DNA of 64,000 bases from positions 1-64,000 of the forward strand of contig DULR01000025.1 in NCBI GenBank assembly GCA_012840245.1. Reading direction: 5' to 3'. The stretch comes from Clostridiaceae bacterium. GTDB lineage: Bacteria > Bacillota > Clostridia > DSM-8532. The position numbers were made by a program, and so were the translations under genes. The stretch's first letter is position 1; each line of letters opens with the position of its first letter. Shown piece after piece: positions 1-64,000 of this stretch. The notes beneath the pieces are model-generated. The model was not told where the DNA came from. It was given only the letters and a program-made list of their open reading frames with translations, and did no database searches.

Positions 1-128
1 AAGGATAAACTATCTGAAAAGGATATTGCCAAGAATCATAATGTTTCTCACTCAACTGTAAATAGGGTGATTGATAGCTTCTATCAGCACTATAAACCTA
101 AGTTTAACTATCTACCTAAACATTTATA
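1..128 (+). pseudogene. ISL3-family transposase fragment (remnant, open at window start)
   Basis: Frame 1 reads KDKLSEKDIAKNHNVSHSTVNRVIDSFYQHYKPKFNYLPKHL, like the central HTH/LP.HL part of ISL3 transposases. Homology stops after LPKHL where a palindromic repeat begins. Confidence 0.7.
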
Positions 129-236
129 TGTGCACAGGGGACGGTCCTTTCTGCACATTTTTAAGTGCACCCCAAATGTTAGACACAATCTAATATTTGG
201 AGGTGTGTGCAAAAAGGACCGTCCCTCATGCGCATT
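129..236. repeat. Nested palindromic (MITE-like) element with GGGACGGTCC / GGACCGTCCC arms
   Basis: TGTGCACAGGGGACGGTCCTTTCTGCACA (129-157) is a near inverted copy of TGTGTGCAAAAAGGACCGTCCCTCATGCGCA (~205-235). Between them CCAAATGTTAGA-CACAA-TCTAATATTTGG is another hairpin. Confidence 0.8.
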
Positions 237-241
237 CATGT

Positions 242-1216
242 TCAACGGCAATCATGCGGAAAATAACCATTCTGCGCTGCTTCACAGGGATCAGAAAAAT
301 ATACTATACTGCTACTGTCAAAGCGGTCATCGGTCAAGACAGTATTCAGATAATACTCACAGTCTTTACGGCAATAGTATAAAATACCCTGCCATAAATA
401 TCCCTCTACAGGCTCTTTTCTTATAACACGAGCTCCTCCGAGAGCATAATGGTTATAGCTCTTGCCCGATAAGACCGGAAACCCCTGGGCAAAGACAAGT
501 ATCCCTTCGTCAGTCAAGGCTCTTTTCCAGTCCGAGTCATCAATTGACGGAAACTTAAGGCTGACATAAAAGCTTTTTCCGGCTGCCCACTGGCTAAATT
601 CATTCATATAGCGCATGATCTCTTTCTGAACTGAATTTTTTACAGCAGCGATCCTCAGGTTTTCAAAGGTCTTCACATCATTGAAAAATGTTATTCTGTC
701 CTTGAGGTCCTGGTAATCTCCCTGTATAAAAGCCTTATCGATCTGGTCATAAACATATACCTCGTTTTCCAGAGTATAACGTACACAAAACCTTCCTGAC
801 AAATTTTCTCCGATATAATGATGAATGGGAAACCATACATGCCTGGTCTCAGTCTGCCCGTTGATGTTCTTATACGGATTCAGAGCATACAAATAAAAAC
901 CCTCATTTTCAAGGAAAACCAAAACCGGAACACATGAATCCACCCTGGCCTTCGAAGCAGGATCTATGTAGGAGCTGAATGAATAATAAAGGGAATCAAA
1001 AAAAGCATCAGCGGCCATCTGTCTGGCTGCGGAAGAGTCTTCATGTTTATGCCTGGAAAGAATAAAGGCTGCATCCTGGATCGCATTGTCGACAACATTA
1101 TCATAATAGGTCCGGAGCTTTTGATCTTCTATGGCCGCTTTTGCAGACTGGCTGCTAATAAAGAGGAAGGGCATGATTATTATCACAAAAATAACGGCAA
1201 GACTAGTAAGCCTCAT
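242..1216 (-). CDS. Hypothetical exported/membrane-anchored protein, Tad-like locus
   Basis: 324 aa ORF, N-terminal hydrophobic segment (MRLTSLAVIFVIIIMPFLFISSQ), overlaps the upstream gene by 14 nt. Confidence 0.8.
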   Translation of the reverse strand: MRLTSLAVIFVIIIMPFLFISSQSAKAAIEDQKLRTYYDNVVDNAIQDAAFILSRHKHEDSSAARQMAADAFFDSLYYSFSSYIDPASKARVDSCVPVLVFLENEGFYLYALNPYKNINGQTETRHVWFPIHHYIGENLSGRFCVRYTLENEVYVYDQIDKAFIQGDYQDLKDRITFFNDVKTFENLRIAAVKNSVQKEIMRYMNEFSQWAAGKSFYVSLKFPSIDDSDWKRALTDEGILVFAQGFPVLSGKSYNHYALGGARVIRKEPVEGYLWQGILYYCRKDCEYYLNTVLTDDRFDSSSIVYFSDPCEAAQNGYFPHDCR

Positions 1217-1754
1217 TTCTCACCATTCCTCCCGCCCTTACAAATATGCATGGCGTTTTTGTATTTGTGAATAGCATCATATCCCTTATGGCAACAGCCA
1301 TTGTTTTCCCTTTATTCTGTACTTCGACGAAGAAAAGGTCTCCCATGGACATTTTGTAGCGCCGTGATTCATCCAGTGCCGACACAGAATTCTGAGGAAA
1401 AAGAGTTTTCAGGATCTCCTCCTCGCCCTTGTTTACCCGGATCACTTCATATTCACCTGAAAAAACCATCGTGCTTCCTGATTGCCGGTATACCGGGTAT
1501 ACGGATCTTTTTATATGGGACATTCTTATCTCGTATGTGTTGCCTGTGGAGTTTATGCGGTCGACGAAATCAGTATACATGTTAGGTGTAATAAAACCCG
1601 TGTCTCTGCATATGTCTGTAAACCGGTTGCATTCCGCAAGGACTATATTGTAGGCTATATCGTCCTGCCTTTCCATCATGTTCAATAATGGCACAAGAAA
1701 CAACAGTATTGCGCCAATCAGGAAGGCAAGTATCTTCCAAAGAGGTCTGTCCAT
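1203..1754 (-). CDS. Hypothetical single-TM protein, Tad-like locus
   Basis: 183 aa, N-terminal TM (WKILAFLIGAILLFLVPLLNMM), same operon. Confidence 0.8.
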   Translation of the reverse strand: MDRPLWKILAFLIGAILLFLVPLLNMMERQDDIAYNIVLAECNRFTDICRDTGFITPNMYTDFVDRINSTGNTYEIRMSHIKRSVYPVYRQSGSTMVFSGEYEVIRVNKGEEEILKTLFPQNSVSALDESRRYKMSMGDLFFVEVQNKGKTMAVAIRDMMLFTNTKTPCIFVRAGGMVRNEAY

Positions 1755-1768
1755 AACCGCTCCTTAAA

Positions 1769-2191
1769 TTATCTTGATGAATAGACTATTCTTATAATAT
1801 TGCCCCGGAAATCGGCTTCATGGCTGACATGCCAATAACTTGCGGGATCTATATCGGTCAATCCCACAAACTCGGCTTTTTTGCCATCGACCCATATTTC
1901 AGGAGAGTTTTCCGGTTGAGTTGATGGGTCTTCCGAGTATAGGCTTTGAAGTTCCATGGCTTCCATTTTGGCTTTTTCCTCTATGATCCTGTGGATAACT
2001 TCGCAACCTGTTATACGGCACTCCTGTTCTTCCCCGGAAACTCCAACCATGATATCTTCTTCAAAAACTCTTCTGCTGCTGTTTATATAATCCACATGCC
2101 TGTTGTAGCTTGAGAAGAAAACTGCGAAGGCGATAGCGGCAAGCAAAGCGCTGGCCGATATGGAAAGGATCTTTTCAATATTGCTGTTCAT
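1769..2191 (-). CDS. Hypothetical single-TM protein, Tad-like locus
   Basis: 140 aa, N-terminal TM (ILSISASALLAAIAFAVFF), same operon. Confidence 0.8.
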   Translation of the reverse strand: MNSNIEKILSISASALLAAIAFAVFFSSYNRHVDYINSSRRVFEEDIMVGVSGEEQECRITGCEVIHRIIEEKAKMEAMELQSLYSEDPSTQPENSPEIWVDGKKAEFVGLTDIDPASYWHVSHEADFRGNIIRIVYSSR

Positions 2192-2193
2192 GG

Positions 2194-2775
2194 CTATTCG
2201 GTCTGGGCAAAAATAATGCCGCGGATCCTTAGGTTATCATCATATATCAGATGAGAGATGAACTTGCCGGAAGGGTTGATATACTTTGAGACAAGGTTTG
2301 GGTTCTCAGCATCTCTTTTTTCCGCATCGATCACTGTTTTGCTTAAGCTTGTAAGAAGGTTTCCTCCGCTGCCTGCACCCGACAATATGATGCATCGGTT
2401 TTCCACTTTGAGCGTGCCTGTCGTATTGGATATGTACCTGGTATAATTGGCTGAAAGTCCTGTATTAGCCGTTGGGTCAAGATTGACAGGATTTCCGTTG
2501 TTGTTTCCCAATGTTGCAACCATTATTATTACTTCTCCGCTTCTTCCCGAAAAGCTTCCCAATGCGGATAAAACGTCATCTCCCTTGACCTCTTTTCCGT
2601 CGTACATCCTGAATTCCTCTTCGATAAGATTTTGTGCTATCGATCCTACTTTATCATTGGCCAGATTGCTGACCTCCTTCATCCCTCCGAAAATACTGAG
2701 TCCAATTGTGACCACTGCTATAAAGAGCAGTATGGATACCCCCAGCCAAAGAGCCTTAGACAAATTTCCTTCCAT
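2194..2775 (-). CDS. Pseudopilin-like single-TM protein
   Basis: 193 aa, N-terminal TM (ALWLGVSILLFIAVVTIGLSIFGGMKEV) then a soluble domain; directly downstream of the TadB/C-like gene. Confidence 0.75.
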   Translation of the reverse strand: MEGNLSKALWLGVSILLFIAVVTIGLSIFGGMKEVSNLANDKVGSIAQNLIEEEFRMYDGKEVKGDDVLSALGSFSGRSGEVIIMVATLGNNNGNPVNLDPTANTGLSANYTRYISNTTGTLKVENRCIILSGAGSGGNLLTSLSKTVIDAEKRDAENPNLVSKYINPSGKFISHLIYDDNLRIRGIIFAQTE

Positions 2776-2802
2776 AACGATTACCTCCTGAAAGATTCAT
2801 CA

Positions 2803-4836
2803 TTATATTTGCATCAGTTGTCTGTAAAATGCAGAAATACTTTCCATACCTGAAACTATCATAGGTATTATCAGGTAAAGCACTATAAGTGCATATACAG
2901 GCATGAATCCGATCATATTGCCCAGATTCTTCTTTCTTTCCACGATCCTCTCATTGCTTTCCTTCCGAGTTTCACGACTGAAGCTCATTTCGCTCTCCAG
3001 TTCCTCAAAGGCTTTTGCCACATCCAGGTTCTCGCAGGCAAGCTGCAGGTTATCGATTATCAGCAACAACGGCGGAAATGCAACTTCTGTCTTTAGCTGT
3101 TCAAGTGCTTCATAAGGCCCTGAACTGAAATTTTGAATGCACTTTTGCAACGGGATTTTAAAATGCAGAGAGAATGCTTCCATCCATTCCAGGATCTCCT
3201 GAACATGGACACGGTTCATATGCATGAGCATCAATATGATGGTCTGGAATTGCGAAACCTCGTCTTCCATATCTATTTTTCTCGCGTTTGCCATGAACCT
3301 CAGGCTTATGATCGGAGCATTATATCCTAAGATGAATAATATCAGGCATATTAAAAGCTGCCACCACCAGAATATGTTTTCTGAAAGCTTTCGCATCTTT
3401 TCGCCGATCCTTTCGGCGGCAGCTTCAGCTTCCTGAGTACTGAGCGTCCCGTCTTTAATCAGCTCCTCAAGGATTGCCTCTTTGCCGCTGTTTTTGCCAA
3501 GCCTGAGGATTATTTCCCTGTCCATATCAGTTATAGCCTGGAGTTTTTCATACTCCTCATCGGACAGTCGTCCTCCCAGATACCCTTCAGGCATTTGAGG
3601 CCGGTACAGGATAACATGCCTTGTGTAACCTATAAGGCCGATAAACAGACATATACCGAATACAAATGACATCACTCCGGCTATAAGCCTGCGGGTATAA
3701 AGAGTTTTCAGATCAAGAGGCGCAAGGGCATTCTTTATCAGTTCAAGAAGATAATTTTTTCTTGCCGTATAGCCTTTCGGAATCAATCTGTCGACTATTA
3801 GGTGCATAAACTTATCATATAGCCTCTGTTCAAGGTTTTTTTTGATATAGCCGGCATTGAACGGCCTGTCAAAACGCTGAAGCTTCCGTAATGTCATGTA
3901 TGATATGATGGATGCCATGATTGTAGCTATGCCCAGTATTATCCCTATCTTGCTGGAATAGAAGCGCTCGAGTGGCATAAAGCTTTGTGAAGCCCAATTA
4001 CGCAAAGGCTTCAGAAAAAACATCGGCATGAGCGATACTGTGTTGAGGCTCTTCAATGCATATTTCAGTTTTTCACGTTTATAAATCTCGGCCTTTATTT
4101 CACACGCAAGATAGGCAATGCAGCGTATAAAAACCGAATCATTCTCTACGAGGGTATCACCATACTCTTTAGTGATGTAGATAATACCCGCAAGCATTTT
4201 GAAATACTTATTCGGGGCTGTTTCATAATATTTTTCCAGCTCTTCCTCAGCATCCTTCGAAGTCAGGATATCATTAATCCTCTCGGCCTGCATGTACGCT
4301 TCAAAAGTCCCTCGTCCGTTAAGCAGATTGCATGCTTCAAGATTGGCATCTTCCACAGATTTCTGTTCATAGTACTTATGCCTTAAAAGCTCCAGATATC
4401 TTACCAGTTGTTTTAACAGCCTGTTTTGGAGATTATTAATAAAAAGCTCGATTGCAGTATCCCCTGTAAAAACAAGCAAAACCATAAGCAATACCATCAT
4501 GAACAGGTCTTTTACAATCAACCGGAAAATCATGATGATACTCAGACTGAAAAATACTGTGGTAAGAACAAGCAGTACTGCTCTTTTCCGTATGGTTTTC
4601 TCGTCGGATACGGTATTGATTTCCAGTCTTTTCCTGATGCTAAACATAAGCTGTCTTAAAAGAGGAATGGAAGATATCCTGTTGTAAAGCATCAAAAAAA
4701 CTGCAAAATTTCCGGCTTTGCTTCTGTTAAGCTGCCTTACACCTCTTTTTTGCCTTTTGGCCATTTCCATGTTTACAGCTATCAGCACCAGGGCAAGAAC
4801 AAGGCATGCTATACCAATAATGGAGAATTTGCTCAT
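2803..4836 (-). CDS. Type II secretion F-like / TadB-TadC-like membrane protein (apparent fusion)
   Basis: 677 aa with two blocks of TM segments separated by cytoplasmic domains; 4-nt ATGA overlap with the upstream TadA-like ATPase. Confidence 0.75.
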   Translation of the reverse strand: MSKFSIIGIACLVLALVLIAVNMEMAKRQKRGVRQLNRSKAGNFAVFLMLYNRISSIPLLRQLMFSIRKRLEINTVSDEKTIRKRAVLLVLTTVFFSLSIIMIFRLIVKDLFMMVLLMVLLVFTGDTAIELFINNLQNRLLKQLVRYLELLRHKYYEQKSVEDANLEACNLLNGRGTFEAYMQAERINDILTSKDAEEELEKYYETAPNKYFKMLAGIIYITKEYGDTLVENDSVFIRCIAYLACEIKAEIYKREKLKYALKSLNTVSLMPMFFLKPLRNWASQSFMPLERFYSSKIGIILGIATIMASIISYMTLRKLQRFDRPFNAGYIKKNLEQRLYDKFMHLIVDRLIPKGYTARKNYLLELIKNALAPLDLKTLYTRRLIAGVMSFVFGICLFIGLIGYTRHVILYRPQMPEGYLGGRLSDEEYEKLQAITDMDREIILRLGKNSGKEAILEELIKDGTLSTQEAEAAAERIGEKMRKLSENIFWWWQLLICLILFILGYNAPIISLRFMANARKIDMEDEVSQFQTIILMLMHMNRVHVQEILEWMEAFSLHFKIPLQKCIQNFSSGPYEALEQLKTEVAFPPLLLIIDNLQLACENLDVAKAFEELESEMSFSRETRKESNERIVERKKNLGNMIGFMPVYALIVLYLIIPMIVSGMESISAFYRQLMQI

Positions 4837-6770
4837 GCTGTGATCACTTCCCCGGCATTCAGGTGTTTTTCACAGTAAGCTTCAAAATCCCGTGCATCCT
4901 TTTCGGTCATTGCTTTCTTCATCCTTCTTCTCCTGTCAGTCGTTATAGGATTTGAAACAATATAACGGCCATCCTTGAATTCGATTATATTGCGGGTCTC
5001 AAAAAGTCTGCTGCTGCTCATTTTCTTAAAATACTCGGCAGCAGTATCCATGAATGAACCTGCTTTATGGGCCAGATCTGCCTCTTCCCGGAAATCCTGA
5101 GGCAGCGGCAGGTCAGGGATCTCAACGATTTCGGTGATCCTCTCAATATACCTTTTCCCCTGATAATCCCTGGCCAGATGGATATCAAAGTCCAAAACCG
5201 AGACGACCTGCTGTTCTGCTATTTTTTCATTATTGAACATCTCGCATTTCAAGAGTGAATTTCTCAGGGAATAAACCAGATCCTTCGTAGTTTTTGCATG
5301 ATGAGTAAACAACGTAAACAGAGAGGCCACCTGAGACATCTGGATCATCCATGCAGCTACCGGGTCAGTCGCGACCTCTCCCAATATATTCACGCATCCA
5401 TCGGTCTTTTTCTGGATATCAAGTCCCTGCTGCCCGGATATATTCTCAGTCTCCCTGAAAGACAGGATATTCCTTCCGGGGTAAAGCCTCCTGAGATTGA
5501 GCTCAAAAGCCATCTCCTGGATCCTGAGAGTCAGTGAGGCATAGATATGTCTGATCATGGCCATTAACAGAGTTGTTTTCCCTGAGCCCTGCTGACCTGT
5601 TACTGCCGTTATCATGCCGCCCTTGACAATGTACTTTATAAGTTCGATGGGCAAATGAGCGTTTTCATCCTGAATAAGCATCTCGAGGGTTACATTCTTT
5701 ATAAAAAACTTACGGACAAAGAATGCCCAGGACTCTGAAAAAGGTGGCCTTACAACCAGAACACGGCTTCCGTCCTTCATTTCATTGACCCGGTAACCGG
5801 TCGACTCGGAAAGCTGTCCTCCCCGATTGTATCTGTATATTATCTGACATACCCTTTTCAGCTCGCTTTCGGAATCAAAGCCTAAAAAATCCAGTTTGAT
5901 GGACTTCCCCTTGTAAAAAATCCAGACACATTCGTAATTCCTTTTTACCCTTCCGGCTTTCGATCCATTAAAGGTGCCTTCGGGATTATATAAAGGATTT
6001 ATGCCACCTAACTGATTGCCGGTGAAATCCGAAGGAAATAATTCAGCTGTTACTCCCGATACTCCCGCCGATACCCCATCAATGTTCATATCCCTTATTT
6101 CATCTATAACTCCAAGCCCTTTATATTTCTCATAAACAGCCTGAGTGATTATCTCAAGCCGGTCATCTGTGTCCGGCACTAAATTCATACTGTCATAGAT
6201 TATTTCAATATCCTTTTCGGTTATCTCGAATGCAAGCTCACCATCTTCGGTCTCCCTGAGCCTGTCCAGCCCATAGGTATCGATAAGGTGCGACAGGGCA
6301 TCGAAGCCATGTTCTTTTTTCAGCATGTGAAGAATGATCGCGAACTTATCTCTGACCGACAATAAGCAGGTGTTGTTGAAAGGTATTATGGTGTTGATCT
6401 TGTCAGCAGGTATATATGAATACAAAATGTCATATATAAATGCTTTTACAAACTGTTTATCCTCTATCGAGCCATGCATGCATACCTTCAAAGCCTTTTT
6501 GAGCTCTGCCCTCTTATTGGCCTGCTTTTTGAATTCGACTTCGTTAAGTCCAAGCTCGAACAAATTGGTTCTGGTAATTTCATTTATGGTATCCTTCACA
6601 TATTCGACAAGGGCTGGTATCGTAAACAGCTGCGGGTCTGAAGCCTCCGCAACTTCTCTTTGATATCTTGTGGATGTAAAGAAAAAATATAAGGCAACAC
6701 CCAGACCCAGCAAAATCAATATGATCAAAACCAGATTAAATAGTTCAGGCAATTCTGCCGCTCCCCTCAA
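4833..6770 (-). CDS. Type II/IV secretion ATPase, CpaF/TadA-like
   Basis: 645 aa, Walker A TGQQGSGKTTLLMAMI; downstream GEVATDPVAAWMIQMSQVA...LFTHHAKTTKDLVYSLRN typical of VirB11/CpaF ATPases. Confidence 0.9.
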   Translation of the reverse strand: MRGAAELPELFNLVLIILILLGLGVALYFFFTSTRYQREVAEASDPQLFTIPALVEYVKDTINEITRTNLFELGLNEVEFKKQANKRAELKKALKVCMHGSIEDKQFVKAFIYDILYSYIPADKINTIIPFNNTCLLSVRDKFAIILHMLKKEHGFDALSHLIDTYGLDRLRETEDGELAFEITEKDIEIIYDSMNLVPDTDDRLEIITQAVYEKYKGLGVIDEIRDMNIDGVSAGVSGVTAELFPSDFTGNQLGGINPLYNPEGTFNGSKAGRVKRNYECVWIFYKGKSIKLDFLGFDSESELKRVCQIIYRYNRGGQLSESTGYRVNEMKDGSRVLVVRPPFSESWAFFVRKFFIKNVTLEMLIQDENAHLPIELIKYIVKGGMITAVTGQQGSGKTTLLMAMIRHIYASLTLRIQEMAFELNLRRLYPGRNILSFRETENISGQQGLDIQKKTDGCVNILGEVATDPVAAWMIQMSQVASLFTLFTHHAKTTKDLVYSLRNSLLKCEMFNNEKIAEQQVVSVLDFDIHLARDYQGKRYIERITEIVEIPDLPLPQDFREEADLAHKAGSFMDTAAEYFKKMSSSRLFETRNIIEFKDGRYIVSNPITTDRRRRMKKAMTEKDARDFEAYCEKHLNAGEVITA

Positions 6771-7554
6771 TAATAAAATTACACAGTCTGTCCAGCGATT
6801 CTATCAAGGTCTTGTCAGTACAAGCCTTTGCGTTTTTATAAAAAGCTATATATTCAAACACCCGACCAGTATTCAAAGCCTCCATAAAATTAGTACTGTT
6901 TGGAAACTCAAACATCGAAGCCTTATTTAAACCATACTTTCTGGCTATATAACCGCGTGATATCAGTCCGCTTTTTTCATAGCGCGATATCACGTATACC
7001 GACCTCTTTTGCTTCAGGAAAGGATATTTGCTCTGGAATTTCTTTAAGTCCTCCAGAAGGAAAAGGTTCTGATTGATGCAAAAAACTATGATATCGGAGC
7101 TTTCCAGTATTTTGAGACTGTTGTTCTCATTCAGACCGCTGTGCGTGTCCATTAACACCAGATCATAAAACTCCCTGGCGCATTTGATTATATTTATGAG
7201 CACATCAAGCTCTCCGGCGGTAGTTTTCTCTCTTTTGGCAGTGCCTGCAAGTATGTCCAGACGATGATCCTTAAGGAGGGAATGTGTATAATCGGCAACC
7301 ATATCAGGCTTGAGTCTTCCGTTTTTATAAAGCCTTACGAGTGCATCCAGGCCTTGATTGGTTATATTATGGACCGATTTTTCAACATCTGTGGGCTGCC
7401 TGAGCAAATAACCTTCCAATGCGCTTCTTTCAATATGGTTATGGGTAACGAGTACTTTATATGCTGTTTTTTGCGCCAGCGACGAAGCAAGAGCTGCTGT
7501 TGTAGCGCTGGTTGCCGCTTGTCCGTGCATATTGGACCACACTGATATCTGCAT
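6745..7554 (-). CDS. MinD/ParA-like protein (CpaE/TadZ-like), atypical P-loop
   Basis: 269 aa, N-terminus MQISVWSNMHGQAATSATTAALASSLA in place of KGGxGKTT; YDLVLMDTHSGLNENN resembles the second ParA motif. Confidence 0.75.
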   Translation of the reverse strand: MQISVWSNMHGQAATSATTAALASSLAQKTAYKVLVTHNHIERSALEGYLLRQPTDVEKSVHNITNQGLDALVRLYKNGRLKPDMVADYTHSLLKDHRLDILAGTAKREKTTAGELDVLINIIKCAREFYDLVLMDTHSGLNENNSLKILESSDIIVFCINQNLFLLEDLKKFQSKYPFLKQKRSVYVISRYEKSGLISRGYIARKYGLNKASMFEFPNSTNFMEALNTGRVFEYIAFYKNAKACTDKTLIESLDRLCNFIIEGSGRIA

Positions 7555-7557
7555 TTT

Positions 7558-8202
7558 TCACACCCTTTCAACTTCCTTAAACATAGCTTTTACTTCCTTC
7601 CTGTCCAATGAGAAAATATCCTGAATAATTGCTCTAAGAGCCGATTTCAGAGCACGTGAAAGTGACTTAAGCGGAAGCTTGTTGATAAACTGGCTTTCAA
7701 TCATTACATTGTGGTTGGCTTCTTCAAAATATATGGCATGTGTGTGAGTGATTTTAGTAAAGCTGGGCAGGCTCCGTTCCCAGAATAAATCCAGATATCT
7801 CACATTGATCCGGCAGCACTCCATAACGTTAAGATAAATCAAAATCAGGCTGAGCGATGGCTGGAACCATGTGTATTCGCTTGCCAGTTTTGTGCATTCT
7901 TCAAGCATTCTTCTTGTAGGTTCGGATACGGCAACTACGGCAAATCCTTCGGGTATGCTGATAAGTTCGTCCACATCCAGAAAATTATATGCATCGATTA
8001 TGATCTTGCTCAGCGGATCCTCATCGTTTTCACATTTCACTATTTCAATACCGCAATAATCATGGATCCCCGTTTCATTTTCAAATAAGTATGGACTTTT
8101 GGAAATCAGCACTACCTTATTGCGGCATGACATGATTTTGGCCAGGCATAGAAGCAAAAACTTTTTTTCTTCGGTACTTTTCCCAAGAAATACTACGTTC
8201 AT
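7558..8202 (-). CDS. Hypothetical protein, possible degenerate ParA-like fold
   Basis: 214 aa, MNVVFLGKSTEEKKFLLLCLAKIMSCRNKVVLIS; position within the Tad-like operon. Confidence 0.7.
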   Translation of the reverse strand: MNVVFLGKSTEEKKFLLLCLAKIMSCRNKVVLISKSPYLFENETGIHDYCGIEIVKCENDEDPLSKIIIDAYNFLDVDELISIPEGFAVVAVSEPTRRMLEECTKLASEYTWFQPSLSLILIYLNVMECCRINVRYLDLFWERSLPSFTKITHTHAIYFEEANHNVMIESQFINKLPLKSLSRALKSALRAIIQDIFSLDRKEVKAMFKEVERV

Positions 8203-8211
8203 TGCATCCTC

Positions 8212-9147
8212 CTATAATCTGTCTTCAAGTCTTGTACTGACCTCAGCATCAATTTCTTCGTCAACAACAGGAGTTAAAGCGGCAGAGTCTGCAGTACCAC
8301 TGAATACTTTGTTTCGGCCTGCACTTTGATAGTCTTCGTTTATTTGCTTTTCAAACATTGCTCTGTTTCGGATCTCCAGCTCTGTTACGGCCTTCTCTAC
8401 AATATTGGGATTTTGCAGAATAAGGCTGAGTACTTCCGGATTTGACGGATAGGTCCTGACTGCTTCGCTCTGGATTTCAGGAGCCACGTAAGGTACAGCA
8501 TACAGCGTCGTCCCTTCGACCAGACTTGCATCGACAATAGCACTTGCCATTCTGAGGATTTCTTCCTCATTGGAATGAAACCAGATTATGTTCCTGGGAT
8601 TATCAGCCGTTTGTCTCTGCAGGTCTTTGACCTGCTTTTTGGATAAAACGATGTAGTCCAGACCATTAGGGAACATGATCCTCACATCGACGTATTCCAT
8701 GGGTTCGAGCTTCTGCGGAATATTTATTGATGTATATTCTACCAGTCTCATGTCGTCAGGATAATCCTTTTCATCATACAGCATGGAACTCGTCAAGGCC
8801 GTATTTTTTGATATGTCACACCTTACAATCTTTCCTGTGACAGAAGAAGGCTCGATGATCGCATCTGCAGGGAAGATATCCTCACTTATTTCAGCCGGCA
8901 TCAAATCCTGATCGGTCAACACTTCTCCGGCCTTTTTATCAGAGGTCAGAATATATATGAGCTTTACGGGATGATTCTGTAAATATTCCTCAACTGCAAT
9001 CTCTTTTATTTCCTGTATCTTTTTCTTATTGATCTCATTTATATTTCTCTGATAAAAGAAAAAAGCTGTACCTGAAGCGATAACCGAGATGATCACTCCC
9101 AGTAAAAAGCCAATCAAAGTTCTGTAACGCTGCGGACGAATTATCAT
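8212..9147 (-). CDS. SAF-domain / CpaB (RcpC)-like protein
   Basis: 311 aa, N-terminal TM then KKAGEVLTDQDLMPAEISEDIFPADAIIEPSSVTGKIVRCDISKNTALTSSML (SAF/CpaB pattern). Confidence 0.75.
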   Translation of the reverse strand: MIIRPQRYRTLIGFLLGVIISVIASGTAFFFYQRNINEINKKKIQEIKEIAVEEYLQNHPVKLIYILTSDKKAGEVLTDQDLMPAEISEDIFPADAIIEPSSVTGKIVRCDISKNTALTSSMLYDEKDYPDDMRLVEYTSINIPQKLEPMEYVDVRIMFPNGLDYIVLSKKQVKDLQRQTADNPRNIIWFHSNEEEILRMASAIVDASLVEGTTLYAVPYVAPEIQSEAVRTYPSNPEVLSLILQNPNIVEKAVTELEIRNRAMFEKQINEDYQSAGRNKVFSGTADSAALTPVVDEEIDAEVSTRLEDRL

Positions 9148-9159
9148 TTTTACTCCCCT

Positions 9160-10599
9160 CTAATTATGTCTTGCCTCTGCAATAGAACAGATTTCCTTAA
9201 AAAAACGTTCAGTGTTTTTACGTTCTTCTTCGGTAAAATAATAAGGATTCTTCGGAAGTGAATAGGAGACAAGATGCTTTATATTTTTATTGAGCATCTG
9301 TTTGTCAAAATCGTCAGATGTATCTGCTACAAAGATCCATTCATCTTTTGTCTGTGATTTGATGCCCCCGTCATATTCAAGGAATATGGAATACTTCCAT
9401 GGAACCCTGGGACAAAGGACAAGCTTTATATCAGTACGGTTAAGTTCCCTTAACTTATGTTCATTATTTAGATGCCCGAGATCCAGGATGACGATATCAA
9501 CACCCTTCCTGGAAATCTCGCTGCAATCTGACATACCGGGATAGAACACTATTTCCCCTGCTTCAAAGCTGTTTTCTCTTCTGATTTTAAGCTCGCCCAG
9601 ATCATCAAGGATTTCTTCCAGCCTGCTGAAATCACCGCTGTTGTTAAGTTCTATCAATACGGTTTTTTTGCCTGCTTTGGCCAAATACCTGCCTAAAGCC
9701 AGACATAATGTCGTTGCACCACTTCCGGGCAAATACGAGGTTATACCAATGACGCCCCTGAACATTGAAGCTTGAGTTTTTATGTTTCTCTTAAAAATCA
9801 ATCTCTTTGACCCAGCAATATTATTCAGGGCCTTCAATGCAGTCTGAGCATCCTGGAATCTCTTTGCCGGTTCGGGCTCTGTAAGGCCAAGTATGAATTT
9901 TGAAAATCCTTTTGAAATACCTGAATTTTTTAATAATACTCTGATACTTCCCTCACCTGTTTTCAGAGGATGTATCCCTGTAGCCAAATGCACAAGAGTC
10001 ATGCCTAGGCTAAAAAGGTCCGTCCTCTGGTCGCTTCGGCCGTTTCCGTATTGCTCAGGAGCTGCATATCCCTGAGTGCCTATATAAATGGTGTCTTCAC
10101 TTTTTCCTTCTCTGTGCAGTCTGGCCGTACCAAAATCTACGAGTCTCAATCTGCCCGTATCATCCACGATCAGATTGGATGGTTTTAAATCTCTGTAAAT
10201 TACCGGCGGATTTCTGCCGTGCAGGTAGTCCAATGCGTCAAGCAGTTCAAAAGTCCATTTTATCAGCACTTTTTCGGTTATCTTACCTTCTTTTTGCAGT
10301 ACATCTACAAGGTTTGATCCGGGGATATAATCCATTACGATAAAGTAATTATCATTGTCCCCAAAAAGGTCTGCTATCCTTGGAAGCATTGGGTGACTAA
10401 GACTTTTAAGTATATCGACCTCTTCCAACTGGTATGAAATCCATGGGCTGTCTTTGGACAGCACTTTAAGGGCCCAATAATTATTAAGTACTATATTTTC
10501 GACAAGAAATACCCGTGCTGTGCCACCCTGTCCCAAGCTTCCGATAATTTTATATTTATTATCTAGTATTTCCCCTATATTCATAATCAATCTTCTCAT
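9160..10599 (-). CDS. Ser/Thr protein kinase fused to a ParA/MinD-like P-loop-derived domain
   Basis: Kinase motifs GQGGTARV, ALKVL, YRDLKPSN, DFGTA, APEQ; C-terminal GVIGITSYLPGSGATTLCLALGRYLAKAGKKTVLIELN. Probable start is the internal Met at 10584 (MNIGEILDNKYK). Confidence 0.9.
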   Translation of the reverse strand: MRRLIMNIGEILDNKYKIIGSLGQGGTARVFLVENIVLNNYWALKVLSKDSPWISYQLEEVDILKSLSHPMLPRIADLFGDNDNYFIVMDYIPGSNLVDVLQKEGKITEKVLIKWTFELLDALDYLHGRNPPVIYRDLKPSNLIVDDTGRLRLVDFGTARLHREGKSEDTIYIGTQGYAAPEQYGNGRSDQRTDLFSLGMTLVHLATGIHPLKTGEGSIRVLLKNSGISKGFSKFILGLTEPEPAKRFQDAQTALKALNNIAGSKRLIFKRNIKTQASMFRGVIGITSYLPGSGATTLCLALGRYLAKAGKKTVLIELNNSGDFSRLEEILDDLGELKIRRENSFEAGEIVFYPGMSDCSEISRKGVDIVILDLGHLNNEHKLRELNRTDIKLVLCPRVPWKYSIFLEYDGGIKSQTKDEWIFVADTSDDFDKQMLNKNIKHLVSYSLPKNPYYFTEEERKNTERFFKEICSIAEARHN

Positions 10600-10620
10600 A
10601 GCACAAATTAACTGTTATAT

Positions 10621-10649
10621 ATTGTAACAACAAACAATTTCATAATCAA
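10621..10649 (-). promoter_or_regulatory. Candidate sigma-A promoter for kinase/Tad-like operon
   Basis: Minus strand TTGATT-17 nt-TACAAT (-35 at 10644-10649, -10 at 10621-10626), just upstream of the kinase start. Confidence 0.55.
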
Positions 10650-10693
10650 TAGGATAAATTTAAATTTTGTAATTTTTTGTTGAATAAGGGGAT

Positions 10694-13600
10694 TTAATGT
10701 GTTCCGGTACCAATATAATCGTCAGAGGCACTCTTGTCAGCATAATATACGATTACATCGCCGGTCACAAGCTGCCAGCCTCCCTGGCTCAGGTCATAGC
10801 CTTCCAATGCCCAGCCATCTCCTGTTTTTCCTGTATAACCAAGGCTGGGGTTGTCGAAATCGTCATCATTGATCACAGTGATATCCTTGAAATTGACAAT
10901 CACATACCCGTCTTTCAGAAAAACAGGGGAGTTTCGTGTCAGATTCCTTTCCTTTGATAAATCTGTTCCTTTTGGGACAACCAGCAGATCGGCCGGCAGA
11001 TGATATTCCCCGTACCATTTCTGTACGGATGCAAATGCTTTATACCTGTTTACATTCCCGGGCACACCTTGCACAGGCCCTATAAAGCTACGTATGGGCT
11101 CACTCAGAAGAAGCTTTGTATATTTGGATATAACCACTCCGTTCTGAGACACCTTAGGGAAAGCTTCCTTCCATTTCTCAAGTGTATAGGTTCCTACGCC
11201 GCCCCTTAAGCGGTAAATGGCCTCAGCTGTATTTATAAACTCGGAAAGATCTATCCCTCTGTATTTGAAATCCAGTCTGATCTTCTGTGTTTCGGTATCC
11301 TCAAAGCTCCCTATTTTGATCAGCGGGTTTTTTGGTGTGGAATAATACAGATCTACTTCCTGCCTGTTCTTCCCCTCTCTGTCCACAAAAGCAAACGTAG
11401 GCCTTATCTGGACAAAGTCCAAATTATCATAATAATTGCCTACCGTCTTGATTTCAAACTTAACAGTATATCCGAGTTTTACTGCTTTTTGCTGATAACC
11501 TTTCATATCGTTTTTTCCTGGCATTACCGGCATTATATACTTTCTTGCGCTGTCCGGCTCACCGTTTATGTTCCGTGGCCCCGTATAAAAGACCTTTCCG
11601 GTGCGTTCATGGCTGTTTGAGCTCTTCCTGAAGAAAGGCTCCCATGATATATCTTCTATATCTGTTATGGCAAAATCGTATATCCTCCCCGATACTTCCA
11701 CGGCACCCCTGGCGATGGCTGCTGTATTTGAAGGATTTAAGTTAGCCCTGTTCTCGCTTTTCTTTGAGGTATCGTTCCTGGCTATGCTCCTTGCCTCAAT
11801 ATTGTACAGGCCTTCATCGACCCACACCGGTGTATAAAAGATGATCCGGGTTGTCGTATTGGATATTCCAAGGCTGCTAAGAGAATACCATGTGTTGGCT
11901 TTTAAGTATGTACCTGTCATATCGGTCCCGAGGTATGCGTCGAAAGACAGACGTATCTCTCTGTCTTTTATATACTTTGTAAAGTCCCTGTTCCCATAGC
12001 CTTTGATATTTCTGTGAGATCCGCTGTTTATGATATCCACCGTGAAAGTACGGTCTAGTATCAATGCGCTGGCGGTATTTGAAGGATTTATCTTCTGATT
12101 GTGGATATCATCGCTTGAAATGCTTATGTTGACACAAACAGGAGTATGTACAGCAATTGGGTTTATATTACCAATCTCGAAAGTCAGGATCTCCGGATTT
12201 TCGGGATTATATGAATAAACCTTCTTATAGGTTATTTCTCCGCTGCTATCATAAGTTCTGTTTTTTGTTTGATCCGGGATGATTATGTTTGAGGTGTAAA
12301 GAACATCCCGGCTTGTTTTGGGAGGAGTCCGATCAGAAGCAAGTCCACTGTAAGGGTCGAGAATAACCTTACCATTTATGATGAGTTTGTCATTTATTAC
12401 GGATGGTGAATCAACGACGGCTTCTGCGGCAGCTTTTACTTCTTCCTCGGTGACAGCGTCAGAGTTTATGGTTTTATCAGAGCATCTCTGCACATGGTAG
12501 GAATATCTGTCATTAGGATCATGGGTGACCTCAAATGACGGAGTCGTATATCCGCCTTTTGGAGTAAGGATCACCTTTTTCCCGGGCAGGGCTTCATTTT
12601 CGACAGTTGCGCTTTCTATTTCATAGAGTTCAAAGGATGTGATCTCAATATATGAGTACGGACGGGAAACATATATCTCAGATGTTTTTGGATTCCCTTC
12701 CTCGTCCTTGTGATTCACGGTAACCTTGGTGGTTGCATATCCACTTACCGTATTGGTTTTAAGACTGTACAGGAAGCTTTCTGAGATGATCTGCGCATAA
12801 ACGGCCTCTCCGGCAGGGATGCCTTTTGTTACGTCAAAAGCCTCACTATCCCTCGGATCGGCCTGGATAAAGGCATTTTCGTTTATAACAGAATGGCCGA
12901 CAGATCCTTCCTGTTCTGATTCTATAACCGGCTCTATAACGGGCTCAGGTTCCGGCTCTTCCTTGACATATGGAGTTACCACCCCAACGCCCATGGAGTT
13001 GTATATGATCCCACCTTCGGGATTAAGCTGTTCTTTTATTGCTGCTCTCTGAGCCCGTCTCACAGTTATGTCAGGTGAATCGTAAATCACTTTATATGTA
13101 TCTGCTTTTGCAATATTGCTCTGAAACAGAGGATATTTGGTGTCTGAATAGGCTTTGGCGTAATCTCTGGAGTTTTTGCCGTACATGGATATGGCAGCTT
13201 CATTTTCGATCAAAAACTGAGAGTTGGAGGTAAAGACAAAAACAGGTGTGATCCAGTCTATGAGATCTTTTCCGTCCGATGTCACTACTTCGTTTCTGTG
13301 AAAAGCCTCCTCCCAGCGGATAAGATCTCTCAGAGTCATAGCCATACAGACACCATCCACGATGGGATATATTACAGGTTCGAAGAAGACTTTATATATA
13401 CCAGGTTCTGACCTGAATTCACGTTCTGAAAAGATACCATTCTTGAAATCATCAACTGTTATTTCCGCTCCGCAAAGTCTGGCTATATCGGGAATGTTCC
13501 GATATCCCTTTTCATTGGTCACAGGATCGATCGGGCCTTCAAACCAGTTATCCCACTGGGCTTTTGTACCTGTCCAGACATCGGGCATAGCATTAACTAT

Positions 13601-14014
13601 CCTCTGGATCTCAGGGCTGTCACCGTAGCCTGCCCATTGATAATCTGTATCTATTGATTCAATAGGGCTAAATTTACTTCCAAAGATATTATTGCCTTTA
13701 TTCATATACCAAAAAACAGAATGGACAGTATATCTTTCAACTTTATACCAAGGCCCTGTTTTTGAAATGTCAGTAGTATTACCAACTTGAATGACACCTT
13801 CCCCGGAGGCGAATGAGTCTTCATCAGGAGCCCAGTAAAAAGAAATCCTCATTCCGGAATAATTGATATTGTATTTCCACTTATCATCACCTTTCCCCGA
13901 ATATCCATATGAAGGAAGACTATCATTGTTACCAGCAAAAGAACTTTGTGGAAGAAGTAAAATAAGTAAGAAAAATACTATAATTACAATAAAAATTTTT
14001 CTATCTTTACACAT
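10694..14014 (-). CDS. Large secreted protein (1106 aa), possibly DUF5704-like
   Basis: Signal peptide-like N-terminus (KIFIVIIVFFLLILLLPQSSFAG), long beta-rich sequence with related NPSNTA-containing segments. Confidence 0.75.
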   Translation of the reverse strand: MCKDRKIFIVIIVFFLLILLLPQSSFAGNNDSLPSYGYSGKGDDKWKYNINYSGMRISFYWAPDEDSFASGEGVIQVGNTTDISKTGPWYKVERYTVHSVFWYMNKGNNIFGSKFSPIESIDTDYQWAGYGDSPEIQRIVNAMPDVWTGTKAQWDNWFEGPIDPVTNEKGYRNIPDIARLCGAEITVDDFKNGIFSEREFRSEPGIYKVFFEPVIYPIVDGVCMAMTLRDLIRWEEAFHRNEVVTSDGKDLIDWITPVFVFTSNSQFLIENEAAISMYGKNSRDYAKAYSDTKYPLFQSNIAKADTYKVIYDSPDITVRRAQRAAIKEQLNPEGGIIYNSMGVGVVTPYVKEEPEPEPVIEPVIESEQEGSVGHSVINENAFIQADPRDSEAFDVTKGIPAGEAVYAQIISESFLYSLKTNTVSGYATTKVTVNHKDEEGNPKTSEIYVSRPYSYIEITSFELYEIESATVENEALPGKKVILTPKGGYTTPSFEVTHDPNDRYSYHVQRCSDKTINSDAVTEEEVKAAAEAVVDSPSVINDKLIINGKVILDPYSGLASDRTPPKTSRDVLYTSNIIIPDQTKNRTYDSSGEITYKKVYSYNPENPEILTFEIGNINPIAVHTPVCVNISISSDDIHNQKINPSNTASALILDRTFTVDIINSGSHRNIKGYGNRDFTKYIKDREIRLSFDAYLGTDMTGTYLKANTWYSLSSLGISNTTTRIIFYTPVWVDEGLYNIEARSIARNDTSKKSENRANLNPSNTAAIARGAVEVSGRIYDFAITDIEDISWEPFFRKSSNSHERTGKVFYTGPRNINGEPDSARKYIMPVMPGKNDMKGYQQKAVKLGYTVKFEIKTVGNYYDNLDFVQIRPTFAFVDREGKNRQEVDLYYSTPKNPLIKIGSFEDTETQKIRLDFKYRGIDLSEFINTAEAIYRLRGGVGTYTLEKWKEAFPKVSQNGVVISKYTKLLLSEPIRSFIGPVQGVPGNVNRYKAFASVQKWYGEYHLPADLLVVPKGTDLSKERNLTRNSPVFLKDGYVIVNFKDITVINDDDFDNPSLGYTGKTGDGWALEGYDLSQGGWQLVTGDVIVYYADKSASDDYIGTGTH

Positions 14015-14026
14015 AAAGAATCATCC

Positions 14027-15184
14027 TTATCTAATCGGTCCTGTCCAAACCCATTGTCCTCTAGAATACCTAAGCCAAGGTCCATAAGTAGTCCCTTCCT
14101 CAGGATGACCAAGCTCTCTTAATGCATCATTCCGCATCCTTTCAGCTATTGCATGCCACTCTCTTATATAATGCCCTTCCCCTGTCTTCTCGCATACAAG
14201 ATAAGGCTGTCCCATAAAGGGCTCTTCCGTACCTAAATCACCTGCCTTAATTGGAGTTCCTCCACGGTCTATCCTTCCAAGCTCTGTCGCACAACCCTGC
14301 CCTTCACCCAATACTCCTGAGGGGCCGATTTTTAGTACCACACTGGTCCCGTCAGGCTTGATAAAGGTATCTCCCTCTATGGCCATAGGCCTGTAAGGGT
14401 CGTCATATCTCAGCACCATAGGCTCCCTTTGGGCTTCATTCTTTGGTATGGTGACCTTTGCTCTTTCTCTCTTATCCAGAAACCTTATGATAAATGCTGC
14501 CGCCTGAGCTCTTGTTGCCACATCATCGGCTCCAAAACGCCCGTCAGTATAGCCCGATATTATCCCTGAACCATATACGATCAAAACATCTGCCTTCTGG
14601 CTTTCAGAGATTTTATCAAAGTCTTTGATGGACGCTGAAAGCGGCCTGCATTCGGCTTCAGTTAAGGGATCTTTTTCAAACTTTTTATAAGCCTTGACTA
14701 TTATTCTTGCCATTTCACCTCTGGTTATGGGATCTGACAAGTTTGACAGGACGTATTCACCAGGCTCAAGTATCCCTATTTCCTCAGCTTTTTTAACATC
14801 CAGGGCAGCCCAATGGCTGAATGAAGGAGTTAATCCCTTAAGGCCTTCGGTTCCGTACATGGCGCGGATAAACAACTTTATGAACATTGCCCTGGTAACG
14901 GTATCAAATGGGTCCAGAGTGTTATTCAAAGAACCGTCCAGAGCGCTCAAGCCCACCAGCTTTACCATAACACTCATATACCAGTCGCCTTTTTTTACAT
15001 CGGTATATTTTTTAAGAACAGCATTTTCAAGGCTGCCAAACATTGCGTCATCAATATCTTCTATCGATCTGATGTTTTTCCGTAAGTTTTCGATTTCATC
15101 ATTGGCAGCAGCCATGGTCGCTGAAAACAGAGGAACCGAGAGGATTATAAATATCAAAAGAAAGGAAATAACACTCTTTTTCAT
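14027..15184 (-). CDS. S-layer homology (SLH) domain protein
   Basis: 385 aa with signal peptide and SLH-type repeats (DTVTRAMFIKLFIRAMYG; DPITRGEMARIIVKAYK; GIISGYTDGRFGADDVATRAQAAAFIIRFLD). Confidence 0.85.
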   Translation of the reverse strand: MKKSVISFLLIFIILSVPLFSATMAAANDEIENLRKNIRSIEDIDDAMFGSLENAVLKKYTDVKKGDWYMSVMVKLVGLSALDGSLNNTLDPFDTVTRAMFIKLFIRAMYGTEGLKGLTPSFSHWAALDVKKAEEIGILEPGEYVLSNLSDPITRGEMARIIVKAYKKFEKDPLTEAECRPLSASIKDFDKISESQKADVLIVYGSGIISGYTDGRFGADDVATRAQAAAFIIRFLDKRERAKVTIPKNEAQREPMVLRYDDPYRPMAIEGDTFIKPDGTSVVLKIGPSGVLGEGQGCATELGRIDRGGTPIKAGDLGTEEPFMGQPYLVCEKTGEGHYIREWHAIAERMRNDALRELGHPEEGTTYGPWLRYSRGQWVWTGPIR

Positions 15185-15215
15185 AAGCCTATACTCCTGA
15201 CAATATTATTTGAAA

Positions 15216-15270
15216 GTAATAAGATTCTGAAATGAGTATCTTTATGTGTTTTATGTCAGAATCTTATTAC
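15216..15270. promoter_or_regulatory. Perfect 15-bp inverted repeat upstream of the SLH gene
   Basis: GTAATAAGATTCTGA (15216-15230) - 25 nt - TCAGAATCTTATTAC (15256-15270); right arm overlaps a possible minus-strand -10 TAAGAT (-35 TTGATA at 15283-15288). Confidence 0.7.
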
Positions 15271-15332
15271 ATTGGCATTAATTATCAAGAGTATAGCATT
15301 TTATGATATATTGTGTCAATATTAACCAGTTG

Positions 15333-15364
15333 ATAAATAAAATAAGCGGGCTTTTATAACCCGC
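15333..15364 (-). terminator. Candidate Rho-independent terminator after hisE
   Basis: Minus strand GCGGG-TTATAAAAG-CCCGC followed by TTATTTTATTT. Confidence 0.6.
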
Positions 15365-15401
15365 AAACAGATTCTTGTAAGCTCTTCGATGGCAGAAGGA
15401 T

Positions 15402-15435
15402 AAGATTCTTCGTCGCTTCGCTCCTCAGAATGACA
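15402..15435. repeat. Dispersed repeat, family E (AAGATTCTTCGTCGCTTCGCTCCTCAGAATGACA)
   Basis: Shares sequence with copies at 31277-31330 and 33922-34016. Confidence 0.75.
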
Positions 15436-15461
15436 TCCTGTCGTTTCGTGCAGAATTAAAA

Positions 15462-15490
15462 TGAGTTAAAGTCTCCGTCCCCAAAACTCA
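15462..15490. repeat. CCGTCCCC-core palindrome copy
   Basis: TGAGTTaaagtctccgtccccaaAACTCA. Confidence 0.8.
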
Positions 15491-15500
15491 CTCAACCTAA

Positions 15501-15533
15501 AATGAGTGAAATCCTCCGTCCCCGAAACTCATT
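15501..15533. repeat. CCGTCCCC-core palindrome copy overlapping hisE stop
   Basis: AATGAGTgaaatcctccgtccccgaaACTCATT; arms perfectly complementary. Confidence 0.8.
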
Positions 15534-15837
15534 TGTGGCGGTTTTCGAGCTCCTTGCATATGTCTTCCCAGGTAAGGCCCTGGTTGACAAGGAGAACAGT
15601 AAGGTGGTAGATAAGGTCGGCCACCTCATATCTGATTTCGTCGGGATTGTTGTTTTTCGCGGCGATAATGACTTCGGATGCTTCTTCCCCGACCTTTTTG
15701 CATATCTTGTCTATGCCCTTGTCAAAAAGATAGTTGGTATAGGAACCTTCCTTGGGGTTGTTTTTTCTGTCAACCGCTACATTATAGATTTTTTCGATGA
15801 TCTCAAAATTCACGCTCATTTTTATCCTTCCCATCAA
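15529..15837 (-). CDS. hisE: Phosphoribosyl-ATP pyrophosphatase
   Basis: 102 aa, [37 protein letters not shown] is characteristic of HisE; follows hisI. Confidence 0.93.
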
Positions 15838-16163
15838 TCAAGTTTCCTGTAAAAGCAGGTGCGGTTTCCCGTATGACATGCCGCCCCCTGCTGTATGACA
15901 CGAGCCAGCAATGTGTCCCCGTCACAGTCTATGGCTATTGTAACCAGCTTTTGAAAATGCCCTGAAGTTTCTCCTTTTATCCAGAGACTTTGGCGGCTCC
16001 TGCTGAAATAGGTCATCCTTCCGGTCTCAAGCGTTTTTTTCAGCGCTTCTTCGTTCATCCAGGCCATCATTAGCACATCACCGGTTTCATCATCCTGTGT
16101 TATGACCGGAACCAAGCCTTTTTCATTATACGCCACCTGATCCATGAATGATTTGATATCCAT
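15834..16163 (-). CDS. hisI: Phosphoribosyl-AMP cyclohydrolase
   Basis: [42 protein letters not shown]...[27 protein letters not shown]; start taken at MDIKSFM. Confidence 0.94.
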
Positions 16164-16358
16164 CTGATTTCTCCTGCTTTGGTGTACTTTTTTTACCATT
16201 ATACCAGATGAATGCCTCTGTTTTAACAGCCGATAATTTTAATTTCGGTTTTTGGTATGGAATATGGGCTGTTTGGCCTTGTCCCATATTGGTATATAAG
16301 TTATATTGGTACTGATGCCGTTTTATTATATACTACGAGTTATTTTTCCGGAGGTAAA

Positions 16359-16964
16359 ATGCGCGTACTTCTGCTGTCCGATACTGAAAGCAAATATATC
16401 TGGGACCACTTCGACGCTGAAAGGTTCGAAGATGTGGAGCTTGTCATATCATGCGGGGATCTGAAAAGCGAATATCTCTCATTTGTCGCCACAATGATAA
16501 AAGCACCTGTTTTTTATGTCCACGGAAACCATGATACAAACTATGAAAAAGATCCTCCGGGAGGGTGTGACAGCATTGAAGACAAGCTGGTCGTATATAA
16601 AGGTCTTCGCATATTGGGGCTTGGCGGCAGCAGAAAATACAGCAACCATCCGTTGTATTCTTTTCCTCCCTATCAGTATACCGAGAAGGAGATGGAAAAA
16701 AGGATCAGAAAGCTCCGGTTCAAGCTGTATCGAAATAAAGGCTTCGATATCCTGGTCACCCATGCGCCTCCTTTTGGGATAGGAGACGGCAATGACCTGT
16801 GCCATACCGGATTTAAAGCATTTTTGCCCCTTCTGGACAAGTATAAGCCGAAGTATATGTTCCATGGCCATATGCATCTTAATTACGGGCGGGCAAAGAG
16901 AGTGTCCCAATACAATGGCACCACCATTGTTGACGCATACGGGTATCATATCATAGATATATAG
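16359..16964 (+). CDS. Metallophosphoesterase
   Basis: Motifs LLLSDTE, SCGDLKSEY, VHGNHD, THAPP, HGHMH; GGAGGT Shine-Dalgarno just upstream of ATG at 16359. Confidence 0.9.
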   Translation: MRVLLLSDTESKYIWDHFDAERFEDVELVISCGDLKSEYLSFVATMIKAPVFYVHGNHDTNYEKDPPGGCDSIEDKLVVYKGLRILGLGGSRKYSNHPLYSFPPYQYTEKEMEKRIRKLRFKLYRNKGFDILVTHAPPFGIGDGNDLCHTGFKAFLPLLDKYKPKYMFHGHMHLNYGRAKRVSQYNGTTIVDAYGYHIIDI

Positions 16965-18911
16965 TTAAACTATCTTCCCTGTAGACAGATTGCTTGGGGT
17001 ATACTGGTCCATATCGGGAATTTCTCCTATGATCCCTTCAACAAGCCAGTCCATGGAGAGTATCTGTTCCCTCTGGAGCTCGTCACCGCTGTCCACCACA
17101 AGATTTCCGTTGATGTCATATATAGGACCGGAAAATACTTTATAGGTCTGAGAAATGATAGAGGTTTTGATAAACTCTACCAGCTTCCTTGTCTCGGGAG
17201 GGACATGTCTTTTTGCATAAAAGAAATCCAGCAGGCCTGAGTCAAGACCCCACCAGTAGTTTCTGACCCTTCCGGAGCTGTCGGCTCCCAGCCTGGTTCC
17301 TCCGGCCTGAATGCTCCTTACGTATTTTTCGTAGAAGATTCCCCAGTTCCAGACCGGAACGGCCAGATACTTGTCGGGCGCATAGTCCCCGTCATCTGTC
17401 TTCTTAAGGGTATAAACACCGTATTCCTTTGAGAACATGCGGTTGACCAGGGTGTTATGGTGCGATATTATGTCAACGCCTTTTGAGACAAGCTCGGCTG
17501 TTACCTCATCGGCATCGAGCCTTTCCTTGCCCGTGACAGTCCATCTGACATATACCTCGCATCTGGGATTGACCATGCGGGCTCCAAGCGTGAACGCGTT
17601 AAGGCCGCTTATGATGTCGGTCGTGGGATACGGAGCTATATATCCGAGTTTCCCGGCGTTGCTCATGGCTCCGGCCACTATGCCGCTCAAAAACCTGGGC
17701 TCATGTATCCGTCCGAAATATGTGTTTACATGCTTGAAAGAATGGAAGCAGGAGCAATTGAGAAGGTTGCATTCCGGATTGTCCATCGCCACCTTAAGGG
17801 TAGGATTGATAAGGGTGGGGGAAGTCGTGAAAATGATCCTGCAGCCCTCATCCACCATGCTCTGCAGTATTGGCGCTGCATCATTGCTCTCGGGCAGATT
17901 GAACCTTGACACTGTTTCGACCGAATCTTTCAAAACCTGCTCCAGATGCATCCTTCCCAGCTCGTGGGAATATGTCCAGCTGGATGTTTTGCTGTCGGTC
18001 ACATGTGCGAAACCTACCTTCAGCTTCCCTGAATGCCCCAGGTTCGCCAGCCTGCTTATAAAGCCTTTTTCGACTTTAAGGGCCGGACTCTGCTGTATGT
18101 CGATGGCTTCAGGACCCGAATAATAACGAAGTTCCGAAAGAAGGCGCCAGATCCTGTCCTTGAATTCCTCTTCGTTGTATTCCTCACTTATTCCATGGAT
18201 CTTCAAAAAGTCCAGGAAAGCATCTCCCGTGGTTATGGGAAGCTTGTCGCCGCCCAGCTGGTAGAATGCTTTTCTGAAATTGTTGTACACCGAGCTGGCA
18301 AAATATTTGAAACGGTCCGACATGTCAACGAAACGATTCCTGGGATTATAATCCTTTATGATCTCCCAAAGCTCCTGATATCCCTTTTCATTGGACAGCC
18401 ATATTTCATTTATCCCTGTCTTTTTGTTGAAATCCATGAATTCATAGTAAATACGGATATCCTTGTTGTTCTCATCGTATTTCGGAATGAGACGGGTTAC
18501 CTTGCCATGGTACGAAAAGACATCCAGATATTTGAGAACACTTACCCTTTTGTTCCCCTCTACGACATAAAACCAGTTCAGATATTCATAAACCTTTATA
18601 GGCTCCCGCAAGCCTTCCTGGACCTGGGCATTGTAAACATTCTGCCATTTTGCCGCAAACTCAGAATCTATCTCCATCAATGGCATATAGTTCCGTGCAA
18701 AGGAGATGCTTCTCAGATATGTATATGTCCCTTTGACCTTTCTCAGGGGAATATCTATGATACCCAGATCGACTTCTGAAACGATATCTATATTTTTTAG
18801 GATTCCGTCAAGAAACGGCAGGTAACCGCTGCGTCCCTGGGAAATATAGTTCGAATATTCTTTTAAGCCCAGCTTTCGGGCGCTAACATATTCATTCAGT
18901 TCTGCACTCAT
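16965..18911 (-). CDS. BMP/PnrA-like ligand-binding domain protein with N-terminal ParB-like region, no signal peptide
   Basis: 648 aa; N-terminal YVVEGNKRVSVLKYLDV ParB-like motif; C-terminal KVGFAHVTDSKTSSWTYSHELGRMHLEQ...GIVAGAMSNAGKLGYIAPYPTTDIISGLNAFTLGAR is BMP-family. Confidence 0.8.
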   Translation of the reverse strand: MSAELNEYVSARKLGLKEYSNYISQGRSGYLPFLDGILKNIDIVSEVDLGIIDIPLRKVKGTYTYLRSISFARNYMPLMEIDSEFAAKWQNVYNAQVQEGLREPIKVYEYLNWFYVVEGNKRVSVLKYLDVFSYHGKVTRLIPKYDENNKDIRIYYEFMDFNKKTGINEIWLSNEKGYQELWEIIKDYNPRNRFVDMSDRFKYFASSVYNNFRKAFYQLGGDKLPITTGDAFLDFLKIHGISEEYNEEEFKDRIWRLLSELRYYSGPEAIDIQQSPALKVEKGFISRLANLGHSGKLKVGFAHVTDSKTSSWTYSHELGRMHLEQVLKDSVETVSRFNLPESNDAAPILQSMVDEGCRIIFTTSPTLINPTLKVAMDNPECNLLNCSCFHSFKHVNTYFGRIHEPRFLSGIVAGAMSNAGKLGYIAPYPTTDIISGLNAFTLGARMVNPRCEVYVRWTVTGKERLDADEVTAELVSKGVDIISHHNTLVNRMFSKEYGVYTLKKTDDGDYAPDKYLAVPVWNWGIFYEKYVRSIQAGGTRLGADSSGRVRNYWWGLDSGLLDFFYAKRHVPPETRKLVEFIKTSIISQTYKVFSGPIYDINGNLVVDSGDELQREQILSMDWLVEGIIGEIPDMDQYTPSNLSTGKIV

Positions 18912-19399
18912 ACTTCTACCCCGATCCCTGTATAATTTTTTATGATATGACTGACAGCCCCGGGCATGTCGGCTGAGTAAATCAGCCTGAGAAGCTCATT
19001 GCTTTGTCTGAGCGACATATATAGCTGTCTGTCGGTTATAAGGTCTGATTCGAAGGCTGTTGCCAGCTCATCCAAATCAAATACTTCCACCCTTCCGTCA
19101 GGCATGATTCTTATATCTGTCAATAAATCATACAGGAAAAATGTATCTGTCTCTTTATTATATTCTATGTCAACAATATCACAATACCAATACATCAGTT
19201 CCTTGCGTTCATTCATGAAAGCACTGATTTTCCAGCCTTTGTTCAAGAATACGCAGGAGATGCCATACTTGACATCATCGCGGGGCTTTATAGGTTCCCA
19301 TTCGGTAATGAGGTAATTCTCATCCCGGTAGAGCAACCTGTCCGAGGATAGATCGATGGTTTCTGAAGGTATATATCGTATCCGGTATATTCTCGGCAT
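18908..19399 (-). CDS. DUF402-like protein
   Basis: 163 aa, KGWKISAFMNERKELMYWYCDIVDIEYNKETDTFFLYDLLTDIRIMPDGRVEVFDLDEL matches the DUF402 pattern; overlaps the next gene by ATGA. Confidence 0.75.
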   Translation of the reverse strand: MPRIYRIRYIPSETIDLSSDRLLYRDENYLITEWEPIKPRDDVKYGISCVFLNKGWKISAFMNERKELMYWYCDIVDIEYNKETDTFFLYDLLTDIRIMPDGRVEVFDLDELATAFESDLITDRQLYMSLRQSNELLRLIYSADMPGAVSHIIKNYTGIGVEV

Positions 19400-19600
19400 C
19401 TCTTACACCCCAAAGCACTTTTTTTCATTTTACCACAGAACCGTTACGGCTAACATATGATTTGCCCGGAAGTAATATCCATGGTATTACCCTTAAGGTC
19501 ATGCCCCGGGAGGATCCTTAGACCCGGTCTTTTCTCGGGTCATACTGGGTAATATGTTATAATAACCTGAAAGAAATTTTATAAGGGGGAAATCCGTCAA

Positions 19601-19963
19601 ATGAAGAGTAAGACCCAGGGTCTTAAAGAAAAGGTCAAGCCGGTAGCGATATTGCAACCCGAGAAAAGATCATGCAAAAATTGCATGAAGGGTAAACTTA
19701 TGGGTCTTACAGATGATATACTCTGCCGGGAAAAAGGCATAGTTTCTCCGGACTACTGCTGTTCATCACATCACTTCTTCAATATGGATGTTTTTAAAAA
19801 GCTGGATTTTTACAGGTGCTGCGACTGTGAGTTTTTTATATTCCATCCCCATGAACATATAAAAACTTATGGCGTGTGTGATATATTCTCTGTCCGGAAA
19901 TGCGACGGAAGCGCACGCAGGGCCTGCTCCAAGTTCGTCAGGCGCAGGGAGCATACGGCCTGA
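19601..19963 (+). CDS. Small cysteine-rich hypothetical protein
   Basis: 120 aa with 11 Cys (CKNC, YCC, CCDC etc.); AGGGGG upstream. Confidence 0.65.
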   Translation: MKSKTQGLKEKVKPVAILQPEKRSCKNCMKGKLMGLTDDILCREKGIVSPDYCCSSHHFFNMDVFKKLDFYRCCDCEFFIFHPHEHIKTYGVCDIFSVRKCDGSARRACSKFVRRREHTA

Positions 19964-20172
19964 TATCACAAGTCTGTGTGACTTTATCTCTGTTTTTTCG
20001 TCACCCAGGAGCCCCATGGTTACAATATCATTATTTCACTTCTGTCTGCTTTTCCCGCTTATTGAACAACAATTATTTATATGATACTGTTAAAATACGA
20101 AGAATAATGATTAAGCCGAGACATAAGAATAAAGTGTTCTGCAAATAAAATAAGGTATAAGGAGGTCATTAT

Positions 20173-21165
20173 ATGTATTTAGCCAACCCTTCACGTTATC
20201 AGTCTATGAAATACAACCGGCTCGGAAGAAGCGGACTTAAGCTTCCGGCAGTTTCACTCGGCCTTTGGCACAACTTTGGCGATTATGACACTATGGCCAA
20301 TATGAAAGCCCTTGTAACCAAAGCCTTCGATATGGGAATAACTCATTTTGACCTTGCCAACAACTATGGGCCTCCTCCGGGATCAGCCGAGAAGAACTTT
20401 GGCCGCATATTGAAAGAGGAGCTTTCTGCTTATCGTGATGAACTTATCATTTCAACAAAAGCCGGGTATGGAATGTGGGAAGGTCCTTACGGGGACTTTG
20501 GCTCGAGGAAATATCTCCTGGCAAGCCTGGATCAGAGCCTTAAACGTATGGGGCTTGACTATGTCGATATATTCTATCATCATCGCCCTGATCCCAATAC
20601 CCCTGTTGAAGAGAGCATGCTTGCCCTGGACAGCGCAGTAAGACAGGGAAAAGCGTTATATGTCGGTATTTCGAACTACAGACGTGAAGATACGGAAAAA
20701 GCATATAAAATCTTAAAAGAGCTAAAGACTCCCTTCGTTATCCATCAGCCCAATTATTCGATACTGGACCGCTGGATAGAGAGCGACGGCCTTAAAGATT
20801 ATGCCGCCGAAATCGGCATAGGGTTGATAGTTTTCAGCCCATTGGCTCAGGGAATGTTGACGAACAGATACCTTAACGGTATTCCGGAAGATTCAAGAGC
20901 CGGCAGGGGTGTAACACCGTTCCTGCCCAAGTCAAGGATCACCGAGGATAAGCTGAGAATGATCAGAAAACTTGACCAAATCGCCTCAAAACGTGGTCAG
21001 ACCCTTGCCCAGATGGCTTTATCCTGGGTGTTGAAGGACGGAAAAGTGGCGTCGGTATTGGTTGGCGCAAGCAAGGTTTCGCAGCTTGAGGACAATGTCA
21101 GGTGCATCAATAACCTCACCTTTACTGAAGAAGAACTTAAGGCCATTGATGAAGCGATAAGATAA
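20173..21165 (+). CDS. Aldo/keto reductase (YghZ/Kv-beta-like)
   Basis: 330 aa; YNRLGRSGLKLPAVSLGLW, FDLANNYGPPPGSAE, DYVDIFYHHRPDPNTPVEESM; AAGGAGG RBS. Confidence 0.93.
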   Translation: MYLANPSRYQSMKYNRLGRSGLKLPAVSLGLWHNFGDYDTMANMKALVTKAFDMGITHFDLANNYGPPPGSAEKNFGRILKEELSAYRDELIISTKAGYGMWEGPYGDFGSRKYLLASLDQSLKRMGLDYVDIFYHHRPDPNTPVEESMLALDSAVRQGKALYVGISNYRREDTEKAYKILKELKTPFVIHQPNYSILDRWIESDGLKDYAAEIGIGLIVFSPLAQGMLTNRYLNGIPEDSRAGRGVTPFLPKSRITEDKLRMIRKLDQIASKRGQTLAQMALSWVLKDGKVASVLVGASKVSQLEDNVRCINNLTFTEEELKAIDEAIR

Positions 21166-21191
21166 GAACCGTCCGTTTGCTTTCACATGCG

Positions 21192-22007
21192 TCAAATATT
21201 CAAATCACGTTTTGGGAAAAATATATAAGTCGCGCTGAGAAATAAAGCTATCAGCATAACTGAGATAAAGATGAATACCGGTTCAAAGCTTCCTCCGTTT
21301 ATGAGTTTTTTTGGTTCAAAATATTTAAACGGGGTAAGGTATTTCAGAAAATCAAGCTTCTCGGTCATGTCGATGACCATGGCGATAAAATATGTCACAA
21401 GCATGACGCCCGTTGCGCTTCCCGTTGCCGCACCGGGCTTTTTTATCAGTGAAGCCATTCCCGTTCCAATGAACAGGTAAATCAACTGGACAAACAGCAT
21501 TCCGGCACTCAGCACCAAAATGTCCCGGGCTAGTCCCGATCCAAATCCGTCAAGACTTTCGGGTGTGACCATTGATGCTACGACAAAAGAAACCGCCATG
21601 GCGACAATACTATAAAGCATTGTATAGAAAAGTGCGGCAATTATCTTCGATGTAATGACGCTTACACGTGAAACCGGCTTAGTGAAAAGAAATTCTGAAG
21701 TTTTATCCCTTTCTTCCTTTGATATTATTCCCGCGCCCAGCATGGAGGAATAAACAGTCGAAGCTATCATGACGTAAAGAAATATTACCGCATAAAAACC
21801 TCTTGCGGTGCTCATATCTATGCCGCTCATGCCGAAAATGGCCAATAGCGCTCTTGGAGTTTTATCAATTATCGACGAAATGGACTGGGCAGATGAACTG
21901 AATCCCGCATATTTGCCCATTCCTCCCGCTATTATGGCAGTTATGCCTAAACACCAAAAAAGAAAGGATTTGAAGTTGGCTTTCAATTCTCTTAAAACTA
22001 TGTTCAA
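21192..22007 (-). CDS. ABC transporter permease (ABC-2 type)
   Basis: Six TM-like protein; likely TTG start (LNIVLRELKANFKSF) preceded by AGGAGG, rather than the ATG at 22058. Confidence 0.8.
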   Translation of the reverse strand: MNIVLRELKANFKSFLFWCLGITAIIAGGMGKYAGFSSSAQSISSIIDKTPRALLAIFGMSGIDMSTARGFYAVIFLYVMIASTVYSSMLGAGIISKEERDKTSEFLFTKPVSRVSVITSKIIAALFYTMLYSIVAMAVSFVVASMVTPESLDGFGSGLARDILVLSAGMLFVQLIYLFIGTGMASLIKKPGAATGSATGVMLVTYFIAMVIDMTEKLDFLKYLTPFKYFEPKKLINGGSFEPVFIFISVMLIALFLSATYIFFPKRDLNI

Positions 22008-22029
22008 TCCAGGTCCTCCTTTCCGGGCA

Positions 22030-22764
22030 TCAGGCCGAGTGTATATCCTTTTTGACATACAGGGCGTAGCTCGCCAGAACAGCGCCTGTTACAAAGAGGA
22101 TGTTGATGATCAGGAAGGTTGTATCATATCCGGATTCACGGATTATATCCAGGCCGTCATAGTATTTAAACGGAACAAAATATCTGATTTTCTCATCGTC
22201 AAGGGCGTCTCCGAGCATTCCCGCTATAAAGAAGCCGAATACTGTTCCCATGGTCACTCCGGTTACTGATTTTACCCGGTGGAAGATGGCTCCCACCAGT
22301 ACGCCAAGTAAATAGAACATGGTTTCGATAAAGAATAACGAGATGGAAATCATAAAAAAGATTTTCCTGTCAAAGGGCTCATCTGTCATAATATTGGCCA
22401 TTGAATAGGCAACCAGTATGTATATGATATCGGTGATCAAAAGCAGGGTTATTCCTGACATAAGCTTTGCCGTCAATACAGATGATCTTGGCATCGGCTT
22501 CGTAAAAATAAAATCCGCCGTCTTTCTGTTGAACTCCTTTGATATGAGCGAAAGGCCCAGATGCATTGCCTGGATCGCCCCGCATAAGAGGACGTAAGCA
22601 AAAACAAATGAATAGTAGCCCAGAACTGAAAAGAGCATATCAAGATCGACCCCGAAGGCCTTTAAAACTTCGGGAGGAAATCCCATGAACAGATTTCTGA
22701 AGCTTTCGGTATCGGCAGTATATGCGGTGAATACCGACATAAAGACCACTGCCAGCGATGCCAT
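22030..22764 (-). pseudogene. ABC transporter permease, apparently lacking its N-terminus
   Basis: ORF starts within what looks like the first TM (MASLAVVFMSVFTAY...), out of frame with the truncated ATPase reading into it. Confidence 0.65.
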
Positions 22765-23156
22765 CGAGATGATCCGATCTTTCTTGAAAGATCCAGATCC
22801 AGTATCCCGGCAAGCTCTTTGATCCTCCTGGTGCAGTCTTTTTTATAGAAGCCGGCTGAATATCTGAGAAGGTCCATCACCTTCATGTTATCGTAATAAA
22901 ATACTTCGGAAGGGAGATATCCTATGTGCTTTGCTATTTCGTGTCTCTCTTTTATGCAGTCTTTTCCGAATATTTTCGCGCTTCCGCTTGTCGGATAGAT
23001 CAATGCCAGCAAAAGTCTAATAGTTGTTGACTTTCCTGCTCCGTTGGGTCCTATGAAGCCGAAGATTTCACCTTCCTCAACATTAAAGCTGACATCTATG
23101 ATCCCGCGCGATTTGCCATAGTATTTGGTCAGGTTATTGATCTCAACAGCATTCAT
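22662..23156 (-). pseudogene. ABC transporter ATP-binding protein, C-terminally truncated
   Basis: Walker A GPNGAGKST present; sequence breaks after GILDLDLSRKI; no signature LSGGQ, Walker B or H-loop. Confidence 0.75.
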
Positions 23157-23240
23157 ATGTATTCTCCTCCGACAGATAAAGGCAGAACATGACGAAAAAG
23201 CAGGACAAGGTTCCTGTGCCCTTGTCCCGCTTCAATCATA

Positions 23241-26786
<3,546 letters not shown>

Positions 26787-26800
26787 TGCCTGTCACCCTC

Positions 26801-29800
26801 CTATATATCATCATCGTCAATGAGATCGTCGTCCATGCCGAACATATCACTGACAATGTCCTCGTTGAGCTCAGTACCTTCTGAGATGTCGCCGATGTCG
26901 AGAGAATTGATCTCAAATTCATCGTCGATGACGTTCTGTCCTTCCTCATCATCCAGGTCAAGCAGCGAGAATGTTTCATCTTCGCGGCCTTCGATATTCA
27001 CATCGAGCTCTTCAAGGTCATCATATACGGATTCCTTTATTTCAATCTCTTCACGCTTGTCGCTGTATACCTTCACATCAAGGGCAAGGCTCTGAAGCTC
27101 CTTCATAAGAACCTTGAAGGATTCGGGTATGCCCGGTTCGGGCACGTTCTCGCCCTTAACGATGGCTTCATATGTCTTGACACGGCCTACGACGTCGTCG
27201 GACTTGACCGTCAATACTTCCTGCAGTGAATATGCCGCACCGTAGGCAGCGAGAGCCCAAACTTCCATTTCACCGAAACGCTGGCCGCCGAACTGAGCCT
27301 TACCGCCCAGAGGCTGCTGCGTAACCAGTGAATATGGACCTGTGGAGCGGGCGTGGATCTTGTCGTCAACAAGGTGTGCCAGCTTGAGGAAGTACATATA
27401 GCCTACTGTTACTCTGTTGTCGAACGGCTCACCTGTACGGCCGTCATAAAGAATGCTCTTTCCGTCTCTGGGAAGCCCTGCTCTTTCGAGGGTCTCAAAG
27501 ATGTCTTCCTCGTTGGCGCCGTCAAATACAGGAGTTTCGATCTTCCAGCCCAGAACCTTGGCAGCATATCCGAGATGGACCTCCAGCACCTGACCGATAT
27601 TCATACGTGAAGGAACACCCAGCGGGTTAAGTACAATCTGCAGCGGAGTGCCATCAGGCAGGAACGGCATGTCCTCTATGGGCAGTATCCTTGAAATAAC
27701 GCCCTTGTTACCATGGCGGCCTGCCATCTTGTCGCCTACAGAGATCTTTCTCTTCTGGGCGATGTAAACACGGACAAGCTGGTTTACTCCGGGAGGCAGC
27801 TCGTCTCCGTATTCACGGGTAAACACCTTGACATCGACAACAATACCTGATTCACCGTGAGGAACTCTTAATGAGGTATCACGCACTTCTCTTGCCTTTT
27901 CACCGAAAATGGCCCTGAGAAGTCTTTCTTCTGCCGTAAGCTCGGTTTCACCCTTGGGAGTTACCTTACCAACAAGGATATCTCCTGAGCGAACCTCGGC
28001 ACCGATACGGATAATGCCCCTGTCGTCCAGATCTTTCAACGAATCCTCGCCCACATTGGGGATATCACGGGTGATCTCTTCGGGTCCAAGCTTCGTATCA
28101 CGGGATTCAGACTCATATTCCTCAATATGGATCGATGTATATACATCGTCCCGCACAAGCTCTTCGGATATCAGAATAGCATCCTCGTAGTTATAACCTT
28201 CCCAGGTCATGAAGCCTACCAGGACGTTCTTGCCCAGAGCTATTTCGCCATTGTCGGTAGACGGTCCGTCGGCAATGATATCTCCCTCATTGACCCTGTC
28301 GCCTTTTCTCACTATAGGTCTCTGGTTGATGCATGTGCCCTGGTTGGACCGTTTATATTTCAAAAGCTTATACTGATCTTTCTGTCCACTTTCTGTTCTT
28401 ACGATTATCTCACTGGCTGTGACCTTCTCAACGACACCGGAGTTCCTGGCAACTATACATACGCCGGAGTCCTTGGCTGCGCGGTGTTCTATACCTGTAG
28501 CGATCAGAGGAGCCTGCGGCTTGATCAGAGGAACAGCCTGGCGCTGCATGTTGGAACCCATGAGGGCACGGTTGGCGTCGTCGTTTTCAAGGAACGGGAT
28601 CATGGCTGTCGCGACCGAAACGAGCTGTTTGGGCGAAACATCCATGTAATCGACTTTTTCCCTTTCAACCTCGATGATCTGATCCAAAAATCTACAACCA
28701 ACACGCTTGTTGATGAAATATCCGTTCTCATCGAGCGGCTCGTTGGCTTCGGCAACTCTGTAGATATCCTCAACATCAGCGGTCATATATTCGGTCTTGT
28801 CTGTAACGCGGCCGTTTTCGACCTTGCGGTACGGAGCCTCGATAAATCCGTATTCATTTACACGGGCATATGTGCTCAAGGATCCAATCAGTCCTATGTT
28901 CGGACCTTCAGGAGTCTCGATGGGGCACATACGGCCGTAGTGCGAGTGGTGAACGTCACGCACTTCGAAGCTTGCACGGTCACGGGAAAGACCGCCGGGA
29001 CCCAATGCGCTCAGACGGCGTTTATGAGTAAGCTCGGCCAGCGGGTTGGTCTGATCCATGAACTGGGACAACTGGCTCGAACCAAAGAATTCTTTAATAG
29101 CTGCCGCTACAGGGCGGATATTGATGAGAGCCTGAGGCGTAACTGCATCGATATCCTGTATGGTCATTCTTTCTCTTACGACCCTCTCCATACGGGCAAG
29201 ACCGATACGGAACTGGTTCTGGAGAAGTTCTCCGACAGAACGGAGGCGACGGTTGCCCAGATGGTCGATATCATCGGTGTGTCCGATGCCGTGGTCCAGA
29301 TTCAGGATATAGCTGACTGTTGCCACAATATCTTCCTTGGTGATATTCCTGGGCATCAGATTATCGCGGTTCTCTTTGAGGATAGCGATCAGTTCTTCGT
29401 CTTTGGCTTTTTTGTTCTTCTCCAGGATTTCCTGAAGAACGTCATAACGAACCTTTTCGTTGATTTCGGCCAGAGCCGGGTCAAAAGGAATATAATCCTT
29501 TATATCCACTGTCAGGTTTCCGATAACCTTGACAGCTTTGCCTTCAACTTCAACATGCACCACATTGATGCCTGAATTCTGGATCTTCCAGGCCATCTCT
29601 TCGTTTATTTCTTCGCCGGCCTTTACTAAAACCTTCTTGGAAACCGGATGCTTTATGTCCTCCGCGGCTATCTGACCCCGTATACGGTTGGCCAAGGCAA
29701 GCTTTTTGTTGAATTTATAACGGCCTACATTGGTCAGATCATAACGCTTCGGATCAAAAAACAGGTTGTTGATCAATGAAGAAGCGCTCTCCTCCGTAGG

Positions 29801-30535
29801 CGGTTCGCCGGGACGAAGACGCTTGTATACCTCGAACAATCCCTCTTCTCTGCTTTTTGTACCGTCTTTGGCGATGGTTGCCTGAAGCTTTGGCTCTTCT
29901 CCCAAAAGATCCAGAAGCTCCGCGTTGGTACCATATCCTAAAGCGCGCAGGAACTGGGTGATGGGCAGCTTTCTCGTTCTGTCGATCCTTACGTAAATGA
30001 TCTCGGCAGAATCGGTTTCATATTCAAGCCATGCCCCGCGATAAGGGATCACTGTATTAGAAAACAGGTTGTTTCCGTTCTTGTCTTTTTCCCTGGCATA
30101 ATATACGCCGGGAGAACGCACCAGCTGGCTTACGATAACGCGTTCAGCACCGTTGATGACAAAGGTTCCGGTTTCTGTCATGAGAGGGAAATCTCCCATA
30201 AAGATCTCCTGCTCTTTTACTTCACCGGTTTCTTTATTGATCAGGCGCACTTTAACTTTTAAAGGAGCCGAATAAGTCGTATCTCTTTCCTTGCATTCCT
30301 CGACCGAATATTTTATATTGTCGGTGTCAAGAGAATAGCCGATAAACTCCATGATCAGATTGCCTGTGTAATCGGTTATCGGAGAAACATCCCTTAATAC
30401 TTCTTTTAATCCTTCTTTGAGAAACTGATTGTACGAGTTTTTCTGAATCTCAATCAGGTTAGGCATTTCAAGGACTTCTTTGATTCGGGAAAAACTGTAT
30501 CTTTTTGTTCTTCCTCGTTGCACTTCATGAACCAT
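26801..30535 (-). CDS. rpoB: DNA-directed RNA polymerase subunit beta
   Basis: [46 protein letters not shown]; start taken at [15 protein letters not shown]. Confidence 0.99.
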
Positions 30536-30817
30536 CGATAAATCACCTCGTATGAATTGCATATTTTGGTGTAAAAGACATAAAAATATAGACAGGGAAA
30601 ATATCCAGTCTGGTTTTTATAAATCCAGTCAGGTTATGAATCTACGTAAACAATTCCAAGGTATCATTCTCCCAATCTATATTTTTTCATCTTAAAGATT
30701 ATTGACATGTATTGTATCTTTCATACAATTGTGCTAGAATAATATCAGGAATACAAGTAAATATGCACAAAGTGAAAATATAATACAATACCACCAATCT
30801 TAATAATGCAGTTAATA

Positions 30818-30846
30818 ATTCTACCATATGAAAAACCCAATGTCAA
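30818..30846 (-). promoter_or_regulatory. Candidate sigma-A promoter for rpoBC
   Basis: Minus strand TTGACA (30841-30846) - 17 nt - TAGAAT (30818-30823). Confidence 0.7.
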
Positions 30847-30866
30847 CAATTGAACACTGGGTTTTT
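30831..30866. terminator. Bidirectional terminator-like hairpin overlapping the rpoBC promoter
   Basis: AAAAACCCAATGT-CAACAATTGA-ACACTGGGTTTTT, 12-bp stem with one wobble and A/T tracts on both sides. Confidence 0.6.
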
Positions 30867-30925
30867 GTTAAATTGAGGTTTCAATTTAATTGCTTTTATA
30901 TTATACCGAGATCCCGTTAAAATCG

Positions 30926-30955
30926 AGCAAACTTTCGTTTGCTTTTTTATTTTTG
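30926..30955. terminator. Terminator-like hairpin
   Basis: AGCAAAC-TTTC-GTTTGCT followed by TTTTTATTTTT on the plus strand. Confidence 0.5.
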
Positions 30956-30986
30956 TCGGGCTTTGTCACGCACTGCATCATATTTT

Positions 30987-31244
30987 CTATTCGAGCCTGA
31001 TTTCAAACCGTTCAAACACAACCGGACTGAAAAACTGATCTGCATTGAACGATGTCCTTCTGAACCTTACATACTCCCGCGTATTTTTCGAAAGCCACAT
31101 CGGAACTTCGATGGAAAGCAGGGAACACAATTCCACAAAGCATTTTTCCAGCCTTTCCTGATATGTGCCTTCGGCGTCGTCAACTTCGTATGTCTTTTCC
31201 ATCAGAGTCGTGGTCCCTTTTATTAATTTCCCGCTCAGCTTCAT
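30987..31244 (-). CDS. Conserved hypothetical protein
   Basis: ~85 aa from MKLSGKLIKG; the longer ORF N-terminus (to 31283) is encoded by a dispersed repeat so the internal Met is preferred. Confidence 0.55.
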   Translation of the reverse strand: MKLSGKLIKGTTTLMEKTYEVDDAEGTYQERLEKCFVELCSLLSIEVPMWLSKNTREYVRFRRTSFNADQFFSPVVFERFEIRLE

Positions 31245-31276
31245 TATAATTCCCACACTTTCCAAAGTGATAGCCC

Positions 31277-31330
31277 GTGTCATTCTGAGGGAGCAGGCGA
31301 CAAAGCTGCCTGCGGACGAAGAATCTTTAA
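31277..31330. repeat. Dispersed repeat, family E
   Basis: GTGTCATTCTGAGGGAGCAGGCGACAAAGCTGCCTGCGGACGAAGAATCTTTAA. Confidence 0.75.
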
Positions 31331-31352
31331 TGCGGGTATTCCCGCTGATCCT

Positions 31353-32087
31353 TTAATAAAATACTTCCATCAGATACAGCCCATACGGCGGGGCAGTAAT
31401 ACCCAGCAGGTTCCTGTCTCCGCTTCTGATGGCCTCCGATATGATGTCCGGCGTCAAACGCCCTTTCCCGATATAAGCCATGGTTCCGACCATTATTCTT
31501 ACCATATTATATAAAAATCCGTCGCCTTTGATGTCGTATATATATAAGTCTCCGTCTTTTCTCCATTCTGAGTGGAACATGGTCCTGTCGAAGGTTTTCA
31601 CGTTATGCCCAGAAGCGCAGAACGCCTTGAAGTCGTGATGCCCCAGGATCAATCGGGCAGCTTCGTTCATGGCTTTGATGTCAAGCTTCTCCCTGATATG
31701 CCAGGCTCTCTTCGCCCATAATGCGGATCTCTGGGGTCTGTTGATGATGATGTACCTGTAATGCTTGCCTTTTGCTGAGAATCGGGCATGGAAGCCTTCA
31801 TCGACCTCCTCCGACGATACTATTGACACATCGTCAGGCAATAAGGCATTAAGGGCGGGAGTAAACTTCTCGGCCGGTATATTGGATGATGTGAAAAAGC
31901 TGGCTACCTGGCCATAGGCATGGACACCGCAGTCTGTTCTGCCCGCTCCGTCAGGGATCACATCTTCTCCGGTAAGCTTCCTGATGGCTTTATACAATAC
32001 TTCCTGGACACTAAGGGCATTATTCTGAATCTGCCAGCCATGGTATCCTGATCCGTCATATTCTACTGTCAGTTTGATCTTCCTCAT
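31353..32087 (-). CDS. truA: tRNA pseudouridine(38-40) synthase
   Basis: KLTVEYDGSGYHGWQIQ, GAGRTDCGVHAYGQVA, GDGFLYNMVRIMVG. Confidence 0.97.
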   Translation of the reverse strand: MRKIKLTVEYDGSGYHGWQIQNNALSVQEVLYKAIRKLTGEDVIPDGAGRTDCGVHAYGQVASFFTSSNIPAEKFTPALNALLPDDVSIVSSEEVDEGFHARFSAKGKHYRYIIINRPQRSALWAKRAWHIREKLDIKAMNEAARLILGHHDFKAFCASGHNVKTFDRTMFHSEWRKDGDLYIYDIKGDGFLYNMVRIMVGTMAYIGKGRLTPDIISEAIRSGDRNLLGITAPPYGLYLMEVFY

Positions 32088-32103
32088 TTTTTTATCCGGC
32101 TAA

Positions 32104-33057
32104 TCAATTCAGTTTCGGTATAAAGGCCGCTCCGACGATTCCGGCATCGTTGCCCATCTGGGCAACGACTATATGCGTAGTGGGCAGTCCTTCATTTCCA
32201 TATGTCTTTCCTCTCATTTTTTCTCTGAGAGGTATCAGCAGATTGTCTCCCTCTTTCGACACTCCTCCGCCGATAACTATGACATCGGGCTGGAATATGT
32301 TAATCATATTGGCAAGGGCTTCTGCAAAAATACTTATGTAATTGTCTATTATTTCAATGCCTGTTTTGTCACCAAGTCTTGCGGCGTCAAAAGCAGTCTT
32401 TGCATCTATATTGTCCAGGTTTCCACCGCAGAGTTCATGAATTTTGGAATCGGGATTCTTCTCTGCCGCTCTTCTTGTATCCCTGATCAGGGCAGTTGCA
32501 GCCGAATAGGCTTCCCAACAGCCTTTGCGTCCGCAGGTACAGTCTTCTCCGCCGATAATGATAACTGTATGTCCAAGCTCGCCGCCCTGACCGTTGGTTC
32601 CGGTAAAGAGTTTGTTGTTGATGACCACTCCGCCGCCAATGCCGGTTCCTATTGTAATGGTGACCGAATGTTCATATCCCTTCGCTGCGCCTGCCACGCT
32701 CTCTGCTATCGCAGCGCAGTTTGCGTCATTTTCCAGATATATCGGTACATTTATATATTTCTGAAATGCTTCTTTAATATTTACATTCTTGAAATTAAGG
32801 TTGTTGTTATACAGGATAATGCCATTTTCCCTGTCGTGTGATCCTGGGCTTCCGATACCGATGCTGTATATGTCTTTTTCAGTCAGACCGAAATCCTTCA
32901 TCAGATCAAGAACCAGCCTGCACATATCTTCGACAATTTCATCAGGCTTTCTGGTCCTTCCGGTTTTAACGCTGGCCTTTTTCACTATTTTCCCTTCATC
33001 ATCCACGATTCCTGCGGCAATATTGGTTCCGCCGAGATCTATCCCGATGTAATACAT
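32104..33057 (-). CDS. ROK-family glucokinase
   Basis: GIDLGGTNIAAGIVD, ENDANCAAIAE, CTCGRKGCWEAYSA. Confidence 0.92.
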   Translation of the reverse strand: MYYIGIDLGGTNIAAGIVDDEGKIVKKASVKTGRTRKPDEIVEDMCRLVLDLMKDFGLTEKDIYSIGIGSPGSHDRENGIILYNNNLNFKNVNIKEAFQKYINVPIYLENDANCAAIAESVAGAAKGYEHSVTITIGTGIGGGVVINNKLFTGTNGQGGELGHTVIIIGGEDCTCGRKGCWEAYSAATALIRDTRRAAEKNPDSKIHELCGGNLDNIDAKTAFDAARLGDKTGIEIIDNYISIFAEALANMINIFQPDVIVIGGGVSKEGDNLLIPLREKMRGKTYGNEGLPTTHIVVAQMGNDAGIVGAAFIPKLN

Positions 33058-33222
33058 AGATTTCTCCCCTCAACCATTTTATTTTAGCTTTTATACGTAA
33101 AAATCCTCACCCTGCACTAAATTGCTACTTCACATTTTATGATATAATACAAAATGGGTCAATAATCATTATATATATGTCTTTTATGTATTTGATATAA
33201 GATTTTTTGGAGATGTTTTGAC

Positions 33223-33768
33223 ATGATAATAGGAAAAAATGTTGTATTGCGTACCATATATCCCCATGAAGTCGAACATGTTTATGAGCTTATAGCCAGT
33301 ATAAATACAAAAGGCCGCTTTTGGCATCTTAATTTTCCTTCATCAGGAGAGTTTGTGAAAGAGTTCAACCGAACAGGATTCTGGAGCGTAGATGAAGGCC
33401 GCATGCTGATTTTGACCCATCAGGGGGAATATTTAGGTGAAATACTTTATTTCAGAGGTCTGGATTATCAGTCAGGTTATGAAGTAGGGTATGAGCTATT
33501 CAGTCCACAGTATCAGGGCCGCGGGTATATGAGCGAAGCTCTGCTGCTTTTCTGCGCTTACATGTTTTCCATCCGTCCCATAAACAGGATCCAGGTAAAC
33601 ATGATGGAAGGGAATATTGCAAGCGAAAGAGTTGCGATAAAATGCGGGTTTACTTATGAAGGCACCATGAGGAAGGCTACGTTCAATCAGGGCGAGTATC
33701 ATAATCTGAAGCTTTACTCGTTATTGCGGGAAGAGTGCCCTCCTCTCGAAAGTCTTTTAAGAAAATAA
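33223..33768 (+). CDS. GNAT-family N-acetyltransferase (RimJ/RimL-like)
   Basis: YQGRGYMSEALLLFCAYMFSIRPINRIQVNMMEGNIASERVAIKCGFTYEGTMRKA. Confidence 0.88.
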   Translation: MIIGKNVVLRTIYPHEVEHVYELIASINTKGRFWHLNFPSSGEFVKEFNRTGFWSVDEGRMLILTHQGEYLGEILYFRGLDYQSGYEVGYELFSPQYQGRGYMSEALLLFCAYMFSIRPINRIQVNMMEGNIASERVAIKCGFTYEGTMRKATFNQGEYHNLKLYSLLREECPPLESLLRK

Positions 33769-33816
33769 TGTTTCACGATCATGGGCTGATCTTTCTGCAT
33801 ATTTGATTCATTCGAA

Positions 33817-33845
33817 TGAGTCAAATTCTCCGTCCCCAAAACTCA
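33817..33845. repeat. CCGTCCCC-core palindrome copy
   Basis: TGAGTcaaattctccgtccccaaaACTCA. Confidence 0.8.
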
Positions 33846-33921
33846 AACAAATAAGTCCAGCAATAAGGATGAACTACGGGTCTCACTGAGTGCTCTAAAT
33901 GATATCTTTAGCGCAAAACCC

Positions 33922-34016
33922 GTGTCATCCTGAGCGAAGCGCAGCGGAGTCGAAGGATCTTTTTAATAAGATTCTTCGTCGCAGCGACTTTATGTCGTTT
34001 CTCCTCATAATGACAT
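33922..34016. repeat. Dispersed repeat, family E, head-to-head pair
   Basis: GTGTCATCCTGAGCGAAGCG...AAGATTCTTCGTCGC...CTCCTCATAATGACAT; the ends are imperfectly complementary. Confidence 0.75.
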
Positions 34017-34099
34017 GGTTAGGCTTCGCAGCAGAAAATCACGTTATTAATCGCATTAATAAAACAATGTGCACGAAGGTCCGTCCCTATGACAATATG

Positions 34100-34126
34100 T
34101 TGTCAACAGAACCGTCCCCGTGACAA
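34100..34126. repeat. CCGTCCCC-core palindrome copy
   Basis: TTGTCAacagaaccgtccccgTGACAA; a partial second copy (tgtgcacgaaggtccgtcccta) lies just upstream. Confidence 0.8.
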
Positions 34127-34213
34127 CGTGACAATGAATAATTAGATGCCAAAGGATAAAAATATTGTTGCATCGACCATTAGAATTTTTCCTTCGAAAG
34201 GTTTGCGTATCCT

Positions 34214-34900
34214 ATGGTATCCCAGATCATAGCCAAGACTGTCTTCATGTATCTGGTAATAATAATATCAATGAGGCTGATGGGAAAGCGCCAGATAGGA
34301 CAGCTTCAGCCTTTTGAATTCGCTATTGCCGTGATGATATCGGATCTTGCTGTCATGCCCTTATCTGACGAAGGCAAGAATTTCCTGCATGGTTTGATTC
34401 CGATTTTCGTTTTGGTATTATGTCAGGTGTTGCTATCTTTTCTTTCTGTCAAAGGCGTACGGATAAGGGAAATCATATGCGGGAAACCAATCCTTCTGAT
34501 CCGTAACGGCAAACTGCTGGAGAAAAACATGAGAAAGGAATTGTATACTATAAACGATCTGACCGAACAACTAAGATTCAACAGTATACAATGTGTCGGT
34601 GATGTTGAATACGGGATCCTGGAGACCAATGGCCAGTTAAGCGTGTTTCTGAAAAGTGAGAAGAGACCTGTCACTCCTGAAGATCTTGGTTTGAAGACTT
34701 CCGAGGAAAAATTATGCTACGATGTCATAATTGACGGAAAATTGATCGGAAGGACTCTCGACCGCCTGAATTTGAAACGGGAGTGGGTGGATCAGGCCCT
34801 GAAAGATTATGGAGTCAATGATTACGAGCAGGTATTCTATGCCTATATAGACAGCAGCATGAAACTGCAGGTGCAAAAAAAAGGGGAGTATCTTGAATAA
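34214..34900 (+). CDS. DUF421 (YetF-like) membrane protein
   Basis: 228 aa, MRLMGKRQIGQLQPFEFAIAVMISDLAVMPL is the DUF421 signature. Confidence 0.88.
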   Translation: MVSQIIAKTVFMYLVIIISMRLMGKRQIGQLQPFEFAIAVMISDLAVMPLSDEGKNFLHGLIPIFVLVLCQVLLSFLSVKGVRIREIICGKPILLIRNGKLLEKNMRKELYTINDLTEQLRFNSIQCVGDVEYGILETNGQLSVFLKSEKRPVTPEDLGLKTSEEKLCYDVIIDGKLIGRTLDRLNLKREWVDQALKDYGVNDYEQVFYAYIDSSMKLQVQKKGEYLE

Positions 34901-34907
34901 ACCTTGC

Positions 34908-35168
34908 TTACAGCCTCTTCCCCGAGCTGCTAAGCAGATTTTCCACTATTGCCTTCATTATTTCCAGCTCGACCTGCTTGATGTCGATTTTATCGATATA
35001 TTTGTTTATGGTTTCTGAATACTCAACATTGACCCTTGGTGGTTTTCTGGAAACAGAAACCAGTTCATTTCTGAATTTTACAGTCCCGTCGTCATAACTT
35101 ACTCTGACCTGGAAATGCGGATCAAAGCTTTTTTCCTTTACAACCTCCGCTCTTATGTCGATTTTCAA
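34908..35168 (-). CDS. Small conserved hypothetical protein
   Basis: 86 aa ORF at the end of the ecf gene group. Confidence 0.6.
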   Translation of the reverse strand: MKIDIRAEVVKEKSFDPHFQVRVSYDDGTVKFRNELVSVSRKPPRVNVEYSETINKYIDKIDIKQVELEIMKAIVENLLSSSGKRL

Positions 35169-35244
35169 AGCATTACCCCCATCTGCAAAATGTGCATTTT
35201 TCCTTTAACATTTTACTTATTCCGTTGAAAAAAATCAATAGTTC

Positions 35245-36045
35245 TCATTTTATAAACCTTATACCAAGCAATAAAACGAGATATATGAACCCGATCACCG
35301 TCACCGTACCATCCAGATTAGTGAAATGTATCGATTTGAGCCTGGTTCTGCCCTTGCCCCCGTGATAGCATCTCGATTCCATTGCTTCTGCCAGTTCATC
35401 GGCCCTTTTGAAGGCACTTACGAACAATGGGACCAGTACGGGAATGAAACTTTTTATTCTTGAGAAAATACTGCCCGTATCGAAATCGGCCCCTCTCGAT
35501 GCCTGTGCCTTCATAATGCGCTCTGTTTCCTCCATCAGGGTAGGAATGAACCTCAAGGCTATGGACATCATCATGGCTATTTCATGGGCCGGCACGCCGA
35601 TTCTCCCGAAAGGTTTCAGAAGCTTTTCTATTCCGTCGGTCATTGTCATCGGCGTTGTGGTCAGCGTCATCAAGGATGCGGTCACAACAAGTATCACCAG
35701 CCTGCAGAATAGCTTGACTGCCGCTATTATACCCTCATATGTTATCCTGACCGGACCTATTGTCAGCATTGGTGTTCCTCCGGTAAGGAATATGTTCAGG
35801 ATCGCTGTGATCGCCAGAATAAACAGCAGCGGTTTTAAACCTTTCAGTGTTTGCCTGACTGGAATACCGCTGACGATGAGCAGAATCAATGTCAGCGCTC
35901 CCATCATCACATATTCCTGCCATGTGTTTATCAAAAAGGTGACGACCATGAGCAGCATGGTCCAGAGGATCTTTGTCCTTGGATCAAGACGATGGAGTAT
36001 CGAATTTCCCGGGACATATTGTCCTAATGTTATGTTGCCGATCAT
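35245..36045 (-). CDS. ecfT: ECF transporter transmembrane component
   Basis: YVPGNSILHRLDPRTKILW; SRGADFDTGSIFSRIKSFIPVLVPLFVSAFKRADELAEAMESRCYHGGKGRT. Confidence 0.95.
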   Translation of the reverse strand: MIGNITLGQYVPGNSILHRLDPRTKILWTMLLMVVTFLINTWQEYVMMGALTLILLIVSGIPVRQTLKGLKPLLFILAITAILNIFLTGGTPMLTIGPVRITYEGIIAAVKLFCRLVILVVTASLMTLTTTPMTMTDGIEKLLKPFGRIGVPAHEIAMMMSIALRFIPTLMEETERIMKAQASRGADFDTGSIFSRIKSFIPVLVPLFVSAFKRADELAEAMESRCYHGGKGRTRLKSIHFTNLDGTVTVIGFIYLVLLLGIRFIK

Positions 36046-37856
36046 TGTACGACACCTCCTGCACGAATATGGCAGACATCGGCTATGAAATCGACAGCCT
36101 CGTCTATGGTAAGGATTGTCGGAATATCAAGCCCGGGTATTTCAAGCTGCCTGAACAGTCTGGTTATCTGCGGGACATCGAGCTTATACTTTTTCAGTTC
36201 CTCTTCCAGCTTAAAAATATTTTCGGTAGTATCGCACATGGCTATACCGCCATCGCTCATAACCGCCACCCGGTTGCAGAAGGCCGCTATTTCCTCCATA
36301 TTGTGTGAAATTATTATTATGGTCGTACCCTCTTTTTCATTAAGATTGGATAATATTCTGAATACCTCCGAGCTGCCCTGGGGATCAAGTCCGGCAGTAG
36401 GTTCATCCAAAATCAGCACCTTTGGCTTCATGACCAGAACCCCTGCAATGGCTACCCTTCTTTTCTGTCCTCCCGAAAGCTCAAATGGCGATTTCTCCAG
36501 TAGTTCCGGAGATATACCAAGAAGGTCGATGGTATGGAAGACTCTTTCCTTTATTTCATCTTCACTGAGATTCAGTTTATTGAGACCAAAGATTATATCC
36601 TTGTAAACTGTCTCTTCAAAAAGCTGATGTTCGGGGTACTGAAAAATCAGCCCCACCTTCCTGCGCAGCGCTTTAAGCTCTTTTCCTTCAGCCTTCAGAC
36701 CGTCAACTTCCAATGTTCCCGAATCAGGTTTCAGGATCCCGTTTAAATGCTGGACAAGGGTGGACTTCCCTGAACCGGTCTGCCCTATGATCCCGAATCT
36801 GTCGCCTTCGTTGATTGTAAGATTTATATCTTTAAGAGCTTTTCTCTCGAATGTAGAACCAGGCATATAGGTGTGGTAAAGATTCCTGACTTTTATAATG
36901 GGGGTGCCTGTTTCATCTTTGCTCTTAAGAACAGTCCCGTCAGATTTCAATCTGTAAATCGGAGCCTTGCTTCTGCCTTTAGCAGCGAAATCCGAACCAG
37001 TCAGAAGATTTTTCATGAGTCTGATCGTTTCTTCCATGGTAACCGGCAGATGATCGGTCCTGATCCCAATCTGATTCAGTCTGTATATCAGCGCTGTGAC
37101 CTGAGGGACATCAAGTCCTGCCTGTCTTACCACTTCCACGTTCTCAAATATCTGTCTGGGCGTTCCGCTCAATATTATTCTGCCCGACTCCATAACAAAT
37201 ATCTTATCGGCTTCAACAGCCTCATCCATGTGATGGGTTATAAGCACGATGGTGATACCCTTATCCCGGTTGAGTGAGTGCAGTACATTCATGACCTCTG
37301 CACGTCCGGTGGGATCGAGCATCGAAGTAGCTTCATCAAGTACGATGCACTTCGGATTCATGGCCAGGATACCCGCAATGGCGATCCTCTGTTTCTGTCC
37401 GCCCGAAAGCATATGAGGGGCATAATCGCCATACCCTTCCATGTTGACCATCTTGAGCGATCTGTCTATCATCACTCTTATTTCTTCTGGCGGCATACCC
37501 AGATTCTCAGGCCCGAAAGCCACATCCTCTTCAACAGTAGTGGCCACGATCTGGTTGTCAGGATTCTGAAAAACAAGACCCAGAGTCTTTCTGATCTCCC
37601 ATATCATTTCACGGTTATCGGTCCTTATCCCGTCAACAATGACCGTACCTTTGCCGGGGATCAAAAGACCGTTCATCAGCCTGGCAAGAGTGGATTTGCC
37701 CGAACCGTTCCTCCCCAGAACAACAACGAAGCTGCCCTGCTCAACAGACATTGAAACGCCTTTGACTGCCTGTACTCCGGCTTCGTCCTCGCCCTGCGGC
37801 ATATATTCGTAATATACATCTTCAGTTCTGATCATCTCATTCATCAGGTTCACCAT
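36042..37856 (-). CDS. ECF transporter ATPase, fused EcfA1-EcfA2 (two ABC ATPase domains)
   Basis: Two Walker A motifs (GRNGSGKST; GQTGSGKST), two signature motifs (LSGGQKQRIAIAG; LSGGQKRRVAIAG). The ORF extends to 38009 but that extension is translated repeat. Confidence 0.9.
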   Translation of the reverse strand: MVNLMNEMIRTEDVYYEYMPQGEDEAGVQAVKGVSMSVEQGSFVVVLGRNGSGKSTLARLMNGLLIPGKGTVIVDGIRTDNREMIWEIRKTLGLVFQNPDNQIVATTVEEDVAFGPENLGMPPEEIRVMIDRSLKMVNMEGYGDYAPHMLSGGQKQRIAIAGILAMNPKCIVLDEATSMLDPTGRAEVMNVLHSLNRDKGITIVLITHHMDEAVEADKIFVMESGRIILSGTPRQIFENVEVVRQAGLDVPQVTALIYRLNQIGIRTDHLPVTMEETIRLMKNLLTGSDFAAKGRSKAPIYRLKSDGTVLKSKDETGTPIIKVRNLYHTYMPGSTFERKALKDINLTINEGDRFGIIGQTGSGKSTLVQHLNGILKPDSGTLEVDGLKAEGKELKALRRKVGLIFQYPEHQLFEETVYKDIIFGLNKLNLSEDEIKERVFHTIDLLGISPELLEKSPFELSGGQKRRVAIAGVLVMKPKVLILDEPTAGLDPQGSSEVFRILSNLNEKEGTTIIIISHNMEEIAAFCNRVAVMSDGGIAMCDTTENIFKLEEELKKYKLDVPQITRLFRQLEIPGLDIPTILTIDEAVDFIADVCHIRAGGVVQ

Positions 37857-37864
37857 AAAAACTA

Positions 37865-37950
37865 ACACAGGGGGACGGTTCCTCTGTGTCCGCAAATTCC
37901 GGAACAGAACACAGAAGAACCGTCCCCTTGTGCCCTGTTCCCTTGTGTTC
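37865..37950. repeat. Inverted pair of CCGTCCCC-core palindromes
   Basis: ACACAGggggacggttcctCTGTGT (37865-37889) and GAACACAgaagaaccgtccccttg...TGTGTTC (37907-37950), with a nested GGAACAG/CTGTTCC. Confidence 0.8.
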
Positions 37951-38020
37951 TCACAAATGCTAATAATGGAGAACAGTACGACCCGCTCTCCATTATTGTC
38001 AACAATCATTTTTGTTTCAA

Positions 38021-38548
38021 TTATACCAGTTCAAGCACTACAATATCGGCACCGTCACCACGTCTTGCGCCAATCTTGTAGGTACGGGTGTAACCGCCTT
38101 TTCTGTCCTTATACTTAGGAGCAATCTCATCGAACAATTTGTTCGTCAGGCTTATTGTCTTGCCCTTCTCATCTTTTACCCTGTAGACCCAGTTCATAAT
38201 GAGACGTCTTGCAGCCAGGCGTGAAGGAGCGTCAACCGTTTTAAGCTCGGTCTTTGTTTCTCTTTCAACGACCTCATACTTCTTACCGTTCTTTGATGTT
38301 ACGGTCTTAAGTATCTTGCGGCCTTTGCTGTCCAAAACCGGAGCGCTTACAGTAACATTTCTGGAAGCCGTGAAATTGTCGCATTCCTTAACTGCGATTG
38401 TTATAAGCTTTTCAACTATATCTCTGACTTCCTTTGCTCTGGTTTCAGTTGTCTCAATACGTCCATGCTGGATCAGAGAGGTTACCAGTCCTTTCAACAT
38501 TGCCTTACGCTGGTCCGTAGGTCTTCCTAATTTTCTATTTGCAGGCAT
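38021..38548 (-). CDS. rplQ: 50S ribosomal protein L17
   Basis: [38 protein letters not shown]...[25 protein letters not shown]. Confidence 0.97.
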
Positions 38549-38577
38549 TTTGCATCCTCCCTATAAATCCGTTATTA

Positions 38578-39525
38578 TTAATCATCGCTAGAAGCAAGCT
38601 TCAGGTCAAGTGCTGCAAGCTTCTGAACAACTTCTTCAAGTGATTTGCGTCCGAGATTTCTGACCTTCATCATCTCTTCCTCTGTCTTGCTGATCAGATC
38701 ATCGACAGTATTGATACCTGCTCTCTTCAGGCAGTTATATGAACGAACCGACAGATCAAGCTCTTCGATTGTCATCTCAAGGATCTTGTCTTTTGCCGGC
38801 TCTCCTTTTTCTACGAGAACCTCGGTATTCTTCGCTCTGTCTGTCAGATTGATGAACAGATTCAGATGATCGCTCAGAATCTTTGCGCCAAGACTGATTG
38901 CTTCGTCCGGGGCGATAGTGCCGTCGGTCCAGACTTCTATGGTAAGTTTATCATAGTCGGTTACCTGTCCTACACGGGTGTCTTCAACAGTATAATTCAC
39001 CTTTGTTACAGGCGTATATATCGAATCCACCGGTATTACTCCTATCGGCTGGTTCGGAAGCTTGTTCTTTTCAGCCGGTACATAACCGCGGCCATGACTG
39101 ACGTTTATTTCCATGAAGAATCTGTTGTTACCGCTGATTGTGGCGATATGCAAATCAGGGTTCAATATCTCAACATCTGCATCCTGTTTTATATCTGCAG
39201 CCGTAATTTCGCCTTCGCCTTCGTAATCGATATACAATGTTTTTGGCTGGTCAGTGAAAAGCTTCAAGCGAAGTCCTTTAATGTTGAGAATAATCTCAGT
39301 CATATCTTCGACAACACCGGGAATGGTGGTAAACTCGTGAAGTACGCCGTCGATCTTGATCGATGTTACGGCAACTCCTGGCAGAGAGGAAAGAAGAATC
39401 CTTCTGAGCGAATTCCCCAATGTTGTGCCATAGCCTCTTTCCAAAGGCTCTACGACAAACTTGCCATATTTTTTGTCCTCTGAGATTTCAGTACATTCAA
39501 TCCTGGGCTTTTCCATTTCGATCAT
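38578..39525 (-). CDS. rpoA: DNA-directed RNA polymerase subunit alpha
   Basis: [23 protein letters not shown]-terminal [20 protein letters not shown]. Confidence 0.98.
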
Positions 39526-39574
39526 TAGACAACCCTCCTTGGGTTATTTTATTATGAGGGTAATTGCATATTGA

Positions 39575-40201
39575 TTACTTGGAGTACAACTCAACAATGA
39601 GATGCTCCTGAACGTTGAGATCAATATCCTCACGGGATGGCAATGCAACTACCTTACCCTTAAGATTTTCCTGATCCACTTCAAGCCACTTCGGAACAAC
39701 CTTTGCTCCAGTTACTTCAAGAATCTCTTTGAAACGGACTGACTTTCTTCCCCTGTCGTTTACGCTGATGGTGTCGCCCACCTTGACGATATAGGAAGGT
39801 ATATTGAGTCTCTTTCCGTTAACATCGAAATGACCGTGTGTTACAAGCTGACGGGCTTCGGCTCTTGTGGTCCCGAATCCCATTCTGTAAACAACGTTGT
39901 CAAGTCTGCTTTCCAATAATTGCAACAGGTTTTCACCTGTAATACCCTTTTTCCTGTTAGCCATTTCAAAATACTTTCTGAACTGGCTTTCCAATAATCC
40001 ATAGAATCTCTTTGCCTTCTGCTTCTCACGAAGCTGAATGCCGTATTCAGATAACTTTTTCTTTGTTGCGCCATGCTGACCGGGTGCATATGGCCTTCTT
40101 CCGATAGCGCATTTATTTGAATAGCATCTCTCGCCTTTCAGAAAAAGCTTTTGCCCTTCTCTGCGGCAGAGCTTGCATGATGCGTCTGTATATCTTGCCA
40201 T
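39575..40201 (-). CDS. rpsD: 30S ribosomal protein S4
   Basis: [23 protein letters not shown]...[29 protein letters not shown]. Confidence 0.98.
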
Positions 40202-40218
40202 CTATCCTTACACCTCCA

Positions 40219-40617
40219 TTAAACCCTTCTTCTCTTAGGCGGTCTGCATCCGTTGTGCGGTATGGGGGTTACATCCTTGATAAGATTTACCTCCAACCCA
40301 GCCGCCTGGAGTGCACGGATTGCCGCCTCACGGCCGGCTCCCGGTCCTTTTACATAAACCGATACAGTCTTCAGGCCATGTTCCATTGCAGCCTTTGCCG
40401 CAGTCTCGGCAGCCTGCTGAGCTGCGAAAGGAGTGCTCTTCTTGGAGCCCCTGAAGCCCAGTCCACCTGCACTTGCCCATGATATGGCATTTCCCTGAAC
40501 ATCGGTTATGGTAACGATGGTATTGTTAAAGGAAGACCGGATATGGGCTGCGCCACGCTCTATATTTTTCTTTTCCTTTTTCTTCCTAGATCTTCTAACA
40601 ACTTTAGCTGCTGCCAT
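40219..40617 (-). CDS. rpsK: 30S ribosomal protein S11
   Basis: [27 protein letters not shown]...[15 protein letters not shown]. Confidence 0.98.
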
Positions 40618-40637
40618 TTTATATATCGACCTCCCGA

Positions 40638-41006
40638 TTACTTCTTCTTGTTGGCAATAGTCTTCCTGGGTCCTTTACGGGTTCTGGCATTAGTCTTCGT
40701 CCTCTGCCCGCGAACCGGCAACCCCATTCTATGCCTGATTCCACGATAACACCTTATTTCAACAAGGCGTTTTATATTAAGCGCAACCTCTCTTCTCAGG
40801 TCGCCTTCAACGGTATATTCCTTTTCGATTGTGTCCCGGAGCTTCGAGATCTCATCGTCTGTAAGGTCACGTACGCGTGTATCGGGGTTGATTCCCGTTT
40901 TTGCCAATATTTCATTGGAACGGGTTCTTCCTATCCCGTAAATATACGTAAGGCCGATTTCTACTCTTTTTTCTCTTGGCAAGTCAACACCTGCTATACG
41001 AGCCAA
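40638..41006 (-). CDS. rpsM: 30S ribosomal protein S13
   Basis: [28 protein letters not shown] start at 41006 preceded by GGAGGTG. Confidence 0.97.
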
Positions 41007-41289
41007 ATTACTACACCTCCGATTGGTATTGTTTAACCACTGCAATTCAATTATTTATATATATTAAACTCTCGTCGAATCCCAAAGAAACTGCTTTCTA
41101 AGAAACATATTCTCCAGAATATATTCACCTCTTATCAGTTAATAGATTGAGTGAAAAATTCCTTCGGTAATTTTTCTGAAGAACAGAATTTCTTCAGAAA
41201 TTCTATTCTTTGGGCAGCCGCATTCTCAGAGAATTTATAATCATATTTCAGCGCCGGTAACTTATTCAAGTTACCGGCTTGAACATATC

Positions 41290-41403
41290 TTAACCTTGTC
41301 TTTGCTTATGCTTAGGATTTTCGCAGATAACCATAACGCGCCCTTTCCTGCGGATTATCTTGCACTTTTCACAAATCTTCTTTACTGACGGTTTTACCTT
41401 CAT
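41290..41403 (-). CDS. rpmJ: 50S ribosomal protein L36
   Basis: Translated by hand: [37 protein letters not shown]; absent from the ORF track because of size. Confidence 0.97.
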
Positions 41404-41454
41404 AACTGACCCTCCTGTTCAATGGTCTCCTGCTTGGGAGTGACAAGCTTCATC

Positions 41455-41673
41455 CTATTTACCTCTCCATGTGATACGGCCGCGAGAAAGGTCATACGTT
41501 GACATTTCAACAGTAACTTTATCACCAGGAAGAATTCTGATGTAATTCATTCTTAACTTACCTGATATATGTGCCAGAATTACATGACCATTCTCAAGCT
41601 GTACTCTGAAGTTCGCGTTTGGAAGTGCTTCCAGTACGGTTCCCTCCAGCTCAATAACATCTTCCTTTGACAA
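41455..41673 (-). CDS. infA: Translation initiation factor IF-1
   Basis: 72 aa, [52 protein letters not shown]. Confidence 0.98.
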
Positions 41674-41693
41674 ATAAATACCCCCCTCGCTAA

Positions 41694-41966
41694 TTATTGT
41701 TGTTCCTCAATATAACTATCAATGGCTTTTTTCAGATCGGCATCCAGAAGCTTCTTTTTTGCTGATATTATATTGGATATATCTTCGGCAACCCTGTCGG
41801 TAATCAAAAGATGCTTCAGCTTCTTCTTTTTAGGATTGCTCACTGTCCTTAACATACCGTCTGCCACAAGGACATGCTGACTATCCAAAATACCAATGAT
41901 AATCATTACTCGGTCTTTATCCCTGCCGGCTTTTGACCGGACATAACGGCCTATAATGGTATCCAA
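41694..41966 (-). CDS. KOW-domain RNA-binding protein (L14e-like)
   Basis: [48 protein letters not shown], between infA and map. Confidence 0.85.
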
Positions 41967-42138
41967 GTTTCTTTCCCCTATCTTAACTTAATTAAGATTG
42001 ATGACGAACCAAAACACTCATTACATAAGGCTTTGCAGTAAAATTCAATAGCAAAATAAACAAGCTGCAACTGCGCCAAGTATATATTTTATAATAAATC
42101 CGCCTCTATTTCAAGATTCTTAACTTATTTCATCAATT

Positions 42139-42906
42139 CTAATATAATCTGGTCAATATTTCCGGTCCATTTGGCGTTACAGCCAAAGTGTTCTCATGGT
42201 GAGCAGACAATTTACCGTCATTTGTCACCACTGTCCATTTGTCATCGAGCACCCGCACCTTCCAGGTGCCGATATTGATCATAGGCTCTATGGCAAGTGT
42301 CATTCCGGAACTTAACCTTACACCCTTTTCCCTGGTAACGTAATTGGGTATCTGCGGCTCTTCGTGCATTTCAGTTCCTATCCCGTGGCCCACATAATCC
42401 CGTACCACCTTGTATCCTTTGCTTTCAGCATACTCCTGAATGGCTTTGGATATATCGCTGATCCTGTTGCCTTCAACTGCCTGGGCCATACCTCTGTTAA
42501 AGGCTTCCTCTGTGTGATAGATCAGATCTTTTGCCTCTTTTGAAACCTCGCCCACAGCATAGGTTCTTGCTGCGTCACCGTGATATCCGTCAAGGATAGC
42601 TCCTACATCGATACTGATTATATCTCCCTCTTTAAGAGCATAGTCGCCTGGTATCCCGTGGATCACCACATCGTTCACCGATGTGCATATCGATCCGGGA
42701 AAATCCAGCCCGCCATATGCGCAGGGATATCCCTTGAATGATGGAATGGCTCCTTTATTGCGGATGATCTCTTCGGCTATCCTGTCCAGCTCTATGGTCG
42801 TTATGCCGGGTCTTATGATCTCTGCCATTTTATGATGGACCAGTGCCACGACTTCGCCGGCACGTCTCATTTTGTCCAGTTCACGCCGGGATTTTATATA
42901 AATCAT
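42139..42906 (-). CDS. map: Methionine aminopeptidase type I
   Basis: ELDRIAEEIIRNKGAIPSFKGY, DVGAILDGYHGDAARTYAVG, GHGIGTEMHEEPQIPNY. Confidence 0.97.
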   Translation of the reverse strand: MIYIKSRRELDKMRRAGEVVALVHHKMAEIIRPGITTIELDRIAEEIIRNKGAIPSFKGYPCAYGGLDFPGSICTSVNDVVIHGIPGDYALKEGDIISIDVGAILDGYHGDAARTYAVGEVSKEAKDLIYHTEEAFNRGMAQAVEGNRISDISKAIQEYAESKGYKVVRDYVGHGIGTEMHEEPQIPNYVTREKGVRLSSGMTLAIEPMINIGTWKVRVLDDKWTVVTNDGKLSAHHENTLAVTPNGPEILTRLY

Positions 42907-42919
42907 TGTTAACTACCTT

Positions 42920-43576
42920 TTATACCCTCTTTGTTAAATTTTTCAGACTCTCCAGTATTTCACGGGTCGTTACCTCTTTAGGTTTTGTCCCGTCAAAATC
43001 CAACAGAAGTCCTTTTTTCTGATAATAATCAACAAGCGGGCTGGTCTGTTGGTGGTAAGTTCTCAGTCTTTCCCTGATAGTTTCCTCTTTGTCGTCATCT
43101 CTTATATAAAGCCTGCTGCCGCACACATCGCAGATACCTTCCGTTTTGGGTGGATTGCTTTCCATATGATATATTTTGCCGCACGGGCACATCCTTCTTC
43201 CGGAAAGTCTCTTTATTATCACGCTGTCATCCGCCGTAATGTTTATCACGGCATCAATGGCAGTATTGCGCTCATCAAGCATTTTATCGAACAATTGAGC
43301 CTGAGGTATGGTTCTGGGAAAACCGTCCATAATAAACCCGTTTTTGCAATCATCGTCTTTCAGCCTGCTGCCGACAATGTCAACAGTGACGTCATCAGGG
43401 ACAAGCTTTCCTGAATCAATATAGCTCCTGGCCAATAAACCCAGGGGCGTTCCTCCCTTTATATTGGCCCTGAATATATCTCCTGTTGAAATATGGGGTA
43501 TTTTCAATTCTTCCGACAAAACCGCAGCCTGGGTTCCTTTACCGGCACCCGGAGGCCCTAACAGTATCAGTCTCAT
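42920..43576 (-). CDS. adk: Adenylate kinase
   Basis: LLGPPGAGKGTQA, GFPRTIPQAQ, Zn-type lid with CxC...CxxC. Confidence 0.97.
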   Translation of the reverse strand: MRLILLGPPGAGKGTQAAVLSEELKIPHISTGDIFRANIKGGTPLGLLARSYIDSGKLVPDDVTVDIVGSRLKDDDCKNGFIMDGFPRTIPQAQLFDKMLDERNTAIDAVINITADDSVIIKRLSGRRMCPCGKIYHMESNPPKTEGICDVCGSRLYIRDDDKEETIRERLRTYHQQTSPLVDYYQKKGLLLDFDGTKPKEVTTREILESLKNLTKRV

Positions 43577-43640
43577 AACACACCTTCCGGAGTTTAATGT
43601 GGTTCACGAGAGTAATCTCTCATGAACCACAATTTAACTT

Positions 43641-44930
43641 CTATTCAAGGAATCCTTTATAGTGCCTCATAATGAGCTGGGATTCTATCTGTTTGGCGGT
43701 CTCAAGCGCAACACCAACCATGATCAGCAGCGATGTTCCTCCAAAACCTATCCTTACCTGGGTAATCAGCTCAAGCAGGCTTGGAAGAATTGTGACCATG
43801 GCAAGGAAGAAAGCTCCGAACCATGTGATGCGGTTAAGTACTTTTGCTATATAGTCGCTTGTCGGTTTTCCGGGACGGATGCCGGGTATAAAACCGCCGT
43901 TCTTACGTATATTATTGGCAACTTCTACCGGATTAAACGCTATCATTGTATAAAAGAATGTGAAGAACAATACGAGCAAAGCAGTGACCACCATATATAT
44001 CGGGCTCCTGCCGAAATTTTTCAGCGTTGCTACGAATCCGGTCGTTACATTAGGAAAGAGAAAGCTAAATACAGTCGGTATAAAGGACATGATCGACATT
44101 GCGAAAATTATAGGCATAACACCTGCCAGGTTTACCTGGATAGGTATATGGGAGCTCTGTCCACCATACATCTTACGTCCTACTACACGCTTGGCGTACT
44201 GAACGGGCAATCTTCTTTCGGCCTGGGTAACGAAAATTACGAAAACTACTACGGCAACAAAAACCAATACGATCGCTGCTACAATCAGTACTCCAACGGC
44301 AAGTCTGCCATCCATCGAATATCCTTTGATGATATTGTAGAGAGTACTGAATGCCACAGGACCTCTTGATATAATGTTTACAAAGATTATAAGCGAAATG
44401 CCGTTTCCTATGCCATACTCATTCATCTGTTCACCCAGCCACATGATAAAGGCTGTACCGGCTGTAAGCGAGAATGTAATTGTCAGGAATGACAGTACAC
44501 TCGGACGTGCTATGGCATTGCCAAACCCAATGTACATAAAGGTTGCCTGAAGGAAACCAAGTATGACTGTTCCATATCTTGTCCACTGGGCAAGTTTCTT
44601 CCTTCCTTCCTCGCCTTCCTTCTGCATTCTTTCGAGTGCAGGTATGGCAACGGTCAGAAGCTGCAGGATGATCGAAGCATTGATGTACGGAGTTATCGAC
44701 ATTGCAAAGATACTTGCATTTTCAAAAGCGCCTCCGCCGATAATGTTCATGTAACCAAAAAGTCCACCCTGCTCGGCAACCATGGCCGCAAGTACAGATC
44801 TATCCATGCCGGGGATGGGGATGTAGACGCCTAAGCGGTATACCAGCAACAGAAGAAATGTCATTATTAATTTCTTTCTTATGTCGGCTATACGCCAGGC
44901 ATTTCTGATCGGAGAAAAAATGCTCTCCAT
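43641..44930 (-). CDS. secY: Protein translocase subunit SecY
   Basis: 429 aa polytopic; YRLGVYIPIPGMD, YIIPIQVN-like HIPIQVNLAGVMPIIFA. Confidence 0.98.
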   Translation of the reverse strand: MESIFSPIRNAWRIADIRKKLIMTFLLLLVYRLGVYIPIPGMDRSVLAAMVAEQGGLFGYMNIIGGGAFENASIFAMSITPYINASIILQLLTVAIPALERMQKEGEEGRKKLAQWTRYGTVILGFLQATFMYIGFGNAIARPSVLSFLTITFSLTAGTAFIMWLGEQMNEYGIGNGISLIIFVNIISRGPVAFSTLYNIIKGYSMDGRLAVGVLIVAAIVLVFVAVVVFVIFVTQAERRLPVQYAKRVVGRKMYGGQSSHIPIQVNLAGVMPIIFAMSIMSFIPTVFSFLFPNVTTGFVATLKNFGRSPIYMVVTALLVLFFTFFYTMIAFNPVEVANNIRKNGGFIPGIRPGKPTSDYIAKVLNRITWFGAFFLAMVTILPSLLELITQVRIGFGGTSLLIMVGVALETAKQIESQLIMRHYKGFLE

Positions 44931-44931
44931 C

Positions 44932-45381
44932 CTAAATCACCTCAGCCTTTCCTCCTAAAGCTTCTATCTTCTCTGAAGCTGTCTTTGTGAATCTGGCAGC
45001 CTTGACAGTAAGCTTTTTAGTTAGATTGCCGTTCCCAAGAATAACAATTCCGTCATTTATTTTCTTTATAATACCGCTTTGCTTAAGCAATTCGGCAGTA
45101 ACCTCGGTACCGTTCTCAAACCTTTCGAGATCAGAAAGATTGACTTCGGTGTATACTTTTCTGAACTCATAGTTATTGAAGCCTCTTTTGGGTATCCTTC
45201 TGAAAAGAGGCATCTGTCCGCCTTCGAAGCCCGGTCTTACACCGCCGCCCGATCTTGCGTTCTGGCCTTTATGACCCCTGCCAGCAGTTTTTCCGTTACC
45301 GGAGCCATGGCCTCTGCCTTTACGCTTTGGAGCCTGTTTGGGTGCTCCAGGTTTTAATTCGTACAGTTTCACTGGTTGCAC
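44932..45381 (-). CDS. rplO: 50S ribosomal protein L15
   Basis: [50 protein letters not shown]. Confidence 0.98.
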
Positions 45382-45386
45382 CTCCT

Positions 45387-45566
45387 TTATACTTCTTCAA
45401 CTTGCAAAAGATGTGATACTTTATTTATCATTCCACGAATCTGGGGATTGTCTTCATGTTCGACAGTCTGCCCGATTTTCCTAAGACCAAGAGCGGCCAC
45501 TGTAGCCTTCTGATCTTCTTTGCACTTAATTGTACTCTTCTTGAGAGTGATTTTCAAATTGCCCAT
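45387..45566 (-). CDS. rpmD: 50S ribosomal protein L30
   Basis: Translated by hand: [59 protein letters not shown]. Confidence 0.97.
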
Positions 45567-45578
45567 GAAGGCTACCTC

Positions 45579-46079
45579 CTATCCTAGAATTTCGTCTACT
45601 GTTTTTCCTCTGAGTTTTGCGATCATCTCAGCGGTCCTCAGCTGAGCAAGACCTTCCATGGTAGCACGTACCATGTTGGTAGGATTGCTCGATCCTAAAG
45701 ATTTTGTATATATATCGCTGATTCCGGCAAGCTCCAGAACCGCTCTCACAGGTCCGCCTGCAATAACGCCGGTACCTTCTTTGGCAGGTTTGAGCAATAC
45801 CTTTCCAGCGCCATATACTCCCATGGATTCATGCGGAATGGTTGTTCCTACCCTTGGAATGTAGATAAGATTCTTTTTGGCATCTTCAATCCCTTTACGG
45901 ATAGCGTCCGGGATTTCCGCTGCTTTTCCGCTTCCAACGCCTACATAGCCGTTTTCATCGCCTACTACTACAAGTGCGCTGAATCTGAAGTTTCTGCCGC
46001 CTTTAACAACCTTGGTAACGCGGCCGATATTCACAACTTTTTCTTTAAGGTCCAGAGTACTAGGATCTATTTTCTGCAA
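45579..46079 (-). CDS. rpsE: 30S ribosomal protein S5
   Basis: [26 protein letters not shown]...[33 protein letters not shown]. Confidence 0.98.
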
Positions 46080-46110
46080 TTTGTTCCCCTCCTTCTACAT
46101 TGGGATGCGA

Positions 46111-46479
46111 TCAGAATTCGAGGCCGGCTTCTCTTGCGCCGTCTGCGAGTTCCTTAACCCTTCCGTGATAAAGGTAGCCGCCTCTGTCGAATACTACCTG
46201 CTTGATACCCTTCTCGATTGCTTTGGATCCAATAAGCTTGCCGACCTCTCTGGCGGCCTGTTTATTGCCTGTATAATCAAGCTTTCCTTTGAGAGCCTCA
46301 TCCAGGGTGGATGCTGCAACAAGAGTGGTGCTGCTAACATCATCGATAATTTGGGCATATATGTGCTTAGAACTCCTGAATACACACAAGCGTGGCTTTT
46401 CGGACGTGCCGCTTATTTTCTTGCGTACACGGACATGCTTGCGGAGCCTTATTTCATTTTTGTCGATACGCTTTATCAT
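46111..46479 (-). CDS. rplR: 50S ribosomal protein L18
   Basis: [31 protein letters not shown]...[26 protein letters not shown]. Confidence 0.98.
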
Positions 46480-46497
46480 CTACACTCACTCCTCTCT

Positions 46498-47046
46498 CTA
46501 CTTCTTACCTTTGGCGCCGGTCTTACCTTCCTTGCGGATGATATTTTCACCGGTATACCTGATTCCTTTACCTTTATAGGGTTCGGGAGGACGTTTCTTG
46601 CGTATTTGTGCTGCAATCTCACCAACAAGCTGCTTGTCTGCGCCTTTGACTATGATCTTGTCCTGAGAAGGAACCTCAATGGTGATTCCTTTCGGCTCTT
46701 CGATCTCTACCGGATGGGAATATCCCAATGTCAGTACAAGCTTTTTGCCCTGCTTTGCTGCTCTGTAACCAACACCAACGATCTCGAGGCTTTTTTCAAA
46801 ACCCTTGGAAACTCCAGTGACCATATTGTTTATCAGCGCGCGGGTAAGCCCGTGGAGAGCCTTGTTCTCCTTCTCGTCATCAGGACGCTTTACAACTATA
46901 GTGTTTCCTTCTTTTTCGATTGTCATATTGGGATGAAAGCTTGCACTCAAGGTTCCCAGGGGACCTTTTACTGTCAGTTCATGACCGTTAAGCTTTACAT
47001 CCACACCTGCCGGTATCGTAACCGGAATGTTTCCTACACGTGACAT
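46498..47046 (-). CDS. rplF: 50S ribosomal protein L6
   Basis: [31 protein letters not shown]...[24 protein letters not shown]. Confidence 0.98.
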
Positions 47047-47238
47047 AAAATAAACCTCCAGTCCTTATATTGCGAGGATTCTTCAATACGAAGCTTTATA
47101 ACCGTATTTGAGCAATCCTTTTTTCAGGAACTATAATATTCTTAAAAACTTCATTTTACATGTTGACTTAGGTCAAAAAATGAAAAGAAATTTTCATTTT
47201 TTGAAACGTATTTTAGCCTGCGGCTAAAATTCGTTTTT

Positions 47239-47637
47239 TTACCATACGAACGCAAGCACTTCTCCGCCAACGCCAAGCTTCCTGGCCTCTTTGTCAGTCA
47301 TAACGCCCTTTGAAGTTGAAACGATGGCGATGCCAAGCCCGCCGAGAACTTTGGGAACTTCGTCTTTCTTGGCATATATCCTGAGTCCGGGCTTGCTTAT
47401 TCTTTTAACGCCTGAAATTACACACTTCTTGTTTTCTGCATATTTCAGCGTGATCCTTATGATTCCCTGCTTCTTATCGTCTATTTCTATAAAATCTTTG
47501 ATATAACCCTCGTCCAGCAAAATCTTCGCTATCTGCTTCTTGAGGTTCGATGCCGGAATGTCAACTGTCTGATGTTTGGAACTTGCGGCATTCCTTATCC
47601 TTGTAAGCATATCTGCAATTACATCGGTTGCATGCAT
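47239..47637 (-). CDS. rpsH: 30S ribosomal protein S8
   Basis: [34 protein letters not shown]...[26 protein letters not shown]. Confidence 0.98.
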
Positions 47638-47662
47638 TATTACAGACCTCCTTTCGCTTCTA

Positions 47663-47848
47663 TTACCAGCTTGCTTTCTTTACGCCTGGTATCTGGCCCT
47701 TATATGCTAAGTCTCTGAAGCAAAGACGGCAAATGCCGAACTTCCTCATATAGGCGTGAGGTCTGCCACAGAGCTTGCAGCGATTATAATACCTGGTGGA
47801 AAACTTCGGCTTTCTTTGCTGCTTGATTATCATGGACTTTTTAGCCAT
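47663..47848 (-). CDS. rpsN: 30S ribosomal protein S14 type Z
   Basis: 61 aa, [38 protein letters not shown]. Confidence 0.98.
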
Positions 47849-47863
47849 ATATGGTTACCTCCT

Positions 47864-48406
47864 TTAGCTCTTTGCAAATGGCATCCCGAGCAATGAGAGC
47901 AGTTCCTTTGCCTCTTCATCTGTCTGGGCTGTCGTAACAAACGTTATATCCATACCGCGTACCTTGTCTACCTTGTCGTATTCGATTTCGGGAAAGATCA
48001 GCTGTTCTTTCACACCCATGGTAAAGTTACCGCGACCATCAAAGGAATCCGGATTGACACCTCTGAAGTCCCTTACTCTGGGAAGAGCTACATTGAAAAG
48101 CTTATCAACAAACTCATACATTTTATTGCCGCGAAGGGTTGTCTTGCATCCGATATTCATGCCTTCACGGATCTTGAATGCCGCAACCGATTTTTTGGCC
48201 TTTGTGACAACTGCCTTTTGTCCGGCGATCAATGCCATTTCGTTAGCGGCTGTCTCTATAGCTTTGGGATTTTCTTTCACATCACCAACGCCCATATTGA
48301 GTACTACTTTAACAAGCTTCGGGATCTGCATAGGAGACGAATAATTGAACTTTTCCTGCAGAGCCTGAACAACTTCGTTCTTATACTTGTCAAGCAATCT
48401 TGGCAT
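47864..48406 (-). CDS. rplE: 50S ribosomal protein L5
   Basis: [54 protein letters not shown]. Confidence 0.98.
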
Positions 48407-48428
48407 GTCTTGTCAACCTCCTTAAGGA

Positions 48429-48776
48429 TTACTCCTTGTCTTTTCCGATAATGTCAATTACTTCGCCGCACTTCTTACAGACTCTTGCCTTGGAACCGTT
48501 GTCCATTATTCTTTTCCCAATCTTGGTAGGTTTGCCGCAGCTTCTGCAAATGAACATTACTTTATCTAAATAAATAGGTGCTTCCTGGTGAATGATTCCA
48601 CCCTCTTTGAAACCCTTGCCCGGTTTCGGCTTAACATGCTTGGTAATAATGTTTACGCCTTCAACTAGCACCTTGCGCTCAGATGCATCAACATCAAGAA
48701 CCTTGCCTTTTTTGCCTGCATCCTTGCCATTCAGGATATAAACCATATCTCCTTTTTTGACATGTGCTTTTGCCAT
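48429..48776 (-). CDS. rplX: 50S ribosomal protein L24
   Basis: HVKKGDMVYILNGKDAGKKGKVLDVDASERKVLVEGVNIITKHVKP. Confidence 0.98.
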   Translation of the reverse strand: MAKAHVKKGDMVYILNGKDAGKKGKVLDVDASERKVLVEGVNIITKHVKPKPGKGFKEGGIIHQEAPIYLDKVMFICRSCGKPTKIGKRIMDNGSKARVCKKCGEVIDIIGKDKE

Positions 48777-48794
48777 TTTGTCAAGCCTCCTTCC

Positions 48795-49163
48795 TTACAG
48801 TACTTCCGGGGCAAGTGAGATAATCTTCATGTAATCTTTTTCTCTCAATTCCCTTGCTACCGGACCAAAAATACGGGTTCCTCTGGGACTTCCGTCATCT
48901 TTAAGGATAACAGCTGCGTTCTCATCAAAACGTATGGTGGATCCGTCAGCTCTTTTCAATCCTTTGACAGAACGTACGATTACTGCTTTTACAACCTCGC
49001 CCTTTTTAACAACACCACCGGGCGTTGCATTCTTAACCGAACAAACTATTACATCGCCGATATTTGCATATTTTCTCTTTGAGCCGCCGAGGACCTTAAT
49101 ACACATCAATTCCTTGGCGCCGGTATTATCAGCCGACTTTAAATATGTCTGTGCTTGAACCAT
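48795..49163 (-). CDS. rplN: 50S ribosomal protein L14
   Basis: [39 protein letters not shown]...[29 protein letters not shown]. Confidence 0.98.
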
Positions 49164-49178
49164 TCCTAACGCCTCCTC

Positions 49179-49445
49179 TTACTTCGCTTTTTCTACGATC
49201 CTGACCAGTCTCCATCTTTTCTCCTTACTGAGGGGCCTGGTTTCCATAACCTCTACACGATCGCCTATATTACATTCATTGTTTTCGTCATGAGCCTTGA
49301 GTTTGTAAGTCCTCTTTATAATCTTCTTAAGCAAAGGATGCCTAACGCTGTCTACAACAGCCACAACAATCGTTTTATCCATTTTGTTGCTTACAACATT
49401 ACCAATCATGGTTTTTCTTAAACCTCTGTCAGCCACGCGGAACAA
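49179..49445 (-). CDS. rpsQ: 30S ribosomal protein S17
   Basis: [23 protein letters not shown]...[21 protein letters not shown]. Confidence 0.97.
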
Positions 49446-49479
49446 ACCTCCTTCCGGTCTAAAACGGCTTCAAGCCTTC

Positions 49480-49692
49480 TTAATTCCTATTGATTCCGAG
49501 TTCCTTCTCACGAATGATCGTTTGGACTCGTGCTATATTTCTCTTACATTCCTTAAGCTTCATGGGATTCTCCAGCTGGCTTGTAGCATGCTGGAATCTG
49601 AGCTTGAATAATTCGGCTTTGAGTTCAGCAAGCTCTTCAACGAGCTCTTCACGTGTCTTTTCCTTAAGTGCTTTCAGTTCAGACGCCTTCAT
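49480..49692 (-). CDS. rpmC: 50S ribosomal protein L29
   Basis: [47 protein letters not shown]. Confidence 0.97.
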
Positions 49693-50110
49693 TCTCTACA
49701 CCTACCTCTTCCCCGCGTGCAACGATCTTGCACTTGATGGGCAATTTGTGTGATGCAAGCCTGAGCGCTTCTCTCGCTTGCTCCTCGGGAACACCGGCAA
49801 TTTCGAAAAGGATGCGGCCCGGCTTGACAACCGCTACCCAGTACTCAGGAGAACCTTTACCTGAACCCATTCGGGTCTCGGCCGGCTTCTTGGTTACCGG
49901 CTTGTCAGGGAATACCTTTATCCAGACACTACCGCCTCTTCTTGTAAAACGAGTCATCGCTATACGCGCTGCTTCGATCTGATTGCTTGTGATCCAGGCC
50001 GGTTCCATTGCCTGAAGCCCGAATTCACCATGAGCTACAACGTTGCCGCGTGTTGCCTTACCGGTCATACGGCCTCTCTGAACTCTTCTATATTTGACTC
50101 TCTTAGGCAT
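49679..50110 (-). CDS. rplP: 50S ribosomal protein L16
   Basis: [23 protein letters not shown]...[26 protein letters not shown]. Confidence 0.98.
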
Positions 50111-50118
50111 CAACATAA

Positions 50119-50784
50119 TTATCTGTCTCCCCCTTCCTTTTTCTCCTTCTTCTTGGCGGGAAGAACTTCACCCTTGTATATCCAAACCTTTACGCCGATC
50201 TTTCCATAAGTGGTGTTTGCTTCAGCAAATCCATAGTCGATATCGGCACGAAGTGTCTGGAGAGGGATAGTACCTTCTGCGTAATGTTCTGTTCTTGCTA
50301 TTTCAGCTCCGCCAAGCCTTCCTGATACCTGGGTCTTGATACCCCTGGCACCGGCTTTCATTGTCCTTGACATAGCCTGTTTCATGGCACGACGGAATGA
50401 AACACGCTTCTCAAGCTGAGCAGCTATATTCTCAGCCACCAGCTGAGCTACCAGATCAATGTTCTTGATCTCGGTTATATTGAGAAGCACACTCTTTCCG
50501 GTCATTTTTTCAAGCTCCTGACGGAGAGCTTCGATGCCGGCGCCCTGCTTACCGATAATGATACCGGGCTTGGCAGTATGAATGTTTATTTTCACCTTGT
50601 TAGCTGCTCTCTCAATTTCGATTCTTGCGATTCCTGCAACATAAAGCTTATTCTTCAGGAATTTTCTGATCTTCACATCTTCAATCAGAAAGCTGCTGAA
50701 ATCTTTGGTTCCGGCATACCATTTGGTATCCCAGTCCTTGATGATTCCTATTCTTAATCCATGGGGATTTACTTTCTGGCCCAT
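50119..50784 (-). CDS. rpsC: 30S ribosomal protein S3
   Basis: [24 protein letters not shown]...[18 protein letters not shown]. Confidence 0.98.
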
Positions 50785-50795
50785 CTTACAACCTC

Positions 50796-51275
50796 CTATT
50801 TAGCCCTTTCCTTGAGTACCACCGTTATATGGCTGGTCCTCTTTCTGATACGGAACGCTCTCCCCTGTGCTCTTGGCATAATCCTCTTAAGGGTCGGCCC
50901 CTGTTCAGCATATACCTCAGATACATAGAGATTGTCTCTGTTGAGCTGGTTGTTGTTAACTGCGTTGGCTTCTGCTGATTTAAGCAGCTTGTAAATTATC
51001 TCCGACGCATTTCTTGGCATATACTTCAGTATTGCGTATGCTTCGTCGAGTCCTTTATTGCGGATCAAATCTATAACAAGTTTGGCTTTCCTTGATGAAA
51101 CTCTTGCATACCTTACTACAGCTCTGCCTTCATCCTTACCTATTCCGAGAATTTTTCTCTCTTTCTTGGTAAGTATCGGAAGCTTATCCGCCTTCCTGCG
51201 GGTCTTACCGTATTGTTCAAGAAGCTCCTCCTTCTTTTCAAGGAGCTCGTCCTTTGACATTACTTTCTTGCCCAA
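50796..51275 (-). CDS. rplV: 50S ribosomal protein L22
   Basis: [43 protein letters not shown]...[24 protein letters not shown]; extended N-terminus. Confidence 0.97.
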
Positions 51276-51304
51276 GTCATTTCCTCCTTCCAGTCAAGAG
51301 TTTT

Positions 51305-51589
51305 TTACTTCTTGAGTTTGGTGGTTTTTTCTCCCTTGCTGTGACCTCTGTAGGTACGTGTGGGAGCGAACTCACCAAGCTTGTGACCGACCATGTCATC
51401 AGTTATATATACCGGAACATGTTTTCGTCCATCATGAACAGCAATGGTATGTCCAACCATCTGAGGGAAGATGGTGGAGGCACGAGACCAGGTCTTCAAA
51501 ACCTTTTTCTCGTTCTTTTCGTTCATTTCTTCAACTCTTTTCAAGAGTCTTTCATCAACGTATGGTCCCTTTTTAAGTGATCTACTCAC
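51305..51589 (-). CDS. rpsS: 30S ribosomal protein S19
   Basis: [62 protein letters not shown]. Confidence 0.98.
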
Positions 51590-51615
51590 GGTCTTAACCT
51601 CCTTCTTCCATCTTA

Positions 51616-52446
51616 CTAAGCGTTACGTCTCTTCACGATAAGCTTATTGGTGCTCTTGTTCTTCTTGCGGGTCTTGTAACCAAGTGTAGGTTTACCCCAA
51701 GGAGTTACAGGGCTTGGCATACCGATAGGAGATTTACCTTCGCCACCGCCATGAGGATGGTCGCTGGGGTTCATAACAACGCCGCGGACTGTTGGGCGTA
51801 CTCCCATCCAGCGCTTTCTGCCTGCTTTACCGATGGAAATATTTTCGTGCTCCAGATTGCCGACCTGACCGATTGTGGCCTTGCAGCGGATATCGATTTT
51901 CCTGACTTCACCGGAAGGAAGTCTTACCTGGGCATAAGAACCTTCTTTTGCCATCAGCTGGGCTTCATTGCCGGCAGATCTTACAAGTTGTCCGCCTTTG
52001 CCGGGCTTCAGCTCGATATTATGGATCATGGTACCCACTGGAATGAATTCCAGCGGAAGCGCATTACCTGGCTTGATATCTGAATCACTGCCTGAATAAA
52101 CAACATCGCCTACATTAAGACCGTTCGGTGCCAGAATGTATCTCTTCTCACCGTCTGCATAAACAAGAAGCGCGATATGGGCTGATCTGTTCGGATCATA
52201 CTCAATTGCGGAAACCTTTGCAGGGATTCCATCCTTATCTCTCTTAAAATCGATAATTCTGTACTTCTGTTTTGCTCCGCCGCCATGATGACGAACGGTA
52301 ATCCTTCCGTAGGAGTTTCTTCCGCCTGTTTTCTTAAGCGGAGCCAGAAGGCTTTTCTCGGGAGCCTTCTTTGTTATCTCCTCAAACGTAGATACAGTCA
52401 TGAATCTTCTTGCAGGAGATGTCGGATTGTACTTTTTAATTGGCAT
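51616..52446 (-). CDS. rplB: 50S ribosomal protein L2
   Basis: [25 protein letters not shown]...[41 protein letters not shown]. Confidence 0.98.
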
Positions 52447-52541
52447 TTCTTCCACTCCTTTATCTAATTGCCGGATATATCGTTCTCAGGCTGACTGTGA
52501 GGCCTATATTTCCGATATACCGGATAATCACGTTTTACTCT

Positions 52542-52895
52542 TTATTGGGCTACTCCGAACTCTTCAATCGATGTCTTATATTTCTTCGAAGTCGTAACGA
52601 TCTTTCCGCCCTTGGTTGCGTATGAAACGGGCTTGGGATCGGTATCGATCTTTACCATGGCTTTCTTGAAGGATGCTGTTTTCCCTACATGAACTCCCTG
52701 GCGTTTTTCTTTTCCATCATAATTAACGGTGTTGACTGACAGGACTTTCACTCCGAAAAGCTTCTCTACAGCCTGTTTGACCTGCGTTTTGGTAGCTTTT
52801 TTGTCAACTATGAAAGTGTACTTTCCTTCAGCAATATCCGCATTGGTTTTTTCTGTGATATACGGACGAATGAGAATATCCTCTGCAAATTTCAT
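52542..52895 (-). CDS. rplW: 50S ribosomal protein L23
   Basis: EDILIRPYITEKTNADIAEGKYTFIVDKKATKTQVKQAVEKLFGVKVLSVNTVNYDGK. Confidence 0.97.
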   Translation of the reverse strand: MKFAEDILIRPYITEKTNADIAEGKYTFIVDKKATKTQVKQAVEKLFGVKVLSVNTVNYDGKEKRQGVHVGKTASFKKAMVKIDTDPKPVSYATKGGKIVTTSKKYKTSIEEFGVAQ

Positions 52896-53518
52896 TATGC
52901 GTACACCTCCTCGATCCTGGATACAGCTTCCTTCGTTACGATAAACTTGTTATGCTTAAGAATATCGTAGGTGTTGATATTGTTCGCCGTGGTGGTCTGT
53001 ACTCCCTCAATATTCCTTGCTGACAGCACTACATTCCTGTCGATCTCGGGAAGTACTATCAGGGCAGTTGAATCAACCTTGAGGTTGTTGAGTATGTTGA
53101 CCATTTCCTTGGTCTTGATGGCTTCGAGCCTCAGATCGTCGAGAACGATGATGTTCTTGCCGAGGACCTTGCTTGAAAGAGCGCTCTTGAGAGCCAGCCT
53201 TTTGACCTTCTTAGGAAGAGTGTAGCTGTAGCTTCTGGGTTTCGGCCCCAAAGCCACACCGCCGCCTGTCCACTGAGGTGAACGGATGCTTCCGTGACGG
53301 GCACGGCCTGTGCCTTTTTGTCTCCACGGTTTCCTTCCGCCGCCTCTGACCTCTGCTCTGGTCTTTGTGGACTGTGTTCCCTGTCTTGCATTGGCAAGCG
53401 CATTGACAACAGCGCTGTGCATTGCAACTTCATTTACTTCCACACCGAAAACATTATCACTCAGATCAATGTCTCCGACCTTCTGGCCGTTGATATTATA
53501 AACATCTACTTTTGGCAT
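52895..53518 (-). CDS. rplD: 50S ribosomal protein L4
   Basis: [58 protein letters not shown]. Confidence 0.98.
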
Positions 53519-53550
53519 TTACGTTTCCTCCTTCCGAACCAGTTCTTTTC

Positions 53551-54183
53551 TTAAGCCTTGACCGAATCCTTAATCATGAGGAGGCCGCCTTTAGGACCGG
53601 GAACTGCACCCTTAACAAGGAGCAAGCCTCTCTCGGCGTCAACCTTGACAACCGCCAGATTCTGAACGGTCACCCTCTTAACGCCCATGTGACCAGGCAT
53701 CTTCTTGCCTTTGAATATACGGCTCGGGCTGGAGTTAGCACCCATTGAACCAATACCTCTGTGATATCCGGAACCGTGGGTCATGCGACCGCGGGCGGTG
53801 CCGAATCTCTTTACGGTACCTTGAAAGCCTTTGCCCTTTGAAATTCCGGTAACATCAACTTTGTCGCCGGCTTCGAACATGTCTTCGACCTTGACGACAC
53901 TTCCGACTTCGTATTTGGAAATGTCATCGAGCTTAAACTCCCTCAGATACCTCTTGGGAGTAACATTAGCCTTTTCAAACTGGCCTTTCATCGGCTTGTT
54001 GACTTTCTTTTCAGAAACGTCCTCAAACCCGAATTTAATCGCATTGTACCCGTCAATCTCTTCGGTCTTCTTCTGAACGACCGACATGGGACCGGCAAGG
54101 ACAACAGTTACGGGAATCATCATTCCATCTTCGGTAAAGACTTGAGTCATACCTATCTTTTTTCCAAGTATGCATTTTTTCAT
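53551..54183 (-). CDS. rplC: 50S ribosomal protein L3
   Basis: [28 protein letters not shown]...[31 protein letters not shown]. Confidence 0.98.
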
Positions 54184-54241
54184 GCTATATAAAACCTCCT
54201 GTCATTGGTTCGGCTTTATGCCGAACTTAACATATAATTTT

Positions 54242-54553
54242 TTACAGTTTGATTTCTATATCTACGCCTGCGGGAAGATCCAGCCTCATGAGGGCATCGA
54301 CCGTCTTTGGCGTAGGCATAAGAATGTCGATCAATCTTTTATGTGTCTTCATTTCGAACTGCTCACGCGAATCCTTATACTTGTGAGGAGCTCTCAATAT
54401 CGTTATGATTTCTTTTCTTGTAGGCAGCGGAACGGGCCCGGAAACCTTGGCGCCTGTTCTCTTCGCAGTCTCTACAATCTTCTCTGCAGATTGATCGATA
54501 ACCTGATGATCAAAAGCTTTAAGTCTGATTCTGATCTTCTGTTTGTTCGCCAT
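54242..54553 (-). CDS. rpsJ: 30S ribosomal protein S10
   Basis: [48 protein letters not shown]; internal Met chosen as the start. Confidence 0.98.
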
Positions 54554-54643
54554 ACATAAGCCTCCTTGAGTTACAATTTGCTGGCGCAACAAGCTTTTTC
54601 TGTACTTATATACACACTGCCGGGTGTTTCATGCTTTTTCATA

Positions 54644-54671
54644 TTAAAAGCCCAGATACAAACACCTGGGC
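54644..54671 (-). terminator. Terminator/attenuator-like hairpin in the S10 operon leader
   Basis: Minus strand GCCCAG-GTGTTTGTAT-CTGGGC-TTTTAA, between the promoter and rpsJ. Confidence 0.5.
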
Positions 54672-54821
54672 ACGATACAAACACACATAAAAACACACAC
54701 ATGCATGATGTACAGTGACTTGTCGCCCGGTTTCTCTGAATCGGACATTCTCCACCGCAGTTCCCAGTTTGTTTCACCTGCCATCTGCAGCTTCATCGTA
54801 TGCCATGTCACAGCAAGAGAT

Positions 54822-54851
54822 ATTATATATCATAACATGTTTAAATGTAAA
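54822..54851 (-). promoter_or_regulatory. Candidate sigma-A promoter for the S10-spc-alpha cluster
   Basis: Minus strand TTTACA (54846-54851) - 18 nt - TATAAT (54822-54827). Confidence 0.6.
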
Positions 54852-54892
54852 GAGTTTTTTTATTTTCTTTATCTTTAATATTTATAATATCT

Positions 54893-57013
54893 TTATACTT
54901 TGAACTTATCCATCGCAGTCACCAGTTCATGTGCCAGATTGTTCAGATTCTGCGCTGTTTTATCCAGCTCGGCCATCGAACCCAGCTGCTCCTGTGTGGA
55001 AGCAGACACCTCTTCCGCAGAGGCTGCCGTTTGATCGGTGACTTCCATGATATTGCTTATGCTTGTCATTACATGGTCTTTGACTTCATCCAGATCGGCC
55101 ACTATTCCCAGCATTTCCTCAATATTTGCCGTCAGCATCGCAGTGGCATCATTGATTTGTGCAAATACATGAGAGGTCTGATCTACCATCTCGCTTTGCT
55201 CCATGATAGTTGCACCGGCTTTGTTGACCATATCCACCGAGTATTCGGTCTGTCTCAGTATCTTGGCGATCAGGGCCTGTATTTCTCTGGTGGAGTTATT
55301 CGACTGCTCGGCAAGCTTCCTTACTTCATCAGCCACAACAGCGAAGCCTTTGCCTGATTCTCCCGCCCTTGCAGCCTCTATAGCGGCATTCAGCGCCAGC
55401 AGATTGGTTTGCTCCGCAATGGTCTTCAATATTATGGTGATCTTATCGATATTCTTCACATACTCGTTCAGTTCACCGATGACATTGACAACATTTTCAG
55501 TGATCTCATTGGTTTCTTTGGCCTTTGCATTAAGCGTACTTACCGATTCGATACCGGTCGAAGTCATCTTGACGACGTTGCCTGAGATTTCTCCCATAAG
55601 CTTCGTACTGTTTACGGCATTGTTGATCTTGTCAGCCAGCAGCGTCGCGCTTGCAACTATGCTCTGGACCTCGGCTGCCTGGTTGGATGAGCCGATCGCT
55701 ACTTCCTCGATGGCTTTTGCTATCTCGGTATATGCTTTGGCAGATTCATTGGAGATGGATTTCATGTTATTGGACGATGATTCGACATGCTTTGACGCTT
55801 CCTTGCTCTGAATGACCAGGGCTTTGATCTGTGATATCATCCTGTTGAACCCATCGGCCAATGTACCGATCTCATCATTTCTTTTCAGCTCAATGACATT
55901 CCTTAAATCTCCTTTTTGGGCCTTCTCCATATGATCCATCAGTTTTTTCAGCGCTTTGGTCATATTGAGGGAGAAAAGGATACCGATCAGCACGGCGAAT
56001 AATATCAGCACTATCCCTATCATCAGGATCTTTTTCTGTATATCCCTTGCTACTGCGGTGATCTCGCTTTCAGGCATCATGGTAACGAACAGCCAGCCTG
56101 TTGTCTTCGATTTTGTAAATGATGTTATATAACTTTCGCCTCCATGGTCCTGCGTGAAGACGAGACTGTCGTTGGTTTGCGCATACTCTTTGACTGTTTT
56201 GAGCAAAGGGTTTGTTTCGATATTTGATTCTTCCTGGGACAATACATGTCCTATGGGTGTTATGATCTTATTGTTATTGGTTATAATATAGGCTTTCGTA
56301 TTGTCTCCGACATTGACACTGGACAAAATCTCCTTGAAGGCATCTTTTTTTATGTCCAGCACGATCATTCCGCCTCTTATGGCTTTCCCGTATGAAAGGA
56401 CATACGCATCGCTGTAGGATGACGGCAGACCTTCATCATGGTTATCCAGCCACACTCCGCTTTCCGAATCCTCCGAATCAGCTATTTTCATTGCCCATCC
56501 GGTTTGCGTGAGCTTCATTTCCTTGTTCAGATAGGCCGGATATCCTATTACCAGATCATTATTTTTAAGAATGATACCTCCGTCGATCAGGTCATAGTAC
56601 GTGGCTACCATATCCTGTAGTACCTTTTGAGCTGATGAGGTTTTATCCGCATTATTGTCGCTCATGTTCAGGAATTCTGTCGTCTGCGGATTATACAGGA
56701 TTTGGTTTATGATGCTGCTGGAGATCTGTTTTAAGGTGATTTCATAATAATTGTTCGTCTGTCTGGTGGAATTCGTTAAAATTTCTTTCGCCTTCTCTAC
56801 AAGGTTGGAGGAAGAAGTGTTTATGGCCACTACAGCCACCAGAAGAACCGGTATGATTATGAGAAGCGCAAAAGTCATGACCAGTTTAGTCTTTATGCTT
56901 TTCATATCAAAAAATGAAAGGATGGCTTTTTTCTTTTCTGATGATCCAGCCTTTTCGCCACCGGGCACAGATGTTTTTCCTTCGTTCCTGCGGCGTTCAA
57001 AGAAGCTTTTCAT
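54893..57013 (-). CDS. Methyl-accepting chemotaxis protein
   Basis: 706 aa; two TMs flanking a Cache-like sensor, HAMP, and signature IAEQTNLLALNAAIEAARAGESGKGFAVVADEVRKLAEQS. Confidence 0.96.
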   Translation of the reverse strand: MKSFFERRRNEGKTSVPGGEKAGSSEKKKAILSFFDMKSIKTKLVMTFALLIIIPVLLVAVVAINTSSSNLVEKAKEILTNSTRQTNNYYEITLKQISSSIINQILYNPQTTEFLNMSDNNADKTSSAQKVLQDMVATYYDLIDGGIILKNNDLVIGYPAYLNKEMKLTQTGWAMKIADSEDSESGVWLDNHDEGLPSSYSDAYVLSYGKAIRGGMIVLDIKKDAFKEILSSVNVGDNTKAYIITNNNKIITPIGHVLSQEESNIETNPLLKTVKEYAQTNDSLVFTQDHGGESYITSFTKSKTTGWLFVTMMPESEITAVARDIQKKILMIGIVLILFAVLIGILFSLNMTKALKKLMDHMEKAQKGDLRNVIELKRNDEIGTLADGFNRMISQIKALVIQSKEASKHVESSSNNMKSISNESAKAYTEIAKAIEEVAIGSSNQAAEVQSIVASATLLADKINNAVNSTKLMGEISGNVVKMTSTGIESVSTLNAKAKETNEITENVVNVIGELNEYVKNIDKITIILKTIAEQTNLLALNAAIEAARAGESGKGFAVVADEVRKLAEQSNNSTREIQALIAKILRQTEYSVDMVNKAGATIMEQSEMVDQTSHVFAQINDATAMLTANIEEMLGIVADLDEVKDHVMTSISNIMEVTDQTAASAEEVSASTQEQLGSMAELDKTAQNLNNLAHELVTAMDKFKV

Positions 57014-57312
57014 ATAGGTTACCCCCCAGAGTAAGATTTTATATTCCGTCTTTTTTATCTACCGGAATATTCGTCAATAGCAGCAAAAGGCTATGCAAAA
57101 CACCATATAATGTATTCCACTCATATCAGAATTATAAACACGGTATGATAAAGAAAAAAAGTCAAAAATAACCTTTTTGAGTATAATACAGCTCATTACG
57201 GCCCGATCAGGATCCATAAATTTCGAATAGCTGCATGTCAAATACCGGTGTTATTTTTGACCTGAGTGGAAATAAGGGAACAGGTGGCATCATATATATC
57301 AATACATAAATA

Positions 57313-58473
57313 TCAGATCGTATATATAAAAGCTTCCACATGCCTTATGGCAGCTCCCAGGGCGGATGCTTCGATTTTATAATGACAGGGCTTGATGTAC
57401 AGCGCATTGTTTTCGAATGTATTCAGTGCTGCGGCTTTTTCCCGGAGATATGAAAGATAAGGTTCTATGAAGCTGCCAACGTATCCTCCAATTATGACCT
57501 GGCAATCGAAGGCCATCCTCAGATTGTTCGCAGCTATCGCCAGGTTTGAAAGATACTCTTCCCAAACCTGCGCGAATTTCTCGTTCCCGTTCTCAAGTTC
57601 CTTGAAAAACCGCTCCAGTTTTCCATCTGTCAGTTCAGAAAGTACCTTCGCCGAACAATAGGAATCCAGGCAGCCGACCTTGCCGCAATAGCATACCTTC
57701 CCGCCCGGTATCAGAGTCATATGTCCGAACTCACCGCTTCGGCAGTTATCACCGTGATAAAGGCTGTCGTTTACCGGATTGCCCTCCAGTCCGTTGGACT
57801 TTTCATAGAAAATTGCGCCGCCGACACTGTTGCTCAGTGAAAGGCATACTGTCGGGCTTCTGTCGGAGATCCTGTACATTTCCGCTATAAGCGCGGCATT
57901 CGCATCATTCGTGAATATGCACGGATAGGGCAGAAACTGTGAAAACATGCTGCATGGCACATTTGTGATACCTAACGCATGTGAAAAAGTGATTATTTCA
58001 TTCTCTGAGTCCACGATACCCGGGATAGAGATGCCAAAGCCCAAAAACCGGTCTTTCGGGATACCTGACTTGTTCAGGAACGCTTCTGCCATCTCTCCGA
58101 GCTCAAAATAGTACTGTCTTTCATTTACAAAAGGCTTGTACTGCCTTGTGTGGATCAGAACGCTTCCCGAAAGATCAGTCAATGCGAATCCGATATGATT
58201 TTTCGTTATATCGATCCCAATGGCATACCTGATATTATAGACCGGCGCTATGACCTTAGCCTTGCGGCCTCCTGTCGATTCGAACACTCCCTCTTCGCAT
58301 ATCAGGCCCCAATCCATCAATTCCTTGATATTCTGCAAAACAGTGGGCATACTAAGCCCGAGTGCTTTGGCTATATCAGGTTTGGATACCCTTCCATACT
58401 TGCATACATATCTGTAAATGAGATTCCTGTTTATTTTTTTGACTTCATGGTTATTGGTTTGTTTTTCGCCCAT
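57313..58473 (-). CDS. ROK-family transcriptional regulator (NagC/XylR type)
   Basis: N-terminal HTH (VSKPDIAKALGLSMPTVLQNIKEL) plus ROK domain with CYCGKVGCLDSYCSA. Confidence 0.93.
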   Translation of the reverse strand: MGEKQTNNHEVKKINRNLIYRYVCKYGRVSKPDIAKALGLSMPTVLQNIKELMDWGLICEEGVFESTGGRKAKVIAPVYNIRYAIGIDITKNHIGFALTDLSGSVLIHTRQYKPFVNERQYYFELGEMAEAFLNKSGIPKDRFLGFGISIPGIVDSENEIITFSHALGITNVPCSMFSQFLPYPCIFTNDANAALIAEMYRISDRSPTVCLSLSNSVGGAIFYEKSNGLEGNPVNDSLYHGDNCRSGEFGHMTLIPGGKVCYCGKVGCLDSYCSAKVLSELTDGKLERFFKELENGNEKFAQVWEEYLSNLAIAANNLRMAFDCQVIIGGYVGSFIEPYLSYLREKAAALNTFENNALYIKPCHYKIEASALGAAIRHVEAFIYTI

Positions 58474-58697
58474 ATGCTTTCACCTGTTTTCATGATGGCA
58501 CACATTAAGTATACAGAATATTGCCGGTTAATGCTATATTTTTAACATATTGACCTGTTGATCGGATATGGAAGGATGATCCGTCATGCAAAAAGATCAG
58601 AATCAATCGCGCAAATTTCCGATGCAATCCCATCCCTTCTTAAAAACTTCAGGTAGTTTATATGATTTATATAACCTATATAATAAAATCATCTCTG

Positions 58698-59672
58698 TCA
58701 GGACTGCGCGAATCCGCACTCAGCCATACAGTCCTCTACCTCGCCGATGTCAGGCATTGCCGGTATGGCTCCTTTGCGGGTCGTTACCAGCGATCCCACC
58801 GCGTTGCCAAATGACAGAAAATGCGTCAGTTCTTCCAGTGACAACTCTCCCGGTTTTTTGCCCGACCTGATCAGCTGATATAGAAAACCTGCCATGAACG
58901 CATCGCCAGCGCCTGTAGTATCGACAGTTTTAACATCATAGGCAGGATGGCAGGCCTTGTGTGTTCCGCAGAAGGCACAGGCTCCTCTGGGGCCCAGTGT
59001 GACAAGTACCAGCTTAAGATCGTATTTGTTCATCAGTTTACGTACACCAAAGTCCAGATCGTTCTCGTCGGTCAGAAAGAAAAGCTCCTCGTCAGAAACC
59101 TTCAGGATGTCGGCCAGGTGCATGGCAGAGATTATTTCGGTCTTTGCGGTCTCCGGCGATGACCAGAGCCTTAGTCGCAGGTTCGGATCATAGGAAATTA
59201 TCTTCCCTTTTTCCTTTGCATAATTTACAGCCTCCAGAGTTGCCGAACGGGATGGCTCACCGGTCATGGAAACAGAACCGAAATGGAATATCCTGCATTT
59301 GTCAATCAGATCTCTTTTCAAGTCACCCGGTTCGAGCAGTAAATCAGCACCGGGATCGCGATAGAATGAAAATGAGCGGTCACCTGTTTCACTGAGATGA
59401 ACAAAAGCCAGGGTCGTTCCGCAGCGCTCGGTCATAACTAGCCCCTCAGTCAAAACACCTGCCCGATCAAGCGTATTTTTCAGAGACTCGCCGAACTGAT
59501 CACGTCCGACTTTCCCGATAATAGCTGCCGAACAGCCCAGTTTGCTCAGGCATGCCACGACGTTGGCCGGGGCACCTCCGGGATTCTGTTCAAACATGGG
59601 GTTCCCCTGCTGAGATACACCGGCGGGGGTAAAATCGATCAAAATTTCTCCTATGGCCGTGACATCAATCAT
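58698..59672 (-). CDS. PfkB-family carbohydrate kinase (fructokinase-like)
   Basis: GEILIDFTPAG, NPGGAPANVVACLSKLG, TVDTTGAGDAFMAGFLY. Confidence 0.93.
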   Translation of the reverse strand: MIDVTAIGEILIDFTPAGVSQQGNPMFEQNPGGAPANVVACLSKLGCSAAIIGKVGRDQFGESLKNTLDRAGVLTEGLVMTERCGTTLAFVHLSETGDRSFSFYRDPGADLLLEPGDLKRDLIDKCRIFHFGSVSMTGEPSRSATLEAVNYAKEKGKIISYDPNLRLRLWSSPETAKTEIISAMHLADILKVSDEELFFLTDENDLDFGVRKLMNKYDLKLVLVTLGPRGACAFCGTHKACHPAYDVKTVDTTGAGDAFMAGFLYQLIRSGKKPGELSLEELTHFLSFGNAVGSLVTTRKGAIPAMPDIGEVEDCMAECGFAQS

Positions 59673-59696
59673 ACCAATCTCCTGCCTTATAGTTCA

Positions 59697-60740
59697 TTAT
59701 ATCTTAATGACAGCCTTAACAATGTTTATCTTGTCTGTGATGCTTTCTTCCATCGCCTTATGCAGATCAGCGAAATCATATACTTTCGTGACTATTCCCT
59801 TAAGGTTCGCCTTGCCTGAAGCTACGGCATCGATGGCCATGGGGAAAATATGGCGGTAACGGAATACTGTCTTGAAAGTGATTTCCTTATCCAGCACCAG
59901 GCTCATCGGCAGATCCATCATCCCGGATTTATTATAACCTACCAGTACGATATTGGAACCTTTTTTTACAGTCCTGATAGCCTCGATGGTGGTTTTTTCA
60001 GATCCGGCCGTTTCGACCGCCAGATCGAAGCCTTTTCCTTCTGTCAGCTCCATAGCGGTTTTTACCACGTCCTGAGTTGAAGCGTCTATAACTCCTGTTG
60101 CCCCGAGCTCAAGTGCTTTATCAAGCCTCTTCTGTACGATATCCACAACATATACCTTTGACACACCTTTAACAAACAAAGCCATCATAGTAACCAGGCC
60201 GATGCATCCTGCGCCGAATACTATTGCTGTCTGTCCCGGGCTTGCCTCTCCCTGGTTGGCTGCATGGAATCCGACTGCCAGAGGTTCGATCAGGGCTCCT
60301 TCCATGGTGCTCACATTATCGGGAAGTTTGAAGCACAGGTCAGCCTCGTGCGCCACATATTCCTGGAAAATTCCGTCTACAGGAGGAGTGGCAAAGAATA
60401 TGACATCAGGACAAAGGTTATATCTGCCAGTCCTGCAGAATTCGCATTTTCCGCATGTTTTTCCGGGTTCCAGCGCCACACGGTCGCCCACCTTCAGATG
60501 CTTTACATTGCTTCCGACTTCGACCACAGTGCCTCCCGGCTCATGTCCCAGAACAAAGGGATATTCCACGATATAATCACCGATCCGCCCGTTCTCATAA
60601 TAATGGACGTCGCTGCCGCATATCCCTACATATTCAAGCCTGACCAGAACTTCATCTTCCTTCGGCTGCGGAATGGGCCTCTCAATAAAGTCTATTTCCC
60701 TTAAGCCTTTCATTACTGCAACTTTCATATTACCTTCCAT
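59697..60740 (-). CDS. Zinc-dependent medium-chain polyol dehydrogenase (sorbitol/xylitol dehydrogenase-like)
   Basis: YVGICGSDVHYYENGRIGDYIVEYPFVLGHEPGGTVVEVG; GRYNLCPDVIFFATPPVDG. Confidence 0.9.
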   Translation of the reverse strand: MEGNMKVAVMKGLREIDFIERPIPQPKEDEVLVRLEYVGICGSDVHYYENGRIGDYIVEYPFVLGHEPGGTVVEVGSNVKHLKVGDRVALEPGKTCGKCEFCRTGRYNLCPDVIFFATPPVDGIFQEYVAHEADLCFKLPDNVSTMEGALIEPLAVGFHAANQGEASPGQTAIVFGAGCIGLVTMMALFVKGVSKVYVVDIVQKRLDKALELGATGVIDASTQDVVKTAMELTEGKGFDLAVETAGSEKTTIEAIRTVKKGSNIVLVGYNKSGMMDLPMSLVLDKEITFKTVFRYRHIFPMAIDAVASGKANLKGIVTKVYDFADLHKAMEESITDKINIVKAVIKI

Positions 60741-60792
60741 AGCTTTCTTCCTCTCTTATGCTAAATTAACTTCGCTCTTCATAAAAAACAGG

Positions 60793-61737
60793 TTAAGACT
60801 TGCTCTGTCGATTCCTCTGTATGCTGTCGAACGCAACAGCGAATAAAAGGACTGCACCTTTTATGACCATCTGCGTATACTGGCTTGCATTGAGCAAAAC
60901 CATACCATTGCTCAACACACCGAGGATAAGGATACCGGCAACCACGTTCGAAATTTTCCCATAACCGCCGTTTACGCTTATTCCACCCAGAACGCAGGCT
61001 GTCAGGGCATCGAATTCAAATCCCTTTCCTGCCAGGACCTGTCCGGAGTTGGTTCTCGAAAGCATGACGATACCTGCTATACCGGCAAACAGACCCGACA
61101 GAGTATAGACAAGATATTTGACACGGACCACGTTGATACCCGAAAGATTCGCAGCCTCTTCATTGCTTCCGACGGCATAGAAGTAACGGCCGAAATATGT
61201 CAGGTTCAGGATGACAGCTCCTATTGCCATTACAACGATCATTATGATGACCGGAATGGGTATTATCCCTACATAGCCCTGACCGATCACCGAAAAGGCT
61301 TTGGGGAATCCGAATATGGGCTGTCCGCCGCATAAAATATACGCGAAGCCTTCTACCATGATCATTGTACTGAGCGTTACGATTATAGGAGGCATCTTGA
61401 CTTTAGCAATGATGAATCCATTCAGGAAACCGATCGTTACGCTTATGGCAATGGCCGCCAGGCTGGCCAGTACCGGATTGACTTTGCCGTTGACCATCAG
61501 CCATGCTGCCACAATGTTGACCAGCGTGATCTGAGAGCCTATCGACAGGTCGATTCCCCCCAGCAGCAATACAAAGGCCATTCCCACTGCAGCTATGCCA
61601 AGCATCGATATCTGACGGGCTATGATCAGCAGATTATTGGTAACAAGAAAGTTTTCCGAAGCAATAGAAAAGAATATTATCAGTATCAGTAATACAACGA
61701 ATATTCCATATCTCTTGAACAAATCCTTATATTTCAT
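60793..61737 (-). CDS. Sugar ABC transporter permease (RbsC-like)
   Basis: 314 aa polytopic; GAVILNLTYFGRYFYAVGSNEEAANLSGINV. Confidence 0.95.
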   Translation of the reverse strand: MKYKDLFKRYGIFVVLLILIIFFSIASENFLVTNNLLIIARQISMLGIAAVGMAFVLLLGGIDLSIGSQITLVNIVAAWLMVNGKVNPVLASLAAIAISVTIGFLNGFIIAKVKMPPIIVTLSTMIMVEGFAYILCGGQPIFGFPKAFSVIGQGYVGIIPIPVIIMIVVMAIGAVILNLTYFGRYFYAVGSNEEAANLSGINVVRVKYLVYTLSGLFAGIAGIVMLSRTNSGQVLAGKGFEFDALTACVLGGISVNGGYGKISNVVAGILILGVLSNGMVLLNASQYTQMVIKGAVLLFAVAFDSIQRNRQSKS

Positions 61738-61739
61738 AA

Positions 61740-63239
61740 TTATTCCTTCCCTTTACTGATTGATGCCATTGACATGATGACTTCCTGGTCAAACTCATCC
61801 TTATTCAGAGAACCGGTAATTCTCCCTTCAGACAAAACGATTATTCTATCAGACATCCCCATGATCTCTCCCATCTCAGACGAGATCATAAGGACTGTTT
61901 TTCCGTTCTTCACCAATGTATTTACAAGTGTATATATTTCATATTTCGCGCCTACATCTATACCTCTCGTAGGCTCGTCGAAAATAATCAGATCTGCATT
62001 TGAAGCCAGCCATTTCGCTATGATGACCTTCTGCTGGTTTCCGCCGCTAAGATTTTTTACCTTTTGTGTCAGGCTGGGTGTCTTAATTCTGATACTTTCC
62101 TTATATTCATTAGCGATTCTTTTTTCTTCCTTTTTCTTTATAAAAGACAATTTTGATATACGTTTGAGGATAGGCATATTGATATTGCCTTTGATATCGA
62201 TGTCCAGTATGGCTCCCTGCTTTTTGCGGTCTTCGGGGACAAGGGCGATTCCCATGTCGATGGCGGCCTGCGGTGTTTTTGGTGAAATCTCCTTCCCCTT
62301 GAAAATGATCTGGCCACCGGTTTTGGGCCTGACGCCGAACAAAAGCTGCGCAAGCTCTGTTCTGCCTGAACCTATCAGTCCGGCGAAACCAAGCACCTCA
62401 CCTTTCCTGACCTGAAAAGAGATGTCAGTCAGCCCGTTGCCGCAAAGGTTTCTTACCTCAAGGATCACCTCATCGCTGATGCAGGGCTCTCTTGCAGGAT
62501 ATGTTTCCTTGATCTCGCGTCCTACCATCAGCTTTACCAGTTCGTCTATATTGGTGTCACATGTGTTCATGGTCCTGACGACATTGCCATCCCTCATGAC
62601 GGTTATCCTGTCTGTCAACCTGAATACTTCTTCAAGACGGTGGGAAATATAGATTATGGTCACACCCTGCTCCTTAAGTCTCAAAACCATTTCATACATT
62701 CGTTCAGCCTCAGCTTTTGTAAGCGGAGCGGAAGGTTCGTCCATGATCAGGATCTTTGCGTTCTGTGAGATCGCCTTGGCTATTTCAACAAGTTGCTGGT
62801 AACCAACAGTCAGTTTGCTTACAAGTGTGTTCGGATCGATATCGATACCCAATTGTTGAAATATTTTTCTCGATTCATTCACCATAGCTTTTTTATCTAT
62901 GATGAAGCCTTTCCGGATGGCCCGGCCAAGAAAGATATTTTCCGCAACAGACAGCTCGCCGACAAGATTGAACTCCTGGTAAATCACAGCTATCCCCTGC
63001 TGTTCTGATAACTTGGGGGTCATTGACGGGAATTCGTTTCCATCGACGACTATACTTCCACTGTCGGGAATAACCGCGCCGGTACATGTCTTGATCAGCG
63101 TGGATTTGCCTGCTCCGTTTTCGCCGACCAAAGCATGGACTTCCCCTTTTTTTACATGGAGCGTGACATTGTTCAGCGCAACTACTCCGGGATAAGTTTT
63201 GGTTATATTGTTCAACTGCAGAAACATATTAGCTACCAC
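61740..63239 (-). CDS. Sugar ABC transporter ATP-binding protein (RbsA-like, two ABC domains)
   Basis: 499 aa; GENGAGKSTLIKTCTGA, DEPSAPLTKAEAERM, NLSGGNQQKVIIAKWLASNADLIIFDEPTRGIDVGAK. Confidence 0.96.
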   Translation of the reverse strand: MVANMFLQLNNITKTYPGVVALNNVTLHVKKGEVHALVGENGAGKSTLIKTCTGAVIPDSGSIVVDGNEFPSMTPKLSEQQGIAVIYQEFNLVGELSVAENIFLGRAIRKGFIIDKKAMVNESRKIFQQLGIDIDPNTLVSKLTVGYQQLVEIAKAISQNAKILIMDEPSAPLTKAEAERMYEMVLRLKEQGVTIIYISHRLEEVFRLTDRITVMRDGNVVRTMNTCDTNIDELVKLMVGREIKETYPAREPCISDEVILEVRNLCGNGLTDISFQVRKGEVLGFAGLIGSGRTELAQLLFGVRPKTGGQIIFKGKEISPKTPQAAIDMGIALVPEDRKKQGAILDIDIKGNINMPILKRISKLSFIKKKEEKRIANEYKESIRIKTPSLTQKVKNLSGGNQQKVIIAKWLASNADLIIFDEPTRGIDVGAKYEIYTLVNTLVKNGKTVLMISSEMGEIMGMSDRIIVLSEGRITGSLNKDEFDQEVIMSMASISKGKE

Positions 63240-63333
63240 CTTGATTAGTCAAATCATAGGCAAATGATATGAGGCAGTAAAACTGCTCACTACCTCATAT
63301 CATATATGGTTGCCTGTGAATGCGATTTATGGT

Positions 63334-64000
63334 TTATTTCGGCGCAGAGTCAACGTTCTCAGCCGTGATCGGGAAGATGTTACGATAGAAGAGCTTATCC
63401 ATCTTTTCTCCGGAAGCTACCTTATAAATAAGGTCTGCCATTTCCTTACCCATGGTTACAGGTCCGCCGGTGATCATTATGGATGCTCTGTTTCCTTCGT
63501 TGTTCTTGATAGCCGCAAGTTCCTGTTCTGTTGCGTCTGCTGCGAAAATACCGAAATCAGGAGTGATCTTGTTTGCAGCTTTTGCAGCTTCATTTGCACC
63601 TACAGCTCCGCCACCGCCGATGCATGCTACGACTTTAACATTGGGATGAGCCTGGAAGATGGTCTCCATTTTCGACTGTCCGCCGGCAGCGTCAATAGCT
63701 GCGGTCTGAGCAACGATCTTGGCATTGGGGGCCAGCTCTTTTATAGCATCAACGATACCGTTGCCGCGCTCCAGGAGTATCGGCAGCTGAGGCCAGTCAA
63801 GGATCGCAACTTCACATTCGCCGTTCAGTTTTTCATTTATCCATTTGGCAGCCTGCTCACCGATCATTCTGCCGAGTTCATAGTTGTCGATTACATATGC
63901 CAGATCACAATTCTCAAGATTGTCATCCCATGAGATAACCTTTATACCGGCTTCCCTGGCTTGTTTAAGTACATTCTCTATACCCTGGGGATCAGCCGGA
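63334..64000 (-). CDS. Sugar ABC transporter substrate-binding protein (RbsB-like), partial at window end
   Basis: Frame stays open to the window end: ...ADPQGIENVLKQAREAGIKVISWDDNLENCDLAYVIDNYELGRMIGEQAAKWINEKL... Confidence 0.92.
   Translation of the reverse strand, partial: PADPQGIENVLKQAREAGIKVISWDDNLENCDLAYVIDNYELGRMIGEQAAKWINEKLNGECEVAILDWPQLPILLERGNGIVDAIKELAPNAKIVAQTAAIDAAGGQSKMETIFQAHPNVKVVACIGGGGAVGANEAAKAANKITPDFGIFAADATEQELAAIKNNEGNRASIMITGGPVTMGKEMADLIYKVASGEKMDKLFYRNIFPITAENVDSAPK

Follow-up and report, generated by a model that had tools for sequence, protein, structure and literature searches.

A Tad-like gene cassette of Gram-positive bacteria and its co-occurrence with the giant secreted protein family DUF5704

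Organization of the locus

What kind of machine is encoded by a run of twelve genes in which Tad-type parts stand beside an SLH protein and a giant secreted protein, and do all of these genes belong together? The window analysed here, a 64,000-nucleotide stretch of a Clostridiaceae bacterium (contig DULR01000025.1), carries twelve open reading frames, all on the minus strand between 242 and 15184, at the positions given by an initial annotation, which had described them as one collinear and often overlapping gene set. Overlaps or near-overlaps were indeed found at g6/g7 (26 bp), g7/g8 (4 bp) and g11/g12 (14 bp), with 12 bp between g1 and g2 and 94 bp between g2 and g3. Since base 1 of the window is the start of the contig, the downstream side of g12 is unreadable. 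Homology was assessed by curated family cut-offs, profile-profile comparison (hhalign), PDB sequence search, AlphaFold modelling and fold search, and the observed features are as follows.

15346..15364, minus strand: terminator-like hairpin between the locus and the upstream hisE-like gene
15290..15319, minus strand: strong promoter-like site for g1-g2 (TTGACA-18-TATACT, extended -10; 11/12 matches)
15216..15270, no strand assigned: perfect 15-bp inverted repeat in the g1 5' leader, with a loop of 25 bases, read from the sequence
14027..15184, minus strand: g1, secreted SLH-domain protein, 385 aa, partner of DUF5704 as envelope anchor (SLH 2e-15; N-terminal signal)
10694..14014, minus strand: g2, giant secreted protein with DUF5704, 1106 aa (PF18964 3e-20)
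10621..10649, minus strand: promoter-like site in the g2-g3 gap, with a similar site in the closest relative
9160..10599, minus strand: g3, fusion of a Ser/Thr kinase with a degenerate ParA-like domain, 479 aa (PF00069 5e-45)
8212..9147, minus strand: g4, CpaB-like protein with one TM helix and a SAF domain, 311 aa (SAF 4e-6; TIGR03177 partial)
7558..8202, minus strand: g5, conserved cytoplasmic protein without a matching family, 214 aa (position conserved)
6745..7554, minus strand: g6, CpaE/TadZ-like ParA-family protein with a degenerate Walker A, 269 aa (hhalign CpaE 94%)
4833..6770, minus strand: g7, CpaF-like ATPase with an added N-terminal TM helix and a long N-domain, 645 aa
2803..4836, minus strand: g8, TadB/TadC-like platform in one chain, 677 aa (hhalign of the halves)
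2194..2775, minus strand: g9, candidate for the major, pilin-like subunit, 193 aa (signature MxxNxxKAL at the N-terminus)
1769..2191, minus strand: g10, small protein with one TM helix, candidate minor subunit, 140 aa (position conserved)
1203..1754, minus strand: g11, protein with one TM helix, candidate minor subunit, 183 aa (in nearly every complete cassette)
242..1216, minus strand: g12, single-TM protein, minor subunit or tip candidate, 324 aa (in all complete cassettes)

The locus is made of two modules, a conserved cassette (g3-g12) and a separate pair (g1-g2), so that the collinear set of the initial annotation stands for g3-g12 and holds for g1-g2 only locally. All 62 testable loci, which belong to Thermoclostridium relatives, to Paenibacillaceae, to Tumebacillus and to other Clostridia, preserve the g4-g12 order (61 by script, together with L113, where the order is kept and g1-g2 are inserted). 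The cassette is chromosomal and near-universal in the family of the window, where it adjoins housekeeping genes, and across many Gram-positive bacteria its genes are mostly annotated as hypothetical. The promoter-like site between g2 and g3 possibly gives the cassette its own transcription start. An Rfam scan of the window matched no family, including at the inverted repeat of the g1 leader. A literature search with preprints outside its scope returned no described system equal to the cassette and no match for DUF5704.

Tad-type core proteins

The kinase/pseudo-ParA fusion proposed for g3 was borne out, with a Hanks-type kinase that keeps YRDLKPSN and DFG, followed by a weak ParA-like tail in which the P-loop lysine is replaced (PGSGATT); g3 is not universal and is missing in many Bacilli loci. 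The CpaB counterpart of a Tad system is present in g4, whose SAF/CpaB-like reading agrees with the SAF domain and with an hhalign match of 97% to the CpaB of the same genome, and the CpaE/TadZ counterpart is present in g6. Two ParA-like proteins had been proposed, of which g6 holds through its match to the CpaE ATPase domain and g5 finds no support, its CpaE similarity reaching 36% at best. The Walker A of g6 reads GQAATSATT, with the lysine lost, and is degenerate in relatives as well; a PDB sequence search with g6 gave no significant match.

The T2SSE/TadA match of g7 is weak, with Pfam and TIGR03819 scores under the curated cut-offs. In profile-profile comparison g7 aligns with the solved CpaF of the PDB (2e-12), and its motifs GxQGxGKTT, VNILGEVA and THHA are invariant; judged from its sequence, g7 is a divergent but homologous member of the CpaF/TadA ATPases, as first annotated. 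In the ATPase tree those of the cassette group together as a single clade (100/100), distinct from canonical Tad. The TadB/C-like fusion was upheld for the N-terminal half of g8 (TadB, 96%), while the C-terminal half had no match to canonical TadC and matched, at 96%, the separate second gene of the intermediate loci described below; unrelated membrane proteins as controls for both halves scored <1%. Three other Tad-type loci lie in the same genome.

Small membrane proteins and the pilin question

Each of g9-g12 has one N-terminal TM helix, in agreement with the four small single-TM proteins first noted, and g5 and g8-g12 have zero curated families above cut-off. The g9 signature, which includes a conserved alanine at position 8, was found in 128 of 132 homologues against 8 of 2538 other ORFs, with 4-5 copies of g9 in Clostridia MAGs and few in Bacilli. 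The g9 model consists of a helix at 3-56 (54 residues) and an alpha/beta head, with a mean pLDDT of 84.6; its fold search had no significant match in the PDB or the viral library, nor had a PDB sequence search with g9, and since the head matches no solved fold, g9 is pilin-like only in outline. A g11 homologue has sub-threshold DUF4320 similarity, and g12 reaches 545-870 aa in some Clostridia.

The initial annotation had seen no Flp pilin with its usual motif, no prepilin peptidase and no secretin, and all three observations are sustained. No Pfam match to Flp pilin or TadE/TadF above cut-off was obtained for g9-g12, and the prepilin motif scan was positive for 2/148 g9, 1/33 g10, 8/72 g11 and 17/72 g12 proteins, with two TadE-type controls from the same genome scoring positive. 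The motif positives displayed lie mostly inside over-long start extensions. No cassette was seen to include a prepilin peptidase; among 34 genomes with the cassette, 28 carry one elsewhere and six MAGs are without it.

The anchor gene and DUF5704

The SLH domain of g1 and the Sec-type signal of the 1106-aa g2 conform to their first readings, and g2 scores 73 bits for DUF5704 (PF18964) against a gathering score of 25. The N-terminal ~380 aa of g2 are variable in the alignment (A2) and the C-terminal ~720 aa are conserved up to the final residues, the first invariant residue being A385 and the terminus (G)TH. The AlphaFold model is beta-rich from ~380, its fold search gave loose beta-sandwich matches only, some to adhesins, with query-normalised TM-scores <0.15, and a PDB sequence search with g2 gave no significant match. 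A secreted SLH or Cu_amine_oxidN1 gene lies just upstream of every DUF5704 gene with a readable upstream side, mostly at a distance of 0-84 bp. A common C-terminal domain of the anchor proteins was considered and rejected, what they share being the N-terminal anchor role only. A mobile element was not needed for the 3'-end pieces of DUF5704, whose sharp boundary might have arisen by concerted evolution between duplicate genes.

The position of the pair varies: only in the window locus and its closest relative do g1-g2 lie upstream of the cassette. Most Bacilli have them downstream, one Vallitaleaceae MAG has them inside it, and in many genomes they are unlinked and lie elsewhere, so they are not members of the conserved operon. 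In the non-pathogen Alkalihalophilus pseudofirmus OF4 the cassette is BPOF4_RS20240-RS20285, the SLH gene BPOF4_RS21390 and the DUF5704 gene BPOF4_RS20295. Presence was strongly concordant. In Paenibacillaceae, the cassette was found in 77/77 DUF5704-bearing genomes and DUF5704 in 0/70 cassette-free genomes (Fisher 9e-39); in a 300-genome phylum sample, both occur in the same three genomes; and 12 of 12 genomes without a neighbouring DUF5704 carry it elsewhere. Both states, concordant for the two, were observed inside at least five genera. A clade of small-genome Clostridia has the cassette without DUF5704 (11/11), so the machine has no strict need of DUF5704. Outside the family, in a 148-genome sample, G115 has DUF5704 with ATPase matches only at canonical level. 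Whether the SLH and 1106-aa genes always travel with the ATPase, as the initial annotation had asked, is answered negatively for linkage and, for co-occurrence at the genome level, positively with exceptions in the small-genome Clostridia and in G115. An early impression from Pfam that DUF5704 is missing from most family members was revised, as a profile search found DUF5704 or its fragments in many more. In family members DUF5704 is often broken by assembly.

Cassettes on plasmids

Among 72,556 plasmid records, 24 carry the cassette (100-540 kb) and 22 DUF5704, with 21 common to both. Of the 15 records whose VirB4 is closest (>=55% identity), 13 have the cassette, and none of the other listed records (<=30%) has it; 11 of the 24 cassette plasmids are without a close VirB4. 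Relaxase and T4CP genes adjoin the cassette in pSSII-1 and pTHECO01. VirB4, VirD4 and relaxase are absent within the cassette, and its interpretation as the conjugation channel itself was rejected, pSSII-1 having separate T4SS genes. The pilus assembly ATPase of pBsph was listed among its possible transfer genes, and transfer of pBsph and pBsph-2 was not seen in matings (PMC4363355); the pBsph-like p1593 is conjugative (PMC13239906). The plasmid-borne machine may stabilise mating pairs.

Proposed function and alternatives

DUF5704 may be an adhesin or substrate of the machine, and the almost constant company of cassette and giant protein suggests an undescribed surface appendage. We somewhat favour a monoderm, Tad-derived machine of the type IV filament type, making a filament or pseudopilus from unusual pilin-like subunits, with DUF5704 as its surface partner. 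The membrane-tethered ATPase g7 and the platform g8, positioned by g6 and regulated by g3, would assemble g9 into a filament or short pseudopilus, with g10-g12 as putative minor or tip subunits and g4 as a conduit across the wall. Sec-exported g2 would be displayed on the structure or pushed out by it through its conserved C-terminal region, its variable N-terminal third exposed, and the g1 anchor would help to hold it at the surface; adhesion or cell-cell contact is the likely task. Of the initially proposed export or appendage machine with surface anchoring, the Tad derivation and the functional link of the SLH and giant-protein genes are retained, and g1-g2 fall outside the conserved operon. 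Going further, it is conceivable, though doubtful, that this is a distinct Gram-positive branch of type IV filaments with pilin-like subunits outside the usual prepilin processing, which displays a giant anchored DUF5704 adhesin and, on megaplasmids, serves as the contact apparatus of one conjugation lineage.

A type II secretion-like piston, in which g9-g12 form a short pseudopilus within the wall that moves DUF5704 across the wall or S-layer as a secreted product, would fit the single dedicated exoprotein family, the C-terminus of DUF5704 as a possible recognition signal and the few g9 copies of Bacilli; we consider it unlikely, as 4-5 copies of g9 in lineages without DUF5704 are hard to explain if its transport were the sole task, and monoderm walls usually need no piston for Sec-exported proteins. 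Somewhat less probable still is a mating-pair or aggregation apparatus supporting conjugation, like the type IV pili of IncI-type plasmids, to which the 24 cassette plasmids, the VirB4 association, the adjoining relaxase/T4CP genes and the reports on pBsph and p1593 point; the chromosomal, near-universal cassette of the window's family, the plasmids without close VirB4 and the negative pBsph matings speak against it, and the VirB4 link could come from shared plasmid ancestry alone. If the locus were simply a divergent Tad pilus among unrelated genes, linked to DUF5704 by shared ancestry only, the Tad counterparts of several core parts would be accounted for, and the three other Tad-type loci of the same genome would fit. 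This reading is improbable in view of the concordance inside genera, the co-occurrence even when unlinked, the distinct ATPase clade and the absence of Flp pilin, TadE/F and prepilin motif in recognisable form.

With the favoured filament-type machine, a giant protein family is tied to a machine, and about ten mostly unannotated gene families are joined across Bacillota, with hundreds of candidate loci. The questions raised are whether such a machine is workable without canonical prepilin processing and whether Gram-positive conjugative plasmids have dedicated contact appendages.

Comparison with known systems

The locus shares with the Tad (Flp) pilus the CpaF-, TadB-, CpaB- and CpaE-type parts together in one locus, and with monoderm Tad systems the lack of a secretin (PMC6668835). 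It differs from Tad in the added TM helix and long N-domain of CpaF, the single TadB/C chain, the kinase and degenerate ParA-like parts, the DUF5704/anchor partner, and in a cassette that lacks TadV, a prepilin motif and any Flp/TadE/TadF match. Other Clostridia have intermediate kinase-SAF-ParA-CpaF-TadB-TadC loci (L066-L069, L071) whose first genes follow one another as in the cassette, the kinase being present in most, and 5/7 sampled intermediate loci are nearest to the cassette in the ATPase tree; unlike g8, their TadB and TadC counterparts are separate, unfused genes, their small proteins are strongly diverged, and DUF5704 was not seen beside them. Weak ATPase similarity (NF053672, 5.7e-5) was observed to BasE of the Sulfolobus bindosome assembly system, a machine for surface proteins that resembles a type IV pilus, is archaeal and uses class III signal peptides. 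The type IV pili of IncI-type plasmids (TP114, PMC9045228) also combine a plasmid filament machine and a surface adhesin beside a T4SS, a functional analogy; those pili are Gram-negative and built on PilS/PilV, whereas the present system is Tad-derived and also a chromosomal core component in some families.

Locus Structure and Identity of Its Products

The window spans positions 1–64,000 of contig C103 in a 2.9-Mb genome, whose nearest relatives are Clostridiaceae MAGs, Thermoclostridium caenicola being the closest with a species name. The twelve ORFs were confirmed at the positions of the initial annotation, and the features are as follows:

242–15184, minus strand: g1 (SLH protein), g2 (giant DUF5704 protein) and the cassette g3–g12
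15216–15270: inverted repeat with perfect 15-bp arms in the g1 leader, between promoter and start codon, without a match in Rfam
1–426, plus strand: open frame at the contig start, overlapping the g12 end

A strong promoter-like site, preceded by a terminator-like hairpin, was observed upstream of g1, and a weaker one inside the g2–g3 gap has a similar counterpart in the closest relative. The 1–426 frame shows weak similarity to the ISL3 transposase helix-turn-helix in its first residues only and, judged by sequence, is possibly a transposase fragment at an assembly break.

Curated family searches gave matches above cut-off only for g1 (SLH), g2 (DUF5704), g3 (kinase) and g4 (SAF); g7 fell short of the cut-offs in Pfam and NCBIfam, and for g5 and g8–g12 no curated family matched above cut-off. 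Profile comparisons aligned g7 with solved CpaF structures, g6 with CpaE and g4 with CpaB, upholding the proposed CpaF ATPase and CpaB-like protein; the Walker A lysine is lost in g6 and in the g3 tail. For g5 they gave no assignment. The proposed TadB/C-like fusion, g8, stands for its TadB-like N-terminal half, while the C-terminal half aligned with the separate second gene of the intermediate loci (kinase–SAF–ParA–CpaF–TadB–TadC loci of other Clostridia, TadB and TadC unfused) and not with canonical TadC; unrelated membrane proteins as controls for the halves gave <1%.

In the ATPase tree, the cassette ATPases form one clade (support 100/100). Its nearest neighbours are five of the seven intermediate loci; canonical Tad ATPases, three of them from the window's own genome, fall apart from it. 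The deep joins are uncertain because some branches are long. Three further Tad-type loci occur in this genome (L073, L074 and L075 on C52, C48 and C60), that of C60 having a mobile-element look and three similar short Flp-type pilins.

Conserved Cassette and Separate DUF5704 Pair

The order g4-g5-g6-g7-g8-g9-g11-g12 on one strand was testable, by sufficient flank, in 62 of 80 named loci and passed by script in 61; the 62nd, L113, retains the order with g1–g2 inserted between g9 and g10. Frequent among cassette loci, g3 is not universal. The claim of one collinear gene set therefore holds for g3–g12 and only locally for g1–g2, which lie upstream in the window (in the closest relative the DUF5704 3' end directly precedes g3), downstream in 27 of ~39 Bacilli loci with at least 4.6 kb of downstream flank (hand count), and elsewhere in the others.

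Among 151 Paenibacillaceae genomes, all 77 with DUF5704 fall inside the 81 with the cassette (Fisher 9e-39, a value overstating the evidence as the genomes are not independent); a single ancestral event does not explain the pattern, as both states occur within several genera. Three of the four remaining cassette genomes have a distant relative of DUF5704. The same three genomes of a 300-genome phylum sample have both, and 72,556 plasmids gave 24 with the cassette, 22 with DUF5704 and 21 with both. In twelve genomes with no DUF5704 beside the cassette, one lies elsewhere in every case. G115 has DUF5704 with the cassette undetected, and small-genome Clostridia MAGs have the cassette without DUF5704 (11/11), with g9 multiplied and g12 enlarged. 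Detection falls short in the window's family, one reason being that assemblies break at DUF5704 genes. One g11 homologue in a 1.3-Mb genome (L215, 1775–5563) reaches 1262 aa, an enlargement that suggests a tip-like elaboration.

Wherever the upstream side is readable, a secreted SLH or copper-amine-oxidase-N protein precedes DUF5704, usually within 0–84 bp; in their C-terminal parts these proteins are unrelated to one another. Of the more distant relatives, those of ~1980 aa in G461 and G096 have SLH genes beside or near, and the cassette of G069 ends with one of 2023 aa. DUF5704 proteins have a signal peptide; their N-terminal third varies and their C-terminal two-thirds are conserved, the usual end being GTH or a triplet like it. 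Where the model is confident it is beta-rich, its fold matches to adhesins are weak, and from co-occurrence we infer an adhesin or substrate.

Near-identical DUF5704 copies were observed (L183/L184 in G020, at 95% over ~3.5 kb plus the SLH gene; L203–L208; L216–L219; L222), their identity ending within a few bases past the stop codon, which looks, in sequence, like concerted evolution of duplicates; in several MAGs a contig stops at the 3' end of such a copy. A diguanylate cyclase gene lies directly 3' of DUF5704 on pBpOF4-01 and pTHECO01 (L226, 23930–24934; L227, 24947–26737), hinting at c-di-GMP control.

Candidate Small Subunits

Each of g9–g12 has a single N-terminal TM. A motif scan found the usual prepilin motif essentially missing from all four and present in two own-genome TadE-type controls, bearing out the initial annotation, which saw no such pilin. 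The g9 start carries a near-invariant MxNxxKAL signature (128/132 vs 8/2538 other ORFs), whose conserved alanine 8 may be an unusual cleavage site. Its AlphaFold model (pLDDT 84.6), a 54-residue helix with an alpha/beta head, is outwardly pilin-like, with no match among solved folds in a fold search. Prepilin peptidase was undetected in 6 of 34 cassette genomes, all six MAGs, which is no more than suggestive.

Plasmids and Conjugation

Among the plasmids with the cassette are pBpOF4-01, pTHECO01 and those of Lysinibacillus sphaericus, most genes being annotated "hypothetical", and relaxase/T4CP genes adjoin the cassette in two. A close VirB4 lineage (at least 55% identity, next best 30%, a sharp separation; H79–H93) has the cassette in 13 of 15 records. 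For pBsph, one pilus assembly ATPase was listed as a possible transfer gene and matings gave no transfer (PMC4363355); pBsph and pBsph-like plasmids are described as conjugative (PMC13239906). A putative mating-pair role on plasmids is reasonable; alternatively, the link with the VirB4 lineage would come from common plasmid ancestry.

Comparison with the Tad Pilus

The locus is like the Tad pilus in its motor and in the TadB-like half of its platform and differs in its candidate pilins; because the prepilin motif was scanned for and found essentially missing, it is kept apart from the Tad pili proper. Among Tad/type IV filament systems it is a previously undescribed variant, and a giant surface protein is strongly associated with it.
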